Assembly (NCBI RefSeq): GCF_900112865.1
Contig: NZ_FONH01000020.1
Span: 17,437 to 81,436, forward strand
Source of the DNA: Dyella marensis
GTDB lineage: Bacteria > Pseudomonadota > Gammaproteobacteria > Xanthomonadales > Rhodanobacteraceae
Reading direction: 5' to 3'
Length of the DNA: 64,000 nucleotides
Made by a program: the position numbers and the translations under genes. The notes below the pieces were generated by a model. That model was given only the letters and a program-made list of their open reading frames with translations. It was not told where the DNA came from and ran no database searches. Of the stretch, positions 1 to 64,000 are shown piece after piece. The first letter of the stretch is position 1. The number at the start of each line of letters is the position of its first letter.

Positions 1-2097
1 ACGGCCGTCATAGACGTAGGCCTCCTTCTCGCCGTTGGGGCCCGTGATGCTTCCGGGCAGGCCGAGGTTGTTGTAGCCGTCGTAGGTCGTGGTCTGACCG
101 AGGCCATTCTTCGAGGACAGCAGGTCGCCTGTCTGCGAATACGTGAGCACCGTAGCGTCACCCGAGCCCGCCAGCGGACCATCGATCGTCATCGTGGCCA
201 GCAGGCCGTTTGGCCAGGTGGTGTAGGCGTAGGTCGTGGCGCGCGTCTGGCCTGCACTGGCAGCCACGGTGGACGACAGGTTCTTCACCGTGGCGGAGGC
301 AAGCCGCTGGTCCGCCCCATAGACGTAGGCGATCTCGCGCTGGCCTGCCAAGGTTTCCTTGGTCTGGTGGTTGTAGTCGTCCCAGACATACGTCCTGACA
401 CGCTGTGCGCTCGGATCGGCACCGGCATTCTCGGTGACCTTCAATACCTGGCCCTTGGCGTCCGATTCGTAGGCGGTGATGTTGCCCCTGAAATCGGTCG
501 ATGCAGACATATAGCCGTTGGAGTCGTACTGCCGCGCAGCGTAGCTGGCGGAGCAATGCGTCGAGGCCTGGCCGTCGATCGACAGCTGATTGCCGCTGGC
601 GTCGAAGGAGTAGGTCGTTACTTTGCCAAGGGGGTTGGTAATCGCCGTTGCGGTCACTTTGCCGTTGGTGTCGAGCGTGTAGGCGAACTGGTAACGCTCC
701 ATGCCATAGGCATGCTTGGTTTCGATCGCACGGGCATTGGCATCGTAGGTGAACCACGAGTAGCGCACGCCCTGGATGGTCTTGCCGGTCAGCGCGGTTT
801 GGAACCGGCTGTCTTCGTACAGATAGGCCAGCGTGGTGGAGGGCGAACCAGGCTGTGTCACGCCGGTAAGCAACGCCACCATCGTCTGGATCGGCGGATT
901 GACCGGCGTCGGCGGCGGATCGTCCAGGTCCGGCTGCATCATCAGCATCGGTGCGAGTGACCTGGAGGCCGTCTGTGCCGACGCCATCTGCATCGTGTTG
1001 GACGAGGTCAGGGCAATGGTCTTGTAGGTGTACTGATAGACATTGCCGGCCGGGTCGGTGATCTGCGTGAGCAGGCCTCCGCTCCAGGTGAAATCCACAT
1101 GGCGTCCTGAGTCATGAGTGACCCGGGTCAGGTAGTGATTGCCGTCGTAGGTGAAGTTCCAGCCGATGCCCTGCTGGTTCTTGATGGTGACGGGAAAGCC
1201 GGCGGCGTCGTACAGCTCGACCGTGTGGTCTTCGCTATAGAGCTGGTAGTTGCCGCCGACCTTGAGGATCTTGGCGATGGGCGACGGCTTGTCTTCGTAC
1301 CAGCCCGGCACTGGTGAGGTTGCATAGTTGAACTTGATCTTGCGCCCGTCGGGGCGCTGCGCCCAGATCGAGGCGCCGGTGGGATCGCAGGTGCCATTGC
1401 CGGGGCGTGGATAGCAGGCGGAGGTCGGGTCGTCCGTGGTGAACAGCAGTTTGTAATCGAAGCTGCTCAGCCAGCGGCGGCCGAAAATGCCGATGCCGTC
1501 CCAATAGAAATCGTAGGTGCGGTTGAGGGTCAGGGGCATGTCCCCGCCGCTGCGAAAATCGACTTCGGGTTCGATCTTGTTGCCAGTGGAGAAGACGACT
1601 GGATTGCCCGCGGCTTGAGGGGATCCCGACTGGTCGCATTTGGTCTTTATGGAAGCGTCGCGTTTCTGGTTGGGCGAATTGCCGGGATTGGGCGCTGTCG
1701 TGCCGCCGCCACCACCGCCAGCGCTTATTCCGCCGCCGCCGCCATAACCACCGCCTGTGTCGGCATATACGGGGTCGCAGAAGCCCGGGTTATACGTGCT
1801 TCCGTCGCTGGTGGTCACGGTTCCGCCGCCATAGCATTTCCAGCCGACGACTTCGACCTCCGCATGCAGCTGCGTCGGAACGTGCAGCAGTGCCAGCGCC
1901 GCCGCCAAGGCGGTGAGGTGGTATCCGACGCGTGTCGCGCGGCGTGGAGGCTCGATCCGGCGACATCCATCACCTTCGTGCTGCAGGGTCTCAAGGCCGA
2001 CACCGTCAAAGAGCGGTTGCCGCTCGCTGCGATGCTGGAACGTACTGAAAACAGAAACGCAAGGACGGATTAGCCGTCCCCATGGCCATTGCAGCAT
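1..2097 (-). CDS. RHS/YD-repeat protein, N-terminal part, cut by the window edge
   Basis: Open for 699 codons from an ATG at 2097 to the window edge without a stop; AAGGGG lies about 10 nt upstream. The first 57 residues are basic and Pro/Arg-rich, residues 58-74 are hydrophobic and end near LHAE, and 113-135 are a Gly-rich linker. From about residue 164 the motif GNPVVFSTGNK and the following FGRRWLSSFD resemble the DUF6531 domain that precedes RHS repeats. Beyond it are YD-type repeats such as YAYTTWPNG, TYDGYNNLGLPG and YSFDASGNQ. RHS proteins are large secreted shells, often carrying a variable C-terminal toxin; that end is outside the window, so any toxin is unknown. The hydrophobic segment after a long N-extension looks like an extended signal peptide, but it is the only ATG in frame. 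Family certain, export route inferred. Confidence 0.88.
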   Translation of the reverse strand, partial: MLQWPWGRLIRPCVSVFSTFQHRSERQPLFDGVGLETLQHEGDGCRRIEPPRRATRVGYHLTALAAALALLHVPTQLHAEVEVVGWKCYGGGTVTTSDGSTYNPGFCDPVYADTGGGYGGGGGISAGGGGGGTTAPNPGNSPNQKRDASIKTKCDQSGSPQAAGNPVVFSTGNKIEPEVDFRSGGDMPLTLNRTYDFYWDGIGIFGRRWLSSFDYKLLFTTDDPTSACYPRPGNGTCDPTGASIWAQRPDGRKIKFNYATSPVPGWYEDKPSPIAKILKVGGNYQLYSEDHTVELYDAAGFPVTIKNQQGIGWNFTYDGNHYLTRVTHDSGRHVDFTWSGGLLTQITDPAGNVYQYTYKTIALTSSNTMQMASAQTASRSLAPMLMMQPDLDDPPPTPVNPPIQTMVALLTGVTQPGSPSTTLAYLYEDSRFQTALTGKTIQGVRYSWFTYDANARAIETKHAYGMERYQFAYTLDTNGKVTATAITNPLGKVTTYSFDASGNQLSIDGQASTHCSASYAARQYDSNGYMSASTDFRGNITAYESDAKGQVLKVTENAGADPSAQRVRTYVWDDYNHQTKETLAGQREIAYVYGADQRLASATVKNLSSTVAASAGQTRATTYAYTTWPNGLLATMTIDGPLAGSGDATVLTYSQTGDLLSSKNGLGQTTTYDGYNNLGLPGSITGPNGEKEAYVYDGR

Positions 2098-2469
2098 CCC
2101 TATTGTCCCCTTGTTTAGAGCCATGCATTGCGCAAGGCTGCGAGCATTTGACATGGGTGATCGGCGAGCGTCAAGAGCAGGTGATCGTCGCTATCTGCCG
2201 GCTCGCGGGCGGCTTGCGGCGGTTATCCGGGCACAAAGCCTGATGGGGGTTCCAAGGCGTCTTTGCTTGCCTTTTGGCTAGGCCGAGGAGCGCTATGACG
2301 CTGGATCAGAACGGGGGCATCCCATAGCGGCGGGTTAATGAACCTCGTCTCCGCTTCCTTGCGATCCCTTTCCCTTCGCCAGATTTACGGCAAACATAGC
2401 GACGCTCAGGACCGAGAAGCGTTGCACCGAAACTTATTACCTAACCGTATTGCGTCAGGTCCTTTCGCT
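2098..2469. other. Divergent intergenic region between the RHS gene and the first orphan gene
   Basis: It should hold the promoter of the leftward RHS gene and that of the rightward gene. I see no clear sigma-70 hexamer pair and no RNA gene. An ATG at 2338 is in frame with the next gene but gives a non-hydrophobic extension before a good signal anchor, so I treat it as untranslated. The stretch around 2384-2399 (TTTACGGCAAACATAG) recurs almost exactly before the second orphan gene, at 3588. Confidence 0.4.
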
Positions 2470-3399
2470 ATGAAACGGAATCACCTCGTAATCCTCTCTG
2501 TCGGCCCACTGGCCGTGGCTACTGCAGCCTGGGCTATCTGGCATTCAGCCGACTCGAATGGACGGGATCACAAGCCCGTTGCAACAATGCCTACTGCTGA
2601 GGTGGAGTCAGCGGCAGGTGATGCGCCAGAGGCTCCGCGGGCGAGGCTTGAGAGCTCCCTAGGCCAGGCTGCGTCAGGCAAGCAACTGACCGCGCAGTTC
2701 GAACAAAGCCGTCGATGCTATTTCTCGCATGGCCAAGCCAATGCACGAAAATCCGTCGCCAAGGCCTGCCAGGAAATCGCCAAGGGTGGACAGGCGAAGG
2801 CGCAGGCGGATAGCTGCATGGCCAATATAGCTGCGGATGAGGATGAAGCGGCCAGGAGCAACCAGCAAGATGCGGCCGATTGTCCTGGCGATGTCGCATC
2901 CGCCAAGCATTTCTATGAGATGACCAAGGCGGCCGCATCGAGTGGCAACGCCGATGCGCAGGCCTGCTACGTGCAATCCGTATTCCAGAACAACGGAGTG
3001 GCGCTCACCTATTCCCAGCAGGACATAGCCGACTATCGCCGCGATGCGCCCCGCTATATATCCGACGGCCTCGCCCGCGGAGACTGGAGGATCGTAAGCA
3101 TGCTCGCCCGAGGCGGTCACGGCGACAACGATGGCTTGCTGCCGCTGGTCACGAAGAATGATGTCTATGCCCAGTACGTGATGAACCGGCTGCTTCAGCA
3201 AGGAGCGGAAGGACCTTATGCGCTGGAATTGGAGCGGTCCATTCGAATGTCCTACTTGTCGCCTGGCATAACCACTCCTCCGCCATTGACGCAACAGCAA
3301 GTTGCCGACGGTACTCGAGAGGCACAAGGGCTCTACCGCAAGTCTTTCGATAAGCAGCCAAAGTTGCAGGCCGCACCGATCGCCTGTCGCGGGATTTGA
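2470..3399 (+). CDS. Hypothetical membrane-anchored or exported protein, weakly Sel1-like
   Basis: 309 residues from the ATG at 2470, chosen because it is followed at once by a basic N-terminus and a hydrophobic segment (LVILSVGPLAVATAAWAIW, about residues 5-23), as in a signal peptide or anchor. The remainder is polar, with alanine-rich helices and a short match to a Sel1-like helix (AAASSGNADAQACYVQ). Six cysteines lie in the mature part, which would suit a periplasmic location. It is the first of a run of rightward orphan genes beside the RHS gene. No function is recognised; an accessory role to RHS is only suggested by position. Confidence 0.7.
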   Translation: MKRNHLVILSVGPLAVATAAWAIWHSADSNGRDHKPVATMPTAEVESAAGDAPEAPRARLESSLGQAASGKQLTAQFEQSRRCYFSHGQANARKSVAKACQEIAKGGQAKAQADSCMANIAADEDEAARSNQQDAADCPGDVASAKHFYEMTKAAASSGNADAQACYVQSVFQNNGVALTYSQQDIADYRRDAPRYISDGLARGDWRIVSMLARGGHGDNDGLLPLVTKNDVYAQYVMNRLLQQGAEGPYALELERSIRMSYLSPGITTPPPLTQQQVADGTREAQGLYRKSFDKQPKLQAAPIACRGI

Positions 3400-3625
3400 G
3401 GATGGCAGATGCGTCCATGGGAGGCGCTGTCATCCCCCGGACAGGACTATCACGCCGTATTAGGGGCGACCTGCTCGGTGATGATGCGCGGAGGATCAAA
3501 TTGATGGGCATCAGGGTTCCTAGATTCGGACGAGCCTAGGGCGCATGAACGGTACTCCTGCTTTCCTGGTCCTTTTCCTCCTCTACGTTTATGGCAAACA
3601 TATAGGTCATCAGGAGCAAGGGAGA

Positions 3626-4630
3626 ATGGCAGGGATGTCTACAAAAGCCGGGAAGCAGATGACTTACTTGTGGATACCCGGCACAGGGCCGGATGCTCAG
3701 GCCCTTCGTCGGCTGCAGGAGCACGCCCGCAAGCCAGCCCGCCCCATGGGCGAAGCCTGGTTCATGGCGGAGCATCGTCGGTTTTTTACTGAGCTGCTGA
3801 CTGATGATGCCAGCCGGTGGGAGCGTGAGTTGATCGAAACCGCCCTGATGACCCTCACCTCAGGTCCCGGCTGTTTCGGTCTCCGGCGAGAGTGGTCAGA
3901 TTGGCTGCATTACCTGACGCCAAGGCTGCTAGGGCGCATCGACGGCCCGCAATGGAAGAACATCTACGAAAGCCTGATCAGTGCATTCATGGCGCGATAC
4001 CCGGATGAGCGCTCGGAGTATCCGTACGATCGGTTCCTGGAAGACACATTGGCCACACTCGGCCGGATGCCCATGGCTCCATCTAACTGGAATGACGGCG
4101 GCCTTGTCATGGACGGATTGATTCCAGCCGTTGAAGAAATGACGTACGGGCTAGCCCTTTTCTGCGGTGGTACGTTTTCTGCGGCGCTCTTCCTCCATCT
4201 AAAGTATCTGGATGAAGGGCTCCTTCCTGACTGGCTCGCATCGGTGCTGGCGATCGAGGATGCGGTCTGGCGCGTCAAGATGGTCCTGTGGGTCGCGAAG
4301 TCACGCGAGCTTCTACTGCAATCCGGCCAACAACCAGGCGTCCTCGAAATGGAGCCAAGCTATGGATCCGGCTGGGATGGCTGCTGGGGCCTGATGGGCA
4401 GCAATCCGTCACCGGAAGTCGACCCGTCGCAGATCGCCATTCCATTTCTCAGCGACGCGCGCAGGCAGTGCTTCCAGAGCGTGCTTCGACGTCATTTGAC
4501 TCGTGCATCGCTGGAACGTCTTGGCGCGGAAGTGGCTGAGGCCGAAGAAGCTCAGCCGAGGCTTTACGGCATTCGTGTCCAGTTCGATCAAGCGGTACGC
4601 GAGATCGTTCTGGACTATCAGTTGCGGTAG
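3626..4630 (+). CDS. Hypothetical protein of the RHS-adjacent island
   Basis: 334 residues if translation starts at the ATG at 3626, preceded by AAGGGAG. ATGs at 3635 and 3659 are close alternatives, and 3659 (MTYLWIPG) could be the true start. No signal peptide. The protein is rich in Trp, Leu and acidic residues, with a mildly hydrophobic helix around TYGLALFCGGTFSAALFLHLKYL. I recognise no domain. Size, composition and position beside an RHS gene would suit an immunity-type or accessory protein, but no residue pattern proves it. Confidence 0.65.
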   Translation: MAGMSTKAGKQMTYLWIPGTGPDAQALRRLQEHARKPARPMGEAWFMAEHRRFFTELLTDDASRWERELIETALMTLTSGPGCFGLRREWSDWLHYLTPRLLGRIDGPQWKNIYESLISAFMARYPDERSEYPYDRFLEDTLATLGRMPMAPSNWNDGGLVMDGLIPAVEEMTYGLALFCGGTFSAALFLHLKYLDEGLLPDWLASVLAIEDAVWRVKMVLWVAKSRELLLQSGQQPGVLEMEPSYGSGWDGCWGLMGSNPSPEVDPSQIAIPFLSDARRQCFQSVLRRHLTRASLERLGAEVAEAEEAQPRLYGIRVQFDQAVREIVLDYQLR

Positions 4631-4711
4631 TGCAATTTGTTGCGGATACAACACGACAATCAACCTAGCCACCCTGTAAAAATCGCCCGATTAGAGATTG
4701 GATCTCCTTAT

Positions 4712-5209
4712 ATGAGTGACGCCCCGCCAACCGTACGCATGTGGCTGGAAAGCCTCGTAGTCGCTGCCGCCACCGCGCGGCCGTTGGCAGAGCTGTCGCC
4801 CAACGCGCATATCCACGGTGGCCTGCGGCTTGAGATCCAGGGACGTATCGTTCCGTACATGGGCTATTGGAGACCGGACGACGTCTGCATGCACGACTGG
4901 CTCGTGGAGTTGCAGTGCGCGGCGATCGCGCTTGGCCAGGAAGGAGGCCGCCATGTCTTCGACGAGGGCGAGCAGGGACAGCCGGCTTTCGTATTCTCCC
5001 GGCGAGAGGGGCGCGGCTACTTCTCCATCGTGGAATCTGAAATCTCCGACGCCGAAGGGGACGAGGCTTGGCAGGAGGTGGCGTTCGATCCCGATGAATT
5101 CATCGAAGCGCTGCGAGTGCTGCTGGAGGACTTCAAGGGGCGTCTGCTATCGGAGAGCCCGGGCGTGGCGCCGCGTTGGTTGGCGAGGGTCCGGCTTGAT
5201 CAAGGATAG
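4712..5209 (+). CDS. Hypothetical acidic soluble protein (immunity-like by context)
   Basis: 165 residues from the ATG at 4712. Acidic, soluble, no signal peptide or membrane segment; the C-terminal half (SISDAEGDEAWQEVAFDPDEF) is strongly negative. Small acidic proteins of this kind are common as immunity partners of polymorphic toxins, which fits the RHS neighbour, but I cannot name a family. It lies 81 nt after the previous gene on the same strand, so cotranscription is possible. Confidence 0.6.
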   Translation: MSDAPPTVRMWLESLVVAAATARPLAELSPNAHIHGGLRLEIQGRIVPYMGYWRPDDVCMHDWLVELQCAAIALGQEGGRHVFDEGEQGQPAFVFSRREGRGYFSIVESEISDAEGDEAWQEVAFDPDEFIEALRVLLEDFKGRLLSESPGVAPRWLARVRLDQG

Positions 5210-5372
5210 AGGCCATGCCGTGTCTACGGCGATGAATGCGGTGTCTTGGCGATAGCTATAGCATTCGGAAACGATACCGACACAATGGCCGCGGCAGCCG
5301 GCGGTGTGGCAGGCATTCGCTTCGAACTATCAGGGATACCGGAGACATGGCGCGAACGCACGAGAGGAAAGG

Positions 5373-5918
5373 ATGTATTGGCTGAACTTCAGCACGCGCT
5401 ACTTCTGCGCGCCGTCGGCCCTGAAGGGGCATAGGAGAGGGGTTGTGCAGCAGGACGAGACAGGGTTTTGGCGGAACGTTGGAGTGCTTGCGGGGGTTGC
5501 ATTCATTGCGCCCTTGCTGACGGAGATCACGAAAGAACCTGTCGGCTTCGACAAGGTCTCATGGTCGTGGCCTTGGGTGGTGGCGAGCCTTTGCTTTATC
5601 GGCATCGTTGGCTTCATGGGGGTGCAGGCCATGAATATGTCGGATCAGCACCGATGGAGGCTTCCTTCCCTGCATTTGAAGTCCTCAGGTTCCGAGGAGC
5701 CTGTCCAAGTGCACTACATGAATGCGCTAGGGATGTTCTCGATCGGTGCTGGTTACTTTGTGCTTGGGTGGTTTGATCCCGAAGTACGTTGGCTCTGGGA
5801 AATTCCGGTTTCGGCAGGGATCGGGATATGGCTAGGCATGCGGTTCTACATCTGGGCCTTTCCGAATCGGTTTGAACAGCGAGAGGGCGCGTCGCGCCGA
5901 AAGATTCGGCATCGTTGA
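5373..5918 (+). CDS. Hypothetical integral membrane protein
   Basis: 181 residues. The ATG at 5373 is chosen because GAGGAAAGG sits directly upstream. About four hydrophobic segments are visible: NVGVLAGVAFIAPLL, WVVASLCFIGIVGFMGV, MFSIGAGYFVLGWF and IPVSAGIGIWLGMRFYIWAF. A hydrophilic stretch (HRWRLPSLHLKSSGSEEP) separates the second and third. No family recognised. It lies in the same rightward run as its neighbours. Confidence 0.6.
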   Translation: MYWLNFSTRYFCAPSALKGHRRGVVQQDETGFWRNVGVLAGVAFIAPLLTEITKEPVGFDKVSWSWPWVVASLCFIGIVGFMGVQAMNMSDQHRWRLPSLHLKSSGSEEPVQVHYMNALGMFSIGAGYFVLGWFDPEVRWLWEIPVSAGIGIWLGMRFYIWAFPNRFEQREGASRRKIRHR

Positions 5919-6044
5919 AGGGGCGACAAGGGTCGCTATCCTCTTAAGCGCTGACTTTCGCTGTGGCTCTCACGGAGCGGAGGCCATGGCGTAAAGACCT
6001 GACAACGTGATTGCCCTAATCAAGTCCGCGCGGGAGTGCAAGAC

Positions 6045-6641
6045 ATGGAATACCGCTTTCCAAGATGGATTTCCTACCTTCTTTTGTTTTTCATCGCCGC
6101 GATGGTCGGCCTTGCTGCTTATGCCGTACGCACGCCAACGCCGAGTTCGAGCGTTGGATCAGATATCGTCATCGGTCTGATCGTAGTTTGTCTTGCTACC
6201 GTGTCGGCATGGGGCTACCTGTACGTAAGCCGCTATGTCATTGAAGTTGGCGCCGAGAATGTAGCCATCACCGGCGTGTTTCACACCAAGCTCATTCCGC
6301 TTGGTTCGATTGCGCAGGTCATCACGGTGAGCTCGCCAAGAGCCGGGACAGATTCATGGCTATTGAACAAGCAAGACGTCAGCCTCGCAAAGATCGATGG
6401 AGGATTGATCGGGTTTGACGAACTTCTAGGAGATCTTGGTAAAAAACTGCAGCCATACCAGGCGCTTTTCTACCGCAGCAGGACGTGGGGTCCATGGGAG
6501 ATGCAGGTTGCTGGCGACTCGAAGTGGGTGCCGACCGAGGCGCCAAGCCTGGCGCGCAGGACTAACCGGCGACTAGCTGTGATTCTGATCGGTGGGTTGC
6601 TTCTCGTTATCGCGGAAGTAATGGCCAGTGCTTGGCTGTAG
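6045..6641 (+). CDS. Hypothetical membrane protein with a PH-like middle domain
   Basis: 198 residues from the ATG at 6045, with GGGAG 8 nt upstream; a GTG at 6036 is the alternative. Two N-terminal membrane helices (ISYLLLFFIAAMVGLAAYAV and IVIGLIVVCLATVSAWGYLYV), a cytosolic beta-rich part (YVIEVGAENVAITGVFHTKLIPLGSI) reminiscent of bacterial PH-like domains, and a C-terminal helix (LAVILIGGLLLVIAEVMASAWL). The PH comparison is from layout only. Function unknown. Confidence 0.6.
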   Translation: MEYRFPRWISYLLLFFIAAMVGLAAYAVRTPTPSSSVGSDIVIGLIVVCLATVSAWGYLYVSRYVIEVGAENVAITGVFHTKLIPLGSIAQVITVSSPRAGTDSWLLNKQDVSLAKIDGGLIGFDELLGDLGKKLQPYQALFYRSRTWGPWEMQVAGDSKWVPTEAPSLARRTNRRLAVILIGGLLLVIAEVMASAWL

Positions 6642-6708
6642 ATCGTAAGATTCGCTTCGGACCCATCTCAGATATTGGCCATGTCACAGCCGAGGAGCGA
6701 AAGCAACG

Positions 6709-7164
6709 ATGGGGAATGTTCTTCGATTCGTCTTTACCACGTTGCTACTCGTGTGGTCTTTCGTGACCTTCTGTACGGGTTTGTGGAGCATAGCCGGTAC
6801 ATATTTCTTTACCGATCGATTTACGATCGAGTCGCGCCATGATGTTTGCGAGCAGCCACTCAATAACCGTTGTGTTACCCACTATGAAGTAAGTCGGGGC
6901 AACGGGAAGCTGGATGACTTTGTGCCATTCATCTATCAATTTGACCGGGGCTACCTCGTAGAGGGCTGGACGGTTGCCAAGGTTCGATGGGGGTTCTCGT
7001 ACGAGATCAATGGTGTGCAAAAGCCATGGCCTTATCTCTGGTCGCGTGTGGAATGGTCGCTGCTGGGGCTCGCAGGAATGCTTGCCTGGTACTTCGCCGG
7101 TGGCCCTCGGGCGCTGAGAGGTTGGCTGCGTAGCTTTAAACACAAGATATTTACGGGGCCCTGA
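6709..7164 (+). CDS. Hypothetical two-helix membrane protein
   Basis: 151 residues from the ATG at 6709, with GAGGAG upstream. An N-terminal helix (LRFVFTTLLLVWSFVTFCTGLW), an outward-facing domain of about 75 residues with two cysteines (DVCEQPLNNRC) that may form a disulfide, and a second helix (SLLGLAGMLAWYFAGG). The tail RALRGWLR and the DNA just after the gene have a degraded copy near 8414-8475. No function recognised. Confidence 0.6.
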   Translation: MGNVLRFVFTTLLLVWSFVTFCTGLWSIAGTYFFTDRFTIESRHDVCEQPLNNRCVTHYEVSRGNGKLDDFVPFIYQFDRGYLVEGWTVAKVRWGFSYEINGVQKPWPYLWSRVEWSLLGLAGMLAWYFAGGPRALRGWLRSFKHKIFTGP

Positions 7165-7238
7165 TGTTCGCTTTCGACCCAAAGCAGGCCTGGCGATCTT
7201 GAGTAACCATTTCTCCTTCACCGGTACTGGATGGCCAG

Positions 7239-7520
7239 ATGTCGCTGACTCAGAAAGAACGCATGCTCTATCTCCGGGTAGAAGAAGTGCTGCACTACAT
7301 GTGGGATCCGATTGGTATAGCGGGTGTCCCACAGGCGCGGGACGAATACGAAAGCTACGCACCCAAGGTCTTCGACCTTGTAAGAGGCACCACGGATGGC
7401 AAAGACGTGGCTGCATATCTGTCTTGGGTGAGCATGGATCTTATGGGCCAAAGGCCAGACCCAGATGGTGACTCGGCGGTGGTTGAGGCGCTGCTTGCCT
7501 GGAGAGACTACCTCAGGTGA
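7239..7520 (+). CDS. Hypothetical small soluble protein
   Basis: 93 residues from the ATG at 7239. It contains RVEEVLHYMWDPIGIAGVPQARDEYESYAPKV in two parts, a pattern I associate with a widespread family of small cytosolic proteins similar to DUF1871; this is recollection, not a search. No membrane segment. Proteins of this type often sit in toxin or immunity neighbourhoods, which matches the setting, but no role is established. Confidence 0.65.
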   Translation: MSLTQKERMLYLRVEEVLHYMWDPIGIAGVPQARDEYESYAPKVFDLVRGTTDGKDVAAYLSWVSMDLMGQRPDPDGDSAVVEALLAWRDYLR

Positions 7521-7579
7521 TGCCCATCCTTAGGGCAATAGGTGAGCATTAGATTCCCTCCAAACGAACCGCAGTTGAT

Positions 7580-7936
7580 ATGACAACCCCCAACGAATTG
7601 ACGGTGATGTACCGCCCAGTCGGTCCTGAAGAACTGGAACTATTGAGGCAATCCGATTTCAAGCGGTGGCCTCCGCGTCTGCCGGAGCAACCCATTTTCT
7701 ATCCAGTGACCAACGAGGAATACGCGGCCGAGATCGCGGGCCGTTGGAATGTGCGTGACGGTGGCTACGGCGCGGTCACCCGCTTTCAGGTGCGGACGTC
7801 ATTCATGATCAGGTACCAGATTCAGCGCGTTGGCGGATCCCATCACACGGAATGGTGGGTGCCGGCCGAGGATCTGGAGGATCTGAACGACAACATTGTC
7901 GGCTCGATCGAAGTCATACGGGAATTCAAGTCATAG
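7580..7936 (+). CDS. Small conserved hypothetical protein (often labelled ADP-ribosylation/crystallin J1)
   Basis: 118 residues from the ATG at 7580. The conserved core RWPPRLPEQPIFYPV, then RDGGYGAVTRFQV and TEWWVPAEDLEDLNDNIVG, is characteristic of a family of about 120 residues found across bacteria and often annotated as ADP-ribosylation/crystallin J1 although no activity is shown. Complete length, no signal peptide. It follows the previous orphan by 59 nt on the same strand. Confidence 0.75.
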   Translation: MTTPNELTVMYRPVGPEELELLRQSDFKRWPPRLPEQPIFYPVTNEEYAAEIAGRWNVRDGGYGAVTRFQVRTSFMIRYQIQRVGGSHHTEWWVPAEDLEDLNDNIVGSIEVIREFKS

Positions 7937-8007
7937 TTGGCGAGAAGACGCCGACCGGAAGCAGATGTCAGGAGTAACTGAGTTACACCTCAGCCAAGGC
8001 TTTGAGC

Positions 8008-8226
8008 ATGTCCATCCAAAACGATCATTCCCAAGCATCGCGCATCGCCCAACGTATCGCCGCACTCCGCCAGGAACGGGAGGCAGTCCAGACGCAGCTG
8101 AGCGCGCTCGAAGCACGCAAGCACGAACTGGGGAACCTTATGCTGCGCATCAACGGCGCCATCGCCGTGCTGGAGGAGATGGAGGCGGAGGGGCGGACCG
8201 CTGGCGACGAAGGTGCGCAGCTTTAA
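8008..8226 (+). CDS. Small coiled-coil protein
   Basis: 72 residues from the ATG at 8008. Nearly the whole protein is a charged amphipathic helix (ALRQEREAVQTQLSALEARK and on), which predicts a coiled coil and dimerisation. No other domain. It is the last gene of the island before the first palindromic repeat. A TTG two codons upstream is an alternative start. The coding call rests on frame and composition only. Confidence 0.5.
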   Translation: MSIQNDHSQASRIAQRIAALRQEREAVQTQLSALEARKHELGNLMLRINGAIAVLEEMEAEGRTAGDEGAQL

Positions 8227-8239
8227 ATGGCGTAGCGGC

Positions 8240-8330
8240 GTAGGTTGGGGTGAGCCATCGGCGAACCCCAACAGGCCAGCTGCATAGGCACGGTGACGTT
8301 GGGGTTCGCCGATGGCTCACCCCAACCTAC
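8240..8330. repeat. REP-type palindromic pair, copy 1
   Basis: Two perfectly complementary 33-bp arms (8240-8272 and 8298-8330) separated by 25 nt. Each arm begins with GTAG at its outer end and itself contains a hairpin with GTTGGGGT and ACCCCAAC stems. GTAG plus an imperfect palindrome is the layout of REP sequences handled by RAYT (TnpA-REP) transposases; two head-to-head units form a BIME-like element. Other copies at 9045 and 49237. Confidence 0.9.
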
Positions 8331-8350
8331 AAAGATGTCAGGGTCGTTGC

Positions 8351-8416
8351 CGCAGGCATCAATCACCGGCGCGCTCTCTGATGTTGAATGCGTTGCGGTT
8401 TCGTGGGGAGGGCTAG
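8351..8416 (+). pseudogene. Remnant of the 3' end of a LysR-type regulator gene
   Basis: These 66 nt are colinear without gaps to the last 66 nt of the LysR gene ending at 31905, with 56 of 66 bases equal by my count. The frame is kept and ends in a stop: RRHQSPARSLMLNALRFRGEG here against RRHPSPAFSLVLNALRFRGEA there. Nothing upstream continues the LysR frame, because the REP pair begins 20 nt before it. It is a gene tail left by deletion or recombination. Confidence 0.8.
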
Positions 8417-8475
8417 CGCCCTGAGAGGTTGGATGCGATTTCGCTGTTGACTCAAAGCAAGCCGGTCGGATTCTT
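8414..8475 (+). pseudogene. Degraded copy of the tail and downstream region of the 6709 membrane protein gene
   Basis: GAGAGGTTGGATGCG here matches GAGAGGTTGGCTGCG in the C-terminal ALRGWLR codons of the gene at 6709-7164. After a gap, TTCGCTGTTGACTCAAAGCA matches TTCGCTTTCGACCCAAAGCA just after that gene's stop. About 35 nt between the two blocks are missing here. It abuts the LysR remnant, so the stretch is a mosaic of two gene ends. Confidence 0.55.
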
Positions 8476-8502
8476 CAATTGCGGCAATACAGGTGTCGAC
8501 GA

Positions 8503-8991
8503 ATGCATCGAACCATCCTCAACTACAACGAAGCGCTTCTTCGTCAGGCTGTTGGCGGCTTTTGGTGGCGGGTCACCGGCTTGCGCTTTTTCCTGGCCTG
8601 GGCAGCCGTCGCTTTTGGTTTTGCCATGGCCATTCGCGAAGGCGACGTTTCGTGGTTTACAGGTGTGCTTGGCAGCGTTTTGATGGTTGGCACGCTCTTC
8701 CCGATCGCCCTGTACGCTATGCACTATCGCAATGCTGTCCAAAAGCTTAGGGCCATGGGCAATGCCCAGGCGACGCTCGAGGCCTCTGATAACTCGCTGT
8801 CGATATCTTCCGGCGCCGGTAGCGCGTCCATCCCGTGGTCGGCAATCGCTGAGATATGGCAGCTCAAGGCTTGCTGGCTGCTCCTGCTTTCCAAATCGCA
8901 GTTCATGACTCTTCCACTCGCAGACGTGACGCCGGAATTGGAGGCTTTCATTCTTGCGAAGGTGCGCGCCTCGGGAGGAAAAGTTGCCTGA
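8503..8991 (+). CDS. YcxB-like family membrane protein
   Basis: 162 residues from the ATG at 8503. Two membrane helices (LRFFLAWAAVAFGFAMAI and WFTGVLGSVLMVGTLFPIAL) are followed by a cytosolic domain with IPWSAIAEIWQLKACWLLLL and FMTLPLADVTPELEAFILAK. This matches the YcxB-like C-terminal domain, where a beta-rich domain follows two helices; its function is unknown. The gene is flanked on both sides by near-identical REP pairs (8240-8330 and 9045-9135), an arrangement that could allow its deletion or duplication by recombination. Confidence 0.75.
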   Translation: MHRTILNYNEALLRQAVGGFWWRVTGLRFFLAWAAVAFGFAMAIREGDVSWFTGVLGSVLMVGTLFPIALYAMHYRNAVQKLRAMGNAQATLEASDNSLSISSGAGSASIPWSAIAEIWQLKACWLLLLSKSQFMTLPLADVTPELEAFILAKVRASGGKVA

Positions 8992-9044
8992 GAGAACGAA
9001 ACTCGGCGTTTTCGAGACCATCCCGCCTCTTCTTGCGTAGTGGC

Positions 9045-9135
9045 GTAGGTTGGGGTGAGCCACCGGCGAACCCCAACAAACCAGCTGCATAGGCACGGTG
9101 ACGTTGGGGTTCGCCGATGGCTCACCCCAACCTAC
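9045..9135. repeat. REP-type palindromic pair, copy 2
   Basis: Arms 9045-9077 and 9103-9135 with a 25-nt spacer nearly identical to that of copy 1 (CCAGCTGCATAGGCACGGTG shared). One base pair is broken: left CCACCGGC against right GCCGATGG, a C:A mismatch on this strand but G-U on the other. Similarity to copy 1 continues a few tens of bases outside both arms. It lies between convergent genes and could serve as a bidirectional hairpin downstream of both. Confidence 0.9.
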
Positions 9136-9142
9136 AGAGGTG

Positions 9143-11008
9143 TCAGAGTCCCCAGTGTGTTGTCACGTAGTTGTCGAACTTCCCCATATCCAGACTCCCC
9201 CATCCCGCACAGGGCGTCCAGCCACTATTGGCGCAAGCGGCGCCATTCCACGTCCCGCCACCAAGGTTGTGCAGTGGACTCACATCAGTGTCGAAGTTCG
9301 CGTACATCTGCGGCGTCGGTAGGCCAAGCCGGTTGCCATGTGCCGATTCGATACGCGCAAACAGCCCGGTAAAGATGCTCGATGCCAGCTCTGAGCCATT
9401 GAACAGATGCTGCTCGGCGCCGTTGACGATGATGCGCGCGCCGCTGGTGGCCGGCAGCATCAGGGTCGAATCCCAGTTGCTTGGCACGTTCTTGTACGCA
9501 TCGAACGCGATGTCGGGGACCAGTCGTCCGGTGACAGGCGGCTGCGGGCTGCCGGGCAGGGGATTGCCGAGTGACGTCTGCCAGAACGGTATCGGTGCAT
9601 AGGTGCTGGTTCCGGTGGGGTCGAGCCAGTAGTTGACGTAGGTTCGGCCACCGGGGTCGGCGGAGTACGACACCTCGTACCACGGCGATTCGCTCGACCA
9701 GTGGCTGGCGCCGTCGTCAGTCACCTGGGAGCCGCCCACGGCGACGACGTTGGGCGAGGTCGATGGTGCGGTCGGCGGTGCGAAGGGAACGAACATTTGC
9801 ATATCCATGAAGACGGCGCTGCCGGCCGTGGCCATCACCACCTGCCCTTGCGCGCGGGACGCCAGGAAGATCGTGTCGTCGATCGCCTGCTGGCCAGTGA
9901 GGTGGGAGCTTTCTTCGTCCAGCGACCACGAGGTCTGGATGAGCTTTACCGCGTCGTCGGCCACGGCGCGGTTGTATGTGGCCGTGACATCCGCCTGGGT
10001 CGGCTTCGTACCGGTGGGCGCCATGGCGTAGAACACCATCTGCTCCAGTTGCCCGGCGGTGGCCGCGATGACCTGGCTCTCGTCCTGCGCGCCACCAGCG
10101 CCTAAGCTGCCATGACCGACTTTCACCACGCTGGTGTTCACTCGCGGCATGGACTCGCGGTCGGTGAAGGTATTCAAGTCGGCAATGGTCTGCGTCATGT
10201 CGCCGGCGGCGATGATGCCTACCGACGTGGCATGGCCGGTGCTCACCGCATCCGCGCCATAGATGGTGCTGTAGGCGAGCGGGTTGCGGCCAAAGCTGGA
10301 GATCGGTCCGTCCGGTGGCGGCTGGTAGTCCGCATGATGGTTGCTCGGTGCCGACAGGAAATCCGTCAGTCCTAGCACTCCGGTGACAATGCCGCCCAGT
10401 GCCGCCGGTACCTGTGCCGGTCCGACATTGACCATGAACTGCGGTGGGTAGTAGTCGCTGTCGGTCAACGTCGCCATGGTCAGGTTGAACGCGGAAGACA
10501 CGCCGCCTGCCGTGCCGTCGGCCGTGATGGTCAGATGATTGGAGGCCACTTCGATGCCGCTGAAACCGTGCTGGCTGAGATACGCGACGACGGCAGCTAC
10601 TTGTTCGCTCGTGGGTGCGTAATCGCGCATGAAGGTGTCGCGGTCCAGGTACTGCGCATAGACGGGCGAGCCCGGTTGCGTTACGTCGTGCAGATAGGAT
10701 TCGAGCTGTGTCCGGTTGCGCAACTGCAGGCCGAGGGTGATGTGCACCGGTGCGTTGGCGGCCAGGGCGGCAACGTTGGCTGGATCGAAGCATCGCAAAT
10801 ACGTGAAGTTCAATTCGTATTTCGCGCCGCAATGGGTGGTGGGCGGTGCATTGATGACCGCCTGCGTGGCGGTGGTCGACCATGTGGTATCGGCCCATGA
10901 CGGCGCCGTTCCAAGCAGCGCGACGCACGCCGCAACGAGCGGCAAGCCGGATCCGGGCCGGTGTATGGAATGCGGACGATGGGGAAGTGGGACAGAGCAA
11001 CGGCGCAT
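9143..11008 (-). CDS. S53 (sedolisin/kumamolisin) family protein, probably catalytically inactive
   Basis: 621 residues. A signal peptide (about 21-39), an activation prodomain (VHITLGLQLRNRTQLESYLH through the NLTMATL region, about 88-181), then the S53 fold with AVGGS, RLVPDIAFDA and a C-terminal part like the calcium-site region. S53 enzymes are acid serine peptidases using Glu, Asp and Ser with an oxyanion Asp. In my alignment all are replaced: the ExxxD pair is A318 and E322 (AGQLE), the oxyanion GD is A395-G396, and the GTS serine motif reads G538-S539-E540. This suggests a secreted pseudopeptidase, unless Ser539 is used. Family sure; loss of activity inferred from an alignment by eye. 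Confidence 0.88.
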   Translation of the reverse strand: MRRCSVPLPHRPHSIHRPGSGLPLVAACVALLGTAPSWADTTWSTTATQAVINAPPTTHCGAKYELNFTYLRCFDPANVAALAANAPVHITLGLQLRNRTQLESYLHDVTQPGSPVYAQYLDRDTFMRDYAPTSEQVAAVVAYLSQHGFSGIEVASNHLTITADGTAGGVSSAFNLTMATLTDSDYYPPQFMVNVGPAQVPAALGGIVTGVLGLTDFLSAPSNHHADYQPPPDGPISSFGRNPLAYSTIYGADAVSTGHATSVGIIAAGDMTQTIADLNTFTDRESMPRVNTSVVKVGHGSLGAGGAQDESQVIAATAGQLEQMVFYAMAPTGTKPTQADVTATYNRAVADDAVKLIQTSWSLDEESSHLTGQQAIDDTIFLASRAQGQVVMATAGSAVFMDMQMFVPFAPPTAPSTSPNVVAVGGSQVTDDGASHWSSESPWYEVSYSADPGGRTYVNYWLDPTGTSTYAPIPFWQTSLGNPLPGSPQPPVTGRLVPDIAFDAYKNVPSNWDSTLMLPATSGARIIVNGAEQHLFNGSELASSIFTGLFARIESAHGNRLGLPTPQMYANFDTDVSPLHNLGGGTWNGAACANSGWTPCAGWGSLDMGKFDNYVTTHWGL

Positions 11009-11245
11009 GACTGCCTCCGATGACGGGCACGCGCCATGTGCGGCTTGCGCCCGGTCGCGTGGTGGTCATCCGGTCCCTGTGTCCGGCGGCGAGTCTAGGT
11101 CGCCGGTTTTGCGGCAATCCGAGTACTGGTTGGTGTTGGCGAGGAAAGCTCGGTTCAGGTGATACGGAGAGTTGGCAGAGTTCGAACTGCGGCTGGCGCC
11201 AGTCGCGCTGACGCCAACGGAAAATATTGCGAATTCCGTTCGCCC

Positions 11246-11674
11246 TCAGACCGCTTGTTTGCCCTTGCCGAGCATCTGCGTCACCGCCTCAAGGCCGCAG
11301 AACGAAGGCTCGTCGCCGAGTTCGCCCGCTTCGATCCACGCAACTTTCGCTCGCAGATAGCTCTGCAGCTTGCCCAGTTGCGCCGCCTTCTCATCCACTT
11401 GCGCCAGCTGCGCTTGCATCACGGCCAGCCGGCGCGGCCGGTCGATGCCACCGGTCTCGTATTCGCGGTTCAAGGTGACAATCTGCTTCAGCGTAAAGCC
11501 GAGCTGCTGGCCGACCTTGATCAAGGCAACGCGGTCCACATCGCTCTCGTGAAAGTGCTGGTAGCGATTGCTGCCTGCTCCCCCTGTGCTCGGCCTGATC
11601 AGCCCCAGCTTCACGTACAGGCGCACGGCATCGCGAGTCAGTTCGGCGCGCCGGCAGAATTCGGCAATCAGCAT
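11246..11674 (-). CDS. MerR family transcriptional regulator
   Basis: 142 residues. N-terminal winged helix (FCRRAELTRDAVRLYVKLGLIRP, residues 5-27) followed by the NRYQHFHESDVDRVALIK wing and a dimerisation coiled coil (LAVMQAQLAQVDEKAAQLGKLQSYL). There are no cysteines in a metal-binding arrangement and no large effector domain, so the inducer is unknown. It is divergent from a short-chain dehydrogenase with 71 nt between the starts. MerR proteins activate promoters with an overlong spacer by untwisting DNA, and such a promoter is visible between the genes. Confidence 0.9.
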   Translation of the reverse strand: MLIAEFCRRAELTRDAVRLYVKLGLIRPSTGGAGSNRYQHFHESDVDRVALIKVGQQLGFTLKQIVTLNREYETGGIDRPRRLAVMQAQLAQVDEKAAQLGKLQSYLRAKVAWIEAGELGDEPSFCGLEAVTQMLGKGKQAV

Positions 11675-11684
11675 GGCGGGGCTC

Positions 11685-11716
11685 TTGACTAGGGGGTTAA
11701 GGCCCTAGTTTAGACT
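11685..11716 (+). promoter_or_regulatory. MerR-type promoter with operator in the spacer
   Basis: TTGACT at 11685-11690 and TAGACT at 11711-11716 are separated by 20 nt, longer than the optimal 17. The spacer region holds a palindrome at 11689-11708: CTAGGG and CCCTAG around GGTTAAGG. That geometry is the hallmark of MerR-family activation. It would drive the dehydrogenase gene starting at 11746. Confidence 0.7.
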
Positions 11717-11745
11717 CATCCTTCGCAACCCACCAAGTGAAGGCC

Positions 11746-12579
11746 ATGAGCAAAACCGTACTGGTTACCGGCGCATCGTCGGGCATAGGCGAAGCCACCG
11801 TGCGTCGCCTCCTGGCGGATGGATACAAGGTGTACGCCGCGGCGCGGCGGGTGGATCGAATGAGCGGCCTGGCCGAGGCCGGCGCGCAGGTGCTGTCGCT
11901 GGACCTGACGGACGATGCCTCGATCGTTCAGGCGGTGGAAGCCATTTCCCGGCGCGAAGGCCGCCTGGATGCGCTGGTCAACAACGCAGGCTATGGCTCC
12001 TACGGCGCGCTGGAAGACGTGCCCCTGGACGAAGGGCGGCGCCAGTTCGAGGTGAACGTTTTCGGCCTCGCGCGCCTTATCCAGTTGTGCCTGCCCATGA
12101 TGCGCGCCCAGCGCTCGGGCACCATCGTCAACATCACCTCGATCGGCGGCAAGATGCACGAGCCGATGGGCAGCTGGTATCACGCGACCAAGTTCGCCGT
12201 GGAAGGACTGAGCGATTGCCTGCGCATGGAACTGGCGCCGTTTGGGATCGATGTCGTGGTGGTGGAGCCGGGTGGCATTCGCACCGAATGGAGTGGCATT
12301 GCGCAGGAAGGCATGTTGCGCTACTCGGGTGACACCGCCTACGCCGAACAAGCCCGGATGCATGCGCGCATGTTCTCCGCGGGTGACAAGTCGTCCATCG
12401 TGTCGCCGCCGGAGGTGGTGGCAAAGACGATCGCACGCGCCTTGCGCGCCTCCCGGCCCCGCACGCGCTACGCCACCGGCGGCGGCGCGCGGACGATCCT
12501 GTTCCTGCGCCGCTGGTTGAGCGATCGGGCGTTCGATGGATTCATGCGATGGGTCGAGAAATCGATGGCGCGGGCCTGA
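11746..12579 (+). CDS. Short-chain dehydrogenase/reductase (SDR)
   Basis: 277 residues from the ATG at 11746. Classical SDR: nucleotide motif TGASSGIG near the N-terminus, NNAG, the catalytic Ser in NITSIGG and the YHATK Tyr-Lys pair. AARR after the second strand suggests NADP(H). The closing part (VVVEPGGIRTEWSGIA) is typical of retinol- or steroid-type SDRs. The substrate cannot be read from sequence. Control by the divergent MerR is likely. The gene converges on the kinase gene with 23 nt between stops. Confidence 0.9.
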   Translation: MSKTVLVTGASSGIGEATVRRLLADGYKVYAAARRVDRMSGLAEAGAQVLSLDLTDDASIVQAVEAISRREGRLDALVNNAGYGSYGALEDVPLDEGRRQFEVNVFGLARLIQLCLPMMRAQRSGTIVNITSIGGKMHEPMGSWYHATKFAVEGLSDCLRMELAPFGIDVVVVEPGGIRTEWSGIAQEGMLRYSGDTAYAEQARMHARMFSAGDKSSIVSPPEVVAKTIARALRASRPRTRYATGGGARTILFLRRWLSDRAFDGFMRWVEKSMARA

Positions 12580-12602
12580 CGCAGGACATCAAGCGCGCGT
12601 CC

Positions 12603-13655
12603 CTAGGGTTCTCGCCGCCCCGGCAGCGTCAACAGCACCTCCAGCCCGCCTCCATCGCGCAAGCGGGCGACGACGCTTCCGCCGTGCATTTCCATCGCGC
12701 GCCGTGCAATGGCCAGTCCCAGGCCCGACCCGTGGACGGCGTCATGGCCGGGCAGGCGGGTGAAGGGCTGGAAGATGGCTTCGAGCAGGTGTTCGGGTAC
12801 GCCCGGGCCGCGGTCCCGGACCAGGGTCTCCAAGGTTTCGCCGTCGTCCGAGGTCCGGCAGCGGATTTCCACGGTGGAACCGCCGGGACTGAACTTCACC
12901 GCATTGCGGATCACGTTCTCGAAGGCCCGATAGATCAGTTCGCCACGGACGGCGGCAACGAACTGGGTGGGCGCCTCGATGCTGACGGTCTTCGAGGCGC
13001 TGCGCGCTTCGAAATCGGCATCCTCCGCGATCGACTGCAGCAACTCGATGATGTCGACGCGCTCGCCGCAGGGTGTGCTTTCGCTGGCTTCCAGCCGGTG
13101 CAGGACCAGCAGTGCTTCGATCAGCTCGTCGAGCCGCTCGCTTTCGCGGCCGATGCGCTGGACCATCGCCTCCGACTGCCCGGGCTCCTGTCGCAGCAGG
13201 CCGATCGCTGCCTGGATGCGCGTCAACGGCGAGCGCAGTTCATGCGAAATGTCATGCAGTAGCACTTTGCGCGACTCGGTCAACAGCTGCAGCTGCGCGG
13301 CCATGCGATCGAAGTCCTGCGCCAGGTCGACAATCTCGTCGCTGCGCTTGCCCATGAGGGGTTGCACGCGCGTCTCGAAATGGCCTTTGGCGACTTCGCG
13401 CAACGCCCAGCGCAGATGCTGCAGGGGGCGCGACAGATACCAGGCCAGGATGAGTCCACCGCCGGCGATCGCCAGCAGGCCCGATACGACCGGCACCACC
13501 GGAACGCCGCCGATCCGCGTCAGCTCCTCCGGCGGCGGCAGGCGTTGATTAGTGATCTGCAGATAAGTGGACATCCCTGCGATCGATAGCAGCATGCTGG
13601 TCCAATGGGCCAGCACCAGTTTCCAGAACAAGCGGCCGGGCGCCCATCGGAACAT
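12603..13655 (-). CDS. Sensor histidine kinase with a very short periplasmic loop
   Basis: 350 residues from the ATG at 13655, which has GGAGG just upstream and follows the regulator stop by one base. TM1 about 11-31, a loop of roughly 20 residues, TM2 about 51-73, HAMP to about 125, phospho-acceptor H138 in LLHDISHELRSPLTR, N box (ENVIRNAVKF), G boxes (DRGPGVP and GSGLGLAIARRAM). The architecture is CpxA/RstB-like. The short loop suggests sensing in the membrane or through a partner rather than a ligand domain. It most likely phosphorylates the regulator encoded just before it. Confidence 0.92.
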   Translation of the reverse strand: MFRWAPGRLFWKLVLAHWTSMLLSIAGMSTYLQITNQRLPPPEELTRIGGVPVVPVVSGLLAIAGGGLILAWYLSRPLQHLRWALREVAKGHFETRVQPLMGKRSDEIVDLAQDFDRMAAQLQLLTESRKVLLHDISHELRSPLTRIQAAIGLLRQEPGQSEAMVQRIGRESERLDELIEALLVLHRLEASESTPCGERVDIIELLQSIAEDADFEARSASKTVSIEAPTQFVAAVRGELIYRAFENVIRNAVKFSPGGSTVEIRCRTSDDGETLETLVRDRGPGVPEHLLEAIFQPFTRLPGHDAVHGSGLGLAIARRAMEMHGGSVVARLRDGGGLEVLLTLPGRREP

Positions 13656-13656
13656 G

Positions 13657-14352
13657 TCAATCCTCCAGCAGCTGATAGCCCAGCCCACGCACGCTCTGAA
13701 TCCAGGACTGGCCGTCCGGACGCGTTCCCAGTTTCTGGCGGATGCTGCTGATGTGCACATCGATCCTGCGATCGAAGCGCGCCAGCGGACGGTCGAACGC
13801 CTGCAGGGAAATCTCCTGCTTGCTGACCAGCTGTCCGGAATGCCGCACCAGCACTTCCAGCAGGCTGAACTCGGTGCCGGTGAGTTCCAGCGGTTCGCCG
13901 CGCCAGGTCGCGCGGCGATTGCCCGGCCATAGCATGAGGTAACCGGCTTGCAGCGCACGCGCGTTGCCGGAGCCGTCGAACCGCTCGCCGGTTTTCGTGC
14001 GCCGGAGGATCGCGCGTATGCGCGCCACCAGCTCGCCCGGCGTGCAGGGCTTGGGCACGTAATCGTCGGCGCCCAGGTCCAGCCCCACGATGCGGTCGAT
14101 ATCGTCGCCACGGGCCGTGAGCATCAGGATCGGCACCGCACTGTTGGCGCGAATGCGGCGCAGCGCATCGATGCCCGATAGCCGCGGCATCATGATGTCC
14201 ATCACCACCAGTGCGTAATCGTTGGATGCCGCTTCGGACACCCCGGCCTCGCCGTCGTGCACGGTGCTTACATCGAAGCCCTCCCGCACCAGATATTGCG
14301 AGAGCATGGAAGTCAGATCGACGTCGTCGTCGACGAGAAGAACCCTGGTCAT
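13657..14352 (-). CDS. OmpR-family response regulator
   Basis: 231 residues. Receiver domain with acidic cluster VDDD, phospho-acceptor D52 in VVMDIMMPRLSG, conserved T (LTAR) and K (VPKP). Winged-helix output domain from about 135 with ELTGTEFSLLEVLVRHSGQLVS and VDVHISSIRQKLG. Best resemblance is to CpxR/RstA. The gene is cotranscribed with the kinase and faces the RND efflux operon across 134 nt, so that operon is its probable target. Confidence 0.93.
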   Translation of the reverse strand: MTRVLLVDDDVDLTSMLSQYLVREGFDVSTVHDGEAGVSEAASNDYALVVMDIMMPRLSGIDALRRIRANSAVPILMLTARGDDIDRIVGLDLGADDYVPKPCTPGELVARIRAILRRTKTGERFDGSGNARALQAGYLMLWPGNRRATWRGEPLELTGTEFSLLEVLVRHSGQLVSKQEISLQAFDRPLARFDRRIDVHISSIRQKLGTRPDGQSWIQSVRGLGYQLLED

Positions 14353-14486
14353 GGCGCCAGTATCCGCCCGGATTCCCCGGAAAACACGCGCTCCGGCAGG
14401 ACTTTTACCCAGTTTAACCTTGCCGAACCGCGGCCAACGATCGCGCCTCCTACGATGCGGCCCATCTCACCTGGCCCGTCGTGCGC

Positions 14487-15944
14487 ATGCAGAAATCCGC
14501 CCTCATCCGTACCCCCTGGGCAGCAGGCCTGGGCCTGGCCCTTGCCGGCTGTGCGGTGGGCCCGGACTACCGCGAGCCAGCCCCGGCGGCACCCGTGGCG
14601 TGGAGCGCGCCGCTTCCGCATGGCGGTGCCGTGGGTTCGCTCGATGCATGGTGGGCGCAATTCGACGATCCGCTGGTGGCCAGGCTGGTGGCGATGGCCG
14701 AGGCCGACAGTCCGTCGCTGGCCAAAGCCTGGGCGAATATCGAGAAGGCTCGCGCCACCCTGGTGTCCGCCAGGGCTGACGGCCTGCCGACCCTGACGGG
14801 CGGCAGTTCGATCACCCGCAGCAAGCAGCAGATCCTGCCGGGGAGCGAAACCACCAGCAGCACACGCAGCGGCGAGCTGGACGCGTCCTGGGAGATCGAC
14901 TTGTTCGGCAAGGTGCGCCGCACTACCGAGGCCGCCCGCGCGCTCGTCGGCGCGCGCGTGAGCGACTGGCACGATGCGCGGGTCTCGCTGGCGGCGGAAG
15001 TCGCCGATACCTATGTCGAATACCGCGGCTGCGCGCAATTGGCCGATGCGTACGAGCGCGAACTGCAGTCGGAGACGCAAACAGAGCAGGCCACGGCCAG
15101 CCTGGTCCGCGCCGGTTTCAAGTCCCCGTCGGACGGCGCCCTTGCACGCGCGGGCACCGCCGACACCCGATCCACTCTTGTTTCACAGCGCGGTCAATGC
15201 GAGCTGCTGGTCAAATCGCTGGTAAACCTCACGGGATCCGATGAGGCCCAGTTGCGCGCATTGTTGGTCATGGGCGATGGGCACCTGCCGCAGCCGGCAA
15301 TGCTGGCGGTAGAGAGTGTGCCCGCGCAGGTGCTGCGCCAGCGCCCCGATCTCGCCTCGCTGGAGCGGCAAGTGGCAGCCGCCAGCGCGGATATCGGGGT
15401 CGCCCAGGCCGATCTTTATCCCAGTCTTTCGCTGTCCGGTTCCATTTCGGTGTCGGCCAGCAACAGCACCCGTCCGGCGACGGGCTGGTCGCTCGGGCCC
15501 TCGCTGTCCATCCCGATCTTCAATGGCGGCTCGCGCCGCGCGGCGGTGAAAAGCGCTTATGCGAGTTACGCCGTGGCGCTCGCCGATTATCGGCAAGGCG
15601 TGCGCGATGCGGTGAAGGAAGTCGAGCAGGCCCTGGTCAATCTCGACAGCACGGACCGTCGCGCCGCCGACGCCGCCACGGCCGACGACGAATACCGCCG
15701 CTATTTCCTGGCCACGGAAAAGAGCTGGCGGGCAGGGCGCGAGACCCTGCTCACGCTGGAGGAGGCGCGGCGCTCGGCGCTGTCGGCCGAAGTCCAGCGC
15801 ATCACGCTGCAGCGCGATCGCGTCGCGTACTGGATCGCGCTGTACAAGGCGCTCGGCGGCGGATGGGCGCCGGACCGCCCTGCGCAACCTCCGACGGCGG
15901 CGCTGCCGGCGTCACCGATCAACCACCCGCGGAGTGCGTCTTGA
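14487..15944 (+). CDS. RND efflux outer-membrane factor lipoprotein (NodT/OprM type)
   Basis: 485 residues from the ATG at 14487; a GTG at 14481 is also possible. The signal peptide ends in a lipobox, LAGC, so the mature protein is a lipoprotein, as in OprM. TolC-like helical repeats follow, with SWEIDLFGKVRR and LRQRPDLASLERQVAAASAD typical of the family. It forms the outer-membrane channel for the adaptor and pump encoded next. Its stop overlaps the adaptor start. Confidence 0.94.
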   Translation: MQKSALIRTPWAAGLGLALAGCAVGPDYREPAPAAPVAWSAPLPHGGAVGSLDAWWAQFDDPLVARLVAMAEADSPSLAKAWANIEKARATLVSARADGLPTLTGGSSITRSKQQILPGSETTSSTRSGELDASWEIDLFGKVRRTTEAARALVGARVSDWHDARVSLAAEVADTYVEYRGCAQLADAYERELQSETQTEQATASLVRAGFKSPSDGALARAGTADTRSTLVSQRGQCELLVKSLVNLTGSDEAQLRALLVMGDGHLPQPAMLAVESVPAQVLRQRPDLASLERQVAAASADIGVAQADLYPSLSLSGSISVSASNSTRPATGWSLGPSLSIPIFNGGSRRAAVKSAYASYAVALADYRQGVRDAVKEVEQALVNLDSTDRRAADAATADDEYRRYFLATEKSWRAGRETLLTLEEARRSALSAEVQRITLQRDRVAYWIALYKALGGGWAPDRPAQPPTAALPASPINHPRSAS

Positions 15945-17062
15945 ATCGCAAGTCTCTTATGGCCGCCATCGTCGCGATCGTTGCCGCGGTTGCCGGCGTG
16001 GGCATCTGGCGCGGGGCGCACGGGCGCGCCGATGTCACTTCAGGCGGGGATGCGACGCGCGCCTTGACCGTGGAGATCGTCGCACCGGAGCTCCGCACCT
16101 GGCCGGGCACCGAGCAAGCGAGCGGGCCTGTCACCGCCTGGCAGGAGGTGATCGTCAGCCCGGAAACCGGCGGGCTGCGCATCGCGGATCTGCAGGTGGA
16201 TGTCGGTGCGCGCGTCAAGCGCGGCCAGCTGCTGGCCAGCCTGGCGGATGACAGCCTGCGCACGGACCTGCACAAGCAGGAAGCTCTGCTCGCCCAGGCC
16301 AACGCTTCGCTCGAACAGGCCGTCTCCAACCTCCGGCGTGCCCAGATGGTGGGCGACAGCGGCGGGCTGTCGCCGCAACAGTTAGAGGAATACCGGATCA
16401 ACGAAGCCACCGCCCGCGCCTCCATGCGTTCGGCGAAGGCCGATGTGGACAGTGTCCAGCTCAAGCTGCGGCAGTCCCGCGTCGTGGCGCCCGACGACGG
16501 CATCGTCTCGTCCAAGTCGGCCGTGCTCGGCAATGTGGTCAGCGCCGGCGCGGAGATGTTCCGCCTGATCCGCCAGGGCCGGCTGGAGTGGCGTCCGGAA
16601 GTGGATGCCCGCCAGTTGAACGCGATCCATGTCGGCCAGCTGGCCGATGTGATGCTGCCGTCCGGGCAGCACGTGCAAGGCCGGATCCGCGAAATCGGCC
16701 CGGCGCTCAGCACGGACACCGGCCGCGCCACGATCTATGTCAGCCTGCCCGCGGACAGCGCCGCGCGCCAGGGCATGTTTGCCAATGGCGCCATCGAGTA
16801 CGAATCGCGCGCTGCGACGACCTTGCCGCAGTCGGCCGTGGTGCCGCGCGATGGCCGTTCCTATGTCTACATGGTCGATGCGAACGGCCGGGTCAGCAGC
16901 CGTGCCGTCGATACCGGCCGCCGCTCGGGCGACCGCATCGAAATCCTCACCGCGATGGACAAGGGCGCGCGTGTCGTCGCCAGCGGCGGCGCGTTTCTGT
17001 CGGAAGACGCGATCGTGGACGTCGTACCGGCCACGCGAGATAAGGCGAGGAGTGCGCCGTGA
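15941..17062 (+). CDS. RND efflux periplasmic adaptor (membrane fusion protein)
   Basis: 373 residues from a TTG at 15941, overlapping the previous stop as TTGA with GGAG upstream; the ATG at 15959 is the alternative. N-terminal anchor (MAAIVAIVAAVAGVGIW), lipoyl halves around VIVSPETGGLRIADLQVDVG and VVAPDDGIVSSKSAVLGNVV, a helical hairpin with LAQANASLEQAVSNL, then beta-barrel and membrane-proximal domains. No lipobox is seen. It bridges the inner-membrane pump and the outer-membrane channel. The three-gene operon overlaps at both junctions. Confidence 0.93.
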   Translation: MNRKSLMAAIVAIVAAVAGVGIWRGAHGRADVTSGGDATRALTVEIVAPELRTWPGTEQASGPVTAWQEVIVSPETGGLRIADLQVDVGARVKRGQLLASLADDSLRTDLHKQEALLAQANASLEQAVSNLRRAQMVGDSGGLSPQQLEEYRINEATARASMRSAKADVDSVQLKLRQSRVVAPDDGIVSSKSAVLGNVVSAGAEMFRLIRQGRLEWRPEVDARQLNAIHVGQLADVMLPSGQHVQGRIREIGPALSTDTGRATIYVSLPADSAARQGMFANGAIEYESRAATTLPQSAVVPRDGRSYVYMVDANGRVSSRAVDTGRRSGDRIEILTAMDKGARVVASGGAFLSEDAIVDVVPATRDKARSAP

Positions 17063-20000
17063 ACTTTTCCGCCTGGGCCATCCGCAAGCCGGTGCCTTCG
17101 CTGCTGTTGTTTGTCCTGCTGACGGCGCTGGGCCTGATCGGTTTCCGGCGCCTGGACATCCAGGACTTTCCCGACATGGACCTGCCCACGATCCAGGTAG
17201 CCGCGACGCTCGAAGGCGCCGCCCCGGCGCAGCTGGAAACCGAGGTCGCACGCAAGATCGAAGACAAGCTCGCCTCGCTCACCCGGCTCGATCACATCAC
17301 CACCACGATTACCGAAGGCTCGGTGCGCATCAGCGTCAGCTTCGAGCTGGACAAGAATGGCGAGGAGGCATTGAGCCAGGTGCGCAACGCGGTCGACAGC
17401 GCCCGCGCCGACCTGCCGAGCAGCATGGCTGCGCCTACGGTTTCCAAGCAGACGTCGGCCAACTCATGGCTGCTCACCTATGCGATCGCCTCCGACCGGC
17501 TCGACGAACGGGACCTGTCCTGGTTCGTCGACAACAAGCTGTCCAAGGCGCTGCTCGCGGTGAAAGGCGTGGCGTCGGTGACGCGCGTGGGCGGCGTGGA
17601 CCGTGAGGTCCATGTGGATCTCGATCCCACCTTGATGGCCGGCCTGGGCGTCACGCCTTCCGATGTGTCCACCCGGATCAAGGCGGTGCAGAAGGAGAGT
17701 TCGGGCGGCGAGGGCAGGGTCGGCACGGAGCGGCAGGGCAGCCGGACCATCGGCACGGTCGGCTCGGCGGCGGAAGTCGCCGCCATTACCGTGCCGCTGA
17801 GCGATGGGCGCTACATCCGGCTGGACCAGGTGGCCCGCATCAGCGACAACCATGCCGAGCGGAGCACGCTGGCCTTTCGCGACGGGCAACCGGTGATCGC
17901 CTTCCAGGTCACGCGCTCGCTCGGCTATTCGGATGTCGGCGTGACACGTGGCGTGCGGGCCGCCGTGGAGGCTTTCGCCAGGGAGCACCCGGAAGTCGCC
18001 ATCGACGAAGCGAGCAACACGATCGACCCGATCGAAGAGAACTACCACGGCTCGATGTCCCTGCTGGGCGAGGGCGCCTTGCTAGCCATCGTCGTGGTGT
18101 GGTGGTTCCTGCGCGACTGGCGCGCCACGCTCATCTCGGCCACCGCGCTTCCGCTCTCGATCATCCCGGCCTTCCTGTTCATGGCGCTGGCCGGCTATTC
18201 GCTCAATACGGTGACGCTGCTGTCGCTGTCGCTGGTGGTCGGCATCCTGGTCGACGACGCCATCGTCGAGATCGAGAACATCGAACGCCACCTCAAGATG
18301 GGCAAGACGCCTTACCAGGCGGCCATGGAGGCGGCTGACGAAATTGGCCTGGCGGTGATCGCAACGACGTTCACGCTGGTCGCGGTATTCCTGCCGACGG
18401 CGTTCATGAGCGGCATTCCCGAGCTGATCTTCCGGCAGTTCGGCGTCACCGCCTCGATCGCGGTGCTGGCCTCGCTGCTGGTGGCGCGGCTGCTCACGCC
18501 GATGATGGCGGCCTACCTGCTCAAGCCGGCAAGGCAGGGCGAAGCCGACGCGCCCGATGGCCCGATCATGCGGCGCTACCTGCAGTGGGTGCGGGCCGCG
18601 CTGGTCCGGCGCCGCACCACCGTCGTCGGCGCAGCGCTGTTCTTCGCCGTGGCGCTGGCCGTGTTGCCGCTGCTGCCTACGGGTTTCATCCCCGCCAAGG
18701 ACCAGGCCCAGTCGCGCGTGACGCTGACCTTACCGCCGGGAAGCCGGCTGGAAACCACAGCGGCGATGAGCCTGCGCGCGGCGAACCTGATCCGCTCGCT
18801 GCCCGAAGTCCGTGGCGTGTTTGCCGCGGTGGGCACCGCAACCAGTGGCGCCGACATGTCGGCCAGCTCCACCAATGACGCCACCGGCGCCACGCTGACC
18901 GTCGACCTCGCCCCCAGGGCGCAGCGCAAGCTCACCCAGCCGCAGGTCGAGGCCCGTATGCGCGACCTGCTGCGCGCGCTGCCGGGCGTGCGCGTGTCGG
19001 TCGGCAGCGGCGCCAGCGGCAAGACCCTGGATATCACGCTCGCCAGCGACGATCCCGCCACGCTGACCGCGGCCGCCATCAAGGCAGAGGCGCAGTTGCG
19101 CACGCTCAAGGGCATCGGCAACGTCACCTCCAGCGCCGCCCTGCAGCGACCGGAAATCCAGGTCAGGCCGGATTTCGCCCGCGCCGCCTCGCTGGGCGTC
19201 ACCTCGGAGGCGCTGGCCGATGCGGTGCGCCTGGCGACGTACGGCGACTATTCGACCGCGCTGCCCAAGCTCAATCTGCCCGAGCGCCAGATTCCGATCC
19301 GTGCGCGCATGGATCCCGCCATCCGGAACGACCTCGCGGCGGTAGCGCAGCTGCGCGTGCCGGGCAGCCATGGCACGGTGAGCCTCGGATCGGTGGCCGC
19401 TGTGTCGATGGGCAGCGGGCCGGCGCAGATCGATCGGCTGGACCGGTCGCGCAATGTCACGCTCAGCGTGGAACTCAATGGCCGCTCGAGCGGCGAAGTG
19501 CAACGCGAGGCAATGCAGCTGCCGGCACTGAAGAGCCTGCCGGGCGGGGTGCGCCTGGTGGAACAGGGCGAGCTGCAGCACATGGCGGAGCTCTTTCAAA
19601 GCTTCGGCCTGGCCATGGCGATCGGCATCTTCTGCATCTATGCGGTGCTGGTGCTGCTGTTCCACGACTTCCTGCAGCCGGCCACGATCCTGTGTGCATT
19701 GCCGCTTGCCCTGGCCGGCGCCTTGATCGCGCTGTGGGTCACCAGCCAGTCGTTCTCGATGCCCTCGGTGATCGGCGTGCTGATGCTGATGGGCATCGTG
19801 ACGAAGAACTCCATCCTGCTGGTGGAGTACGCCATCCTGGCGCGGCGCGAACGCGGCATGAGCCGGCTGGATGCGATCGTCGACGCCTGCCACAAGCGTG
19901 CACGTCCGATCGTCATGACGACCATCGCGATGGGCGCCGGCATGCTGCCCAATGCACTGGGCATGGGCGCGGAGCCGAGTTTCCGGCAGCCGATGGCGAT

Positions 20001-20169
20001 CGTGGTGATCGGCGGACTCCTGACCTCGACCATCCTCAGCCTGCTGGTGATCCCGGTGGTTTTCACCTATGTCGACGATATGCTCGAGTGGGGGAAGCGG
20101 TTGTTCGTGCGCGGTCCTCGCCGCAACGGTGCCACGGACTGGCGCCCCAAGGTGGATGGCATGCCGTGA
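17059..20169 (+). CDS. RND multidrug efflux pump, inner-membrane permease
   Basis: 1036 residues from a GTG overlapping the adaptor stop (GTGA). Typical AcrB-family length and layout: 12 TM helices, two large periplasmic loops, proton-relay aspartates in TM4 (GILVDDAIVEIENIE) and the TM10 lysine (GIVTKNSILLVEYA). It exports small hydrophobic compounds using the proton gradient. Closer to the MdtB/MexW-like side of the family by the feel of GFIPAKDQAQSRV, but the substrate is not readable. A hairpin with a T run lies 117 nt after the stop. Confidence 0.95.
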   Translation: MNFSAWAIRKPVPSLLLFVLLTALGLIGFRRLDIQDFPDMDLPTIQVAATLEGAAPAQLETEVARKIEDKLASLTRLDHITTTITEGSVRISVSFELDKNGEEALSQVRNAVDSARADLPSSMAAPTVSKQTSANSWLLTYAIASDRLDERDLSWFVDNKLSKALLAVKGVASVTRVGGVDREVHVDLDPTLMAGLGVTPSDVSTRIKAVQKESSGGEGRVGTERQGSRTIGTVGSAAEVAAITVPLSDGRYIRLDQVARISDNHAERSTLAFRDGQPVIAFQVTRSLGYSDVGVTRGVRAAVEAFAREHPEVAIDEASNTIDPIEENYHGSMSLLGEGALLAIVVVWWFLRDWRATLISATALPLSIIPAFLFMALAGYSLNTVTLLSLSLVVGILVDDAIVEIENIERHLKMGKTPYQAAMEAADEIGLAVIATTFTLVAVFLPTAFMSGIPELIFRQFGVTASIAVLASLLVARLLTPMMAAYLLKPARQGEADAPDGPIMRRYLQWVRAALVRRRTTVVGAALFFAVALAVLPLLPTGFIPAKDQAQSRVTLTLPPGSRLETTAAMSLRAANLIRSLPEVRGVFAAVGTATSGADMSASSTNDATGATLTVDLAPRAQRKLTQPQVEARMRDLLRALPGVRVSVGSGASGKTLDITLASDDPATLTAAAIKAEAQLRTLKGIGNVTSSAALQRPEIQVRPDFARAASLGVTSEALADAVRLATYGDYSTALPKLNLPERQIPIRARMDPAIRNDLAAVAQLRVPGSHGTVSLGSVAAVSMGSGPAQIDRLDRSRNVTLSVELNGRSSGEVQREAMQLPALKSLPGGVRLVEQGELQHMAELFQSFGLAMAIGIFCIYAVLVLLFHDFLQPATILCALPLALAGALIALWVTSQSFSMPSVIGVLMLMGIVTKNSILLVEYAILARRERGMSRLDAIVDACHKRARPIVMTTIAMGAGMLPNALGMGAEPSFRQPMAIVVIGGLLTSTILSLLVIPVVFTYVDDMLEWGKRLFVRGPRRNGATDWRPKVDGMP

Positions 20170-20285
20170 GAGGCTGAAGGCCTGTGTCGAAGGGCGGCCG
20201 TTCACCGACCCTTGAGATCTCGAGCAGCCAGTTCGCTTCGCGGGAGTAGTTATCGAGCAAGGAGCTCGCTATGCGTGGGAAGCAC

Positions 20286-20305
20286 GCGGGCTACGGCCCG
20301 CTTTT
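20286..20305 (+). terminator. Probable Rho-independent terminator of the RND operon
   Basis: GCGGGC and GCCCGC arms with a TACG loop followed by TTTT. The surrounding 20170-20448 stretch also holds two weaker inverted repeats (CGTAGCC/GGCTACG near 20352-20386 and GCCACG/CGTGGC near 20397-20431) and no convincing gene. Confidence 0.5.
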
Positions 20306-20448
20306 CACGTCAGCCGGCTACTGACACTCGGCGACTTCGAGGCTGGATATGGACGTAGCCTTTGCGCGCGCAGCGAGCATGGCTACGTTAACCGATGCCA
20401 CGAGCAACAGGGGGGCAACCCCGAGCGTGGCATGGTAGCCGCATGGCA

Positions 20449-21435
20449 CTACCACGCGTAGGCAGCGGGCGCCTCACCTCCAGGCCCTGGCCAGATCTCG
20501 TCCAGTCGTGCCAAGGTTTCATCGGACAAGCTCAGCGAAGGCGCCTTCAGGTTCTGGCGCAACTGCTCGACCGTGCGAGGTCCGCTGATCACGGTCGTGA
20601 CCACTGGCTGATGAAGAAGCCAGGCGAGCGCCACATCCGATGGCGCTTCCCCGATGTCGTCGCATAGCTTCTCGTAGGCTTCCAGTTGCGGACGCAGCTG
20701 CGCGATGCGCTGCTGCAGGTGCGGCGTCGCCCTGCGCCCGTCGGATATCTTGCGCAGCACGCCACCGAGCAAGCCCATGCCGATAGGGCTCCAGGGAATG
20801 AGGCCGATACCGAAGTGACGCAGCGCAGGAATCACTTCCAGCTCGATGGTACGTTGAGTCAGGTTGTAGAGGCTCTGTTCCGATGCAAGGCCGAGCGTAT
20901 GCCGCGCATTCGCCATGCACTGCGCCGTTGCGATGTCCCAGCCAGCGAAATTGCTGCTGCCGACATAAGTGATCTTTCCCTCGCGGATCAGCTGTTCCAT
21001 CGCCTGCCAGATTTCTTCCCATGGCGTGGCCCGGTCGACGTGGTGCATCTGGTAGAGATCGATGTGGTCGGTCTTCAGCCGCCGCAGGCTGGCCTCGCAG
21101 GCGCGGCGGATGTGATAGGCCGACAGGTATTTATCGTTCGGACCGATGTCCATCGGCTGGTACACCTTGGTCGCCAGCACGATGCGGTCGCGGTGGCCTC
21201 CCTTTGCCAGCCAGCGGCCGATGATTTCCTCGGAAGTGCCGAAACCCTTTTCCATGTCGGGCGTCTGCGGGCCACCATAGACATCTGCCGTATCGAAGAA
21301 ATTGATGCCCGTGTGCAACGCCTCGTCCATGATCGCGAAGCTGGTGGCTTCGTCGGTCAGCTCGCCGAAGTTCATGGTGCCGAGCGAAAGCCGGCTGACT
21401 TTCAGGCCGGTGCGGCCCAGGTGTGCGTAATCCAT
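20449..21435 (-). CDS. Aldo/keto reductase
   Basis: 328 residues. The AKR tetrad is visible: Asp and Tyr in FFDTADVYG, Lys in LATKVY and His in QMHHVD. The C-terminal region has GPRTVEQLRQNLKA, the usual NADPH phosphate-binding loop. It resembles the YajO/PdxI-like and general stress AKR group. It reduces aldehydes or ketones; the natural substrate is unknown. Last gene of a five-gene leftward operon (flavodoxin, hydrolase, cyclophilin-like, alcohol dehydrogenase, AKR). Confidence 0.93.
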   Translation of the reverse strand: MDYAHLGRTGLKVSRLSLGTMNFGELTDEATSFAIMDEALHTGINFFDTADVYGGPQTPDMEKGFGTSEEIIGRWLAKGGHRDRIVLATKVYQPMDIGPNDKYLSAYHIRRACEASLRRLKTDHIDLYQMHHVDRATPWEEIWQAMEQLIREGKITYVGSSNFAGWDIATAQCMANARHTLGLASEQSLYNLTQRTIELEVIPALRHFGIGLIPWSPIGMGLLGGVLRKISDGRRATPHLQQRIAQLRPQLEAYEKLCDDIGEAPSDVALAWLLHQPVVTTVISGPRTVEQLRQNLKAPSLSLSDETLARLDEIWPGPGGEAPAAYAW

Positions 21436-21488
21436 CGATATGTCTCCCGGGAAACGTGTCGTGAGAACAGCGGCGTATCAGTGCATCG

Positions 21489-22505
21489 TCACGGTTGCAG
21501 CAACGCCTTGATCGCGCGGCGTTCGTCCATCGCCTTGTAGCCTTCGGCAACCTGGTCCAGTGGTAGAACGAGATCGAAGACGGCCGAGGGATCGATTTTC
21601 TGGTCGAGAATGAGATCGATCAGATCGGGCAGGTAACGACGCACCGGCGCGGGACCGCCTTCCAGGTGGATGTGCGAGAAGAACAGCGCCTGGCCCTCGA
21701 TCTCCACGCCATGGGGCACGCCGACGAAGGACATATGCCCGCCCTTGCGCGTGACGCGCATCGCCTGCTGCATCGATTCGCCGGTGCCCACGCACTCGAG
21801 GACGCTGTCGGCGCCCAGGCCGCGCGTCAGTTCCATGATCCTGGCCACGCCTTCCTCGCCGCGCTCGGCCACGATATCCGTGGCGCCGAAATCGAGCGCC
21901 AGCTTCTGTCGCGCGGGATGGCGGCTCATCACGATGATGCGTTCGGCGCCCATCTGTTTGGCGGACAGCACCGCCAACAGACCCACGGCACCATCGCCCA
22001 CGACCACGGCGGTGACGCCCGGCCTTACCCTGGCCGCATCGGCCGCGTACCAGCCGGTGCCGAGCACGTCGGAAGACGCAAGCAGGCCCGGCACCATCGA
22101 GGCATCCGGTGCTTCGCGGGTAGCGACCAGTGTCCCGTCGGCATGCGCAACGCGCAGGTACGGCGACTGCGCCTGGCTGACGAATTCACGCTGCACGCAG
22201 GAGGACTGGTAGCCGATATTGCACGTCGGGCATGTGTTGTCGGAGGTGGCAAAAGAACCCACCACGAATTGTCCTTTCTTTATCGCCATTACGGCGCTGC
22301 CCACCTCTTCGACATAGCCGCAGTACTCGTGTCCCATGCGTGTGGGTCCGCTGCCCGGCGAAATGCCACGATATGGCCATAGGTCCGAGCCGCATACACA
22401 GGTGACTGCGATGCGGATAATCGCATCGGTAGGCTTTTCGATCTTGGGCTCGGGGACTTCCTCGAAACGGATGTCGTTCGGGCCGTGCAGTACGGTGCCT
22501 TTCAT
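21489..22505 (-). CDS. Zinc-dependent alcohol dehydrogenase (MDR superfamily)
   Basis: 338 residues from the ATG at 22505, overlapping the previous stop as ATGA. GroES-like domain with zinc ligands in VTCVCGSDLW and GHEYCG. A structural-zinc-like region follows (TCPTCNIGYQSSC) but has fewer cysteines than the classic four. Rossmann motif VVVGDGAVGLLAV and then MSRHPARQ, which suggests NADP. It reversibly oxidises alcohols. In the operon it sits with an AKR and a hydrolase, fitting clearance of carbonyl compounds. Confidence 0.93.
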   Translation of the reverse strand: MKGTVLHGPNDIRFEEVPEPKIEKPTDAIIRIAVTCVCGSDLWPYRGISPGSGPTRMGHEYCGYVEEVGSAVMAIKKGQFVVGSFATSDNTCPTCNIGYQSSCVQREFVSQAQSPYLRVAHADGTLVATREAPDASMVPGLLASSDVLGTGWYAADAARVRPGVTAVVVGDGAVGLLAVLSAKQMGAERIIVMSRHPARQKLALDFGATDIVAERGEEGVARIMELTRGLGADSVLECVGTGESMQQAMRVTRKGGHMSFVGVPHGVEIEGQALFFSHIHLEGGPAPVRRYLPDLIDLILDQKIDPSAVFDLVLPLDQVAEGYKAMDERRAIKALLQP

Positions 22506-22885
22506 GTCTGAGATCCTTTGATCGTTTGCGAAGCGACGCTCGTCGCCTCGATCGTGACGGTGAGTGCGCCGGGCGCGGCCAGAACGTCCAGCCCGGCGTC
22601 GATCCGGCCGAGCCTCACCAAACCGTCGGAATAGCGAAACTCGTGCAGGAATATCGCGAGGTTTCCCCAAGGCGCATAGAAGGCAACGTCGCCGGTCGCG
22701 GGGCTATAGCCAGCGGCCTCCGCGGCTACGTCGAGGCTTCGCGGAAGATCGGCGATCTTCTCGACCTTGCCGTAATCGCTCAGCTCAAGCTTCAGAGGCA
22801 GAAAGGCGGCAAAGTCACGTGCGATAGCCGTGTCATCCAGGATGACGGCTACGGAACGCCCAGCTGTCCGGATAGTCACCTGCAC
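22502..22885 (-). CDS. Cyclophilin-like fold protein
   Basis: 127 residues. Begins MQVTIRTAGRSVAVILDDTAIARDF and contains FLPLKLELSDYGKVEKI and GDVAFYAPWGNLAIFLH, the pattern of the bacterial Cyclophil_like2 family. These proteins share the cyclophilin fold but not proven peptidyl-prolyl isomerase activity. Short, no signal peptide. It is separated by 7 nt from the hydrolase gene and overlaps the dehydrogenase gene, so translation is probably coupled. Confidence 0.85.
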   Translation of the reverse strand: MQVTIRTAGRSVAVILDDTAIARDFAAFLPLKLELSDYGKVEKIADLPRSLDVAAEAAGYSPATGDVAFYAPWGNLAIFLHEFRYSDGLVRLGRIDAGLDVLAAPGALTVTIEATSVASQTIKGSQT

Positions 22886-22892
22886 AGATCTG

Positions 22893-23915
22893 CTACCTCA
22901 GGTTGGTCTTGAAGAAGCTGGTCAGCTTTTCCCAGGGAATGAGATCGACACGATCGTAAAGGTCCACATGCCCCGCTCCCTTTACCCAATAAAGTTCTTT
23001 CGGCTGATCAGCCCGCCGATACGCCTCTTCGCTGAAACCACGGGAAAAGGACTGATCGCCACTGATGAACAGCATGGGCCGCGGTGAGATCGCGTCGATG
23101 TCATTGAGCGGATAGAAATTGAGGAACTTCACATTGCTGGTCAGCGTTGGATGCGTCGTCGTCGCCGGCGAAGCCCCCGCGGGCGTGTATTCGCCGCGTG
23201 GCGTGCGATAGAAATCGTAAAACTCCCTTTGCATGGCAGGCGTATCCACGGTCAGTTCGTTCACGGTACCGCCGGTGTACTCCGCTTTTCCGCCGCTGAA
23301 CTCGACCCATCGCTGCGCAGCAGCTTCCGCCGTGATCTTCTTACGCTGCTCCAGCGTTGTCAGGCTGCGAGCGGCCGAACCCATATCGACCATGGCGACC
23401 GTGGCGATGGCCTTCATGCGCGGATCGATCTTCGCCGCGCTGATGACGAAGCCACCGCCCGCACAAATCCCCAGTACGCCGATGCGCTCACGATCAATGA
23501 ATGACTGCGTTCCCAGGAAGTCCAGCGCTGCGCTGAAGTCCTCGGCGTAGACATCCGGAAGCACCGCGTTGCGGGGCTGGCCGTCGCTCTCCCCCCAGAA
23601 TGAGAGATCCAGTGACAAGGTTACGAAACCTTGTTCCGCCAGTTTCTGTGCGTATAGGTTCGCGCTCTGTTCCTTGACGGCTCCGAACGGGTGTCCAACG
23701 ACGATGGCCGGATGTTTCGTACCCCGATCCAGGTGTTGGGGAACGAATAGATTACCGACGACCTTCATCTTGTACTGATTATCGAAGGCGATTCTCTGCG
23801 AGGTCACTCGGTCGCTTTTGTAAAAATTGTTCGCACCGTTGGACATGTCTTGGCCCATTGCGATGAAGGGGGACGCGGTAGCCAGCATCACGGCCAGCAG
23901 GAGGTGTTTTTTCAT
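22893..23915 (-). CDS. Secreted alpha/beta hydrolase with a Cys at the nucleophile position
   Basis: 340 residues with a signal peptide (MKKHLLLAVMLATASPFIAMG). Alpha/beta-hydrolase fold: VVGHPFG oxyanion region, nucleophile elbow GVLGICAGGG with Cys where Ser is usual, as in dienelactone hydrolases, and the closing His in GAGHVDLYD. Similar to the YcjY-like hydrolases. A paralogue with the same GIC elbow is encoded at 29760-30923. Cotranscribed with flavodoxin and dehydrogenase genes. The substrate is unknown; ester or lactone hydrolysis is the reasonable guess. Confidence 0.88.
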   Translation of the reverse strand: MKKHLLLAVMLATASPFIAMGQDMSNGANNFYKSDRVTSQRIAFDNQYKMKVVGNLFVPQHLDRGTKHPAIVVGHPFGAVKEQSANLYAQKLAEQGFVTLSLDLSFWGESDGQPRNAVLPDVYAEDFSAALDFLGTQSFIDRERIGVLGICAGGGFVISAAKIDPRMKAIATVAMVDMGSAARSLTTLEQRKKITAEAAAQRWVEFSGGKAEYTGGTVNELTVDTPAMQREFYDFYRTPRGEYTPAGASPATTTHPTLTSNVKFLNFYPLNDIDAISPRPMLFISGDQSFSRGFSEEAYRRADQPKELYWVKGAGHVDLYDRVDLIPWEKLTSFFKTNLR

Positions 23916-23936
23916 CAGAGCGTCCTCGACTGAACT

Positions 23937-24494
23937 TCAGGCCGCGACCGGCTGGAGCCTGGCCACTGTCTCTGCCACGCGCAGGCCGAGATAGGCAGCA
24001 GTCTCCAGATCGCTGGCGATCGGCGATATCTCGGTGGACACGTCATCGGATTGCGCCATCGCGCCCAGCCATCCGCCGATCCGGTTGGGCTCCTCGGGCG
24101 AATTCCCTGGAAATAGATCGAGCCCGACCCAGACCATGCCGTGCTGTGCGGCGAACAACGCCAGCGTGATCAGTGAATTGAGCTTGTCGCCGTGCTGGGC
24201 TCCGGAGTTGGTGAAGCCGGCGGCGATCTTGTTGCGCCAGGTCTGCCTTACCCAGGTGGGATGGGTCGAGTCCTCCATGAATTTTTTGAGGCGCGCGCTC
24301 ACCGTGCCGTTATAGGTGGGCGAACCGAAAACGATGGCGTCGCTTTCAGCCAGTCGGTCCCAGGGAATGTTGCCATCGGCCACGGCGATCAACTGGGCCT
24401 CGGCACCGGCGGCGCGGCGAACACCTTCGGCCACGGCCTCGGCTTGCTTCTGTGTATGGCCATGGCCACTGTCGTAGACGATGCAGACAAGCAT
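23937..24494 (-). CDS. Flavodoxin-like NAD(P)H:quinone oxidoreductase (WrbA-like)
   Basis: 185 residues from the ATG at 24494 (MLVCIVYDSGHGHTQKQAEA), chosen because it puts the FMN phosphate loop at the N-terminus. GSPTYNGTVSARLKKFMED and FTNSGAQHGDKLNSL match the FMN-binding loops of WrbA-type flavodoxins. These reduce quinones by two electrons and prevent redox cycling. First gene of the leftward operon down to the AKR. Upstream, GGTTGATT at 24565 repeats a half-site of the LysR palindrome at 27407. Confidence 0.88.
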   Translation of the reverse strand: MLVCIVYDSGHGHTQKQAEAVAEGVRRAAGAEAQLIAVADGNIPWDRLAESDAIVFGSPTYNGTVSARLKKFMEDSTHPTWVRQTWRNKIAAGFTNSGAQHGDKLNSLITLALFAAQHGMVWVGLDLFPGNSPEEPNRIGGWLGAMAQSDDVSTEISPIASDLETAAYLGLRVAETVARLQPVAA

Positions 24495-24744
24495 TCGATG
24501 TTTTCCTGGATGTTGCGCTATCCGCATCGTGCGCGTCATGACTTCAAACAAGAAGTAGTGTTCTGGTTGATTGGCTAGAAACTGGAAGTTGATAATCAGG
24601 GCGCACTAAGCTGTGCGGAAAGAAGCATTGCTTGGATTCATCGCGCTCGAATGAGCGGTAGTACCGTTCTTGAAGCAGCCCCATGACAAAGGCCCGTGAA
24701 GCACGGGCCAATGTTTCATGCGATTTCGCGGATAACGGGGAAAT

Positions 24745-25089
24745 TCAACGCACGCGAGTCCACGTTCCCGCAAGCTGGATGAATTTGCCGCCGACCACCG
24801 AGCTGGCCATGCAGACACCTTCGTTGTAATCCTCGATGTGGGTGACGAAGTCGTTGGAGTCCGGCTCGGTCCAGCGGACCAGGTACAGGCCGTCGCGGAG
24901 CTTGGCCGTGGTGTAGTCCATGGACTGGGTTCGGCCTTTGATGGCACCTCCCGTCACCAGGAAGCTGACGCGCGTCGCCGACTCGAAGGTGATCTCCACC
25001 GTGAAATGACCCAGTGGGGTATTCGGGCCCAGGTCCGCGAGCCAGGTCTGGCCCACCGAGGGGAGGACTGCGTTGGTATCGATTGCCAT
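24745..25089 (-). CDS. MoaF-like protein
   Basis: 114 residues. A beta-rich lipocalin-like domain with VEITFESATRVSFLVTGG, TAKLRDGLYLVRWTEPD and GTWTRVR, a layout I recognise from proteins named MoaF-related. Despite the name, a part in molybdenum cofactor synthesis is not shown for this short type; a role in binding a small metabolite is plausible. Last gene of the leftward operon SnoaL-like, DJ-1, quinone oxidoreductase, MoaF-like. Confidence 0.8.
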   Translation of the reverse strand: MAIDTNAVLPSVGQTWLADLGPNTPLGHFTVEITFESATRVSFLVTGGAIKGRTQSMDYTTAKLRDGLYLVRWTEPDSNDFVTHIEDYNEGVCMASSVVGGKFIQLAGTWTRVR

Positions 25090-25181
25090 GATCGTTGGTT
25101 CTCTCGTTATGGAAGGTGTGGGTTCTAAGCAGGGCCTATGCAGCCGCCGAGAGGCGGCGCCTGTTGGGTTCCCCAGCTGAC

Positions 25182-26117
25182 TCAGAACGTCAGGACGATG
25201 CGGCCCGGCAAACCGCCGATCTCAAGCAGTCGATGGGCCTCGATTGCCTGCTCGACTGGCAAGGTCCGGGCGACCCTGAGGGTGAGGCGGCCCTGCTCGG
25301 CAAGTTGCCGCAGCTGGTCGAGGGCAACGCGATGACGCGCGTAGTTCGGGACGAAAGTGCGCTCGGTAACGATGCCGCGTTCCGTGGCGAGGGCTGCACC
25401 AGGGGCAGAGGTCGCCACCCGACCGCCGTCGCGCACGGCGCGAGCGACGGATTGGGCGATCCCCGCAGTGTCGACAAGTCCATCGACACCGTCCGGAACT
25501 TCCTTGCGTACAAGTTCCGGAAAACTTTCGCCGCGCGGCAACACGACATCAGCGCCCAGATCGTTGACCAGTTGGACGTCCTTGAGCGCCGCGTCAGCGA
25601 TCACCCGGAGGCCATCCGCCTTGGCCAACTGCACGGCATAGCCGCCGACAGCACCTGCCGCGCCAGTGATCGCCACCGTGGCGCCGACGGGTAGCTCCAG
25701 AAGATCCAAAGCCATGCGTGCCGTCAGACCATTCATCGGCAGCGTAGCGGCCTCAATGTCGGTGGCCCCTACAGGAGCACGAACCACAGACTCTGCAGGG
25801 ACCACGAGCTGCTCGGCATATGCGCCATGCGTGCCGGACACCACTGCAATGGCAATGACGCGGTCGCCGATGCGCAGATCGGTGTCGGTGCCTTCGCCGA
25901 TCTGGTCGACCACACCCGCCGCCTCCATGCCCGGGACATACGGTGGCGCGGCGTCGGAAACGAAGGCCAGCCCTCGGCGCACCATGGTGTCGACGGGGTT
26001 GACGGTAGCGGCGCTCACGCGAATCCGAATCTCGCCCGGACGAGCCTGCGGGGCGGGCAGATCCAGAAGATGCAGTACTTCAGGCCCACCGAATTGGGTC
26101 AGTCCTATCGCTTTCAT
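25182..26117 (-). CDS. NADP-dependent oxidoreductase (quinone oxidoreductase-like MDR)
   Basis: 311 residues. MDR fold without zinc ligands: VNPVDTMVRRG, GMEAAGVVDQIGEG, nucleotide motif AITGAAGAVGGYAVQLA. This is the QOR/zeta-crystallin group, which reduces quinones or enones with NADPH. Gap of 44 nt from the upstream DJ-1 gene. It fits the operon theme of reactive electrophile reduction. Confidence 0.92.
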   Translation of the reverse strand: MKAIGLTQFGGPEVLHLLDLPAPQARPGEIRIRVSAATVNPVDTMVRRGLAFVSDAAPPYVPGMEAAGVVDQIGEGTDTDLRIGDRVIAIAVVSGTHGAYAEQLVVPAESVVRAPVGATDIEAATLPMNGLTARMALDLLELPVGATVAITGAAGAVGGYAVQLAKADGLRVIADAALKDVQLVNDLGADVVLPRGESFPELVRKEVPDGVDGLVDTAGIAQSVARAVRDGGRVATSAPGAALATERGIVTERTFVPNYARHRVALDQLRQLAEQGRLTLRVARTLPVEQAIEAHRLLEIGGLPGRIVLTF

Positions 26118-26161
26118 GACGACTCCTTAAGTCAGTCCGTTCGCGCGCGCGGATGTCGCAC

Positions 26162-26857
26162 TCAACGCAGGGCCTTGAGCACTTCCTTCGCCAGCGGCGC
26201 GGAGGAAGCAGGGTTCTGGCCGGTGATCAGGTTGCGGTCGACTACCACGTGCGGGGCAAAAGGCTCGCCAGCGGTGTAAGTCGCGCCGGCCGCGACCAGG
26301 CGATCTTCCAGCAGCCACTTGGCACGATCGGCCAGCCCAGAGAGCTGCTCTTCAGCATTGGACAGGCTGGTCAGGCGGTAGCCGGCGAACGGAAAGCGCC
26401 CGTCCGTATCGATGCTGGCCAGCAGCGCCGCCGGGCCATGGCAAACCAGGGACAGCGGTTTGCCCGAACGCAGCGCCTGCACCATCAATTGGCCGGCGGC
26501 GGCGTCACAGGAAAGGTCTTCCATCGGACCCCAACCGCCAGGGACGAACACGGCTGCATAGTCGTCGAGCCGAACTTGCTCGATGGACAGCGGATGGGCC
26601 AGTTCCGTCGCGTCGTCGAGTGCCTGTTTGCGCTGCTGCGCGCCTTCCGTCCCGCCGTTGTATTCGGGCGAGAGACTCTGCGCGTCCACCGTCGGTGCGA
26701 CGCCGCCCGGCGTGGCCGCCACGATCTCATACCCCGCCTCTTTAAATATCTCGTAAGGAGCCAAGGCTTCCTCAGCCCAGAACCCTGTCGGCTGCTTGCT
26801 GCCGTCGGCGAGCGTCCAGTGGTCGGCGGCCGTCAATAGAAAAAGAATCTTGGACAT
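26162..26857 (-). CDS. DJ-1/PfpI family protein (Hsp31-like type 1 glutamine amidotransferase domain)
   Basis: 231 residues from the ATG at 26857 (MSKILFLLTAADHW). The reactive Cys is in SLVCHGPAAL, the acidic partner in FVPGGWGPMED, and the insertion WTLADGSKQPTGFWAEE is typical of the Hsp31/HchA-like group. Such proteins act as glyoxalase III or protein and nucleotide deglycases acting on methylglyoxal damage. The cluster of carbonyl-handling genes around it agrees with that. Confidence 0.9.
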   Translation of the reverse strand: MSKILFLLTAADHWTLADGSKQPTGFWAEEALAPYEIFKEAGYEIVAATPGGVAPTVDAQSLSPEYNGGTEGAQQRKQALDDATELAHPLSIEQVRLDDYAAVFVPGGWGPMEDLSCDAAAGQLMVQALRSGKPLSLVCHGPAALLASIDTDGRFPFAGYRLTSLSNAEEQLSGLADRAKWLLEDRLVAAGATYTAGEPFAPHVVVDRNLITGQNPASSAPLAKEVLKALR

Positions 26858-26940
26858 GTGCGGAGCTCCAAAAGCATGAAGAAAAGGGCGACGTGCAGGC
26901 CCCGCGATCGAGGCCTGCGATGTTCCGTTCCGATGAGGGC

Positions 26941-27333
26941 TTAGTTGCCCAGCGCGTGCTGGACGATGTGGCTGTCGGCGGCCTGCTTCAGGGCAGCGAG
27001 CTTGCCGTCGCGCACCGTCCACAGATGGATGAAGCGGACGTCGGCCTTTTTGCCGTCCTTGGTCACACCGTGGTATTCGCCGACCACAAAGACGTGGTTG
27101 TCGTCATCGCCGTAGTACTCCTTCGCTTCGCTGCTCCACGAAGCGAACAGCGGCATCACCTGCCCGAAAAAGTCCTTCATCGTGCTTTCGTAGCCGTGAT
27201 AGACGCCGCCGTGGGGGAAACCGGGAGAGATATCCCAGACGAGGTCGGCGGCCATGACCTCTCGCGTAACTTCCGGGGCGGCGCCGGAGTCGTAGAGCCG
27301 GCGAGCGAGGGCGATGTTGGCGGTCTTGGACAT
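26941..27333 (-). CDS. SnoaL-like / nuclear transport factor 2 fold protein
   Basis: 130 residues from the ATG at 27333. Contains DLVWDISPGFPHGGVYHGYES and FGQVMPLFASW, typical of SnoaL-like small cone-shaped alpha+beta proteins, which include polyketide cyclases, ester cyclases and dehydratases. First gene of a leftward operon divergent from a LysR gene. A perfect palindrome lies between them. The reaction is unknown. Confidence 0.85.
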   Translation of the reverse strand: MSKTANIALARRLYDSGAAPEVTREVMAADLVWDISPGFPHGGVYHGYESTMKDFFGQVMPLFASWSSEAKEYYGDDDNHVFVVGEYHGVTKDGKKADVRFIHLWTVRDGKLAALKQAADSHIVQHALGN

Positions 27334-27406
27334 GGGGTTCTCCGTGGTGTCCGTTGCGGGAATGGCCCGCATCATCCGCCGCGCCAAATTCAACGAGAAG
27401 TAATGA

Positions 27407-27431
27407 ATGGGTTGATTAAGAATCAACCCAT
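27407..27431. promoter_or_regulatory. Probable LysR operator, perfect palindrome
   Basis: Arms ATGGGTTGAT and ATCAACCCAT separated by 5 nt (TAAGA). It lies between the divergent SnoaL-like operon (start 27333) and the LysR gene (start 27485), where LysR autoregulatory and target sites normally sit, and has the T-N11-A character of LysR boxes. Confidence 0.75.
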
Positions 27432-27484
27432 AGTTGAGAATGTTCCGCGAGCCCAGCCCCTCCAGCCAGCTAAAGGGAGCAGTC

Positions 27485-28438
27485 ATGGATTCACATCGGG
27501 TACGGGCCATCCTGTGCTTCGTGCAGGCGGTCGATACCGGCAGTTTCGCCGCGGCCGGGCGCGCGCTTGGCGTGACCTCGGCAGCGATCAGCAAGAACGT
27601 GGCGACCTTGGAGAAGGCGTTGGGCGTGCGCTTGTTGAACCGCACGACGCGGACCCTTGAGCTCACCGAAGAAGGGACCGCGTTTCTTCGGCAGGCGCGG
27701 GTGGCTCTTGAAGCGCTGGATGCCGCCGTCGACACGATTGCCATGCAACGTGCGCAAATCAGCGGGCGCGTTCGCATCTCGACGAGTTCGGCATTCGGGC
27801 GCGCGCACCTGATGCCCGTGCTGTCCGGACTCCTGTCCCAACACCCGGGTTTGTCCATCGAGGTGGATTTCGACGATCGCCTGGTCGATCTCGTGCGTGA
27901 TCGTTACGACATTGCCCTTAGAGGCGGAAACATTCGCGATTCCGCCTTGATCTCGCGACCGGTCTGCCGCCTCAACACGCTGCTGGTGGCATCATCGGAT
28001 TACCTGGCTCGTCACGGCGTACCACACGTACCAAAGGATCTGCATCGGCACAGCTTGATCGCGCGACATTTTCTTGGCGGCGCAGTAGCGACGTGGAGTT
28101 TTCAAGCAAGCGACGGAAGCATCACCACGCTAGACCCGGTGGATACGGCGACGCTGACCTTGTCTGCGCCGGAAGCGCTGGTCGAAGCGGCGCTCAATGG
28201 CATCGGCATTGCGCAGGTCGGCGTGCATCTTGCCCTGGAACATCTGGCAACCGGGAAATTGAAGATCGTTCTGCACGGCCGGTATCACCCCGGCACTTAC
28301 GAGATGGTCATTCAATATCCCCACCGTGTACTGATCGCCCCGCGCGTACGTGTCACGGTGGACTACCTGCTCGAGGCGTTCTCGGGAGACGAAAGGTTGC
28401 ATGTGCCGTTGCAGACGCTGGATGCATACGCGGCGTGA
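27485..28438 (+). CDS. LysR-family transcriptional regulator
   Basis: 317 residues from the ATG at 27485. Winged helix-turn-helix (FVQAVDTGSFAAAGRALGVTSAAISKNVATLEKALGVRLLNRTTR, split over residues 11-55) and a periplasmic-binding-like effector domain. Belongs to the CrgA/DmlR-like group by RVRISTSSAFGR. It probably controls the divergent SnoaL/DJ-1/QOR/MoaF operon and itself through the palindrome at 27407, and perhaps the flavodoxin operon, which carries a matching half-site. Confidence 0.93.
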   Translation: MDSHRVRAILCFVQAVDTGSFAAAGRALGVTSAAISKNVATLEKALGVRLLNRTTRTLELTEEGTAFLRQARVALEALDAAVDTIAMQRAQISGRVRISTSSAFGRAHLMPVLSGLLSQHPGLSIEVDFDDRLVDLVRDRYDIALRGGNIRDSALISRPVCRLNTLLVASSDYLARHGVPHVPKDLHRHSLIARHFLGGAVATWSFQASDGSITTLDPVDTATLTLSAPEALVEAALNGIGIAQVGVHLALEHLATGKLKIVLHGRYHPGTYEMVIQYPHRVLIAPRVRVTVDYLLEAFSGDERLHVPLQTLDAYAA

Positions 28439-28501
28439 GCCGCCGATGCGATGATCAAAAGCCTTGGCTTGACGCGGCGCATGGCGCGCCGCATCAGACG
28501 G

Positions 28502-29725
28502 CTAGTGGCTTCTCACCACTTCGAGGCGAGGCACGGAGACGGCCTTCGTGCGTGCCGCAAAGATGGCTGCACCTACAGAGGCAACCAACAGAACGGCACT
28601 CGCGCTGAAGGTCGCGCGGTAGCCGCTCGTATCGAACAGGACGCCGCCGACGACCGCACCCAGGGTGATCGCCAGCTGGATGACGGCCACCATCAGGCCA
28701 CCGCCAGCCTCCGCATCATGTGGGAGCGTCCGCGCCAACCAGGTCCACCAGGCGACCGGCGCCGCAGTGCCGACGAAACCCCAGACGCCGAGGAGGATAG
28801 CGGTTGCACTCACTGAGTGGCCTGCCATGACCAGCAGCATGGCAATCGCCGCCATCAGCAGCGGAATGAAAGCCAAGGTGCGGTAGAGCCCGAACTTCAG
28901 CACTTCCCCGATCGCACTCGTGCCTAGCAGACCGGTCACGCCGATGACCAGCAGCAGCAGCGACAAGGTGGACGCATTAACGTGCGTTGCTGTCTCCAGG
29001 AACGGGCGCAGGTAGGTAAACAGCGCGAACTGCCCCATGAAGAACAGGCACACCGCGAGCATGCCCATCCTCACCTGGCGATGCCCCAGCAGGCGCAGCA
29101 CGTTGCCGGACCGCGTACGCGGCGCGACGGCCATGGGCGGCAGGCTGAACAGTTTCCAGCCCAGAGCAATGGCCGTGACCGGAACGACGCAGAAGAACGC
29201 CCAGCGCCAGCCCACGAACGCGGCGATATAGCTGCCCAGCGGCGCCGCGATCACGGTCGCCAAGGCATTTCCGCCGTTGACGACCGCCATCGCGCGCGAC
29301 ACCTGATGCTCAGGCACCAGACGCATGGCCACCGCGGTGGACATCGACCAGAAACCGCCGATGGCGACGCCGATCAGCGCCCGGCCCAGCATGAACACCA
29401 CATGGTTCGGCGCGAAAGCGACGATCGTGCCGGAGACCATCATCAGCACGGCCATACCCAGCAACAGGATCTTCCGGTCCAGGCGTCCCGCCAGCGCCGA
29501 AACGAACAGGCTGGTCAGCACGGCGAAAGCACCGGAGATCGATATGGCCTGACCGGCCTGCCCTTCGCTGACATGCAAGTCAGCTGCGATCGGCGTGAGC
29601 AGACTGACCGGCATGAATTCGGAGGCGACGAGTGCGAAGGCACCCAGTGCGAGTGCGAACACGCCGCCCCACGCAGCGGTGCCCTGGCGAGTATCGTTGC
29701 CGCTCTTTGAGATGTTTGGGTTCAT
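28502..29725 (-). CDS. MFS exporter, NepI/DHA1-like
   Basis: 407 residues, 12 predicted TM helices. Closely patterned on NepI-type exporters: FMPVSLLTPIAADLHVSEGQAGQ, GVAIGGFWSMSTAVAMRLVP and WWTWLARTLPHDAEAGGGLMVAVIQLA. NepI exports purine ribonucleosides in E. coli; relatives export sugars or drugs, so the substrate here is open. It lies 34 nt after a hydrolase gene on the same strand, forming a two-gene operon divergent from a LysR gene. Confidence 0.9.
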   Translation of the reverse strand: MNPNISKSGNDTRQGTAAWGGVFALALGAFALVASEFMPVSLLTPIAADLHVSEGQAGQAISISGAFAVLTSLFVSALAGRLDRKILLLGMAVLMMVSGTIVAFAPNHVVFMLGRALIGVAIGGFWSMSTAVAMRLVPEHQVSRAMAVVNGGNALATVIAAPLGSYIAAFVGWRWAFFCVVPVTAIALGWKLFSLPPMAVAPRTRSGNVLRLLGHRQVRMGMLAVCLFFMGQFALFTYLRPFLETATHVNASTLSLLLLVIGVTGLLGTSAIGEVLKFGLYRTLAFIPLLMAAIAMLLVMAGHSVSATAILLGVWGFVGTAAPVAWWTWLARTLPHDAEAGGGLMVAVIQLAITLGAVVGGVLFDTSGYRATFSASAVLLVASVGAAIFAARTKAVSVPRLEVVRSH

Positions 29726-29759
29726 GACTGTATCGGTAAGTGCGAAAGGTTTTGCGGGT

Positions 29760-30923
29760 TCATTCGAGATGGCTGCGGAAGAAAGCGGTCAGCTTGTCGA
29801 AGGGGATGAGATCAACGCGGTCGTACAGGTCCACATGGCCCGCGCCAGGCACGACGAAAAGCTCCTTCGGCTGCTTCGCCAGCCGATAAGCGTCCTCGCT
29901 GAACTCGCGCGAATGCGCGTTCTCGCCGGTGATGAAAAGCAGCGGCCGCGGCGAGATGGTCTCGATGTCGTTGAACGGATAGAAGTTCATGAACTTCACG
30001 TTGCTGCTGAGCGTTGGGTGCGTGGTCAGCGCCGGCGAAGAGCCGGGCGGCGTGTATTCGCCGCGCGGCGTGCGGTAGAAGTCGTAGAACTCGCGCTCGA
30101 TCGGCGTGGAGTGCTCGTCCAGCTGGTGCACCGTGCCGCTGGTGTAGCGCTTGTCGCCGCCGGCAAACTCTACGTCGCGTTGCGCCGCTGCGTCCGCGAT
30201 GATCCGCTTGCGCTGATCGAGGCCCAGGCCGTGCCGGAGTCCGTTGCGATTGGCGGCGCCCATGTCGTACATGCTGACGGTCGCGATCGCCTTCATGCGT
30301 GGATCGATCTTCGCCGCGCTGATGACGAAGCTGCCGCTGCCGCAAATGCCAATGACGCCGATTCGCTGGCGATCGACGAAGGGCTGCGTATCGAGAAAGT
30401 CGACCGCCGCGCTGAAATCCTCGGCGTAGATATCGGGCGATACGGCGTTGCGCGGCTGGCCTTCGCTTTCGCCCCAGAACGACAGGTCGAGGGACAGCGT
30501 TACGAAGCCCTGTTCGGCCATCTTCGTGGCGTAGAGGTTCGCGCTCTGTTCGTTCACCGCGCCCATCGGATGGCCGACCACGATGGCGGCATGCTTACGA
30601 TTGCGGTCCAGGGTCTTCGGCACGAAAAGGTTGCCGGCGACGGTCATCTGATACTGATTCTTGAACGTCACCTTCTGGATGACGACGAGGTCGCTCTTGT
30701 AGAAGTTGTCGGCGTGGTTGGACATGTCTGCACCTGATGCGGAGAACGGGCCCATGAGCAGGGCGAATAACGCGATGAGCTTTTTCGCCTGGGGTTCCTT
30801 GGGGCGAATGGCCGTGACGGCGCGGGAGCCGCATGGCGATGCGGTTCCCTGGGGCGCTCTTGCCGAGAGGGCGCGGTAGCGAAGGCCTGCAGGCGTCGCA
30901 CATGCCGCTTTCATGGAGGGCAT
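29760..30923 (-). CDS. Secreted alpha/beta hydrolase, paralogue of the 22893 gene
   Basis: 387 residues from the ATG at 30923; the N-terminus is uncertain because the signal segment (KKLIALFALLMGPFSASG) begins about 46 residues in, and the paralogue has a start close to this segment. The elbow GVIGICGSGS has Cys as nucleophile; the closing part GAGHVDLYDRVDLIP is identical to the paralogue, and FYDFYRTPRGEYTP is shared too. One of the two probably arose by duplication within the species lineage. Operon with the downstream MFS exporter, divergent from a LysR gene. Confidence 0.85.
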   Translation of the reverse strand: MPSMKAACATPAGLRYRALSARAPQGTASPCGSRAVTAIRPKEPQAKKLIALFALLMGPFSASGADMSNHADNFYKSDLVVIQKVTFKNQYQMTVAGNLFVPKTLDRNRKHAAIVVGHPMGAVNEQSANLYATKMAEQGFVTLSLDLSFWGESEGQPRNAVSPDIYAEDFSAAVDFLDTQPFVDRQRIGVIGICGSGSFVISAAKIDPRMKAIATVSMYDMGAANRNGLRHGLGLDQRKRIIADAAAQRDVEFAGGDKRYTSGTVHQLDEHSTPIEREFYDFYRTPRGEYTPPGSSPALTTHPTLSSNVKFMNFYPFNDIETISPRPLLFITGENAHSREFSEDAYRLAKQPKELFVVPGAGHVDLYDRVDLIPFDKLTAFFRSHLE

Positions 30924-30990
30924 TCTCGCGGGTGCGTAAGCCCTTGACTATCTAATGAAATCTTATGGAGGATATTAGTCAGGCTAATGA

Positions 30991-31905
30991 ATGATCCGGA
31001 GCCCCGACGTGGCCAGGCGCAACCTCAACGATCTGCTCGCCTTCGTCACGGTGGCGCGGGAGGGCAGCTTCACGCGTGCGGCCGCCGTGCTGGGCGTTAC
31101 CCAGTCGGCGCTCAGCCAGACTATCCGCGCGCTGGAACAGCGCCTCGATATCCGCCTCCTGACGCGAACCACGCGCAGTGTCGCTCCGACCGAGGCCGGC
31201 GAACGCCTGGCGCAGGCCATCGGGCATCGCTTCGAGGAGATCGAGGCGGAACTGGATGCGTTGTCCGCCATCCGCGGCGAACCGACCGGCACGGTGCGGA
31301 TTACCTGCGCCGATCATGTGCTGCGCACCACGATCTGGCCCAAGCTGGTGCCTGTGCTGCGGGAGCATCCCGGCATCAACGTCGAGTTCGATGTGAGCTA
31401 CGGCCTGCGTGACATCGTCGCGGATCGCTTCGATGCCGGCGTGAGGTTGGGCGAGGCGGTGCACAAGGACATGATCGCCATGCCGATCGGACCGAAGGTG
31501 CGTATGGCCGCCGTCGCTTCGCCCGCCTACTTTGCCGCGAACCCGCCGCCAAAGACGCCGCGCGATCTGCTGCAACACCGTTGCATCAATCAGCGACAAG
31601 GCGCCGGCGGCCTCTATGTCTGGGAGTTCGAGCGGAAGGGGCGTGAGCTGGAGGTGCGCGTGGAAGGCCAGGTAATAGTCAACACCTCGCCTCTTATCGT
31701 CGCGGCGGCACTCGATGGGATGGGCATTGCCTTCTTACCCGAAGAGGAATTCGCACCGCATATCGAGGAAGGACGGCTCGTGCGGGTGCTGCAGGATTGG
31801 TGTCCGCCGTTTCCGGGGTTTCACCTCTACTATCCCAGCCGCCGGCATCCGTCACCGGCTTTCTCGCTGGTGTTGAATGCGTTGCGGTTTCGTGGGGAGG
31901 CTTAG
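30991..31905 (+). CDS. LysR-family transcriptional regulator
   Basis: 304 residues from the ATG at 30991. Helix-turn-helix at about 14-33 (FVTVAREGSFTRAAAVLGVT) and an effector-binding domain with RDIVADRFDAGVRLGEAVHKDMIA, typical of the DmlR/PgrR-like group. Divergent from the hydrolase-MFS operon; CTAAT and ATTAG repeats in the 67-nt gap (30953-30978) may be its site. Its last 22 codons have a degenerate copy at 8351-8416. Confidence 0.93.
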   Translation: MIRSPDVARRNLNDLLAFVTVAREGSFTRAAAVLGVTQSALSQTIRALEQRLDIRLLTRTTRSVAPTEAGERLAQAIGHRFEEIEAELDALSAIRGEPTGTVRITCADHVLRTTIWPKLVPVLREHPGINVEFDVSYGLRDIVADRFDAGVRLGEAVHKDMIAMPIGPKVRMAAVASPAYFAANPPPKTPRDLLQHRCINQRQGAGGLYVWEFERKGRELEVRVEGQVIVNTSPLIVAAALDGMGIAFLPEEEFAPHIEEGRLVRVLQDWCPPFPGFHLYYPSRRHPSPAFSLVLNALRFRGEA

Positions 31906-32014
31906 AGCCATAGAGGGGTTTGTCGGAGTCTTTAACTACGCGCCCGACACCTATAAGAAATCACAGGACCCGTAGTAACCTGCGCCGACGGAGTTTCCCC
32001 CGACAAGGACTTTC

Positions 32015-32689
32015 ATGGTCATCCTGTCAGCGATCCTGTATTTCCTTACCTATCACCCCTTCTGGTCGTGGCCGGTGCTCGTTCTGGTGGGGTGGCTGTT
32101 GGCGCGCGTACTGGCGAAATGGCGCAAGAACAATGGCTGGTATGCGCTGCTCCTGGTCTTCTTCATCTATGCCCATGTCAATGTTTTCACCGCGCACATC
32201 TTCAATGCCTTGTTTCTCGAGGCGTTCGGCGTGGACGGAACGGCGGTCATCACCCACATGGAAGAAACCAGTTCGACCCTGAATGACCAGAACGTCTGGG
32301 ATTATGACGCGGTGATGAAAACTGCGGACGGTCGTGACGTGGTGGCGCAGTTCGACACGATGTCCGCCAGTATCTATCCGATCACCAACGCGATCCTCAT
32401 ACCGCCCCAGGGCGAGACGTTCGCGGTCCGATATATTCCGGGGTTGCCGCGCAATTTCGTCATCATGCGAGACCATTCACCCTATGGGGTCAGGTATGTG
32501 ATCGGCGAGGATCGTGGCCCCGTCGAGAAGGCGGCGGCGCAGTTTGCCGCCAGCCCGGGCAACCGCGCTTTCATCGCGGAATATCGGGAAGCGCTGACCA
32601 CGTTCATCGCCAAGCACCACGATGACGCCGACCCCGCCCTGATCGAGAGCTATAAAGATCAGCTCGACGCGTTGCCGCCGTCGAATTGA
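32015..32689 (+). CDS. DUF3592-like membrane protein
   Basis: 224 residues, AAGGA 9 nt before the ATG. N-terminal hydrophobic helices (ILYFLTYHPFWSWPVLVLVGWLLA and WYALLLVFFIYAHVNVFTAHIF), then a beta-rich domain ending in GETFAVRYIPGLPRNFVIM, which resembles the closing motif of DUF3592. A charged C-terminal helix follows. Function unknown. It opens the rightward run that includes the DUF4034 and M48 proteins, with a 263-nt non-coding gap after it that shows only short inverted repeats. Confidence 0.7.
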   Translation: MVILSAILYFLTYHPFWSWPVLVLVGWLLARVLAKWRKNNGWYALLLVFFIYAHVNVFTAHIFNALFLEAFGVDGTAVITHMEETSSTLNDQNVWDYDAVMKTADGRDVVAQFDTMSASIYPITNAILIPPQGETFAVRYIPGLPRNFVIMRDHSPYGVRYVIGEDRGPVEKAAAQFAASPGNRAFIAEYREALTTFIAKHHDDADPALIESYKDQLDALPPSN

Positions 32690-32952
32690 AGCGCCGACCG
32701 CCGTTCCGAACCTGGTTGACGTCGATCGCCTCACCGCAGGCACGCGTTTCGGCGATAGGGGCAGGCTTATAGCCTGGGCGCCCTGCGGCCAGGCCCCGTA
32801 TATGGAAGCGCAGAGCGTTCAGACAGCCACCGCCGCGATAGGCAGCCATGAAGCGGCCACGTGGCAAATCGATCCCTGATAATGATCGGCACTGCCAGCA
32901 TGGTTGCCGGCAGGCTTCAGCCCCCACCCGCATACCACCCAAGGAGTTATCC

Positions 32953-35004
32953 ATGCAGGTCATCACAAGCACGCCCCCCTTGCCGCTCGATGCCCCTCAA
33001 TGGGCCCGGTTCCGGCAACGGGAACAATTGCGAAAGGCGATGCTTGAGGGACGCTTTGACGAGGTCGAGCGCACCATGGCGGCGCTGGAGGCGGCATGGT
33101 GGCAATCGACCGGCGCAACAGATGACCACTACACGTTCCTGGCCACCGGTGGCGGTCTGTTCGACTATGCCAGCGTCGACGCGGGCCTGCGGCTGGAACG
33201 GCTTCATGCCTGGAGAGAAGCCTGCCCGGGCTCCTACCATGCGAGGCAGATCCTCGGTCAGTATTATTTTCGTCGGGCCTGCGACATCCGGACCGCGGGC
33301 TGGGCATCCGAGGTTGGCGAAGACCAGTGGCTGGCGGCGCACATGGCCTGCGTGACAGCGGCCGAGCACCTGTTGGAGGCCATGGCGCTCTCGGAGCGGC
33401 CGGCGCTTGCTGCCGAAACCATGATGCAGATAAGCCAGTATCTCGGCCAGCCGGACTTTGTCGATGCGCTGTTTCGCGGGTCGCCCATGGAACAGACCAT
33501 GCAGCGCGAGGCATTCGAGCCCGACCTATACGAGGCGGCCTGTGCCCGGCTTGCCAGACATGGATTGAAGCCGCCAGGAACGCTGACGGCGACGCTCCCT
33601 GCGTCTCTTCCTCCCCTGCAGAAAGGGGATGCCCAAAATCCGGGCTACTACTGGCTGCGTTACTGCCTCTCGCTCAGGCCCCGCTGGACCGAAATCCTGG
33701 CGGCCTACGCCCAGTACCTGAGCCCACGTTGGGGCGGCGACGATGGAGAGGTCGAAAAATTTGCCACGGGTCCTTTGTGTTCTGCACTCAATGAGCAGGA
33801 GCGCAATACCGTCAGGTGGCCTGGCGTGCATGATGCATTGACGCTGCCCGATTACCCGGAGCCGGGCGATGTTCGCGAAATCGCCGCCAGGGAGAAAATC
33901 TTCAAGAAGTGGCTTGCCCGGGACCTTTCCGATGGCTTGCGTTTCATGTCGCTCGGGAAGTACGCCAATTTCACCCACTACTCGCTTGCCGACGCGACAC
34001 TGGCGCATGAGCGCCATGTCGAATCCATTCGATATTGCAAGCCGCCCGAGACCTATCTGGTCGTTGATGGTCCGTTTCGGGATTTCACCAACTTGATGCT
34101 GATCAAGCATATCGGTGACGCGCATCTTGAAGACACCGAGGGCGCTTATGCGAGCGTCCTGCAAACCGCCGTCCGCCATTTCGACGAGCCGACCATTCTG
34201 ACGGTGGCCGCCTTCGCCTGGCAGTTCGGCATGTGGGGAATCGAGGCCGATCCGGCCATTGCAACGAAGTTGATCGACCGGGTCGCGCAGCTCGAACCGC
34301 TCTATGAGCCTGACGCATTTACGCCGATGCACGCCTGTCGAATGATATGGGATGGAGGATTTCAAAAGGAGGCGACCTATCTCACCCGCGCCTTTGCAGA
34401 AAGACGCGTGTACTCCGGCGCGGCAAGCATGTACGACATCACGGGGGGCATCCGGGCCGATGCCGATCCGTCGCTGCTCGACAGGAGCGAGGCGGATCGT
34501 TGGCTCGTGCAGGCGGTCGAGGAGGGCGAGCCGGTTGCGCTGTACAACTACGCCTGGCGTCTTGAACATGTCGACAAGCTCGATCTGACGGTCCGCGAGA
34601 ATTTCGAACGCGTCCGCGATCTGTATGTGGGGGCGATGCATGGCGGCGTGGACATGGCCATGATCAGGCTGGCGAGCATCGACCGCCGGCATGGAACGGC
34701 GGAGGGAAAGCAGCAGGCCGTCGCCCATATGAAATCCCTGGTCGCCCACGATGACGATCATATCGCCGGCGAGGCCTATGGCGAGGTCGTGCTGGCCTAT
34801 AAATATGGCGACGGGGTTCCCCAAAGCGAATTCATCGCCATGCAGTGGTTTGACCGTTACAAGGAACTCTTCCCCAATCATTCCGCACTGGAGTGGATGG
34901 AGACGCAGGTCTATGGGTCGACGGGGTGGCAGATGGCCGGGCGGGCAATGCGAGCCTTCTTCCTCGGCAAGAAACTCTCGAGCGAGCATCTTCCGCCGAA
35001 ATGA
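32953..35004 (+). CDS. DUF4034 / Sel1-like repeat protein
   Basis: 683 residues from the ATG at 32953, with AAGGAG 6 nt upstream. No signal peptide. The N-terminal half (LRKAMLEGRFDEVERTMAAL, WREACPGSYHARQILGQYYFRRA) matches DUF4034 proteins. The C-terminal half has Sel1/TPR-like helix pairs (AVEEGEPVALYNYAWRLE, AYGEVVLAYKYGDGVPQSE). Such solenoids mediate protein-protein contact. Its stop overlaps the start of the M48 protease gene (ATGA), implying coupled synthesis and a shared role. Confidence 0.8.
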   Translation: MQVITSTPPLPLDAPQWARFRQREQLRKAMLEGRFDEVERTMAALEAAWWQSTGATDDHYTFLATGGGLFDYASVDAGLRLERLHAWREACPGSYHARQILGQYYFRRACDIRTAGWASEVGEDQWLAAHMACVTAAEHLLEAMALSERPALAAETMMQISQYLGQPDFVDALFRGSPMEQTMQREAFEPDLYEAACARLARHGLKPPGTLTATLPASLPPLQKGDAQNPGYYWLRYCLSLRPRWTEILAAYAQYLSPRWGGDDGEVEKFATGPLCSALNEQERNTVRWPGVHDALTLPDYPEPGDVREIAAREKIFKKWLARDLSDGLRFMSLGKYANFTHYSLADATLAHERHVESIRYCKPPETYLVVDGPFRDFTNLMLIKHIGDAHLEDTEGAYASVLQTAVRHFDEPTILTVAAFAWQFGMWGIEADPAIATKLIDRVAQLEPLYEPDAFTPMHACRMIWDGGFQKEATYLTRAFAERRVYSGAASMYDITGGIRADADPSLLDRSEADRWLVQAVEEGEPVALYNYAWRLEHVDKLDLTVRENFERVRDLYVGAMHGGVDMAMIRLASIDRRHGTAEGKQQAVAHMKSLVAHDDDHIAGEAYGEVVLAYKYGDGVPQSEFIAMQWFDRYKELFPNHSALEWMETQVYGSTGWQMAGRAMRAFFLGKKLSSEHLPPK

Positions 35005-36899
35005 GCGGCGCCATGCTCCAGCCTCCCCGTGAAGGCAGGTGGCGAGCCTTGGTCTGGCTCGCCTTTGGCGATCTGTGCCTGCTTGTCTGCGGCGTTGTGC
35101 TGGTCACGTCGCCTCTTTGGCTGGCATGGCTGGTGTCTTCGTGGCTTCTGTTGGCGCTGCTTGCCTTGCCTTCGCTGTCATGGGTGATTTACGGGCTGAT
35201 GGTTCTGCGTGCCTATGCGAAGGCGCCGCCGGCATCGGTCTCGAGCGGCATGGAGCTGGATCTCGACAAAGTTCCAGCGCTTGCCGGGGCGCTGGAGCGC
35301 TTGCGGCTTGCCTGCGACGCGCCGGCCTTCACGGCCGTCCATATCAATACCGAACTGAATGCCTCCATCTACCAGGCGGGTTCCCGTGCGGGCCGGTCAA
35401 GGCACATCCTGGTGCTCGGTTTGCCACTGCTTGCCTTGTTGACGAGCGAGCAGGCCGCCGCCGTCATTGCGCATGAATACGCCCATATTTCCCGACGGCA
35501 CGGCCATTTTGCCCGCTGGGCTTATATGGCCCGGCAACGCTGGGCGGCACTCGCCGCCTTGCATGAGCGCAATCATCGGCTGATCACCGCGCCGCTCAGA
35601 TTGTTTCTGTCCTGGTACGTGCCGCGCATGCTGCGTGAAACCCTGGAGTTCTCGCGTCGTTGCGAGGCCGTGGCCGATGCCCAGGCCATGCAGGTGTGCG
35701 GCGCCGATGTCGCTTTCGCGACGGAAGTCGTCCTGGTATTGAGGCAAAAGGCCCTGTCCGAGCAGTTCTGGCCGGACACGTTCGCGCAGGCAGGTCGCGA
35801 TGACATCTCGCGGGCGCAGCCATTTGCGCAGTTGTTGACGGAGCCGGCGAACAGCGGGCCGCGCGATGATGCGCAGGCCGCGGTCTGGCTGCACGAGAGT
35901 CTCTGCGAGCCACCGGATAATCGCAGCACGCATCCCGTCCTCGCTGAGCGCATCGCGGCGACAGGCGCGGATCCGGCCGCCCCGCTTCCGGATCGTCTGC
36001 CCTGGCGCCTTGGCGGGACCTCAGCGGCGACGGATTGGTTGAAAGGGGAGGCTTCCGGCATCGCCACCCAGCTTGACGCCGATTGGCGTGGACATGCGGC
36101 CGATGGCTGGCGGGATGCAAAAGAATGGCAGGCGCGGCAGCACGAAAAATTCCTGAGGCTCCTGCAACGTCGCGAGCAACAGGTATTCGACGAGCACGAC
36201 TGGTTGCAGCTGGCGCAGTTGGCGGAGAAGTTCGATCCGGCAGGGACCCTTCGCGCCGAGGCCATTGCGCAGGGCTTGCAGGAGGCGCCCGACGACTGGG
36301 CACTACTCCAGCTCAAAGCCCTTGATCTGGAGCAAGGCGGCGATATTCATGGGGCGATTTCGCTATGGCATCGCATCAGCCACGACGCATCCTCTTCGGA
36401 ATATCAGGCTCACCGTCAGCTTTGCGAGCTTTACCTGCGGCTGGGCGATCGGATGGCGGCGGAACGCCATCGGCAGATCGCCGACCGCTTGTGGACGGGC
36501 AGCGATGGAAGCCGGCCGGCCTTTGAAGGTTTTTTCCCGCACGGGATGCATGCCTCCGAACTCGCATTGCTGCAGGAGAAGCTTCAACCGCTCTTCCAGC
36601 ACGCGCGCGCCATCTGGCTTTGCCGCGACACGCCGCCGGGCACGGCCGAGCTGCCGCGGTGGGTCTTGTATATCCAGGCTTACGAAGGTTGGTTCATGCG
36701 CATGGTCGGCAAGCTGACCGGTGAGGAGGATATGAGTGCCGCCGCCTGCAAACGCCTGCTGGAGCGATTACAGGCGCGACTGCATCTCTACCTGGAGGTG
36801 CAATTTATCGGTCCGGAGGACCGGATTCCCGCCCATTGCACGCATGACAGCTTGATTGCCCAGGCCGGCGTTGCCGCTCGGCCAGGCAGCGAGGCTTAG
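35001..36899 (+). CDS. M48-family membrane metalloprotease with C-terminal TPR region
   Basis: 632 residues from the ATG at 35001. Two N-terminal TM helices (WLAFGDLCLLVCGVVLVTSPLW and WLLLALLALPSLSWVIYGLMV), then an M48 domain: zinc site H158-E159-x-x-H162 in IAHEYAHISRRHG and the third ligand E222 in EAVAD. The C-terminal 250 residues are helical with TPR character (WALLQLKALDLEQGGDIHGA, HRQLCELYLRLGDRMAAERH). M48 members include HtpX and BepA, which act in membrane-protein quality control. Fusion to TPRs recalls BepA, but this one is membrane-anchored. Confidence 0.88.
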   Translation: MSGAMLQPPREGRWRALVWLAFGDLCLLVCGVVLVTSPLWLAWLVSSWLLLALLALPSLSWVIYGLMVLRAYAKAPPASVSSGMELDLDKVPALAGALERLRLACDAPAFTAVHINTELNASIYQAGSRAGRSRHILVLGLPLLALLTSEQAAAVIAHEYAHISRRHGHFARWAYMARQRWAALAALHERNHRLITAPLRLFLSWYVPRMLRETLEFSRRCEAVADAQAMQVCGADVAFATEVVLVLRQKALSEQFWPDTFAQAGRDDISRAQPFAQLLTEPANSGPRDDAQAAVWLHESLCEPPDNRSTHPVLAERIAATGADPAAPLPDRLPWRLGGTSAATDWLKGEASGIATQLDADWRGHAADGWRDAKEWQARQHEKFLRLLQRREQQVFDEHDWLQLAQLAEKFDPAGTLRAEAIAQGLQEAPDDWALLQLKALDLEQGGDIHGAISLWHRISHDASSSEYQAHRQLCELYLRLGDRMAAERHRQIADRLWTGSDGSRPAFEGFFPHGMHASELALLQEKLQPLFQHARAIWLCRDTPPGTAELPRWVLYIQAYEGWFMRMVGKLTGEEDMSAAACKRLLERLQARLHLYLEVQFIGPEDRIPAHCTHDSLIAQAGVAARPGSEA

Positions 36900-36973
36900 G
36901 CGCAGGCGGCCGTCTTTGATGATGGCAAGAGGGACTGTTCGTCCCTTGATCTTCGAATTCTCGTCCCATCGCC

Positions 36974-37240
36974 ATGGAAAAGGACCTGAGCGCCGTGGCC
37001 GGCTGCGCGAGGGAGCAGCGTTCGCTGATCATGCTGATGCTGCACCGCGCCCAGCATGGCGGCACGGTCCAGTGGCTGCGCACACGGCCGGAGCTTGCCG
37101 CGAAAGTGTACGGGCTGGACAATCAGCCCTGTTGCACCGACGAGATGAAGCCTGGCCTGGAGGTTTGGTTTCAGGCGCGACACGTCATCGCCATCATCCG
37201 GAGTGACAAACCCGCTCAGGTCTCCGCAGAGGCAGGTTGA
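36974..37240 (+). CDS. Small hypothetical protein after the M48 gene
   Basis: 88 residues from the ATG at 36974. Soluble, with a CC pair (NQPCCTDEM) and one other Cys. No domain recognised and no strong ribosome site, so the coding call is moderate. It follows the M48 gene by 74 nt on the same strand. Confidence 0.5.
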   Translation: MEKDLSAVAGCAREQRSLIMLMLHRAQHGGTVQWLRTRPELAAKVYGLDNQPCCTDEMKPGLEVWFQARHVIAIIRSDKPAQVSAEAG

Positions 37241-37307
37241 GCGGTTCTATACCAAGTATCGGTGCTCGTTCCGTTTAACGTCAGTCAACCAGCGCTCGGG
37301 GGCAAGT

Positions 37308-37928
37308 ATGGAAAACACATCAGGCGGCGGCCGCAACGCAGTCGTGCCGCCGGAAATCGACAACTGGAACTGGGGCGCCTTCCTGCTCACCTGGATCTGG
37401 GGCCTGGGGAACAACACCTTTATCGCGTTCCTCATGTTCGTACCGTTCGTCAATATCCCGATGTGGTTCATTCTTGGCGTCAAGGGAAGCGCGTGGGCAT
37501 GGAGGAACAAGCGCTGGGAAAGCGTGGAGGCATTCAAGCGTACGCAACGGAAGTGGGCCATGTGGGGCCCGGCTGTCGTGGTCTTTTTCGTGCTGTTCTC
37601 CGGAGGCATGTTCTGGACCATGGCGACGATCTTCAAGAACTCCGATGCGTACAAACTCGCCCTCAACGCCGTGCAGGTGAATCCGGAGGCAACCCGGATA
37701 CTGGGCGCGCCGATCAAGCCGGGTTTTCCCACGGGCAGCATGCAGACCTCGGGCCCTGATGGAAGAGCCAGCCTGGCGTTCGATGTGGAAGGACCTAAGG
37801 GCAAAGGCACGGTCTACGTCATGGCGATCGAGGCGATGGGGCAGTGGCGCCTGGATGAAGCGGTGTTCGAAGATGAGGCAACAAAGCATCGGATCGATCT
37901 GCGTGCCGAGAGTGATCCCGGCAAGTAG
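37308..37928 (+). CDS. Coa1/Tim21-like membrane protein
   Basis: 206 residues from the ATG at 37308. The N-terminal part (EIDNWNWGAFLLTWIWGLGNNTFIA) resembles the small-membrane-protein type seen before Coa1 domains; a helix follows (MWGPAVVVFFVLFSGGMFWT), then DAYKLALNAVQVNPEATRILGAPIKPG and GKGTVYVMAIEAMGQWRLDEAVFE, matching the Coa1 (cytochrome oxidase complex assembly 1) domain. A role in respiratory assembly is proven only for mitochondrial members. Converges on the S9 peptidase gene. Confidence 0.82.
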   Translation: MENTSGGGRNAVVPPEIDNWNWGAFLLTWIWGLGNNTFIAFLMFVPFVNIPMWFILGVKGSAWAWRNKRWESVEAFKRTQRKWAMWGPAVVVFFVLFSGGMFWTMATIFKNSDAYKLALNAVQVNPEATRILGAPIKPGFPTGSMQTSGPDGRASLAFDVEGPKGKGTVYVMAIEAMGQWRLDEAVFEDEATKHRIDLRAESDPGK

Positions 37929-37981
37929 CCGGTTTGGGAAATGCCTCTTTCGGCAAGTCACCGCTGCTCGATGAAAGGGTT

Positions 37982-40039
37982 CTATTTCCCCACCGCCAGA
38001 TACTTCGCAAACCAATCCATCGACCGTTCCAGATAATCCTGCACATGCTTCGAGTCGGCGAAGCCATGCCCCTCATCGGGATACACCACCAGCTGCGTCG
38101 GCACTCCCAGGGTCTTCAGCGCGTGCCAGTACTCGAACGATTGCGACGGCGGGGCTTCCTCGTCGCGTTCGCCCACCATGATCAGCGTGGGAGTCTTTGT
38201 CTGCTTGATGAAATTGATCGCGGAGCTCTTTGCATAGGGCGCGGGATCGTCATATAGCGAGGCGCCGAAGTAGGGAATCAGCCACTGGTCGATGCGGTTC
38301 TCACCGTAATAGCTCTGCCAGTCCGACGCGCCGGCGGCAGCGACCGCGGCGTGGAAGCGCTGGGTCTGGGTGGGGGCGAACATGCTCATGAAGCCGCCGT
38401 AGCTGGCGCCGGCGATGCCGATACGGCGATCGTCCACCGGCGCCTGCTTCTCCACCGCATCGATGCCGGCAAGGATGTCGCGCAGGTCGCCATAGCCGAA
38501 GTCCTTGCGATTGGCCTGCACGAAGGCCTCGCCCTGCCCGAAGCTGCCGCGCGGGTTGGGCATGAACTGGAAGTAGCCGCTGGCCGCGTACATCGCTTCC
38601 ATGCCGGGCCAGTACGGCAGCACGTCCCAGGACGGACCGCCGTGCACGTTGACGATCAACGGGTAGGTCTTGTGCGGGTCATAGTTCGCCGGATACATCA
38701 ACCAGCCCTGCACACGGTGGCCCTCGTTGGTCCATTCCATCGATACCGCCTTGCCCCAATCCGGCTTCACCGCGGCGTTGAGCGAAGTGATCGCCGGCGG
38801 CGGCGTGTGGCCCAGCGTGCCGGCATGCACCTCCGGCGCTTGTTCGAATGTGCTCTGCTGAAATGCCAGGCGCTGGTGATCGGCCGAAAGCGACAGCGAA
38901 AGGGCGGAGCTGCCCGTGCCGATGGTCGCCGGCAGGTTGAAGTAGGGCGCCTGTATGCTGGCGCGGTCTCCGCTCAAGGTATAGGCGGCAAGTTGCACCT
39001 GCCCCTTGACGTTCTGATTGACCAGCAGCGTGTCCTGCGCTGTCCAGGCGAACCATCGCGGCGTCACCGCGGTACCGGGCGTAAGGTCGCTCACCACGCC
39101 ACCCGCGGCCGGCACGCTGTAGAGATCGCCGCCATTGGAACCTTGGTCGCTCATCAGTCCACCGATGAAAGCGATTCGTGCGCCATCCGGCGACCATCGC
39201 GGCAACGCCATCTGCAGGCCGTGCAGCGAGCCCTGCATGGTGGCCGGATCGGCTACCACGCGTTGCACCATGTTGGCGCTTGCCTCTTGCACATAAAGCT
39301 TGGCCACCCACCAGTTGCCGTCGCCCGGCGGCGGCGCGGCGGTATAGGCGATCTGCGTGCCGTCCGGCGAGCGTTCGAATTCGTAGACGTACAGCGTATC
39401 CGCCGTCAGCGTGCGTAACGTGCCGCTGGCGACGTCGATGCTGCCGACACGCTGCAGTTCGAGATCGCCTTCGCCGATCACGCCCACCCGTGCCTTGCCT
39501 GCTGCGACAGCGTTGGCAAGGCGCGTGGCGCCGGACACGTAGAGGAAGTCCAGCGATCTGCCGTCCTTCGTCCAGGCCAGGGCACGCGCATAGCCGGAGA
39601 GCTCGGCCAGCCGGCGCGGCGCAGTCTTGTTGTCGATGCCGACGAGATAGATATCGTTGTGCACCGCCTGGGTGTTGGTCAGGTCATGACCGCAGTCCGC
39701 AATGAAGGCAATTTCCTGCGAGTCGGGCGCCCAGGCAATGTCGCGCTTGGCGCAGCCGGCGAGTTCCGTGCCCGTGTTCAGTGCCTGCGCGTGGTGGCCG
39801 GCGATATCGGTCAGCTGGATCGTCGGCTGCTTGCCTTGCAGCAGCCAGGCTACGTGCAAACCATCGGGCGAGATGGCCACGGGGCCGATGCGTTTGACCT
39901 GGTCGAGCCTGGCGAGCAGTTGAGAGACGCGCGAGCCCGTTGCGGGGGCGGTATCGGTTGCTGATGCGGCGAATGCGATTGGGCCGAGCAGAATTCCAGG
40001 AAGCAGCAGGCCGAGAAGCAAGTGCGAGCGGGAGAGCAT
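37982..40039 (-). CDS. Secreted S9-family peptidase (dipeptidyl aminopeptidase/acylaminoacyl peptidase type)
   Basis: 685 residues with a signal peptide (LLLGLLLPGILLGPIAFAASA). Beta-propeller region with WD-like repeats (VAISPDGLHVAWLLQG, IAWAPDSQEIAFIADCG) to about residue 420, then an alpha/beta hydrolase domain with catalytic S546 in GASYGG, Asp in GERDEEAP and His in DEGHGF. The type that trims peptides in the periplasm. It lies 67 nt after MotB on the same strand, probably with its own promoter. Confidence 0.93.
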   Translation of the reverse strand: MLSRSHLLLGLLLPGILLGPIAFAASATDTAPATGSRVSQLLARLDQVKRIGPVAISPDGLHVAWLLQGKQPTIQLTDIAGHHAQALNTGTELAGCAKRDIAWAPDSQEIAFIADCGHDLTNTQAVHNDIYLVGIDNKTAPRRLAELSGYARALAWTKDGRSLDFLYVSGATRLANAVAAGKARVGVIGEGDLELQRVGSIDVASGTLRTLTADTLYVYEFERSPDGTQIAYTAAPPPGDGNWWVAKLYVQEASANMVQRVVADPATMQGSLHGLQMALPRWSPDGARIAFIGGLMSDQGSNGGDLYSVPAAGGVVSDLTPGTAVTPRWFAWTAQDTLLVNQNVKGQVQLAAYTLSGDRASIQAPYFNLPATIGTGSSALSLSLSADHQRLAFQQSTFEQAPEVHAGTLGHTPPPAITSLNAAVKPDWGKAVSMEWTNEGHRVQGWLMYPANYDPHKTYPLIVNVHGGPSWDVLPYWPGMEAMYAASGYFQFMPNPRGSFGQGEAFVQANRKDFGYGDLRDILAGIDAVEKQAPVDDRRIGIAGASYGGFMSMFAPTQTQRFHAAVAAAGASDWQSYYGENRIDQWLIPYFGASLYDDPAPYAKSSAINFIKQTKTPTLIMVGERDEEAPPSQSFEYWHALKTLGVPTQLVVYPDEGHGFADSKHVQDYLERSMDWFAKYLAVGK

Positions 40040-40106
40040 GGTGCGACTCCGACACGTGGGGCCGTGACGCTACAACGCATCGATGTGGCGGCCAAGTGCG
40101 GGAGGG

Positions 40107-41072
40107 CTAGGGAGCCGATGGCGGAGCAAGAACGAGAGGCGCCACGGAGGGAAGCGTAGCTTCCTTCGAGATGGCGACGACAGGCCCGGCCTCCTGCGAC
40201 AACGACGACGCCTCCGCCTGCTTGTTCATCACGATGATGCTGATCCGCCGGTTGATCGGATCGCCGGGATTGGCGCGGTCAAACGGCACCGATGCCGCCA
40301 ACCCCACGACGCGCGCAATCTTGTCCTCGGCCAGGCCGCCATCGAGCAATGCCCGCCGCGCCGCATTGGCGCGATCCGCCGACAACTCCCAGTTGCCGTA
40401 ATGATGGTCGCTGGTATACGGCGCATCGTCGGTATGCCCCGACAGGCTGATCCGGTTCGGTACCCGATTGATAAAGCCGGACAGCTCTTCCAGGATCGTC
40501 GCGGTATACGGCCGCAAGCGCGCACTACCCAGGTCGAACATCGGCCGGTTCTGCTTGTCCACGATCTGGATACGCAAGCCTTCCGGCGTGATATCCAGTA
40601 GCAACTGGTCCTTGAACGGCGCCAGCGCCTGGCTGCTCTGGATCGCCGCTTGCAACTGCTGCATCAGCTCTTCCAGCCGCGCGCGCTCCTGCCTGCGCGC
40701 CTCCTTCTCGATTTCCTTCGGGTCCACGCTGGCCGTGGCGCCGCCCTGGCTCTTGCCGCCAGGAGAGCGCGACAGATCCTTCGCGCCGCCGAGCTTGATC
40801 ATGCTGGTGCTCGCGCCGCCTGGCCCGGTCTGGCCCGGCGGAGCCATGGTGGCCGTGCCCTGCGTCATGCTCGGGTTCTTGAAATACTCGGAGATGGCCG
40901 CGCGCTGCTCGCGCGTGCCGGCGCCGATCAGCCACATGACCAGGAAGAACGCCATCATCGCCGTGACAAAGTCGGCATAGGCCACCTTCCAGGCGCCGCC
41001 GTGATGCCCGCCGTGTCCGCGCTTCTTCACCCGCCGCACCACGATGGGCGGCAGCTGGCCCTGCTCGCTCAT
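40107..41072 (-). CDS. motB: Flagellar motor stator protein MotB
   Basis: 321 residues from the ATG at 41072, overlapping the motA stop (ATGA). N-terminal basic stretch, single TM with the proton-binding D34 in AYADFVTAMMAFFLVMWL, then a long linker and an OmpA-like peptidoglycan-binding domain (LSGHTDDAPY, NWELSADRANAARRALLDGG, NRRISIIVMN). Complete. With MotA it forms the proton-driven stator. No other flagellar genes are near, as is common for stator pairs. Confidence 0.95.
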   Translation of the reverse strand: MSEQGQLPPIVVRRVKKRGHGGHHGGAWKVAYADFVTAMMAFFLVMWLIGAGTREQRAAISEYFKNPSMTQGTATMAPPGQTGPGGASTSMIKLGGAKDLSRSPGGKSQGGATASVDPKEIEKEARRQERARLEELMQQLQAAIQSSQALAPFKDQLLLDITPEGLRIQIVDKQNRPMFDLGSARLRPYTATILEELSGFINRVPNRISLSGHTDDAPYTSDHHYGNWELSADRANAARRALLDGGLAEDKIARVVGLAASVPFDRANPGDPINRRISIIVMNKQAEASSLSQEAGPVVAISKEATLPSVAPLVLAPPSAP

Positions 41073-41938
41073 GCGGTGGCCTTCGCGCGCGGCGCCTTGA
41101 GGTGATCTTCCAGATCCTGGAAACCCGGACGCGCGTTGGTCGACAGCGACTTGCGCGCGAACTCCACCGATACCTTCGGGTTGTAGCCGCGCAGGTTGGC
41201 CAGCAGGGCGATCTTCACGCATTCGAAGGCCTTGCCGTCCTCCTGCACCCGGTTCTCCATCGCCGCACCCAGCGGGCCGACGAAGCCGTAGCAGAGCAGG
41301 ATGCCGAGGAAGGTGCCGACCAGTGCGCCGGCGATATGCATGCCGATGCGCGAGGTATCGCCGTCGAGTTGCGACATGGTGGTGACGATGCCGAGCACGG
41401 CGGCGACGATGCCGAAGCCGGGCAGCGCATCGGCCATCTTGGTCACCGCCAGCGCGGGTGCCATGGCCTCGTGGTGATGCGCATCCAACTCCACTTCCAG
41501 CAGTTGCTCCAGCTCATGCGGATTCATGCTGCCGCCCACCATCAGACGCAGGCAGTCGGTGGTGAACTCGATCAGGTGGTGCTCGCGCAGCAGGCGCGGG
41601 TAGGCGGAGAACAGCGAGCTGGACTGCGGATCCTCCACATGCTGTTCCACGCTGAGCAGGCCCTCCTTGCGCATCAGGCTGAACAGGTCGTAGAGCATCG
41701 ACAGCAGGTCGACATAATCCTGCTTGTGGTACTTGGGCCCCTTAAGCAGGCCGATGGCATCGCGCAACGCGCCCTTCACCACCTTGACCGGATTCGCCGA
41801 GAGGAAGGCGCCCAGCGCGCCGCCACCGATGATCAATAACTCATAGGGCTGCCACAGCGCGGCCATCTGGCCGTGGGACAGCAGGAAACCGCCGATAACG
41901 CATCCAAGCACCACGACGGCGCCAACCAGGACCAGCAT
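41069..41938 (-). CDS. motA: Flagellar motor stator protein MotA
   Basis: 289 residues. Four TM helices, cytoplasmic loop with the charged residues that contact FliG (LFSLMRKEGLLSVEQHVEDP), and the conserved prolines of the third helix (ALPGFGIVAAVLGIV). ExbB/TolQ-type fold. Full length for the family. First gene of the motAB operon; its upstream region (41939-42022) holds no obvious sigma-28 box that I can call with certainty. Confidence 0.95.
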   Translation of the reverse strand: MLVLVGAVVVLGCVIGGFLLSHGQMAALWQPYELLIIGGGALGAFLSANPVKVVKGALRDAIGLLKGPKYHKQDYVDLLSMLYDLFSLMRKEGLLSVEQHVEDPQSSSLFSAYPRLLREHHLIEFTTDCLRLMVGGSMNPHELEQLLEVELDAHHHEAMAPALAVTKMADALPGFGIVAAVLGIVTTMSQLDGDTSRIGMHIAGALVGTFLGILLCYGFVGPLGAAMENRVQEDGKAFECVKIALLANLRGYNPKVSVEFARKSLSTNARPGFQDLEDHLKAPRAKATA

Positions 41939-42022
41939 GTGTCGCTCCGAGATACGGAGCCGGTTACTCCGTGATGCTGGTGGTATCGGCGGGTGTGGGG
42001 GAAAGTTGAGTGCTTGGTCTTC

Positions 42023-42517
42023 TTATCGCAGCAATACCCGTTGCACGCAGCGCGTACCCTGTGCATCGGCGTCATCTTTGGCCCGGGCAAGCATGGGGTG
42101 CACTTCGACATGGATGCCCGGCTTGTCGAAGGCGTCGTACAGCCACCGCCCGTGTTCGCCGCAGGCGGAATGGCGCGCGAAGCCCATGCCCTCCAACGAG
42201 GAAGTGAAAGCGGCGTAGTCCGGTTCGCAGGCTGTTACGGCGGCAGCCTCGGCATTCGGGATGGGGTCAAAGCCGAGCTCCAGTTGCGGGACATCATGCG
42301 GCTGCAGGAGATAGCGCTCCACACTGAACGCCCAGTTCCCCGGCAGGCGCTGGCCGAAGCCGAAGTGCCCTTCCTCGATCCGGCGCACGTCCTTGCCCAT
42401 CGTCCGTTGCAGCAGTTCCGGTGTCACATCGGTAATGCCGTGGATGCCGCGGATCAGCTCGAGCATGCGCTCCAGCGCCTGCCTGGCGGTGAGATCTTGC
42501 GAGGGTGCTGCATTCAT
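42023..42517 (-). CDS. Hypothetical protein
   Basis: 164 residues, soluble. An N-terminal helical region (LTARQALERMLELIRGIHGI) precedes a mixed alpha/beta part with AFSVERYLLQPHDVPQLELGFDP and DKPGIHVEVHPML. I recognise no domain. It is leftward and ends 84 nt before motA, so it may be cotranscribed with it. Composition matches the core genome. Confidence 0.6.
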   Translation of the reverse strand: MNAAPSQDLTARQALERMLELIRGIHGITDVTPELLQRTMGKDVRRIEEGHFGFGQRLPGNWAFSVERYLLQPHDVPQLELGFDPIPNAEAAAVTACEPDYAAFTSSLEGMGFARHSACGEHGRWLYDAFDKPGIHVEVHPMLARAKDDADAQGTRCVQRVLLR

Positions 42518-42621
42518 CGCGTCATGATCCTTGTGTTCGGCAGCATCTGCTAGTGCAAGAGCCTGGCTTGTCCGGGATGGCGGCGCGCTGAAGTCCGGCG
42601 ATGGCAGATAGCCAACGAATG

Positions 42622-42644
42622 AGACGGAGCGTCAAGCCGTCTCC
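42622..42644. other. Hairpin in the divergent gap before the 42690 gene
   Basis: GAGACGG and CCGTCTC arms around a 9-nt loop, in the 172-nt gap between divergent genes. No T run follows, so it is more likely an operator or a leader hairpin than a terminator. Confidence 0.4.
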
Positions 42645-42689
42645 CTGCCGGATCTTTAGACTTCAATCCTCGATAAGCAGGGGAATTCC

Positions 42690-42986
42690 ATGGCCGACAA
42701 ACTGCCTTACCCGCAAGCCATGTACCAGGTCTGCGCTCTGATGGGCTGGACTGAAGCCGGTCAGCCCGTAATTAACCAGGATCGCGGCATGACCGTGGTC
42801 AAGGCGGGGCGTGGCAACGCGATCGTGCTGATGACCAACGACAGCGATATCCGTTCCGCATGGGACCCGCTGGATGGCGACCGGCAAGTGCGGGCGCGCG
42901 ATCAACTGATATCCGTCCTGAAGCGCATGGGTATTCGGCCGGAAACGTCCTACATGATCGATCCATCCATGTGGGGAGTCAGCTAG
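42690..42986 (+). CDS. Small hypothetical protein with its own terminator
   Basis: 98 residues, with GGGGA upstream of the ATG. Soluble alpha/beta composition (MYQVCALMGWTEAGQPV, RGNAIVLMTNDSDIRSAWDP). No family recognised. It is a monocistronic gene: a strong terminator starts 26 nt after the stop. Confidence 0.65.
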   Translation: MADKLPYPQAMYQVCALMGWTEAGQPVINQDRGMTVVKAGRGNAIVLMTNDSDIRSAWDPLDGDRQVRARDQLISVLKRMGIRPETSYMIDPSMWGVS

Positions 42987-43011
42987 CTCCACCAGACATG
43001 CACCGAACAGG

Positions 43012-43055
43012 GGACGGCGGTGGCCAGGGAGATACGGCCGCCTCCGTCCTTTTTT
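43012..43055 (+). terminator. Rho-independent terminator
   Basis: GC-rich stem starting with GGACGG at 43012 and closing with CCGTCC at 43044-43049, two internal mismatches, followed by six T. It ends transcription of the 42690 gene. Confidence 0.85.
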
Positions 43056-43156
43056 ATTGCCGGTGCGGGGCTAGGGAACACCCTAGTAAATTTCCCGGCC
43101 GAATCGCACTAGATTCGGGGTCTATCGAGCATAGCCTTCGGCAGGGAGCGACTCCG

Positions 43157-44410
43157 ATGACCTCGACCAGCAGCGTTGGCGGCAGCGACAGCCAGAACTC
43201 CGCGACCCAGTCGTTCAACAGCCAGGGGGCGACGCCTTACGGCGGCTCGCCGCAGCCGGATGCCGTCGCGGGCACCACCCTTTCCATCCCCTCCGCCACC
43301 GCAGGATTGGATTTCACCCACGCGGTGGCGCCCGGCGAAACGGTCGACTCGCTGGCCGCACGCTACAACATCGATGCCAATGCCATCCGCGCCGCCAATC
43401 CGGACCTGCTGCAGGCGGCCTCGGGCAGCTTCGACTTCACCAGCTCGCTGCCCGAACTGCAGGATGCGGTGAAGGACGTACAGCCCTGGGCTGGCGTCAG
43501 TCTCGACATCCCGGCGGCCAATCCGCGCATGGTGATGGAACATACGGTGATGCCCGGCGAGACGATCGAATCGATCGCCAAGGATTACGCCATCAAGGCC
43601 ACCGACCTGCGCCAGGCCAACCTGTCGTCGCTGGCGCTGCAGGCCATGCTGACGACGCCGCCGTCGATCGAATCCGGCCCGGGCAGCATCGGCACCATCG
43701 ATACCAGCAAACTGACCGGCGTGCAGCTCACTGCGGCCGAGACCTACAACAAATATGGCTTGGCCATCGAGGGCCTGGCCAATGCCGCCGGCATCAAGGT
43801 CAAGGACGTGCTGGGCATCATCATCCAGGAGACGGGCGGCACGATCGATCCCAATGCGCGCATGACGATCCGTTTCGAGGCGCACAAGTTCGCCGGCTTC
43901 ATCGATCCCGCGCAGCAGGCGGAATTCGATCAGCATTTCACCTACAACCATGCCATCAGCTACAAGGGACAGAAGTTCAACGCCACCGGCGATCCGGACG
44001 ACTGGCATTCGCTGCATCCCACCGGCACCGCCAAGGACCAGGACATCAACTGGGATGCGTTCAACTATGCCTATGGCATGGATCCGGAGGCCGCCGCGGC
44101 GTCCATCTCAATGGGCCCCGGGCAGGTGATGGGCTTCAATCACGACAAGGTGGGCTATGCGTCCGCCGACGCGATGTACCAATCGCTGAAGGACAATGCG
44201 TACAACCAGTTCGCATCGATGACGCAACTCATCGGTGCAACCCCTAAGATGAAGAAGGATCTCAACAACGGCGACTACGATGCCTTCGCGAAGTTGTACA
44301 ACGGCGGCATTTCCGGCTACGGCGAGAACGTGAAGAATTATGCGCAGGCGTTCGAGGACGTCGTCAACGCCATGACGCCGATCGATCCGGCCGTCGCCAC
44401 GCGCCCATAG
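43157..44410 (+). CDS. LysM-domain N-acetylmuramidase (DUF3380 family)
   Basis: 417 residues from the ATG at 43157, AGGGAG upstream. Two LysM-like modules (HAVAPGETVDSLAARYNIDA and HTVMPGETIESIAKDYAIKA) that bind peptidoglycan, then an N-acetylmuramidase domain with IIIQETGG (probable catalytic Glu), IRFEAHKF and ISMGPGQVMGFNH, the signature of phage-type endolysins. There is no signal peptide: the N-terminus is Ser/Gln-rich. A cell-wall hydrolase without a classical signal could be a secretion-system cargo or be released by lysis. No phage genes are next to it. Confidence 0.85.
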   Translation: MTSTSSVGGSDSQNSATQSFNSQGATPYGGSPQPDAVAGTTLSIPSATAGLDFTHAVAPGETVDSLAARYNIDANAIRAANPDLLQAASGSFDFTSSLPELQDAVKDVQPWAGVSLDIPAANPRMVMEHTVMPGETIESIAKDYAIKATDLRQANLSSLALQAMLTTPPSIESGPGSIGTIDTSKLTGVQLTAAETYNKYGLAIEGLANAAGIKVKDVLGIIIQETGGTIDPNARMTIRFEAHKFAGFIDPAQQAEFDQHFTYNHAISYKGQKFNATGDPDDWHSLHPTGTAKDQDINWDAFNYAYGMDPEAAAASISMGPGQVMGFNHDKVGYASADAMYQSLKDNAYNQFASMTQLIGATPKMKKDLNNGDYDAFAKLYNGGISGYGENVKNYAQAFEDVVNAMTPIDPAVATRP

Positions 44411-44445
44411 GTTGTCACGCACCCGTAGGCATCACGCACCCATGG

Positions 44446-44578
44446 CTCGTCATCCCGGCGCAGGCCGGGATCCAGTAGCGTCACCGTTCGATTGTCACTG
44501 CACGACACCAACGCTTTTGCGTTGAGGCCTTCGTGCTGCACATCGCCACTGGATCCCGGCCTGCGCCGGGATGACGAG
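44446..44578. repeat. Inverted repeat pair with internal hairpins
   Basis: 31-bp perfectly complementary arms (44446-44476, 44548-44578) with a 71-nt spacer. Each arm contains the hairpin CCCGGC, GCAG, GCCGGG. It lies between convergent genes, as intergenic repeat elements usually do. Sequences of the GTCATCCCGGC...GCCGGGATCCAG type are common in proteobacterial genomes. Confidence 0.85.
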
Positions 44579-44601
44579 TTGGTGCCAGGATGGCGAACTG
44601 A

Positions 44602-45231
44602 TTATTTCTCCTTCGCCGCCGCTTCTTCCTCCGCATCCTTCTTCAGATACGCCGCATACCCCTTCGCCTCATCCGCCTGCGTAGTGACATGCAGCGTCAC
44701 CTCGTCGCTTACCTGCGGCACGAACTTGCCCAGGCCGAAGTCGGAGCGCTTGAGCCTGGCCATCGCTTCGAAGCCCACCGCGGGCAGCTTCAGCCGCGGG
44801 TTCTCGCCGATCTTGTTGATTGTCACGTCCAGGGTGACCGGCCTGGTCACGCCACGCACGGTGAGGTTGCCCGTCACCTTGAGCTGGTTGGCCATCCCGG
44901 TGGTTTCGACCCGCGTGCTCTTGAAGGTGGCATGGGGAAACCGGGCCAGGTCGAAGAAGGCAGGGGAGCGCAGGTCCTCGTCGAGGTCGGGAATGCCGCT
45001 GCTGAGGTAGGCCAGCGGGATGGTGACCATGACCGAGGCTTTGGTCGGCTCGGCCGGGTCGAACTCCAATGTGCCTTCGACACGGGTGAACTGCGCGGTG
45101 GGGTAGGCGAAGTCCAGATGGCCCCAGCGGACGGTGCCCATCGAGTGATTGGGTTCCAGCGTGTAGGTCATGGCCCAGAGCGGGCAGGTGGCAAGGGCGA
45201 GCGCAAGGGCGAAGGCGGATCGGCGGATCAT
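44602..45231 (-). CDS. YceI-family periplasmic protein
   Basis: 209 residues from the ATG at 45231 with a signal peptide (MIRRSAFALALALATCPLWA). YceI lipocalin-like fold: LEPNHSMGTVRWGHLDFAYPTAQFTRVEGTLEFDP, in two blocks, and TGNLTVRGVTRPVTLDVTIN. Family members bind long isoprenoids such as ubiquinone-8. A Lys/Glu/Ala tail extends past the domain. Divergent from a CadC-type regulator gene across 208 nt. Confidence 0.9.
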   Translation of the reverse strand: MIRRSAFALALALATCPLWAMTYTLEPNHSMGTVRWGHLDFAYPTAQFTRVEGTLEFDPAEPTKASVMVTIPLAYLSSGIPDLDEDLRSPAFFDLARFPHATFKSTRVETTGMANQLKVTGNLTVRGVTRPVTLDVTINKIGENPRLKLPAVGFEAMARLKRSDFGLGKFVPQVSDEVTLHVTTQADEAKGYAAYLKKDAEEEAAAKEK

Positions 45232-45439
45232 GTGGGTGGCTCCAGGTCTGGGTTGGGTGCAGGCCGCGGCGGATCGGCGGCGGCGTGCCCCGGCACCATC
45301 GCCGGCGGCCGCGGGGGAAGTCCTGAAAAAGCTTCTGAAATGGCCTGAAGACTTCTGAAGCTGGGCCTGGGCGCGTTCGGTTGTGGCCCGCAAACGTTGG
45401 TGCGACTATCCGGCGGCTTTCCCCAGGTGGCGATAAACA

Positions 45440-46357
45440 GTGAGTTACATGCCGTCCGACCCCGAGCGCCCGACGCGGGGCACCTTGCGTATCGGCGACT
45501 GGATGGTCGACCCGGTCGCCGACCAGATTTCCCGCGACGGCGCCACCCAGCGGCTGGAGGCCCGCAGCATGCGCCTGCTGCTGTGCCTGGCCGATCGTGC
45601 CGGCGAGGTGGTCAGCATCGACGAACTGCTCAATGAGGCGTGGGCCGGCGTCATCGTCACGCCCGATTCGGTCTACCAGGCGGTGACCTCGCTGCGCCGC
45701 TTGCTGGGGGACGATCCGAAGCAGCCCAGCTATATCGCCACGGTGCCGCGGCGGGGGTATCGCCTGATCGCGACCGTGCAGACGTCCTCGACCAAGCCCG
45801 CCGCACCGGCTCCCGTCTCCGCGGCGGCAAAGCCGGAACCGATCAAGCTTCCCAGGCAAGGCCGGGGCGCCTTGCTGGGCGCCGCGCTGGCGCTCGGCGT
45901 CGTGCTGCTGCTGTGCGGTGCGGTCTCGTCCTATTGGCTGCTGCGCGACCACCCGGCCGCTGCGCCTGCCGCCCGCACCGTCGCCGTGCTGCCCTTCCTC
46001 GACCTCACCGACAAGATGAGCGAGGAGCCGTTTGCCGACGGCATGACCGAGGAACTGATCGACAAGCTGAGCACGTTCCCCGGCATGCAGGTATCCGCGC
46101 CGACCTCCTCGTTCTATTACAAGGACAAGCAGGTGCCGGTAGCCGAGATTGCCAAGTCGCTCGGCGTGGCCTATGTGCTCGACGGCAGCGTGCGCAAATC
46201 CGGCGAGACCATGCGCGTGGCAGCGCGGCTGGTGCGCGCGGGCGATGGCTTCGTGGTGTGGTCGGCAACTTACGATCGCTCGGCAGGCGACAAGTTGAAG
46301 GTGCAGGATGAGATCGCCGCCGAGGCGGCGAAGGCGTTGACGCCGGCGATTCGATAG
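45440..46357 (+). CDS. CadC/ToxR-type membrane regulator with a TolB-N/FlgO-like sensor domain
   Basis: 305 residues from a GTG at 45440; the ATG three codons later is equally good. N-terminal winged helix (LRIGDWMVDPVADQISRDG, SVYQAVTSLRRLLGDDP, YIATVPRRGYRLIATV, residues about 16-112), one TM helix (LLGAALALGVVLLLCGAVSSYWLL), and a periplasmic domain with AVLPFLDLTDKMSEEPFADGMTEELIDKL, common in CadC-like proteins and adenylate cyclases. It ends there without the long TPR tail found in many relatives. Its target may be the divergent yceI gene. Confidence 0.88.
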   Translation: MSYMPSDPERPTRGTLRIGDWMVDPVADQISRDGATQRLEARSMRLLLCLADRAGEVVSIDELLNEAWAGVIVTPDSVYQAVTSLRRLLGDDPKQPSYIATVPRRGYRLIATVQTSSTKPAAPAPVSAAAKPEPIKLPRQGRGALLGAALALGVVLLLCGAVSSYWLLRDHPAAAPAARTVAVLPFLDLTDKMSEEPFADGMTEELIDKLSTFPGMQVSAPTSSFYYKDKQVPVAEIAKSLGVAYVLDGSVRKSGETMRVAARLVRAGDGFVVWSATYDRSAGDKLKVQDEIAAEAAKALTPAIR

Positions 46358-46450
46358 GTGGGTGCGTCTTCATGGCCGATGCGAGCCCAGGCGTTCTTCC
46401 AGCGCCTTGTTCGTTTGATCGGAAACGCGTGATCCGCAGAGGAGACCGTC

Positions 46451-46627
46451 ATGTCAGATGAGAGCAATAGCAAACAACGCAAGACGGTCGGCATCGGTCT
46501 TGCCGTAGGTGTCGCCATCGGGACGGCGCTGGGCGTGGCCCTGGGCAATCTCGCGGTGGGCATTGCGCTTGGCATCATCCTGGGCGCCGCCATTGGCATC
46601 TTCGGTGCGAAGCGCGGGGCGCCTTAG
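46451..46627 (+). CDS. Small glycine-zipper membrane protein
   Basis: 58 residues, GAGGAG 9 nt upstream of the ATG. A hydrophilic start (MSDESNSKQRKT) is followed by an almost unbroken small-residue hydrophobic stretch with repeated Gly-x-x-x-Gly spacing (VGIGLAVGVAIGTALGVALG and on to AAIGIFGAKRG). This is a glycine-zipper transmembrane hairpin. The ribosome site and clean hydrophobicity support it as a real gene. It stops 2 nt before the stop of the convergent MFS gene. Confidence 0.7.
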   Translation: MSDESNSKQRKTVGIGLAVGVAIGTALGVALGNLAVGIALGIILGAAIGIFGAKRGAP

Positions 46628-46629
46628 CG

Positions 46630-48147
46630 TCAGGCGCTGCCGGCATCCGTCGCGCAGTATTTCGGCGCGGCAAGTTCCTTTCGACTCGAACCGAAAGTGA
46701 CGAAGCTGGCTGCCGCCAGTAGCCATGCGCCGATACCGCCGTAGAGCATCACCCAATGAAAGCCGTGCACGAGTGCATCGTGCGCGAGCGTGTTGTGGGA
46801 AGAAAGATTGCCGGCGGCGATCCGGTTGGCGAGGTTGCGCAACGACACCGCATCCGCGGCACCCGGGCCGGCATGTTCCAGGTGCGCAAGAATGCCTTCG
46901 ATCAACAGGAACCCCATCAAGGCGATGTTGATGGCCAGCGTAATCAGCCGCGCACTCATGTCGATGCCCGACGCCATGCCGGCGCGCGCCGTTGGCACCG
47001 AAGCGGTCGTCGTATTCGTCACCGGCGTGTTGGTCATGCCCAGGCCGATGCCTGCCAGTGCGCAACCCGCCAGCAGCGCCGGCAAGCCGAGCGCACCGTG
47101 CAGTTGCATGACGAAGAAACCGAGTCCGATGGTGAACAACCCGGCTGGAATCACCACGCGCGGCTGATAACGCACGGTCAGTCGTTCGGCCAGCGGAGGC
47201 ATCACCAGGGTGGGCAAGGTGTAGGCGAGCAGCGCACCGCCCGAGGCCACGACGCCATAACCCAGCACCGACTGGAAATAGATCGGCAGGTAGATCATGA
47301 ACGGCCAGAAGCTGAAGTTCATGCCCATCGAGCCGTAGAGCGCGCCGGAGAACGGGCGGATGCGCAATACCGAGAAGTCGAACATCGGATGCGCGCGGTG
47401 CTTTTCCACGTACACGAAGGCAATGAAGCTGGCGGCCGAGCCCATCAGGGCAGTGAGCGCCAGCGGATGGCGCAGCCCCAGCGACGGCCCCTGCGTGATG
47501 AAGAACGTCAAGCCGAATACGGCCAGCGACATCGATACGATGCCCGCGACATCCAGCTGCCTGGCTTGCGGATCGCGCGACTCGTCCACGCTCCACGCGA
47601 TCAAGCCCAGCGTGACCAGCGCCAGCGGCACCTGGATCAGGAACACCCAGGTCCAATCGAGCAGCACGGCGATGGCGCTGCCGATCATCGGCCCGAAACC
47701 CAGGCCGACACCGAAGATGATGCCCCAGGCCGCAAAGGCGCGGCTGCGCGCCGGCCCTTGCTGGAACTGGTGCGACAGGGCGGCAATCTGGCAGATCACC
47801 ATCGCGCCGCCGCTCATGCCCTGCAGGAAGCGCGCGGCGATCAGCGCCGATGCGTCGCGCGCCAGTCCGCAGGCCAGCGAGGTGATGCCGAACGCGAGCA
47901 CGCTGAGCAGCAGCATGCGCTTGCGTCCGTAGCGGTCGGCCAGGGTGCCGGAGGCCATCAGCACGGTGGTGCAGGCGATGGTGTAGGCATTCATGATCCA
48001 CTGCGCGCCGCTGAAGCCGGCATGCAGCTGTTGCTCCAGCGTGGGCAGGGCGGCGGGGACGCTGGAGATCTCCAGCCCGAACATCAGCGCAGCGAGGCAG
48101 ATCGCGACCGCGGCGACACCATTTCGATGAGCGGTGGAGAGAGGCAC
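46630..48147 (-). CDS. MFS drug:H+ antiporter, DHA2 (14-TM) family
   Basis: 505 residues from a GTG at 48147 with GGAG 7 nt upstream; earlier in-frame codons give a non-membrane N-extension. EmrB/QacA-like: motif A (GTLADRYGRKRMLLL), motif C-like GLGFGPMIGSAI, and about 14 hydrophobic helices. Exports toxic organic compounds. Divergent from a LysR gene that probably controls it. Complete. Confidence 0.9.
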   Translation of the reverse strand: MPLSTAHRNGVAAVAICLAALMFGLEISSVPAALPTLEQQLHAGFSGAQWIMNAYTIACTTVLMASGTLADRYGRKRMLLLSVLAFGITSLACGLARDASALIAARFLQGMSGGAMVICQIAALSHQFQQGPARSRAFAAWGIIFGVGLGFGPMIGSAIAVLLDWTWVFLIQVPLALVTLGLIAWSVDESRDPQARQLDVAGIVSMSLAVFGLTFFITQGPSLGLRHPLALTALMGSAASFIAFVYVEKHRAHPMFDFSVLRIRPFSGALYGSMGMNFSFWPFMIYLPIYFQSVLGYGVVASGGALLAYTLPTLVMPPLAERLTVRYQPRVVIPAGLFTIGLGFFVMQLHGALGLPALLAGCALAGIGLGMTNTPVTNTTTASVPTARAGMASGIDMSARLITLAINIALMGFLLIEGILAHLEHAGPGAADAVSLRNLANRIAAGNLSSHNTLAHDALVHGFHWVMLYGGIGAWLLAAASFVTFGSSRKELAAPKYCATDAGSA

Positions 48148-48358
48148 GGGATAGCTCCGGGTCGAATGGACGAGGGCATGGCGGAGCAGACGCTGGCCGC
48201 ACGCGGACGCCGCGCGATGCATGTATCGCAGGGAAAGAGGGCGGGGCGCGCCGGTTCGGGCTGCCGCGCGAAGGTTGCTGTCTCTATTCTCGGTACACGC
48301 CATCCATGACGGAAATGATTTATTTTTGTAGCCCCCATTAAAGGGCGTCATTAATCCC

Positions 48359-49225
48359 ATGGACTTCGACCCCGCCCTGCTGCGCGCCTTCGTCGCCGTC
48401 AAAGACGCTGGCGGTTTCACCCGTGCCGCGCAGCGCCTCAACCTCACGCAATCGGCGATCAGCCATCAGATCCGCCGCCTGGAAGAGCAGGTGGGTCGGC
48501 AGCTGCTCTATCGCACCACGCGTGCGCTGACGCTGACGGAAGACGGCGAGGAGTTCCTGCAGTACGCGCAGAAGATCCTCGACACGCTGGACACCATGGC
48601 GCGGCGCTTCCGCCCGTCGCCGATTTCCGGCGTGGTGCGCTTCGGCGTGCTGGAGAATTTCCTCGGCGATCGCCTGCCCACCTTGCTGTGCCAGTTCGGC
48701 CGCGCGTTTCCCTCGGTGCGGCTCGATGTCAGCGTCGGCATGAACCTGGACCTGATGCCGATGATCAAGGCCGGCGAACTGGACCTGGCCGTGGTGATGA
48801 CGGCGCCGGCTGACAAGGAGGGTACGCCGCTGCGTCGCACGCAGTTCGTGTGGGTTGCCGCGGAAACCTTCGATGTGCCGGCGGACGCATCGCTGCCGTT
48901 CGCGTTCTTCCCCTCGCCATGCATCAACCGCCAGGTCGGTATTGGTTCACTGGAAGGAAAAGACGTGCCGTGGCACGTGGTGTTCACTTCGCAGAGCCAG
49001 CAGGGCATCCGCGCCGCCATACTTGCGGGCCTGGCGATCACCGTGCTGGCGCGCGACGACGTGGAGCCCGGCATGAAGATCGTCGACGGCCAGTACGGCC
49101 TGCCATCGCTGTCCAAGGTGGATTTCACGCTGATCTGGAGCGCCGGGGGCAAGACGCCGGCGGCGGTCGAGTTCGGGCGGATGATCGAGCAGATGGCGCG
49201 CGGTAAGCTACCGCGGGCGTCATAA
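48359..49225 (+). CDS. LysR-family transcriptional regulator
   Basis: 288 residues. Helix-turn-helix FVAVKDAGGFTRAAQRLNLTQSAISHQIRRLEEQ, in parts, at about 10-42, then the effector domain. It resembles regulators that sit divergent from exporters. The 211-nt gap to the MFS start is AT-rich near the ATG (ATGATTTATTTTTG) and should hold its binding site. A REP pair follows 11 nt after the stop. Confidence 0.93.
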   Translation: MDFDPALLRAFVAVKDAGGFTRAAQRLNLTQSAISHQIRRLEEQVGRQLLYRTTRALTLTEDGEEFLQYAQKILDTLDTMARRFRPSPISGVVRFGVLENFLGDRLPTLLCQFGRAFPSVRLDVSVGMNLDLMPMIKAGELDLAVVMTAPADKEGTPLRRTQFVWVAAETFDVPADASLPFAFFPSPCINRQVGIGSLEGKDVPWHVVFTSQSQQGIRAAILAGLAITVLARDDVEPGMKIVDGQYGLPSLSKVDFTLIWSAGGKTPAAVEFGRMIEQMARGKLPRAS

Positions 49226-49236
49226 AGCACCGACTC

Positions 49237-49328
49237 GTAGGTTGGGGTGAGCCATAGGCGAACCCCAACAATGCGGGGCGCATGAAGGTGCTGCTGTTGG
49301 GGTTCGCCTATGGCTCACCCCAACCTAC
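49237..49328. repeat. REP-type palindromic pair, copy 3
   Basis: Arms 49237-49269 and 49296-49328, 26-nt spacer unlike those of copies 1 and 2. Same arms as copy 1 except for one compensated pair: CCATAGGCG with CGCCTATGG instead of CCATCGGCG with CGCCGATGG. Confidence 0.9.
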
Positions 49329-49367
49329 GCCGGTATAGGAAGAATTTCGCCTTTGGGGGGGCGATCC

Positions 49368-49967
49368 ATGCGCAAGTGGGTTTTCATACTGATAGCGGTG
49401 CTGGTCGGCCTGGTCGTCCTGCACAAGTGGCGGCAGCGCCCGCCCCCGCCCGCCGCCGGCGTGCTGGTCACCGGCGCACCCATGCAGGAAGACATCGCCG
49501 GCGGCACCCGCCTGCAACTGGGCCAGGTCACCCTCGTCACCCGCGCCCGCTTCGAGCTGACCGCGCGCGTGCTCTCGCGCGAGGACTACCGCTTCGATGC
49601 CGGCGCCTCGCTCGTCCCGGTGGATCTCGCGCTGGGCTGGGGGCCGATGTCCGACAGCGCCGTGCTGGACAAGATCTCGATCAGCCAGGCCAATCGCTTC
49701 TACTACTGGCACGTCGACGATTTCCCGATCCCTCGCCGCGACATCGAAACCTCCAGCGCCAACATGCACATGATTCCCGCGGACGACGCGGTGCATCGCG
49801 CGCTGGATCGCGTGCGGCCCGGGGAAGTGATCCATCTGCGCGGCTTCCTGGTCGATGCCAGCCGGCCGGATGGTTGGCAATGGCATACCTCGATGTCGCG
49901 GGACGACACCGGCAACGGCGCGTGCGAGCTGGTCTATGTAGAGGACATCGGCGAGGCAAGCCACTGA
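49368..49967 (+). CDS. Hypothetical membrane-anchored periplasmic protein
   Basis: 199 residues from the ATG at 49368, GGGGGG upstream. N-terminal anchor (WVFILIAVLVGLVVLHKW), then a domain with LSREDYRFDAGASLVPVDLALGWGPM and SQANRFYYWHVDDFPIPRR. I recall similar conserved hypothetical proteins in xanthomonads but no function. Conserved Trp and Tyr residues and VIHLRGFLVDASRPDGWQW suggest a folded binding domain. Confidence 0.72.
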   Translation: MRKWVFILIAVLVGLVVLHKWRQRPPPPAAGVLVTGAPMQEDIAGGTRLQLGQVTLVTRARFELTARVLSREDYRFDAGASLVPVDLALGWGPMSDSAVLDKISISQANRFYYWHVDDFPIPRRDIETSSANMHMIPADDAVHRALDRVRPGEVIHLRGFLVDASRPDGWQWHTSMSRDDTGNGACELVYVEDIGEASH

Positions 49968-50026
49968 GCCTTCAGCGCGAGGGTTTTTGCCGTACGCTGC
50001 CGGCACCCACCCCACGGAGTGTCCCC

Positions 50027-50509
50027 ATGAAAGCGTTCTGCGCCGCTGTGTTGCTTTGTGGCCTGATCCAGGGTGCGCCCGCCATGGCGGCGCCATCTGG
50101 CGCGTCCCCCTTGCTCGGCACCTGGGCCGTCGATACCGCGCGCCTGACCATGCCGCCGGCGGCACGTCCGAAGAGTGTCACCTTCACCTTCGCCGATGCG
50201 GGCGAGGGCAAGTGGAAGACCGAGGTCGACATCGTCGATGCCGGCGGTGTGCAGATGCACTCGGTGTCCACGGCCGCCCTCGATGGTTCGGCCGCGCCGA
50301 TCAAGGGCGGCATGGAGGCCGATACCGTCGCGCTGCAGAGCCCGGGCGCCAACGTGCTGATCATGGCGCTCAGCAAGGGTGGCGTGCCCGGATCGACGCG
50401 CATCTACACTGCCGCTCCGGATGGCAAATCCCTGGTCGAAACCGCCGTGTACTTCGGCGACCACGGCGTGCCGATCATGCGTACGCACTACTTCACGCGC
50501 GTCCGTTGA
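50027..50509 (+). CDS. Secreted lipocalin-like hypothetical protein
   Basis: 160 residues from the ATG at 50027. Signal peptide MKAFCAAVLLCGLIQGAPAMA. The mature part begins with SPLLGTWAVDTARL, a start typical of small lipocalin-like proteins, and is beta-rich (SVTFTFADAGEGKWKTEVDI). Function unknown. It follows its neighbour by 59 nt on the same strand. Confidence 0.75.
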   Translation: MKAFCAAVLLCGLIQGAPAMAAPSGASPLLGTWAVDTARLTMPPAARPKSVTFTFADAGEGKWKTEVDIVDAGGVQMHSVSTAALDGSAAPIKGGMEADTVALQSPGANVLIMALSKGGVPGSTRIYTAAPDGKSLVETAVYFGDHGVPIMRTHYFTRVR

Positions 50510-50618
50510 CCTGCCCGGGGCCATCCGCGGCCGCATGGCCGCGGATGGCATGCGCACGCCGATTCCCCGTGCTAACGTGCGCCGGCGGCCAGGGGGGCCG
50601 TATCACAGGGGAAAATAC

Positions 50619-51062
50619 GTGGCTAAGCGTAGCGAGCCGGCACGTTGGTACTGGCCGACGTTCGGCAATATCGCCGATGCCGAGCAGGCATCGAACCAGG
50701 GCATGTGGGCGGCGGTGTTCTGCGCCGCCGTCACCGCCATCATGGCAACCATCAGCGTCTTTGCCTCGACCGGCGTGATGGGCATTCGCCCGTCGGCGTA
50801 TGTCGACGCCGTGCTGTTCGCCATCATTGCATGGCGCATTCATGCGCGTTCCAAGGGCTTCGCCATCGCGGGCCTGGTGCTGTTCGGGATCGAGAAGGTG
50901 TTCCAGGTGATCACCCAGCCGCAGAGCATGCGCTTCGGCATCTTCCTGGCGGTGATCCTGCTGCTGTGTTTCATCAGCGGCGTGCGCGGCACCTTTGCCT
51001 ATCACCGCTTCAAGGCCGAGGAGGCGAATGCGCTTCCTGCGGGGGGCGGGCTGGCGGAATGA
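50619..51062 (+). CDS. Hypothetical four-helix membrane protein
   Basis: 147 residues from a GTG at 50619 with AGGGGA 7 nt upstream. Four hydrophobic helices: AVFCAAVTAIMATISVFAST, AYVDAVLFAIIAWRIHA, FAIAGLVLFGIEKVFQVI and FGIFLAVILLLCFISGV. No domain name known. Its stop overlaps the start of the CPBP protease gene (ATGA), so the two are translationally coupled and may work together. Confidence 0.78.
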   Translation: MAKRSEPARWYWPTFGNIADAEQASNQGMWAAVFCAAVTAIMATISVFASTGVMGIRPSAYVDAVLFAIIAWRIHARSKGFAIAGLVLFGIEKVFQVITQPQSMRFGIFLAVILLLCFISGVRGTFAYHRFKAEEANALPAGGGLAE

Positions 51063-52900
51063 TCGCGGCGCGCCGTGTGCGCGCCTGGCTGGCGGCGGCC
51101 TGTCTGGCCGCCGCCTTGCCCTGCGCGGCGAATGACGATGTATCCATTGCGGCCGAGGTGCTGCGCACGCCATCGCGCGCATTCGAGCAGGTGTCGGACC
51201 GGCAACAGCTTGCCTATGTGAAATTGCTTGGCGCCTATGCGCGTGAGGAAACCGCGCACCCGGCTGACGTGGCGCTGGTGATCGCTCGCTGCGACTTCGT
51301 CGCCATGTTTGCCGACAGCGAAGAAGTCACCTGGGCGGAGGACGCCCAGAACGACTACCAGGCTTGCCAGAAGCAATTGGCTGACCGTTTCCAGGGCGAT
51401 GCCGAAGCCAACCTCTACGTGGCCGAGCATCGTTACGGCAAGGAAAGCCTGGAATTCGCCAACGGTCTGCTGCCGGCGAGCGATCGCTGGACTCCCAAGC
51501 AGCGCGCCCGCTTGCATGCCGTGCTGGCCCGCGGCCATACGGCGGCCAAGCAGACCAAGCTTGCCGGCGAGGAAGCGCTCGCCGCGGTGCGGCTGGATCC
51601 GGGCAGCGACCAGCTGGTGACGGCCTTGCGTTATCTCTGCGATACCGGCCACCAGGCCGATGCGGAAGCGATGCTCGCCAGCGCGCCGCCGCCGGCGGAG
51701 CGTTCCTGGCTTGAAACGCAGCGCGTACGCCTTGCCGCGGACAAACTCAGTCCAGCGGCCGCACTGACCGAACTGCGCCGCGCCGAACAGGCCAAGGCGC
51801 CGATCGATGCCTGGCTGAAGGCGCGCGTGTATCTGCTGGCGGGCATGCCGGCGGAAGCTGCCGATGCACTGAGCCATATCAAAGTCCAGCCGGCCTACCA
51901 GAACCCGGAGCAGTTCAAGCTGCGCATGGAGATCGCCGCGGCGCGCAAGGATGGCAAGGCAGCGGAAACGGCGCTGCACGAATGGTTCGGCAAGACCGGC
52001 ATCACCATGCCGCTGCTGGTGGCCTACGGCAAATGGCTGACCGGCGATCCGCGCCAGCTGTTCTCCATCTCGCTGGCGCCGCTGGCGCTGGCTCTCCTGG
52101 CCACGTTGTTGTTCCTGGCTTGCATGCCGGGCTTGCTCGCGTTTCCCGCGCACTATCGGGGCACGGTGCGGGCCAGGCTCAACAAGCCGACGCTGTCGCT
52201 GTTCGAGCCGATCGGCCTGCGCCACATGTGGTGGGGCCTGGGCGCGTTCCTGGTGGCGAGCGCGGCGGTGCCGATGCTGTGGGCAGGGGACAGCCTGCCG
52301 GCGCTGGAGGGCGCGCGCTCCATGCTCGCCGGCGAACAGGCCACGGTATTCACCCTGTACCTGGCGACCGTCCTGGCCGGCGCCGCGCTGCTGGCCTGCG
52401 TGGCGTGGCGCCTTCCGTGGCGCGCCTGGGCCGGCGATCAGGGCCTGAAGGCCGCTGTCGTCACGGTGCTGGTGTGGTCGGTGCTGAAGATCCTGGTGGT
52501 ATGGGCGCTGGCGCATGCGCCGCATACCGCGGCGCCCGCGCAGGTCAACTCGCACGACCGCGTGGTCGCGACGCTGATCCTCGCCGCCCATCATGTCGGC
52601 GGTCCTGCGCTGGCACTCGCGCTGATTGCCGTGCTGGTGCCGCTCTACGAGGAGCTGGTGTTTCGCGGCTTCATCCTCGGCGGGCTGGCCAGGCACATCA
52701 GCTTCGGGTGGGCCAACGCGTGGCAGGCGCTGCTGTTCGCCGTGCTGCATTTCGATGCGCAGCATTTCGTGTTCTACCTGGCGATAGGCTTGCTGGCGGG
52801 ATGGCTGGTGCGCCGCACGCGCGGCCTGGGTGCGTCGATCGCCCTGCACGCGGCAAACAATGCCGTTGCCTGCGTGGCGATCTTGCTGTCGATGGGTTGA
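51059..52900 (+). CDS. CPBP-family intramembrane metalloprotease with N-terminal helical-repeat region
   Basis: 613 residues. Signal peptide (WLAAACLAAALPCAA), about 300 residues of TPR-like helices (RLHAVLARGHTAAKQTKLAG, LRYLCDTGHQADAEAMLAS) and then a membrane domain with the CPBP motifs EExxxR (E531, E532 in YEELVFRGF), FAVLHFD and LHAANN. The fold is that of Rce1 proteases; bacterial members process membrane-bound peptides such as leader peptides. The repeats lie outside the membrane and could select substrate. Confidence 0.88.
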   Translation: MIAARRVRAWLAAACLAAALPCAANDDVSIAAEVLRTPSRAFEQVSDRQQLAYVKLLGAYAREETAHPADVALVIARCDFVAMFADSEEVTWAEDAQNDYQACQKQLADRFQGDAEANLYVAEHRYGKESLEFANGLLPASDRWTPKQRARLHAVLARGHTAAKQTKLAGEEALAAVRLDPGSDQLVTALRYLCDTGHQADAEAMLASAPPPAERSWLETQRVRLAADKLSPAAALTELRRAEQAKAPIDAWLKARVYLLAGMPAEAADALSHIKVQPAYQNPEQFKLRMEIAAARKDGKAAETALHEWFGKTGITMPLLVAYGKWLTGDPRQLFSISLAPLALALLATLLFLACMPGLLAFPAHYRGTVRARLNKPTLSLFEPIGLRHMWWGLGAFLVASAAVPMLWAGDSLPALEGARSMLAGEQATVFTLYLATVLAGAALLACVAWRLPWRAWAGDQGLKAAVVTVLVWSVLKILVVWALAHAPHTAAPAQVNSHDRVVATLILAAHHVGGPALALALIAVLVPLYEELVFRGFILGGLARHISFGWANAWQALLFAVLHFDAQHFVFYLAIGLLAGWLVRRTRGLGASIALHAANNAVACVAILLSMG

Positions 52901-53021
52901 TGTTCGACAGCTTCAAGCAAGCTATTTTTCAGCGATAAATAGCCAGTCCCCGATGCGATATCCTCGCGCTGCTTTCGCGGTGGATATCGCATCCACCCAT
53001 CGTTCGTCAGGGGAGGGGCTC

Positions 53022-53834
53022 ATGAACGAATCGATCCGGCAGGCGGCGCAGCGCATCATCGCCAGCATGCAATCCATGTACGGCGGCGAGTTCACTTACC
53101 TGCCCGTCGACGAAGTGCAGTTCCGGCATCTGGATCTGCGTGCGTATCGCGAATTCCAGGCACGGCACGAAGCGAAGGCATTCCGGCATCTGTGCGATGT
53201 CGAGATCGCCGAGGTTTCCCATTCGCCCACCACGATACTGGCGCGCACCTATATCCGCAGCATGGTCTCCGCGCACGGCGCGGTGGCGGCGGACTACTAC
53301 CAGGTCAGGCCGCGCATGGATCGCCTGTGGCGCATGCTGCTGCGCGGACTGGGCAACGGGCGCTGGATCGACGCGCCGCGGTTCTTCTTGCGTACGCTGA
53401 AGACTAGGCACTGTGTCGGCTACACCACGGAGCTTGGCAACGGGCACTTCATCGTCACCAGCAATGCGCAAGCGGCAAGCAAGATCGGATCGCCGCCCAC
53501 CATCGACAACGAATTCCATCCGTACGGCACGCTCACGCAGGTGGTGATGGACCGGCACATGGTGCGCCTGCGCAGCCGCCTGGAAGCCGAGCCGCAGTTG
53601 CGCGTCAGGATGCTGGGCAGCGCGGAAGAACTGGAGGCGCAACGCCGCCGGATGAAGCAGCAGAAGGATGCCTATCGCGCCTCGGTCGACTGGGTGTCGA
53701 AAGAAGAGCTGGCGAACATGGGCAGCGATCCGCGCGTGGCGGCCGCGATCTACGAGGAAGTACGCCGGCAGCTGGGCGTCACCGCCGAAGGCCCCGGATC
53801 GAGACCTCCGGCGCAGGAAACGCTCAGCGCGTAG
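53022..53834 (+). CDS. Hypothetical protein
   Basis: 270 residues from the ATG at 53022, GAGGGG upstream. Soluble. The middle part (GYTTELGNGHFIVTSNAQAA, HPYGTLTQVVMDRHMVRLRS) looks like a compact alpha/beta domain and the C-terminal third is charged helix (EELEAQRRRMKQQKDAYRAS). No family recognised. Its last 11 nt overlap the end of the convergent prolyl oligopeptidase gene. Confidence 0.68.
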   Translation: MNESIRQAAQRIIASMQSMYGGEFTYLPVDEVQFRHLDLRAYREFQARHEAKAFRHLCDVEIAEVSHSPTTILARTYIRSMVSAHGAVAADYYQVRPRMDRLWRMLLRGLGNGRWIDAPRFFLRTLKTRHCVGYTTELGNGHFIVTSNAQAASKIGSPPTIDNEFHPYGTLTQVVMDRHMVRLRSRLEAEPQLRVRMLGSAEELEAQRRRMKQQKDAYRASVDWVSKEELANMGSDPRVAAAIYEEVRRQLGVTAEGPGSRPPAQETLSA

Positions 53835-56040
53835 GCAGCTGAGCGTCGAGGAACGCGTAGATATCGGCGAACTCGGTCGCTTCCGCACCGAGCGACACCT
53901 GGATGCCATGCCCCCCGTTGGCATTGGTGCGGATCCAGACCGGCTTGCCGCTGGTGTTGGAAGCGCGCAGCTTCGCGGCGAACTTGCCGCTCTCCCAAGG
54001 CGCGACGCGGCTGTCGTTGAGGCCTACGTCCAGCATCACCGATGGATAGGCGGTCTTCGGCTTGAGGTTCTGGTACGGATCCATGGCCAGGATAAAGGGG
54101 AAATCCGCGGCCTTGCGCGGATCGCCCATCTCGCCGACCTGGTTGGCGCCGTTGGGCGCCTGCATCAGGCGCACCGGGTTGAGCATGGCGACACGGACTA
54201 TCGCCGCGCCGAACGCCTTGGGGTAGTTGGCCAGCGCGCCGCCGATCAGCAAGCCGCCAGCGCTGCCGGAAATGAGGCCGGTGCGTTCGGGGCGGCTGTA
54301 GCCGAGCTTGCTCAGCGCTTCCACGCTGGCGATGAAATCCTCCACGCCCTTGTGCTTGTTCGGTCCCTTGCCGGCCTGGTGCCAGGCCTCGCCCTTCTCG
54401 CCGCCGCCGCGCACGTGCGCATAGGCAAAGATGTTGCCGTGCTTGACCCATTCGAGCCGGATCGGATTGAACACCGGCACCTGCGACAAGCCGTAGCTGC
54501 CGTAACCCCACAGGATGGCGCGATGGTTGCCGTCGAGCACGGCGTCCTTGCGGTGCAGGACGGTCAGCGGCACGCGCGTGCCGTCCTGGCTGGTCACTTC
54601 GGTCTCGCTGATCTGGATCATGCTGTAGTCGGCCGGGCTGGTCTGGTCCTGGCCGAGCGTGTGCATGGACCGGTCCTTGCTGTCGTAGCGCCAGGCCTTG
54701 GCCGGCGTGGTCCAGCCGCGCAAGGCCAGCAGGAAGCCATCCTCGTCGTTGTCGGCATGGAACAGCGAGGCGGCGCCGGTCAGTGGCATCGAGACGCTAT
54801 CGATCTTGCCGCTGCGGTAATCGATGCGGCGGACGCTGTCGATGCCGTTCCGGGTCACCTTGACGTACAGGGCATCGCGCGCGGTGGCGACTTTCTGCGT
54901 ATCGAACAGGCTGAGGCCGACGATGATCTCGTCGTCTTCCAGCGGCAGGATCGAGCGCGCCTGCGCCAGCGACGCATCCGGTTTCGAGAGATCGATGGCG
55001 AGCACCTCGCCGTTGGAATGTTTGCGGGCGGAGACGAGGTAAAGCATGTCGCCATGGATGGCCGCCTCTTCCACCTTGTCGTCCAGTTCGGCGATGCAAC
55101 GCCAGCTCACGCCCGGCTTGATCGCCTCGGCCTGCGGCGCGACGCAATAGCGCGTTTCCGGCTGCGCGCCTGTCGCCGCGGCGATGGCCCAGCGCGATCC
55201 GGCGGGGAAGTCGATTTGCGGGAAGCGATTGGAGGGAATCGCGAACGAGGCATTGACGCCTTCGCCGGTGCCGGCGCGCAGCAGGGTCGGATCCTGCGCC
55301 ACGGGCGTGCCGAGCCGATGGAAGCGCAGGCGCATGTCCTGGATCGGATCGCCATCCGTGCGCTGGTCTTCAGGTGCCATCTGTGTATACGCGAAGCCGC
55401 TGCTGTCGGGCAGCCAGTCGGCGCCGAATTCGCCCCACACCGGCTCGACCGCATCGCCGGTGGATTTGCCGGTCTGCACATCGAACACTTCCAGGCGCGT
55501 AACTTCGGCGCCGCCGCGATCCGTATTGACGGCCACCTTGCTGCCATCGGGCGAGAGCGCGAACAGCGTGATCGAGGCGTGGCCGCCTTCGGCCAGCGTG
55601 GCCGGATCGAGCAGAACGCGCTCCTTGCCGTCGGCTTCGCGCACCATCAGGGTGCCGGTGCCCTGGCCCTCCTGGCGGATGAAGAACAGCCGGCCACCGG
55701 CATAGCGCTGCGCGCGATAGACCACTTCGTTGCCGCTGGTCTTGCCCAGCGTTTCCTGCCAGGCCTTCAGCGTCGGCAGCGCATCGAGCTTGGCGCGCGT
55801 GTAATCGCCCTGTGCCACCAGCCACTTCTGAAACTCGGCATTCTTCTCGCCTTCCATCCAGCGATACGGGTCGCTCAGGCTGTTGCCGAAGACGTGGTCG
55901 ACCACGTCGACGCGACGCGCGGGCGGCGGTCCGTCGGTCTGCGCGGCGAAGATGGCCGGTGTGCTCAGCGCGGCGGCGCAAGCGATGGCGGCGAAGCGAA
56001 GCGAAACAGGCAGGCGGCGCGAAGCGGAACGACGGCTCAT
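53824..56040 (-). CDS. Secreted prolyl oligopeptidase (S9A)
   Basis: 738 residues. Signal peptide (FAAIACAAALSTPAIFAA), N-terminal DPYRWMEGEKNAEFQKWLVAQ, a seven-bladed propeller and a hydrolase domain with catalytic S593 in GLISGSAGGLLIGG and His in NGGHGIQ. The family cleaves after proline in short peptides (about 30 residues or less) that enter through the propeller. It is divergent from the lanthipeptide precursor with a 523-nt gap. A POP, FlaP, removes the leader of the class III lanthipeptide flavipeptin, so a leader-peptidase role here is a reasonable but untested idea. Confidence 0.93.
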   Translation of the reverse strand: MSRRSASRRLPVSLRFAAIACAAALSTPAIFAAQTDGPPPARRVDVVDHVFGNSLSDPYRWMEGEKNAEFQKWLVAQGDYTRAKLDALPTLKAWQETLGKTSGNEVVYRAQRYAGGRLFFIRQEGQGTGTLMVREADGKERVLLDPATLAEGGHASITLFALSPDGSKVAVNTDRGGAEVTRLEVFDVQTGKSTGDAVEPVWGEFGADWLPDSSGFAYTQMAPEDQRTDGDPIQDMRLRFHRLGTPVAQDPTLLRAGTGEGVNASFAIPSNRFPQIDFPAGSRWAIAAATGAQPETRYCVAPQAEAIKPGVSWRCIAELDDKVEEAAIHGDMLYLVSARKHSNGEVLAIDLSKPDASLAQARSILPLEDDEIIVGLSLFDTQKVATARDALYVKVTRNGIDSVRRIDYRSGKIDSVSMPLTGAASLFHADNDEDGFLLALRGWTTPAKAWRYDSKDRSMHTLGQDQTSPADYSMIQISETEVTSQDGTRVPLTVLHRKDAVLDGNHRAILWGYGSYGLSQVPVFNPIRLEWVKHGNIFAYAHVRGGGEKGEAWHQAGKGPNKHKGVEDFIASVEALSKLGYSRPERTGLISGSAGGLLIGGALANYPKAFGAAIVRVAMLNPVRLMQAPNGANQVGEMGDPRKAADFPFILAMDPYQNLKPKTAYPSVMLDVGLNDSRVAPWESGKFAAKLRASNTSGKPVWIRTNANGGHGIQVSLGAEATEFADIYAFLDAQLPTR

Positions 56041-56563
56041 GCGTTGTCCTTGCGAGCGATGTAAGCGATGCAGCTTAGCGTCGTTCGCGCCGACGCGGCG
56101 TCATACCCGTCGAAGGTCATGAGTGCCGGACAGAATGTGATGGCGTTCGCGCTTCGCAATCTCATGCGACGACCACAAAAACCGGCCGCGCCTCGCCAGG
56201 CCTTATGCCATGCGGAATCACGTTCTCTTCACGCGGCCGGGCGGTTGATAAACCTTCGGATATGAGGGCGCGCCCCACGAGGGGCGTTTCAAGGACACGG
56301 CCATGACGGATGGCCACGGACGCATGCAGGGGGCATCGCGTAATGGAACAGGCAAGGACGGGGAGGCACGCCGCCATGGACGTCGTCTCCCGCCACGCAG
56401 TACCCGCATCCGCCTCGCTGCAACGCTGCACTTCGCCACGGCATGCATGTCCCGCTCGTGCGCGGTCCCGCTGATCGACATTCGTTTTCGCCGCAGCCGC
56501 GCTCACTGCGGCGGACGCCTACGCGTCATTTCGAGCGCACACTCAACGCAAGGAGTACGTCCC
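56041..56563. other. Long divergent region upstream of the lanthipeptide precursor
   Basis: No convincing gene. It must carry the promoters of the peptidase and precursor genes. A hairpin at 56271-56286 (CGCCCC, ACGA, GGGGCG) followed by TTT could be an attenuator or a factor-independent terminator on the + strand. A rightward reading frame from 56303 runs in frame into the precursor, but it is Arg-rich and lacks a ribosome site, whereas the precursor ATG at 56564 has AAGGAG. Confidence 0.5.
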
Positions 56564-56752
56564 ATGCAGATCGATCACATCGTGGAAGGCTGGCTGAAGG
56601 GCTCCGACAACGTGGACGGCTACGCCAATCCGGCGGGCTCGCTGTACACCGAAGGCCAGGTGGCGACCATCGCCGCCGTGACCAGCCCCGAAATCGCGCT
56701 GGATACCCGCTGCAGCGGCTGCACGGCTTCGCGCCCCGGCTACTGCTGTTGA
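56564..56752 (+). CDS. Lanthipeptide precursor peptide (LanA-like)
   Basis: 62 residues, AAGGAG 8 nt before the ATG. The N-terminal leader (MQIDHIVEGWLKGSDNVDGY) is acidic; the C-terminal part contains Cys at 50, 53, 61 and 62 among Thr and Ser (RCSGCTASRPGYCC), the usual layout of a lanthipeptide core: Ser/Thr are dehydrated and bonded to Cys. No double-glycine cleavage site precedes the core, although NPAGSLY and TEGQ occur at 22-32. P42 is the only proline between the leader and the Cys cluster. It recalls small DUF6229 proteins near LanM genes, from memory only. First gene of the precursor-LanM-exporter unit. Confidence 0.82.
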   Translation: MQIDHIVEGWLKGSDNVDGYANPAGSLYTEGQVATIAAVTSPEIALDTRCSGCTASRPGYCC

Positions 56753-56761
56753 TGTGAATCG

Positions 56762-56790
56762 CCGCCGCCGTGGCCACGCCGCGGCGGCGG
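56762..56790 (+). promoter_or_regulatory. 13-bp hairpin between precursor and LanM genes
   Basis: CCGCCGCCG (56762) pairs with CGGCGGCGG (56782-56790); inside, T-G wobble and GGC/GCC close a CAC triloop. It starts 10 nt after the precursor stop and has no T run after it. In lanthipeptide operons a hairpin in this place commonly acts as partial terminator or mRNA stabiliser so that precursor exceeds enzyme. It argues against translation of LanM from the GTG inside it. Confidence 0.7.
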
Positions 56791-56817
56791 ACGATCTTCT
56801 CCAATCTTTCTTGCCGG

Positions 56818-59697
56818 ATGTCGAGCATGGGCGACGCGCCGTCGAACGATACGTTCCTGGGAATCATCGATTACCTGACCGCCGATGCCAGGCAGTCGCT
56901 CGCCGACAGCATCTGCACCTTGCCGGGACTCGGCGCCGGCGAAAGCGCGATCCTGGCGCGCGAAGCGCAACAGGCGCTGCGCGACAACGCCGAGCGCAAG
57001 CTCAATCGCATCCTGCTGCTGGAGCTGCACGCGGCCAAGCTGTCCGGCCAGCTCAGTGCAGCCGACGAGAGCGGCAAGTTCGCGCAGTTTCTCCAGCTGG
57101 CCACGCAGGACGCGTTCAAGGACACGCTGCGGCGCCGCTATCCGGTGCTGGAGGCGCGGCTGCAACGCGCGCTCGGCCAGCAGAGCAAGGCCATCGTGGA
57201 TCTGGCCCGGCGCATCGTCGCCGACCGCGATGCGCTCGCTGCCTTGTTGAACCGTCCCGCCGGCGACCTGTGCGGCGCGAGCCTTGGCCGGGGCGACGTG
57301 CACGATGGCGGCCAGTCGGTCGCGCAATTGACATTCGAAGGCGGCAAGGTGATGTACAAGCCGCGTTCGCTGCGCGTCGACCAGGCGCTGGAAAGTTTCC
57401 TGCATGATCTCTTTCAGGGAGCGGCTGACCGCATCCGCGTGCCCGCCGCGCTCGACCGCGGCGCCTATGGCTGGACCGCCTTCGTCGAGCATCGCTACTG
57501 CGAAAACCAGGACGAACTGAAAACCTTCTACCGCAACATCGGCCACTGGCTCGCCGTGCTGCGCCTGCTCGGCGGCACCGACGTGCATCACGAAAACCTG
57601 ATCGCCTGCGGCCCGGTGCCCTGCGTGGTCGACGTGGAAAGCCTGTTCGTGCCCGAGCCGCCGCCGCAGGCCTCCGAGCTGGGGCAGGCGGTAGACCTGG
57701 CCGACGCGATGATCCGCTCGTCCGTGTTGCGCACGGGCCTGGTGCCGTTCCGCGCACCGGCGCTGGGCATGGACGGCGTGGACATCTCGGCGATCGGCGC
57801 GCTGCCCGGGCAGCAGCCGAAGATCCGCGTGCCGGAGATCGTCAACCACGGCACCAGCGAGGCGCGCGTCGGCCTGGTCAGCATCGACCTCGACATGGCC
57901 AGGAACCATCCGTGCGAGAGCCCGGACATCTCGCGCTACTGGCCCGACATCGTCGCCGGCTTCCAGCAGCTCACCGGCCGTTTCGCCGCGCTGCATCGCG
58001 ACGGCGCGCTGGCACCGAAGCTGTCCGTATTCCTGGGCTGCCGTATCCGGCAGATCCTGCGGCCGACGCAGATCTACGTCGAGGTGATGCGCATGCTGTG
58101 GCATCCGGCCTCGCTGCACGACGAGCCCGCCGCGATCGAACGTGCACGCGACCTGCTGGAAAAGAACTCGGCCGCCTCCCTGGTCGCGCCGAAGGAAGCC
58201 GCAGCGATCGCCGCCGAGATCGACGACATGCGCTACGGCGACGTGCCGGTGTTCGCCAACGAACTGGATCGGGTGCAGCTCGACGAAATCTTCCAGGCCT
58301 GGCAGGCGATGCGGCTGGACCTGGAAGAGCTGACCATCCGCGGCGCGCTGGTGACGGCGCATCTGAACACGCGCCTCAACGACGACAAGCGCGTGCCCTA
58401 CGACCTGCGTCCGCGCGATCCCAGCGCGCAGGACCTGGATCGCCGCCGGCGCGCCATGGCGGCGTTGACCGTGCAGGAGCTGCTCGAATTGTCGGTGCGC
58501 GGCAACGACGGCACGGTCACCTGGATCAGCCCGATCCTCGGCCGCGCCGGCTGGGCCATGCGCAGCCTGCAGCCGAATCTCTATGTCGGGCTGAGCGGCG
58601 TGGCCGTCACGCTGGCCGCCTACCAGCGCGAGATGCGCGCGGGTCGCGCCGACGAAGTGGCCGGTGTGGCGGAGGCGCTGGACGGCGTGCTCAAGGTGTT
58701 GCGCAGCACGGAGCGGGTGCGCCCGGTCGAAGCCGTCGGCGGCTTTATCGGCGTGGGTTCGCAGATTCTCTCCTGGCTCACGCTGCATGCGTTCCGGCCA
58801 CAGGCCGATTTCCTCGCCGTGGCGGCGCAGCGCGCCGAGGCGATGGAGCAGCGCGGGTTCGGCGAGGAGCGCAACTTCGACATCCTCGAAGGCGTGGCCG
58901 GCGCGATCGTGCCGCTGTTGCAGCTTGCCGATGCCACCGGCGAAGCGCGCTGGCTAGCGCTGGCGGCGCAGGCCGCGCAACGCCTCGAACAGGCCGCCAT
59001 CGTCGATGCACGCGGCGCGCGCTGGCCCGCGGCGGTATACGACGAGCCGCTGGGCGGTTTCGCGCACGGCTCCAGCGGCATCGGCTGGGTGCTGACCCGG
59101 CTGGGCCTGAGCGCGGCCGGCAGCGCCGAGGATCGCCGGCGCTGGCTGGCGCTGGCCGAGCGCGCCTTCGATTTCGAGGAATCGCTGTACCTGCCGGAGT
59201 TCGGCAACTGGCTGGACGTGCGCAAGCCGGACAGCCGCGAGTTTCCCAACACCTGGTGCCACGGCAGCGTCGGCATCGGCCTGGCCGCCTGCGATCTCTA
59301 TGCGCGCACCGGTGGCGAGCGCCACCTGGATACGCTGCGCCGCGCGGTGCATGCAGCGCGGCGTGGCGGTTGGGGCTACAGCCATACGCTGTGCCATGGC
59401 GACCTGAGCATGTGGGAGCTGCTGCTGCGTGCGAGCAAGCTGGTGCCGGAACTGTTGCCGCCGGAGGCGATGCCGGGCAGCGCGGTGATCCTGTCCAGCA
59501 TCGAGGAGCATGGCATCGTCGGCGGCCTGGCCCGGGATGCGTTCACGCCCGGGCTGATGAGCGGCATTTCCGGCTCGATCCACCAGCTGCTGCGCATGCA
59601 TCCGCAATGCGATATCCCCTCGCCGCTGCTGCTGGAATGCCGCCTGGGCGAATATGTGCGCAACCCGGCGTTCGAACGCGAACTGCTGAGTGCCTGA
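56818..59697 (+). CDS. lanM: Class II lanthipeptide synthetase LanM
   Basis: 959 residues from the ATG at 56818; ATG 56827 and GTG 56770 are alternatives. N-terminal dehydratase (DUF4135) with MYKPRSLRVD (K181) and HHENLI...VVDVESLF (D272, E274), which phosphorylates and eliminates Ser/Thr. C-terminal LanC-like cyclase with zinc ligands C814 (NTWCHGSVGIG) and C859-H860 (LCHGDLS), plus FAHGSSGIGW. All the catalytic groups I can check are present, so it should install thioether rings in the precursor encoded upstream. The exporter gene starts 17 nt after the stop. Confidence 0.94.
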   Translation: MSSMGDAPSNDTFLGIIDYLTADARQSLADSICTLPGLGAGESAILAREAQQALRDNAERKLNRILLLELHAAKLSGQLSAADESGKFAQFLQLATQDAFKDTLRRRYPVLEARLQRALGQQSKAIVDLARRIVADRDALAALLNRPAGDLCGASLGRGDVHDGGQSVAQLTFEGGKVMYKPRSLRVDQALESFLHDLFQGAADRIRVPAALDRGAYGWTAFVEHRYCENQDELKTFYRNIGHWLAVLRLLGGTDVHHENLIACGPVPCVVDVESLFVPEPPPQASELGQAVDLADAMIRSSVLRTGLVPFRAPALGMDGVDISAIGALPGQQPKIRVPEIVNHGTSEARVGLVSIDLDMARNHPCESPDISRYWPDIVAGFQQLTGRFAALHRDGALAPKLSVFLGCRIRQILRPTQIYVEVMRMLWHPASLHDEPAAIERARDLLEKNSAASLVAPKEAAAIAAEIDDMRYGDVPVFANELDRVQLDEIFQAWQAMRLDLEELTIRGALVTAHLNTRLNDDKRVPYDLRPRDPSAQDLDRRRRAMAALTVQELLELSVRGNDGTVTWISPILGRAGWAMRSLQPNLYVGLSGVAVTLAAYQREMRAGRADEVAGVAEALDGVLKVLRSTERVRPVEAVGGFIGVGSQILSWLTLHAFRPQADFLAVAAQRAEAMEQRGFGEERNFDILEGVAGAIVPLLQLADATGEARWLALAAQAAQRLEQAAIVDARGARWPAAVYDEPLGGFAHGSSGIGWVLTRLGLSAAGSAEDRRRWLALAERAFDFEESLYLPEFGNWLDVRKPDSREFPNTWCHGSVGIGLAACDLYARTGGERHLDTLRRAVHAARRGGWGYSHTLCHGDLSMWELLLRASKLVPELLPPEAMPGSAVILSSIEEHGIVGGLARDAFTPGLMSGISGSIHQLLRMHPQCDIPSPLLLECRLGEYVRNPAFERELLSA

Positions 59698-59714
59698 GCG
59701 GGGTGGCACCGGCC

Positions 59715-61370
59715 ATGATCCTGCAGCGCTTCCTCCGCCAGCACTATCGCCCGCTCGCCGGCGCGGCGCTGCTGTCCTGTGCCAGCGCCGGCTGCACGGT
59801 GGCCTTGCTATCGCATATCAACCGGTTGGCATCGCAAGGCCTGCATGGCGGCATTGCGCATCCGCTGCTCGCGGGCATCGGCTGGCTGTTGGCGCTGTTG
59901 ATGACCAATGCCTTGTCGCAGGTGTTGCTGGCGCAATTGGGTGGCGGCCTGGTGGCGCAGTTGCGCACCGAGTTGTCGCGCCGCTTCATCGACCTGGAAT
60001 ACGAGAAGCTGGCCGACCAGAAGCACACCGTGTTCGGTTCGCTGATCGACGATGTCGCCAACATCGCCCCGCTGGCCCTGGTGGCGCCGCTGCTGGCCTA
60101 CAACCTGCTGTTGGCGGTGCTCTATGCCGGCTACCTCGCCACGGTGTCGCCGATGCTGCTGGGCATGCTCGGCGGGTTCCTGGCCGCAAGCCTCGCCGCC
60201 TCGCTGCTGCTGGCGCGGGTGATGCGCGGCAAGCTCGACGAACTGCGCCGCGCCAACGAAAAAGTGTTCGAGTACTTCCGCTTCATCAGCGACGGCAAGA
60301 AGGAGATGACGCTGAATGAGGCGCGCGCCACGCATTTCACCCACGCACTGATGAATCCGGCGATCCAGCGCGCGCGCAGCCTGATGGTGCGCGCGCACGC
60401 AGGGTTGGGGCTCAACGAGGCGTGGTCGATGACTGTGCTGTACGGCTCGATCTTCCTGATCGTCTACCTCGGTTATGCGGCGCTGGGACTGACCCAGGAC
60501 ACCATCATCCGCTTCGTCATCGGCGCGGTGTTCCTCGGTGGACCGGTGGGCTTCCTGGTCAGCGCGGGGCGGCAGGTGGCGGTGGGTGCGGCGAGCCTGC
60601 GGCATCTGGAGCGGGTGGGCTTGGATCCTGGCGGCGCCGTGGATGACGCGCCATCGCCTGCGCATGGTTCCCGTGCGCTGGACGATTGGCGCGAGATCCG
60701 CCTGGAAGGCGTGTGCTACCGCTATCCCGGCAGTACGGCGGCGCGGCCGACGGTCGGTCCCATCGACCTGGCGTTCGAACGCGGCGAGATGGTGTTCATC
60801 GTCGGCGGCAACGGCAGCGGCAAGTCGACCCTGCTGCTCCTGCTCAGCTCGCTGTTAACGCCCGAGCAGGGCTGCGTCAGCATCGATGGCATGGCGGTAA
60901 ATAGCGATCTGCGTGCCTATCGCGATCGCTTCACCGGCGTGTTCGGCGATTTCTTCCTGTTCCCACACGTGCTGGATGCGGCCGGCCGGCCGCTGTCGGA
61001 TGCGCGCATCGAGCAACTGCTCGACGTGCTCGACCTGGGCGAGCAGGTGCAGACGCACGACGGCGAGTTGTCCCGGCTGGCCCTGTCCACCGGCCAGCGC
61101 AAGCGGGTAGCCCTGCTGCAATGCTATGCGGAGGACCGCGACATCTTCTTCTTCGACGAGTGGGCCGCGGACCAGGACGTGCATTTCCGCGACTACTTCT
61201 ATCGCAGCCTGCTGCCCGCGCTGAAGGCTGCCGGCAAGACGGTGATCGCGATCAGCCATGACGACCGCTACTTCCACCTGGCGGACCGGGTGATCGCGCT
61301 GGACCTGGGCCAGGTGGTGTCGGATACGCGGCCGGCGCCGGTGCCCCTGCGGTCCAGGACTGCGATCTAG
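59715..61370 (+). CDS. ABC exporter of the cyclic-peptide type (TMD-NBD fusion)
   Basis: 551 residues from the ATG at 59715. Six TM helices in the first 300 residues, then an ATPase domain with Walker A at 364-371 (GGNGSGKS), signature LSTGQRKRV and Walker B FFFDEW. The family (PvdE/SyrD-like, cyclic peptide export) exports modified peptides but has no C39 peptidase domain, which LanT exporters usually have at the N-terminus. So it should export the modified precursor and not cut its leader. Confidence 0.9.
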   Translation: MILQRFLRQHYRPLAGAALLSCASAGCTVALLSHINRLASQGLHGGIAHPLLAGIGWLLALLMTNALSQVLLAQLGGGLVAQLRTELSRRFIDLEYEKLADQKHTVFGSLIDDVANIAPLALVAPLLAYNLLLAVLYAGYLATVSPMLLGMLGGFLAASLAASLLLARVMRGKLDELRRANEKVFEYFRFISDGKKEMTLNEARATHFTHALMNPAIQRARSLMVRAHAGLGLNEAWSMTVLYGSIFLIVYLGYAALGLTQDTIIRFVIGAVFLGGPVGFLVSAGRQVAVGAASLRHLERVGLDPGGAVDDAPSPAHGSRALDDWREIRLEGVCYRYPGSTAARPTVGPIDLAFERGEMVFIVGGNGSGKSTLLLLLSSLLTPEQGCVSIDGMAVNSDLRAYRDRFTGVFGDFFLFPHVLDAAGRPLSDARIEQLLDVLDLGEQVQTHDGELSRLALSTGQRKRVALLQCYAEDRDIFFFDEWAADQDVHFRDYFYRSLLPALKAAGKTVIAISHDDRYFHLADRVIALDLGQVVSDTRPAPVPLRSRTAI

Positions 61371-61632
61371 CGCTCGCCACGGACCCCTGGCGGGGCCGGC
61401 CAGGCCTCCGCTCACTCGCGCCGTCCCGTGCCTGCTGCTAATGTCTGCGGCCGAACCAGGGCCGCCAGGCGCGCCCGGGGGAGCAGGGACGCGGTTCTGG
61501 CCAGCAGGAAGGCTTGCCCGATCAGATCGATCGGCCACAGGGGCTCATGCGTTTCCGTTCCCGCCGCAACCGCCGGCGGCACCGGTATGGGCGCCGACCG
61601 GGCGCAATCCAACTCACTAGGGACAGGTAATC

Positions 61633-62223
61633 ATGCGTCACTTGCTTCTGACCGCGTCGCTGGGCGTCGCCCTGGCCGCCTCCTCGTTCGCCGCCCGTGC
61701 CGGCAATGCGGACCCCGACAGCTATTTCATCAATGCCGGCGCCGGCATCTCGCATTCCAACCTCGACGGCCTGACCGACAAGAACAGCTGGGGCTACGGC
61801 CTCAACTTCGGCTACCGCTGGCAGGACACCTGGGGCGTGGAAGCGGGCTACGTCGACCTGGGCAAGCCGGAAGCCAATGGCTACTACGCCGGCTATCCGT
61901 ACGCCTTCAAGCTGCACGTCTCCGGCTTCACCCTGGGCGGCAACGGCCGCTGGCGCCTGAGCGACAACTGGCATGCCACTGCGCGGCTGGGCGTGTTCTT
62001 CTCCAAGTCCAAGGTGACCGCCAGCGGCGCCTATGAGGGCGAGGCGTCGGACAACGACACCAATGTCTACGTCGGCGGCGGCGTCAGCTACGACTTCAGC
62101 CCGACCTTCAGCATGGGCCTGAACATCGACCGCTACCAGGCGAAGGCCAAGCGTTTCATTACCGGGACCAACAGCCCGTATGTGGCGTCGGCGACGTTGG
62201 AGTGGCGGTTCGGCGTGCATTGA
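61633..62223 (+). CDS. Small outer-membrane beta-barrel protein (OmpA-like transmembrane type)
   Basis: 196 residues. Signal peptide (LLLTASLGVALAASSFAARA), then alternating strands typical of eight-stranded barrels (SYFINAGAGISHSNL, WGVEAGYVDLGKP, VSGFTLGGNGRWRLSDNWH) and a C-terminal strand ending in FGVH, after which the chain stops. The 262 nt before it hold no gene or clear terminator. Confidence 0.85.
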   Translation: MRHLLLTASLGVALAASSFAARAGNADPDSYFINAGAGISHSNLDGLTDKNSWGYGLNFGYRWQDTWGVEAGYVDLGKPEANGYYAGYPYAFKLHVSGFTLGGNGRWRLSDNWHATARLGVFFSKSKVTASGAYEGEASDNDTNVYVGGGVSYDFSPTFSMGLNIDRYQAKAKRFITGTNSPYVASATLEWRFGVH

Positions 62224-62297
62224 TGCACGCGCGATAGGGGGCGGGGTTGCTTTGGTGCGATAGTGGCGCCGCCTTCTATCGTTGGAATGTTGCGGAT

Positions 62298-62741
62298 ATG
62301 TGGCCAGCGCTCGTTTTCATCGCCGTCGCCCTGGCTGTCTTCGCAGTCCAGCGCTCGGCGGCTCTGAACGATACTGATGACCTGCTTGAGACGTCGTTCG
62401 CGGCGCAACGCCCCGTCGTCCACGGCAAGGAAATGCCTGCGTCGAAGCTGCACGTGGTGCATCGGTGGCGTTCGCACGTGGTGCGTGGCAACCCGGGGGG
62501 CGTCATGGAAATCGATGCCAACTGGTTGTGCCGTACGGATGCCGGCTTATATGTAGTGGCGATCGCGGTAGGCGAAGGCGACTATCTCAACGCCAGTTTT
62601 TCCCGCCCGAAAGTCGAGATCCGCTGGCTCTGGCGGAGTATTTCCGAAGAACGGGCGAGGCAGTTGCTGGCGGCGACGCCGGATGCCTATCGCGAGGTGT
62701 TCGGCACCGCTCCCGGGGTGCCGGGTCGGCCGGCGGGCTGA
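62298..62741 (+). CDS. Hypothetical protein with an N-terminal membrane anchor
   Basis: 147 residues from the ATG at 62298. N-terminal helix (WPALVFIAVALAVFAVQ), then a compact domain with VVRGNPGGVMEIDANWLCR and EIRWLWRSISEERARQLLAA. No family known. Weak ribosome site. It ends 60 nt before the methyltransferase gene on the same strand. Confidence 0.6.
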   Translation: MWPALVFIAVALAVFAVQRSAALNDTDDLLETSFAAQRPVVHGKEMPASKLHVVHRWRSHVVRGNPGGVMEIDANWLCRTDAGLYVVAIAVGEGDYLNASFSRPKVEIRWLWRSISEERARQLLAATPDAYREVFGTAPGVPGRPAG

Positions 62742-62801
62742 GTCCGCGGCTGCGCCGGCAAGTCGGATATTCTTCCTGGCCTCGCCCAGGAGAAAAACGT
62801 C

Positions 62802-63644
62802 GTGCCGCATTATTCAGGTCCCTTGCTCACGCAACCGACGGCCGATGCTATCCAGGCCACACGCAAGGCCGGTGCGGAGGCGTGGAGCGGTTCGTTGGAT
62901 CTGGGTCGCTCGAACGATGTGGCCTCCCTGGGCGCTGACGATTGGAGCTGGAAGGGTGTGCGTTATCCCTATCCCGGCAAGATCAAGGACCGCACCATCT
63001 ATTACTGGGATGGCGACGAGTTCTCGCCGGTCTCGCGCTTCTCCGGCTCGCTGATCAAGCTGGTGCCGACCGAGTGGGGTGCGCCTACCTTCGAGATCGA
63101 CGGCATCAAGATGCTGCCTACGTCGAAGGAATCGCCGGTGGACGATGCGCGCCGCAAGGTGGCGCTGGTCGAGCCGCGGGGGAAGATGGTGCTGGATACC
63201 TGCGGTGGGCTGGGTTACTTCGCCGCGTGCTGCCTGGAAGCCGGCGCGGGGCGGATCCAATCGTTCGAGAAGAACCCCGACGTGTTGTGGTTGCGCACGC
63301 TCAATCCGTGGTCGCCGGATCCGGAGTCGGCTGCGGCGGGTGGGCGGCTGCAGCTTCGGCATGGCGATGTCTCGCAGCTCATCGTCGAGGTGGCCGATGC
63401 TTCCGTGGATGCGGTGCTGCACGATCCGCCGCGCTTCGGTATTGCCGGTGAGCTGTATTCGCAGGTGTTCTACGACCAGTTGGCGCGGGTGATTCGCCGC
63501 GGTGGACGCATGTTTCATTACACCGGCAGCCCCAACAAGCTGACCAGCGATCGCGATGTGCCGCGGGAAGTGGCGCGGCGGTTGGAGAAGGCTGGTTTCA
63601 AGGCGGAGTTGGCGTTGGATGGGGTGTTAGCGGTGAGGCGCTGA
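62802..63644 (+). CDS. SAM-dependent methyltransferase-like protein
   Basis: 280 residues from a GTG at 62802 with AGGAG upstream. Residues about 125-280 form a class I methyltransferase fold: VLDTCGGLGYFAACCLEAGA is the SAM-binding loop, SFEKNP the acidic strand, and VLHDPPRFG the DPPR catalytic-type motif as in nucleic-acid and tRNA methyltransferases. The N-terminal part is of unknown type. The substrate may be RNA or a small molecule. Confidence 0.85.
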   Translation: MPHYSGPLLTQPTADAIQATRKAGAEAWSGSLDLGRSNDVASLGADDWSWKGVRYPYPGKIKDRTIYYWDGDEFSPVSRFSGSLIKLVPTEWGAPTFEIDGIKMLPTSKESPVDDARRKVALVEPRGKMVLDTCGGLGYFAACCLEAGAGRIQSFEKNPDVLWLRTLNPWSPDPESAAAGGRLQLRHGDVSQLIVEVADASVDAVLHDPPRFGIAGELYSQVFYDQLARVIRRGGRMFHYTGSPNKLTSDRDVPREVARRLEKAGFKAELALDGVLAVRR

Positions 63645-63681
63645 GTAAGTGTTGCGTCATAGCTTCAGCCTTTACGAGGAA

Positions 63682-63871
63682 CCCCTTCTCCCTCCGGCGA
63701 GCCGAAGGTAGTCCCCGTGGGAGAGCACGCGGGGAGCGCACATGGATGTGCGCGGCTCTGAGGAGCGAGGAAGGTGGCGGCAGCCGGATGAGGGTACGGG
63801 TGGAGCCGTGCATATCACCCTTGCGCTCCGTCCGTACCCTCACCCCCACCCCTCTCCCGGAGGGAGAGGGG
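63682..63871. repeat. Structured intergenic repeat, copy A, with a 70-bp insertion
   Basis: Contains CCCTTCTCCCTCCGG, then 73 nt absent from copy B, then GGTGGCGGCAGCCGGATGAG, complementary GC-rich arms (TGAGGGTACGGGTGGAGC with GCTCCGTCCGTACCCTCA) and a closing hairpin CCCTCTCCC/GGGAGAGGG. The inserted 63698-63770 segment has its own hairpin, GCGCACAT and ATGTGCGC. Confidence 0.8.
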
Positions 63872-63896
63872 ATCACCTCATCGTTCCAAATTGGAA

Positions 63897-64000
63897 CCCT
63901 TCTCCCTCCGGGAGAAGGTGGCGGCAGCCGGATGAGGGTGCGGGCGGAGCGGTGCACATCACTCTTGCGCTCCGCCCGTACCCTCACCCCAACCCCTCTC
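63897..64000. repeat. Structured intergenic repeat, copy B, cut by the window edge
   Basis: 63915-64000 aligns over 86 nt with 63771-63856 without gaps. It lacks the insertion of copy A: only 3 nt lie between CCCTTCTCCCTCCGG and AAGGTGG. The arms TGAGGGTGCGGGCGGAGC and GCTCCGCCCGTACCCTCA pair with one wobble. The element continues past the window. No gene is seen after 63644. Confidence 0.85.

What the first reader, a model, noticed from the sequence alone, without database searches (positions are those of the whole stretch)
56564..61370. Compact class II lanthipeptide locus with an exporter that lacks its leader peptidase
Seen: a 62-residue precursor with a C-terminal Cys cluster (C50, C53, C61, C62), a LanM with an intact zinc site (C814, C859, H860) and an ABC exporter with no C39 domain. 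Known: most class II loci use a LanT with C39 peptidase that cuts after a double glycine, and this precursor has no such site. Inference: the modified precursor is exported whole or cut by another protease, a divergence from the textbook class II route. The core ends in Cys-Cys, an uncommon ring pattern. Product and ring count are unpredicted here.
Basis: partly seen in the sequence, partly recalled or inferred. Interest (0 to 1): 0.82.

Follow-up and report, generated by a model that had tools for sequence, protein, structure and literature searches.

The report
Conserved four-ring lanthipeptide with borrowed exporter
Three neighbouring genes encode a small peptide, an enzyme predicted to tie it into sulphur-bridged rings, and a pump without a leader-cutting part; the end of the peptide that would become the product is nearly unchanged in distant bacteria, so it likely has one fixed job.

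Summary
In detail: a 62-aa precursor (56564-56752), a LanM with its zinc site (56818-59697) and an ABC exporter without C39 (59715-61370). The precursor is Pfam DUF6229, already shown to be a lanthipeptide family (rhodanocin, PMC9576775; Lysobacter, PMC11451712). The missing leader peptidase is not peculiar to this locus: no C39 was found within 27 kb of 61 DUF6229 sites in 42 related genomes, and about a third of lanthipeptide clusters lack a protease (PMC8960859). What is new here: (1) a core CSxC[TS][AG]Sx4CC shared by 118 distinct precursor ends, with four invariant Cys and four conserved Ser/Thr, predicting one ring more than rhodanocin; (2) its CTASRP form occurs in Rhodanobacteraceae and Actinobacteria on LanM clades whose union is rejected, with different leaders and exporters; (3) in Rhodanobacteraceae all 14 CTASRP loci, and none of 40 other DUF6229 loci, carry this exporter, at least three of whose five next relatives stand beside nonribosomal peptide genes. 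Likely mechanism: four rings by LanM, export to the periplasm, trimming by an unlinked protease. Rings, export and protease are untested. Verdict: new variant of a known family, moderately interesting.

The parts
56564..56752 (+). lanA: 62-aa DUF6229 precursor peptide
   Evidence: PF19740 71.8 bits, cut-off 25; translation; LanM adjacent in 54 of 54 DUF6229 loci
56627..56638 (+). leader motif NPAG (residues 22-25); PAG is kept even in the otherwise different actinobacterial leaders; likely for enzyme recognition
   Evidence: alignments, sequences
56705..56749 (+). core region T48-C62 (TRCSGCTASRPGYCC): donors T48, S51, T54, S56; Cys 50, 53, 61, 62
   Evidence: position counts over 118 distinct type-A ends; N-terminal boundary of the product unknown
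56818..59697 (+). lanM: class II lanthipeptide synthetase, 959 aa (start codon ATG 56818 chosen here)
   Evidence: TIGR03897 556.4 bits, DUF4135 and LANC_like; LicM2 6st5 E 2.3e-56
59257..59259 (+). LanM C814, zinc ligand by motif
   Evidence: motif WCHG
59392..59397 (+). LanM C859-H860, zinc ligands by motif
   Evidence: motif LCHG
59715..61370 (+). ABC exporter, 551 aa, fused membrane and ATPase domains, no C39; like cyclic-peptide exporters
   Evidence: ABC_tran; best NCBIfam PRK10522 357.9 bits and TIGR01194 272.0 bits, both below cut-off; present in 14 of 14 CTASRP loci
60804..60827 (+). Walker A GGNGSGKS of the exporter

Best explanation
The locus encodes a DUF6229 precursor whose C-terminal core is predicted to be tied by the adjacent LanM into a four-ring lanthipeptide, which the adjacent C39-less ABC exporter likely carries into the periplasm, where a protease encoded elsewhere would remove the leader. 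Shown by sequence: the three genes, the LanM zinc motifs, the missing C39, the conserved core. Inferred: rings T48-C53, C50-S56 and T54 to C61 or C62, copied from the NMR ring pattern of rhodanocin, whose T6, C8, C11, T12, S14 fall on T48, C50, C53, T54, S56; and a fourth ring between S51 and the other terminal Cys, a pair that rhodanocin-like precursors lack. Inferred: the exporter is kin to exporters of cyclic nonribosomal peptides and takes ringed peptide. Least certain: where and by what the leader is cut.
For: A DUF6229 precursor was shown to be a LanM substrate with solved rings (PMC9576775 sections 9, 15, 16). LanM adjacent in 54 of 54 DUF6229 loci of the family, own locus included, in 16 of 16 stretches from the neighbouring family and in 9 of 9 actinobacterial loci. 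Of 118 distinct type-A ends: S/T at -2 in 115, S+1, S/T+4 and S+6 in 118, Cys 0, +3, +11, +12 in 118; of the other core positions only +2 is often Ser (84), the rest hold Ser/Thr in 18 or fewer. CC ends go with Ser/Thr between the first two Cys in 131 of 131, single-Cys (rhodanocin-like) ends in 1 of 11. Exporter beside the locus in 14 of 14 CTASRP loci and 0 of 40 others; at E<=1e-80 only 3 of 17 genomes carry it elsewhere. Of five relatives of the exporter, three have NRPS modules or a thioesterase-carrier gene beside them.
Against: No experiment on this core. The +2 Ser (84 of 118; Gly in the window) could compete with +1, and a Thr at -10 (65 of 118; T40 here) may also be modified. The CC/Ser covariation rests on one single-Cys kind of peptide, and 120 of the 196 sequences came from a search seeded with the CTASRP core, so the counts are biased towards it. 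Two type-A cores in the neighbouring family (L109, CSSCSASGGGxCC) have no such exporter in the stretch, so core and exporter are not tied everywhere. The exporter falls short of both curated cyclic-peptide exporter cut-offs. Neither protease nor cut site was found.
Confidence: 0.6

Rival explanations
1. Three rings only, as in rhodanocin: one of the two terminal Cys stays free or forms a disulfide, S51 stays a serine or a dehydroalanine.
For: The solved relative has three rings and one uncyclised Dhb (PMC9576775 section 15); LanM enzymes can leave residues untouched (LanII-2E in section 9).
Against: S51 and both terminal Cys are invariant in 118 of 118 type-A ends; in the paper all Cys of the modified class II peptides except LanII-2B were in rings (section 9).
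Confidence: 0.25
2. A C39 transporter encoded elsewhere in the genome cuts and exports the peptide, and the local ABC protein serves self-protection.
For: Three C39 ORFs in the own genome, two of ABC-transporter length (open frames 735 and 801 aa); C39 in 41 of 42 DUF6229 genomes.
Against: No GG; the GS and AG pairs lie 22 or more residues before T48, and those at 24-26 lack the hydrophobic -4/-7/-12 positions (the GS at 13-14 has two of three); nearest C39 to any of 61 sites is 27,972 bp; LahT150 did not cut rhodanocin.
Confidence: 0.12
3. The S9 prolyl oligopeptidase next door (53824-56040, -) is the leader peptidase.
For: Adjacent in the window, L044 and L047; an N-terminal stretch that reads like a signal peptide; a prolyl oligopeptidase is cited for class III lanthipeptide maturation (reference title in PMC8960859).
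Against: A close homologue (E<=1e-150) is in only 3 of the 14 CTASRP genomes and in 20 of the 219 others.
Confidence: 0.06
4. The ringed precursor is exported whole and works with its leader on.
For: No peptidase gene shared by the 14 Rhodanobacteraceae CTASRP loci nor among the genes shared by the 9 actinobacterial loci.
Against: The leaders diverge strongly while the core stays, as expected of a part that is discarded; unclustered proteases are common.
Confidence: 0.1

Closest known systems
Rhodanocin (LanII of Dyella sp. 333MFSha, DUF6229; PMC9576775)
   Same: DUF6229 precursor and LanM; spacing T-x-C-x-x-C-T-x-S of the first rings; LahT150 (C39) did not cut it
   Different: Rhodanocin has three core Cys, the last at +15 of the first, and a Dhb at +10; the window has Cys-Cys at +11/+12, Ser at +1 and Tyr at +10. 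Its letters were not seen by me; of 11 rhodanocin-like ends, 10 have no Ser/Thr between the first two Cys. None of the five loci that I call rhodanocin-like (L078, L080, L081, L083, L084) has the window's exporter in its stretch.
DUF6229 class II lanthipeptides of Lysobacter (PMC11451712, passages)
   Same: Same precursor family; class II clusters; authors note six precursor families with apparently different ring topologies
   Different: Genome mining only; their Figure S3 was not seen, so whether the type-A core is among their six families is unknown to me
YojI / PvdE-type cyclic peptide exporters (PRK10522, TIGR01194)
   Same: Best-matching named exporter families; similarity over nearly the whole length
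   Different: Below both curated cut-offs (357.9 vs 604; 272.0 vs 286.2 bits); here beside a lanM gene
LanT transporters with C39 peptidase (class II textbook route)
   Same: ABC exporter encoded next to lanM
   Different: No C39 domain and no double-glycine site near the core

Membership tests
Class II lanthipeptide cluster | LanM synthetase with DUF4135 dehydratase and LanC-like cyclase domains | tested here: met
   TIGR03897 556.4 bits over cut-off 304; PF13575 and PF05147
Class II lanthipeptide cluster | Zinc ligands Cys, Cys-His in the cyclase | tested here: met
   C814, C859, H860 by motif
Class II lanthipeptide cluster | (Methyl)lanthionine bridges in the product | not testable with these tools
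   needs mass spectrometry or NMR
DUF6229 lanthipeptide precursors | Match to PF19740 over the curated cut-off | tested here: met
   71.8 bits, cut-off 25
Rhodanocins | T-x-C-x-x-C-T-x-S spacing of the ring residues | tested here: met
   T48, C50, C53, T54, S56 against positions 6, 8, 11, 12, 14
Rhodanocins | Last ring closed by a Cys 15 residues after the first core Cys, with Thr (Dhb) at +10 | tested here: not met
   Cys at +11 and +12, Tyr at +10
LanT with C39 peptidase | N-terminal Peptidase_C39 domain | tested here: not met
TIGR01194 cyclic peptide exporter / PRK10522 YojI | Score over the curated cut-off | tested here: not met
   272.0 of 286.2 and 357.9 of 604 bits
Cyclic-peptide exporter (function) | Exports a cyclised peptide | not testable with these tools
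   three of five related exporters stand beside NRPS or thioesterase-carrier genes, which is a lead and not a test

The most novel reading that the evidence does not exclude
A single four-ring lanthipeptide core, [ST]xCSxC[TS][AG]Sx4CC, is a fixed pharmacophore kept in Pseudomonadota, Myxococcota and Actinomycetota on deeply separate leader, LanM and exporter chassis; in Rhodanobacteraceae it is delivered, leader still attached, by an exporter recruited from nonribosomal cyclic peptide pathways.
Probability: 0.25. Interest if true: 0.75.

Novelty: new variant of a known kind. Interest (0 to 1): 0.5.

Why it matters
The precursor family is known to give an anti-Klebsiella lanthipeptide (rhodanocin, MIC 126 uM with a likely non-native end, PMC9576775). 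A core that stays nearly letter for letter while leader, synthetase and exporter change around it points to one conserved target or structure, and a four-ring prediction can be tested by a single co-expression. It also gives 14 natural cases in which a pump related to exporters beside nonribosomal peptide genes appears to serve a ribosomal peptide, and frames leader removal in this whole family as an open question.

Tried and rejected
Rejected: S9 peptidase as the dedicated protease. Rejected: C39 cut at NPAG or the next residue (-4/-7/-12 are N/G/S or P/Y/D). Rejected: recent transfer of the CTASRP core between phyla: the invariant Ser51 codon is AGY in 14 of 14 Rhodanobacteraceae loci and TCG in 9 of 9 actinobacterial loci, and holding the 23 LanM together is rejected (p-AU 7e-68, quick tree). 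Not decided: retention from a common ancestor or convergence.

Led nowhere: the string CTASRP in papers (0 hits); promoter and terminator scan (0 promoters; 3 terminator-like sites against 2.1 expected); Rfam (0); a third homologue search with a rhodanocin-like precursor (5 hits). L108 (Curvibacter) gave no LanM and was dropped. L063 (LanM in two ORFs) and L081 (LanM cut by the end of its stretch) were left out of the tree; its leader labels were set by a text pattern and misplace L052 and L053, which are not used. One DUF6229 row below the cut-off (G084:C157, 22.6 bits) was left out of the 61. L091-L098 largely repeat genomes already in hand and were not counted again. No structure prediction was run.

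Full report
OBSERVATION. The three genes are where the finding puts them. The precursor (56564-56752) has Cys 50, 53, 61, 62. The LanM (56818-59697) scores 556.4 bits with TIGR03897 (cut-off 304) and keeps C814, C859, H860. The ABC protein (59715-61370) has an ATPase domain and no C39 match. The genes lie 65 and 17 bp apart on one strand. There is no GG before the core; GS (13-14, 25-26) and AG (24-25) occur 22 or more residues before T48 and do not carry the full C39 recognition set (for the set).

WHAT IT IS. The precursor belongs to Pfam DUF6229 (71.8 bits, cut-off 25). A search for that name found two papers. PMC9576775 (passages, then sections 9, 15 and 16 read) made the DUF6229 peptide of Dyella sp. 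333MFSha from a refactored cluster in E. coli: four dehydrations, three rings (T6-C11, C8-S14, T12-C23), Dhb18, activity on Klebsiella at 126 uM, named rhodanocin, with orthologues in several Rhodanobacteraceae. The authors wrote that DUF6229 holds at least two groups with different ring patterns and that the C39 protease LahT150 did not cut the peptide. PMC11451712 (passages) reports 21 of 27 unique class II precursors of Lysobacter as DUF6229. So the kind of system is known.

FAMILY SURVEY. Of 233 genomes of the family, 42 have DUF6229 (62 rows, 61 over the cut-off). I fetched 53 stretches, which with the window make 54 loci holding 61 precursors. LanM stands beside the precursor in 54 of 54 (in L063 as two ORFs, in L081 cut by the end of the stretch). 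The core CS[SG]CTASRP[GV]xCC occurs in 14 loci (window, L034-L045, L047). All 14 carry a close relative of the window's exporter (694 bits or more); in the other 40 no ORF scores above 49 bits against it. Four of the 40 (L052, L054, L059, L060) have another type of ABC exporter next to LanM, and two more (L033, L055) an ABC ORF a few kb off; L052 and L059 have no C39, and L052 scores best against MsbA. The window's exporter follows lanM on the same strand in the window, L034, L044 and L047 and runs divergently from lanA in the other ten. Apart from these genes and shadow ORFs on them, no gene family was shared by more than four of the 14. At E<=1e-80 the exporter is in 17 of 233 genomes, 14 of them at these loci (which scored the best six candidates of each genome). 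LanM and exporter distances agree (r 0.93, 0 of 2000 permutations as high), as shared descent alone would also give.

In the neighbouring family ten of the genomes sampled had DUF6229 (17 sites); all 16 fetched stretches have LanM and none has this exporter; one of them, L109, has two type-A cores of the CSAS form. That is evidence against a universal core-exporter tie.

LEADER PEPTIDASE. C39 is present somewhere in 41 of the 42 genomes, but the nearest to any of the 61 sites is 27,972 bp away (19 sites share a contig with a C39, the rest do not). At the 17 sites of the neighbouring family the nearest is about 106 kb (positions compared by eye). The own genome has three C39 ORFs. The S9 peptidase next door is present (E<=1e-150) in 3 of the 14 CTASRP genomes and in 20 of the 219 others. 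[quoted passage not shown] The lack is therefore ordinary for the family, and the protease is unknown.

THE CORE CROSSES PHYLA. A scan of one genome per species gave 18 loci: eight Rhodanobacteraceae, nine Actinomycetota (Saccharothrix, Lentzea, Kibdelosporangium, Umezawaea, one labelled Rhodococcus) and Curvibacter (no LanM seen). The nine carry the core SRCS[SA]CTASRPV[YFV]CC behind a different leader, a LanM at 690-740 bits to ours, and an ABC exporter with only 53-66 bits to ours; two of the nine exporters were scanned, without C39 and best against MsbA-type models. All nine share a BTAD regulator upstream and an FAD-linked BBE oxidase downstream (9 of 9 by clustering; representatives named). 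In a LanM tree of 61 rows (quick, rooted at the midpoint) the 14 and the 9 are each one clade (100) on opposite sides of the deepest branch; forcing them together is rejected (p-AU 7e-68). Core codons differ (Ser51 AGY in 14 of 14 against TCG in 9 of 9). So the core was not passed on recently; it was kept from an old ancestor or arrived at twice, and either way is under strong selection.

A profile search gave 817 proteins at E<=0.1; the 120 listed were used. Names given there include Luteimonas, Actinosynnema, Streptomyces, Polymorphospora, Corallococcus, Archangium (type-A ends seen for one or more of each). With the other sequences that makes 196, or 177 distinct ends; 142 have C..C[TS][AG]S, 35 do not, and 118 have the full type-A form. 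There S/T at -2 is in 115 of 118, Ser+1, Ser/Thr+4, Ser+6 and all four Cys in 118 of 118; +2 is Ser in 84, +5 is Ala or Gly, the remaining positions vary; further out a Thr at -10 is in 65. Ser/Thr between the first two Cys accompanies a CC end in 131 of 131 and a single-Cys end in 1 of 11. The single-Cys set is one kind of peptide, and the search was seeded with CTASRP, so the p value printed there is not to be trusted as independent evidence.

MECHANISM. Rhodanocin gives three rings of the same spacing; the added Ser+1 and added terminal Cys would give a fourth. This is a prediction. For export, the nearest named families are YojI and the cyclic peptide exporters, but below their cut-offs. 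Five further relatives of the exporter (3 in the family; 2 in the neighbouring family at E<=1e-40) were fetched. One or more neighbours of four were scanned: NRPS modules beside L126 and L129, a thioesterase with carrier domain beside L127; for L125 only a beta-lactamase-fold neighbour was scanned, not its large ORF; L128 was not scanned but has ORFs of the same lengths (2651 and 1812 aa) as L129. That such exporters act on cyclised peptides in the cytoplasmic membrane is general knowledge (recalled). Hence the reading: ringed precursor out to the periplasm, then trimming by an unlinked protease.

NOVELTY. The searches for CTASRP, rhodanocin, DUF6229 and YojI with lanthipeptide listed no paper that I found to describe this core or pairing; PMC9410377 (passages) lists, in a table, a Lysobacter class II cluster with yojI as key gene, so an exporter of that name beside a class II cluster has been listed before. 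Supplements and most subscription papers were not searched.

Noticed in passing
window 53824-56040 (-): S9 prolyl oligopeptidase-like gene, with an N-terminus that reads like a signal peptide, divergent from the lan genes; adjacent to them only in the own genus (window, L044, L047).
   Followed up: yes
L099-L107, about 9100-9900 and 14800-16300 (regulator at 8111-8839 in L103): Actinobacterial type-A loci share a BTAD (SARP-like) regulator and a BBE FAD-linked oxidase, which might add a further modification to the peptide.
   Followed up: partly
L104 against L105: The record named Rhodococcus rhodnii NRRL B-16535 carries a LanM nearly identical to that of Kibdelosporangium aridum (branch lengths 0.016 and 0.010); the strain label may be wrong.
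   Followed up: no
L063:9132-12058: LanM split into two ORFs of 478 and 497 aa beside a DUF6229 precursor.
   Followed up: no
L078, L080, L081, L083, L084: Rhodanocin-like loci hold one or two precursors at a shared chromosomal site; in L080 four upstream genes match PseudoU_synth_1, PRAI, PALP and Carboxyl_trans, with homologues at the other sites.
   Followed up: partly
L125:2708-6090 and L126:1480-4862: Relatives of the exporter (551 aa) stand next to a 482-aa ORF, beta-lactamase-fold in L125, and in L126 next to NRPS modules.
   Followed up: partly
G000:C9:26094, C30:113176, C24:173603: Three C39 ORFs in the own genome (open frames 735, 801, 243 aa), none on the contig of the lan locus.
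   Followed up: partly
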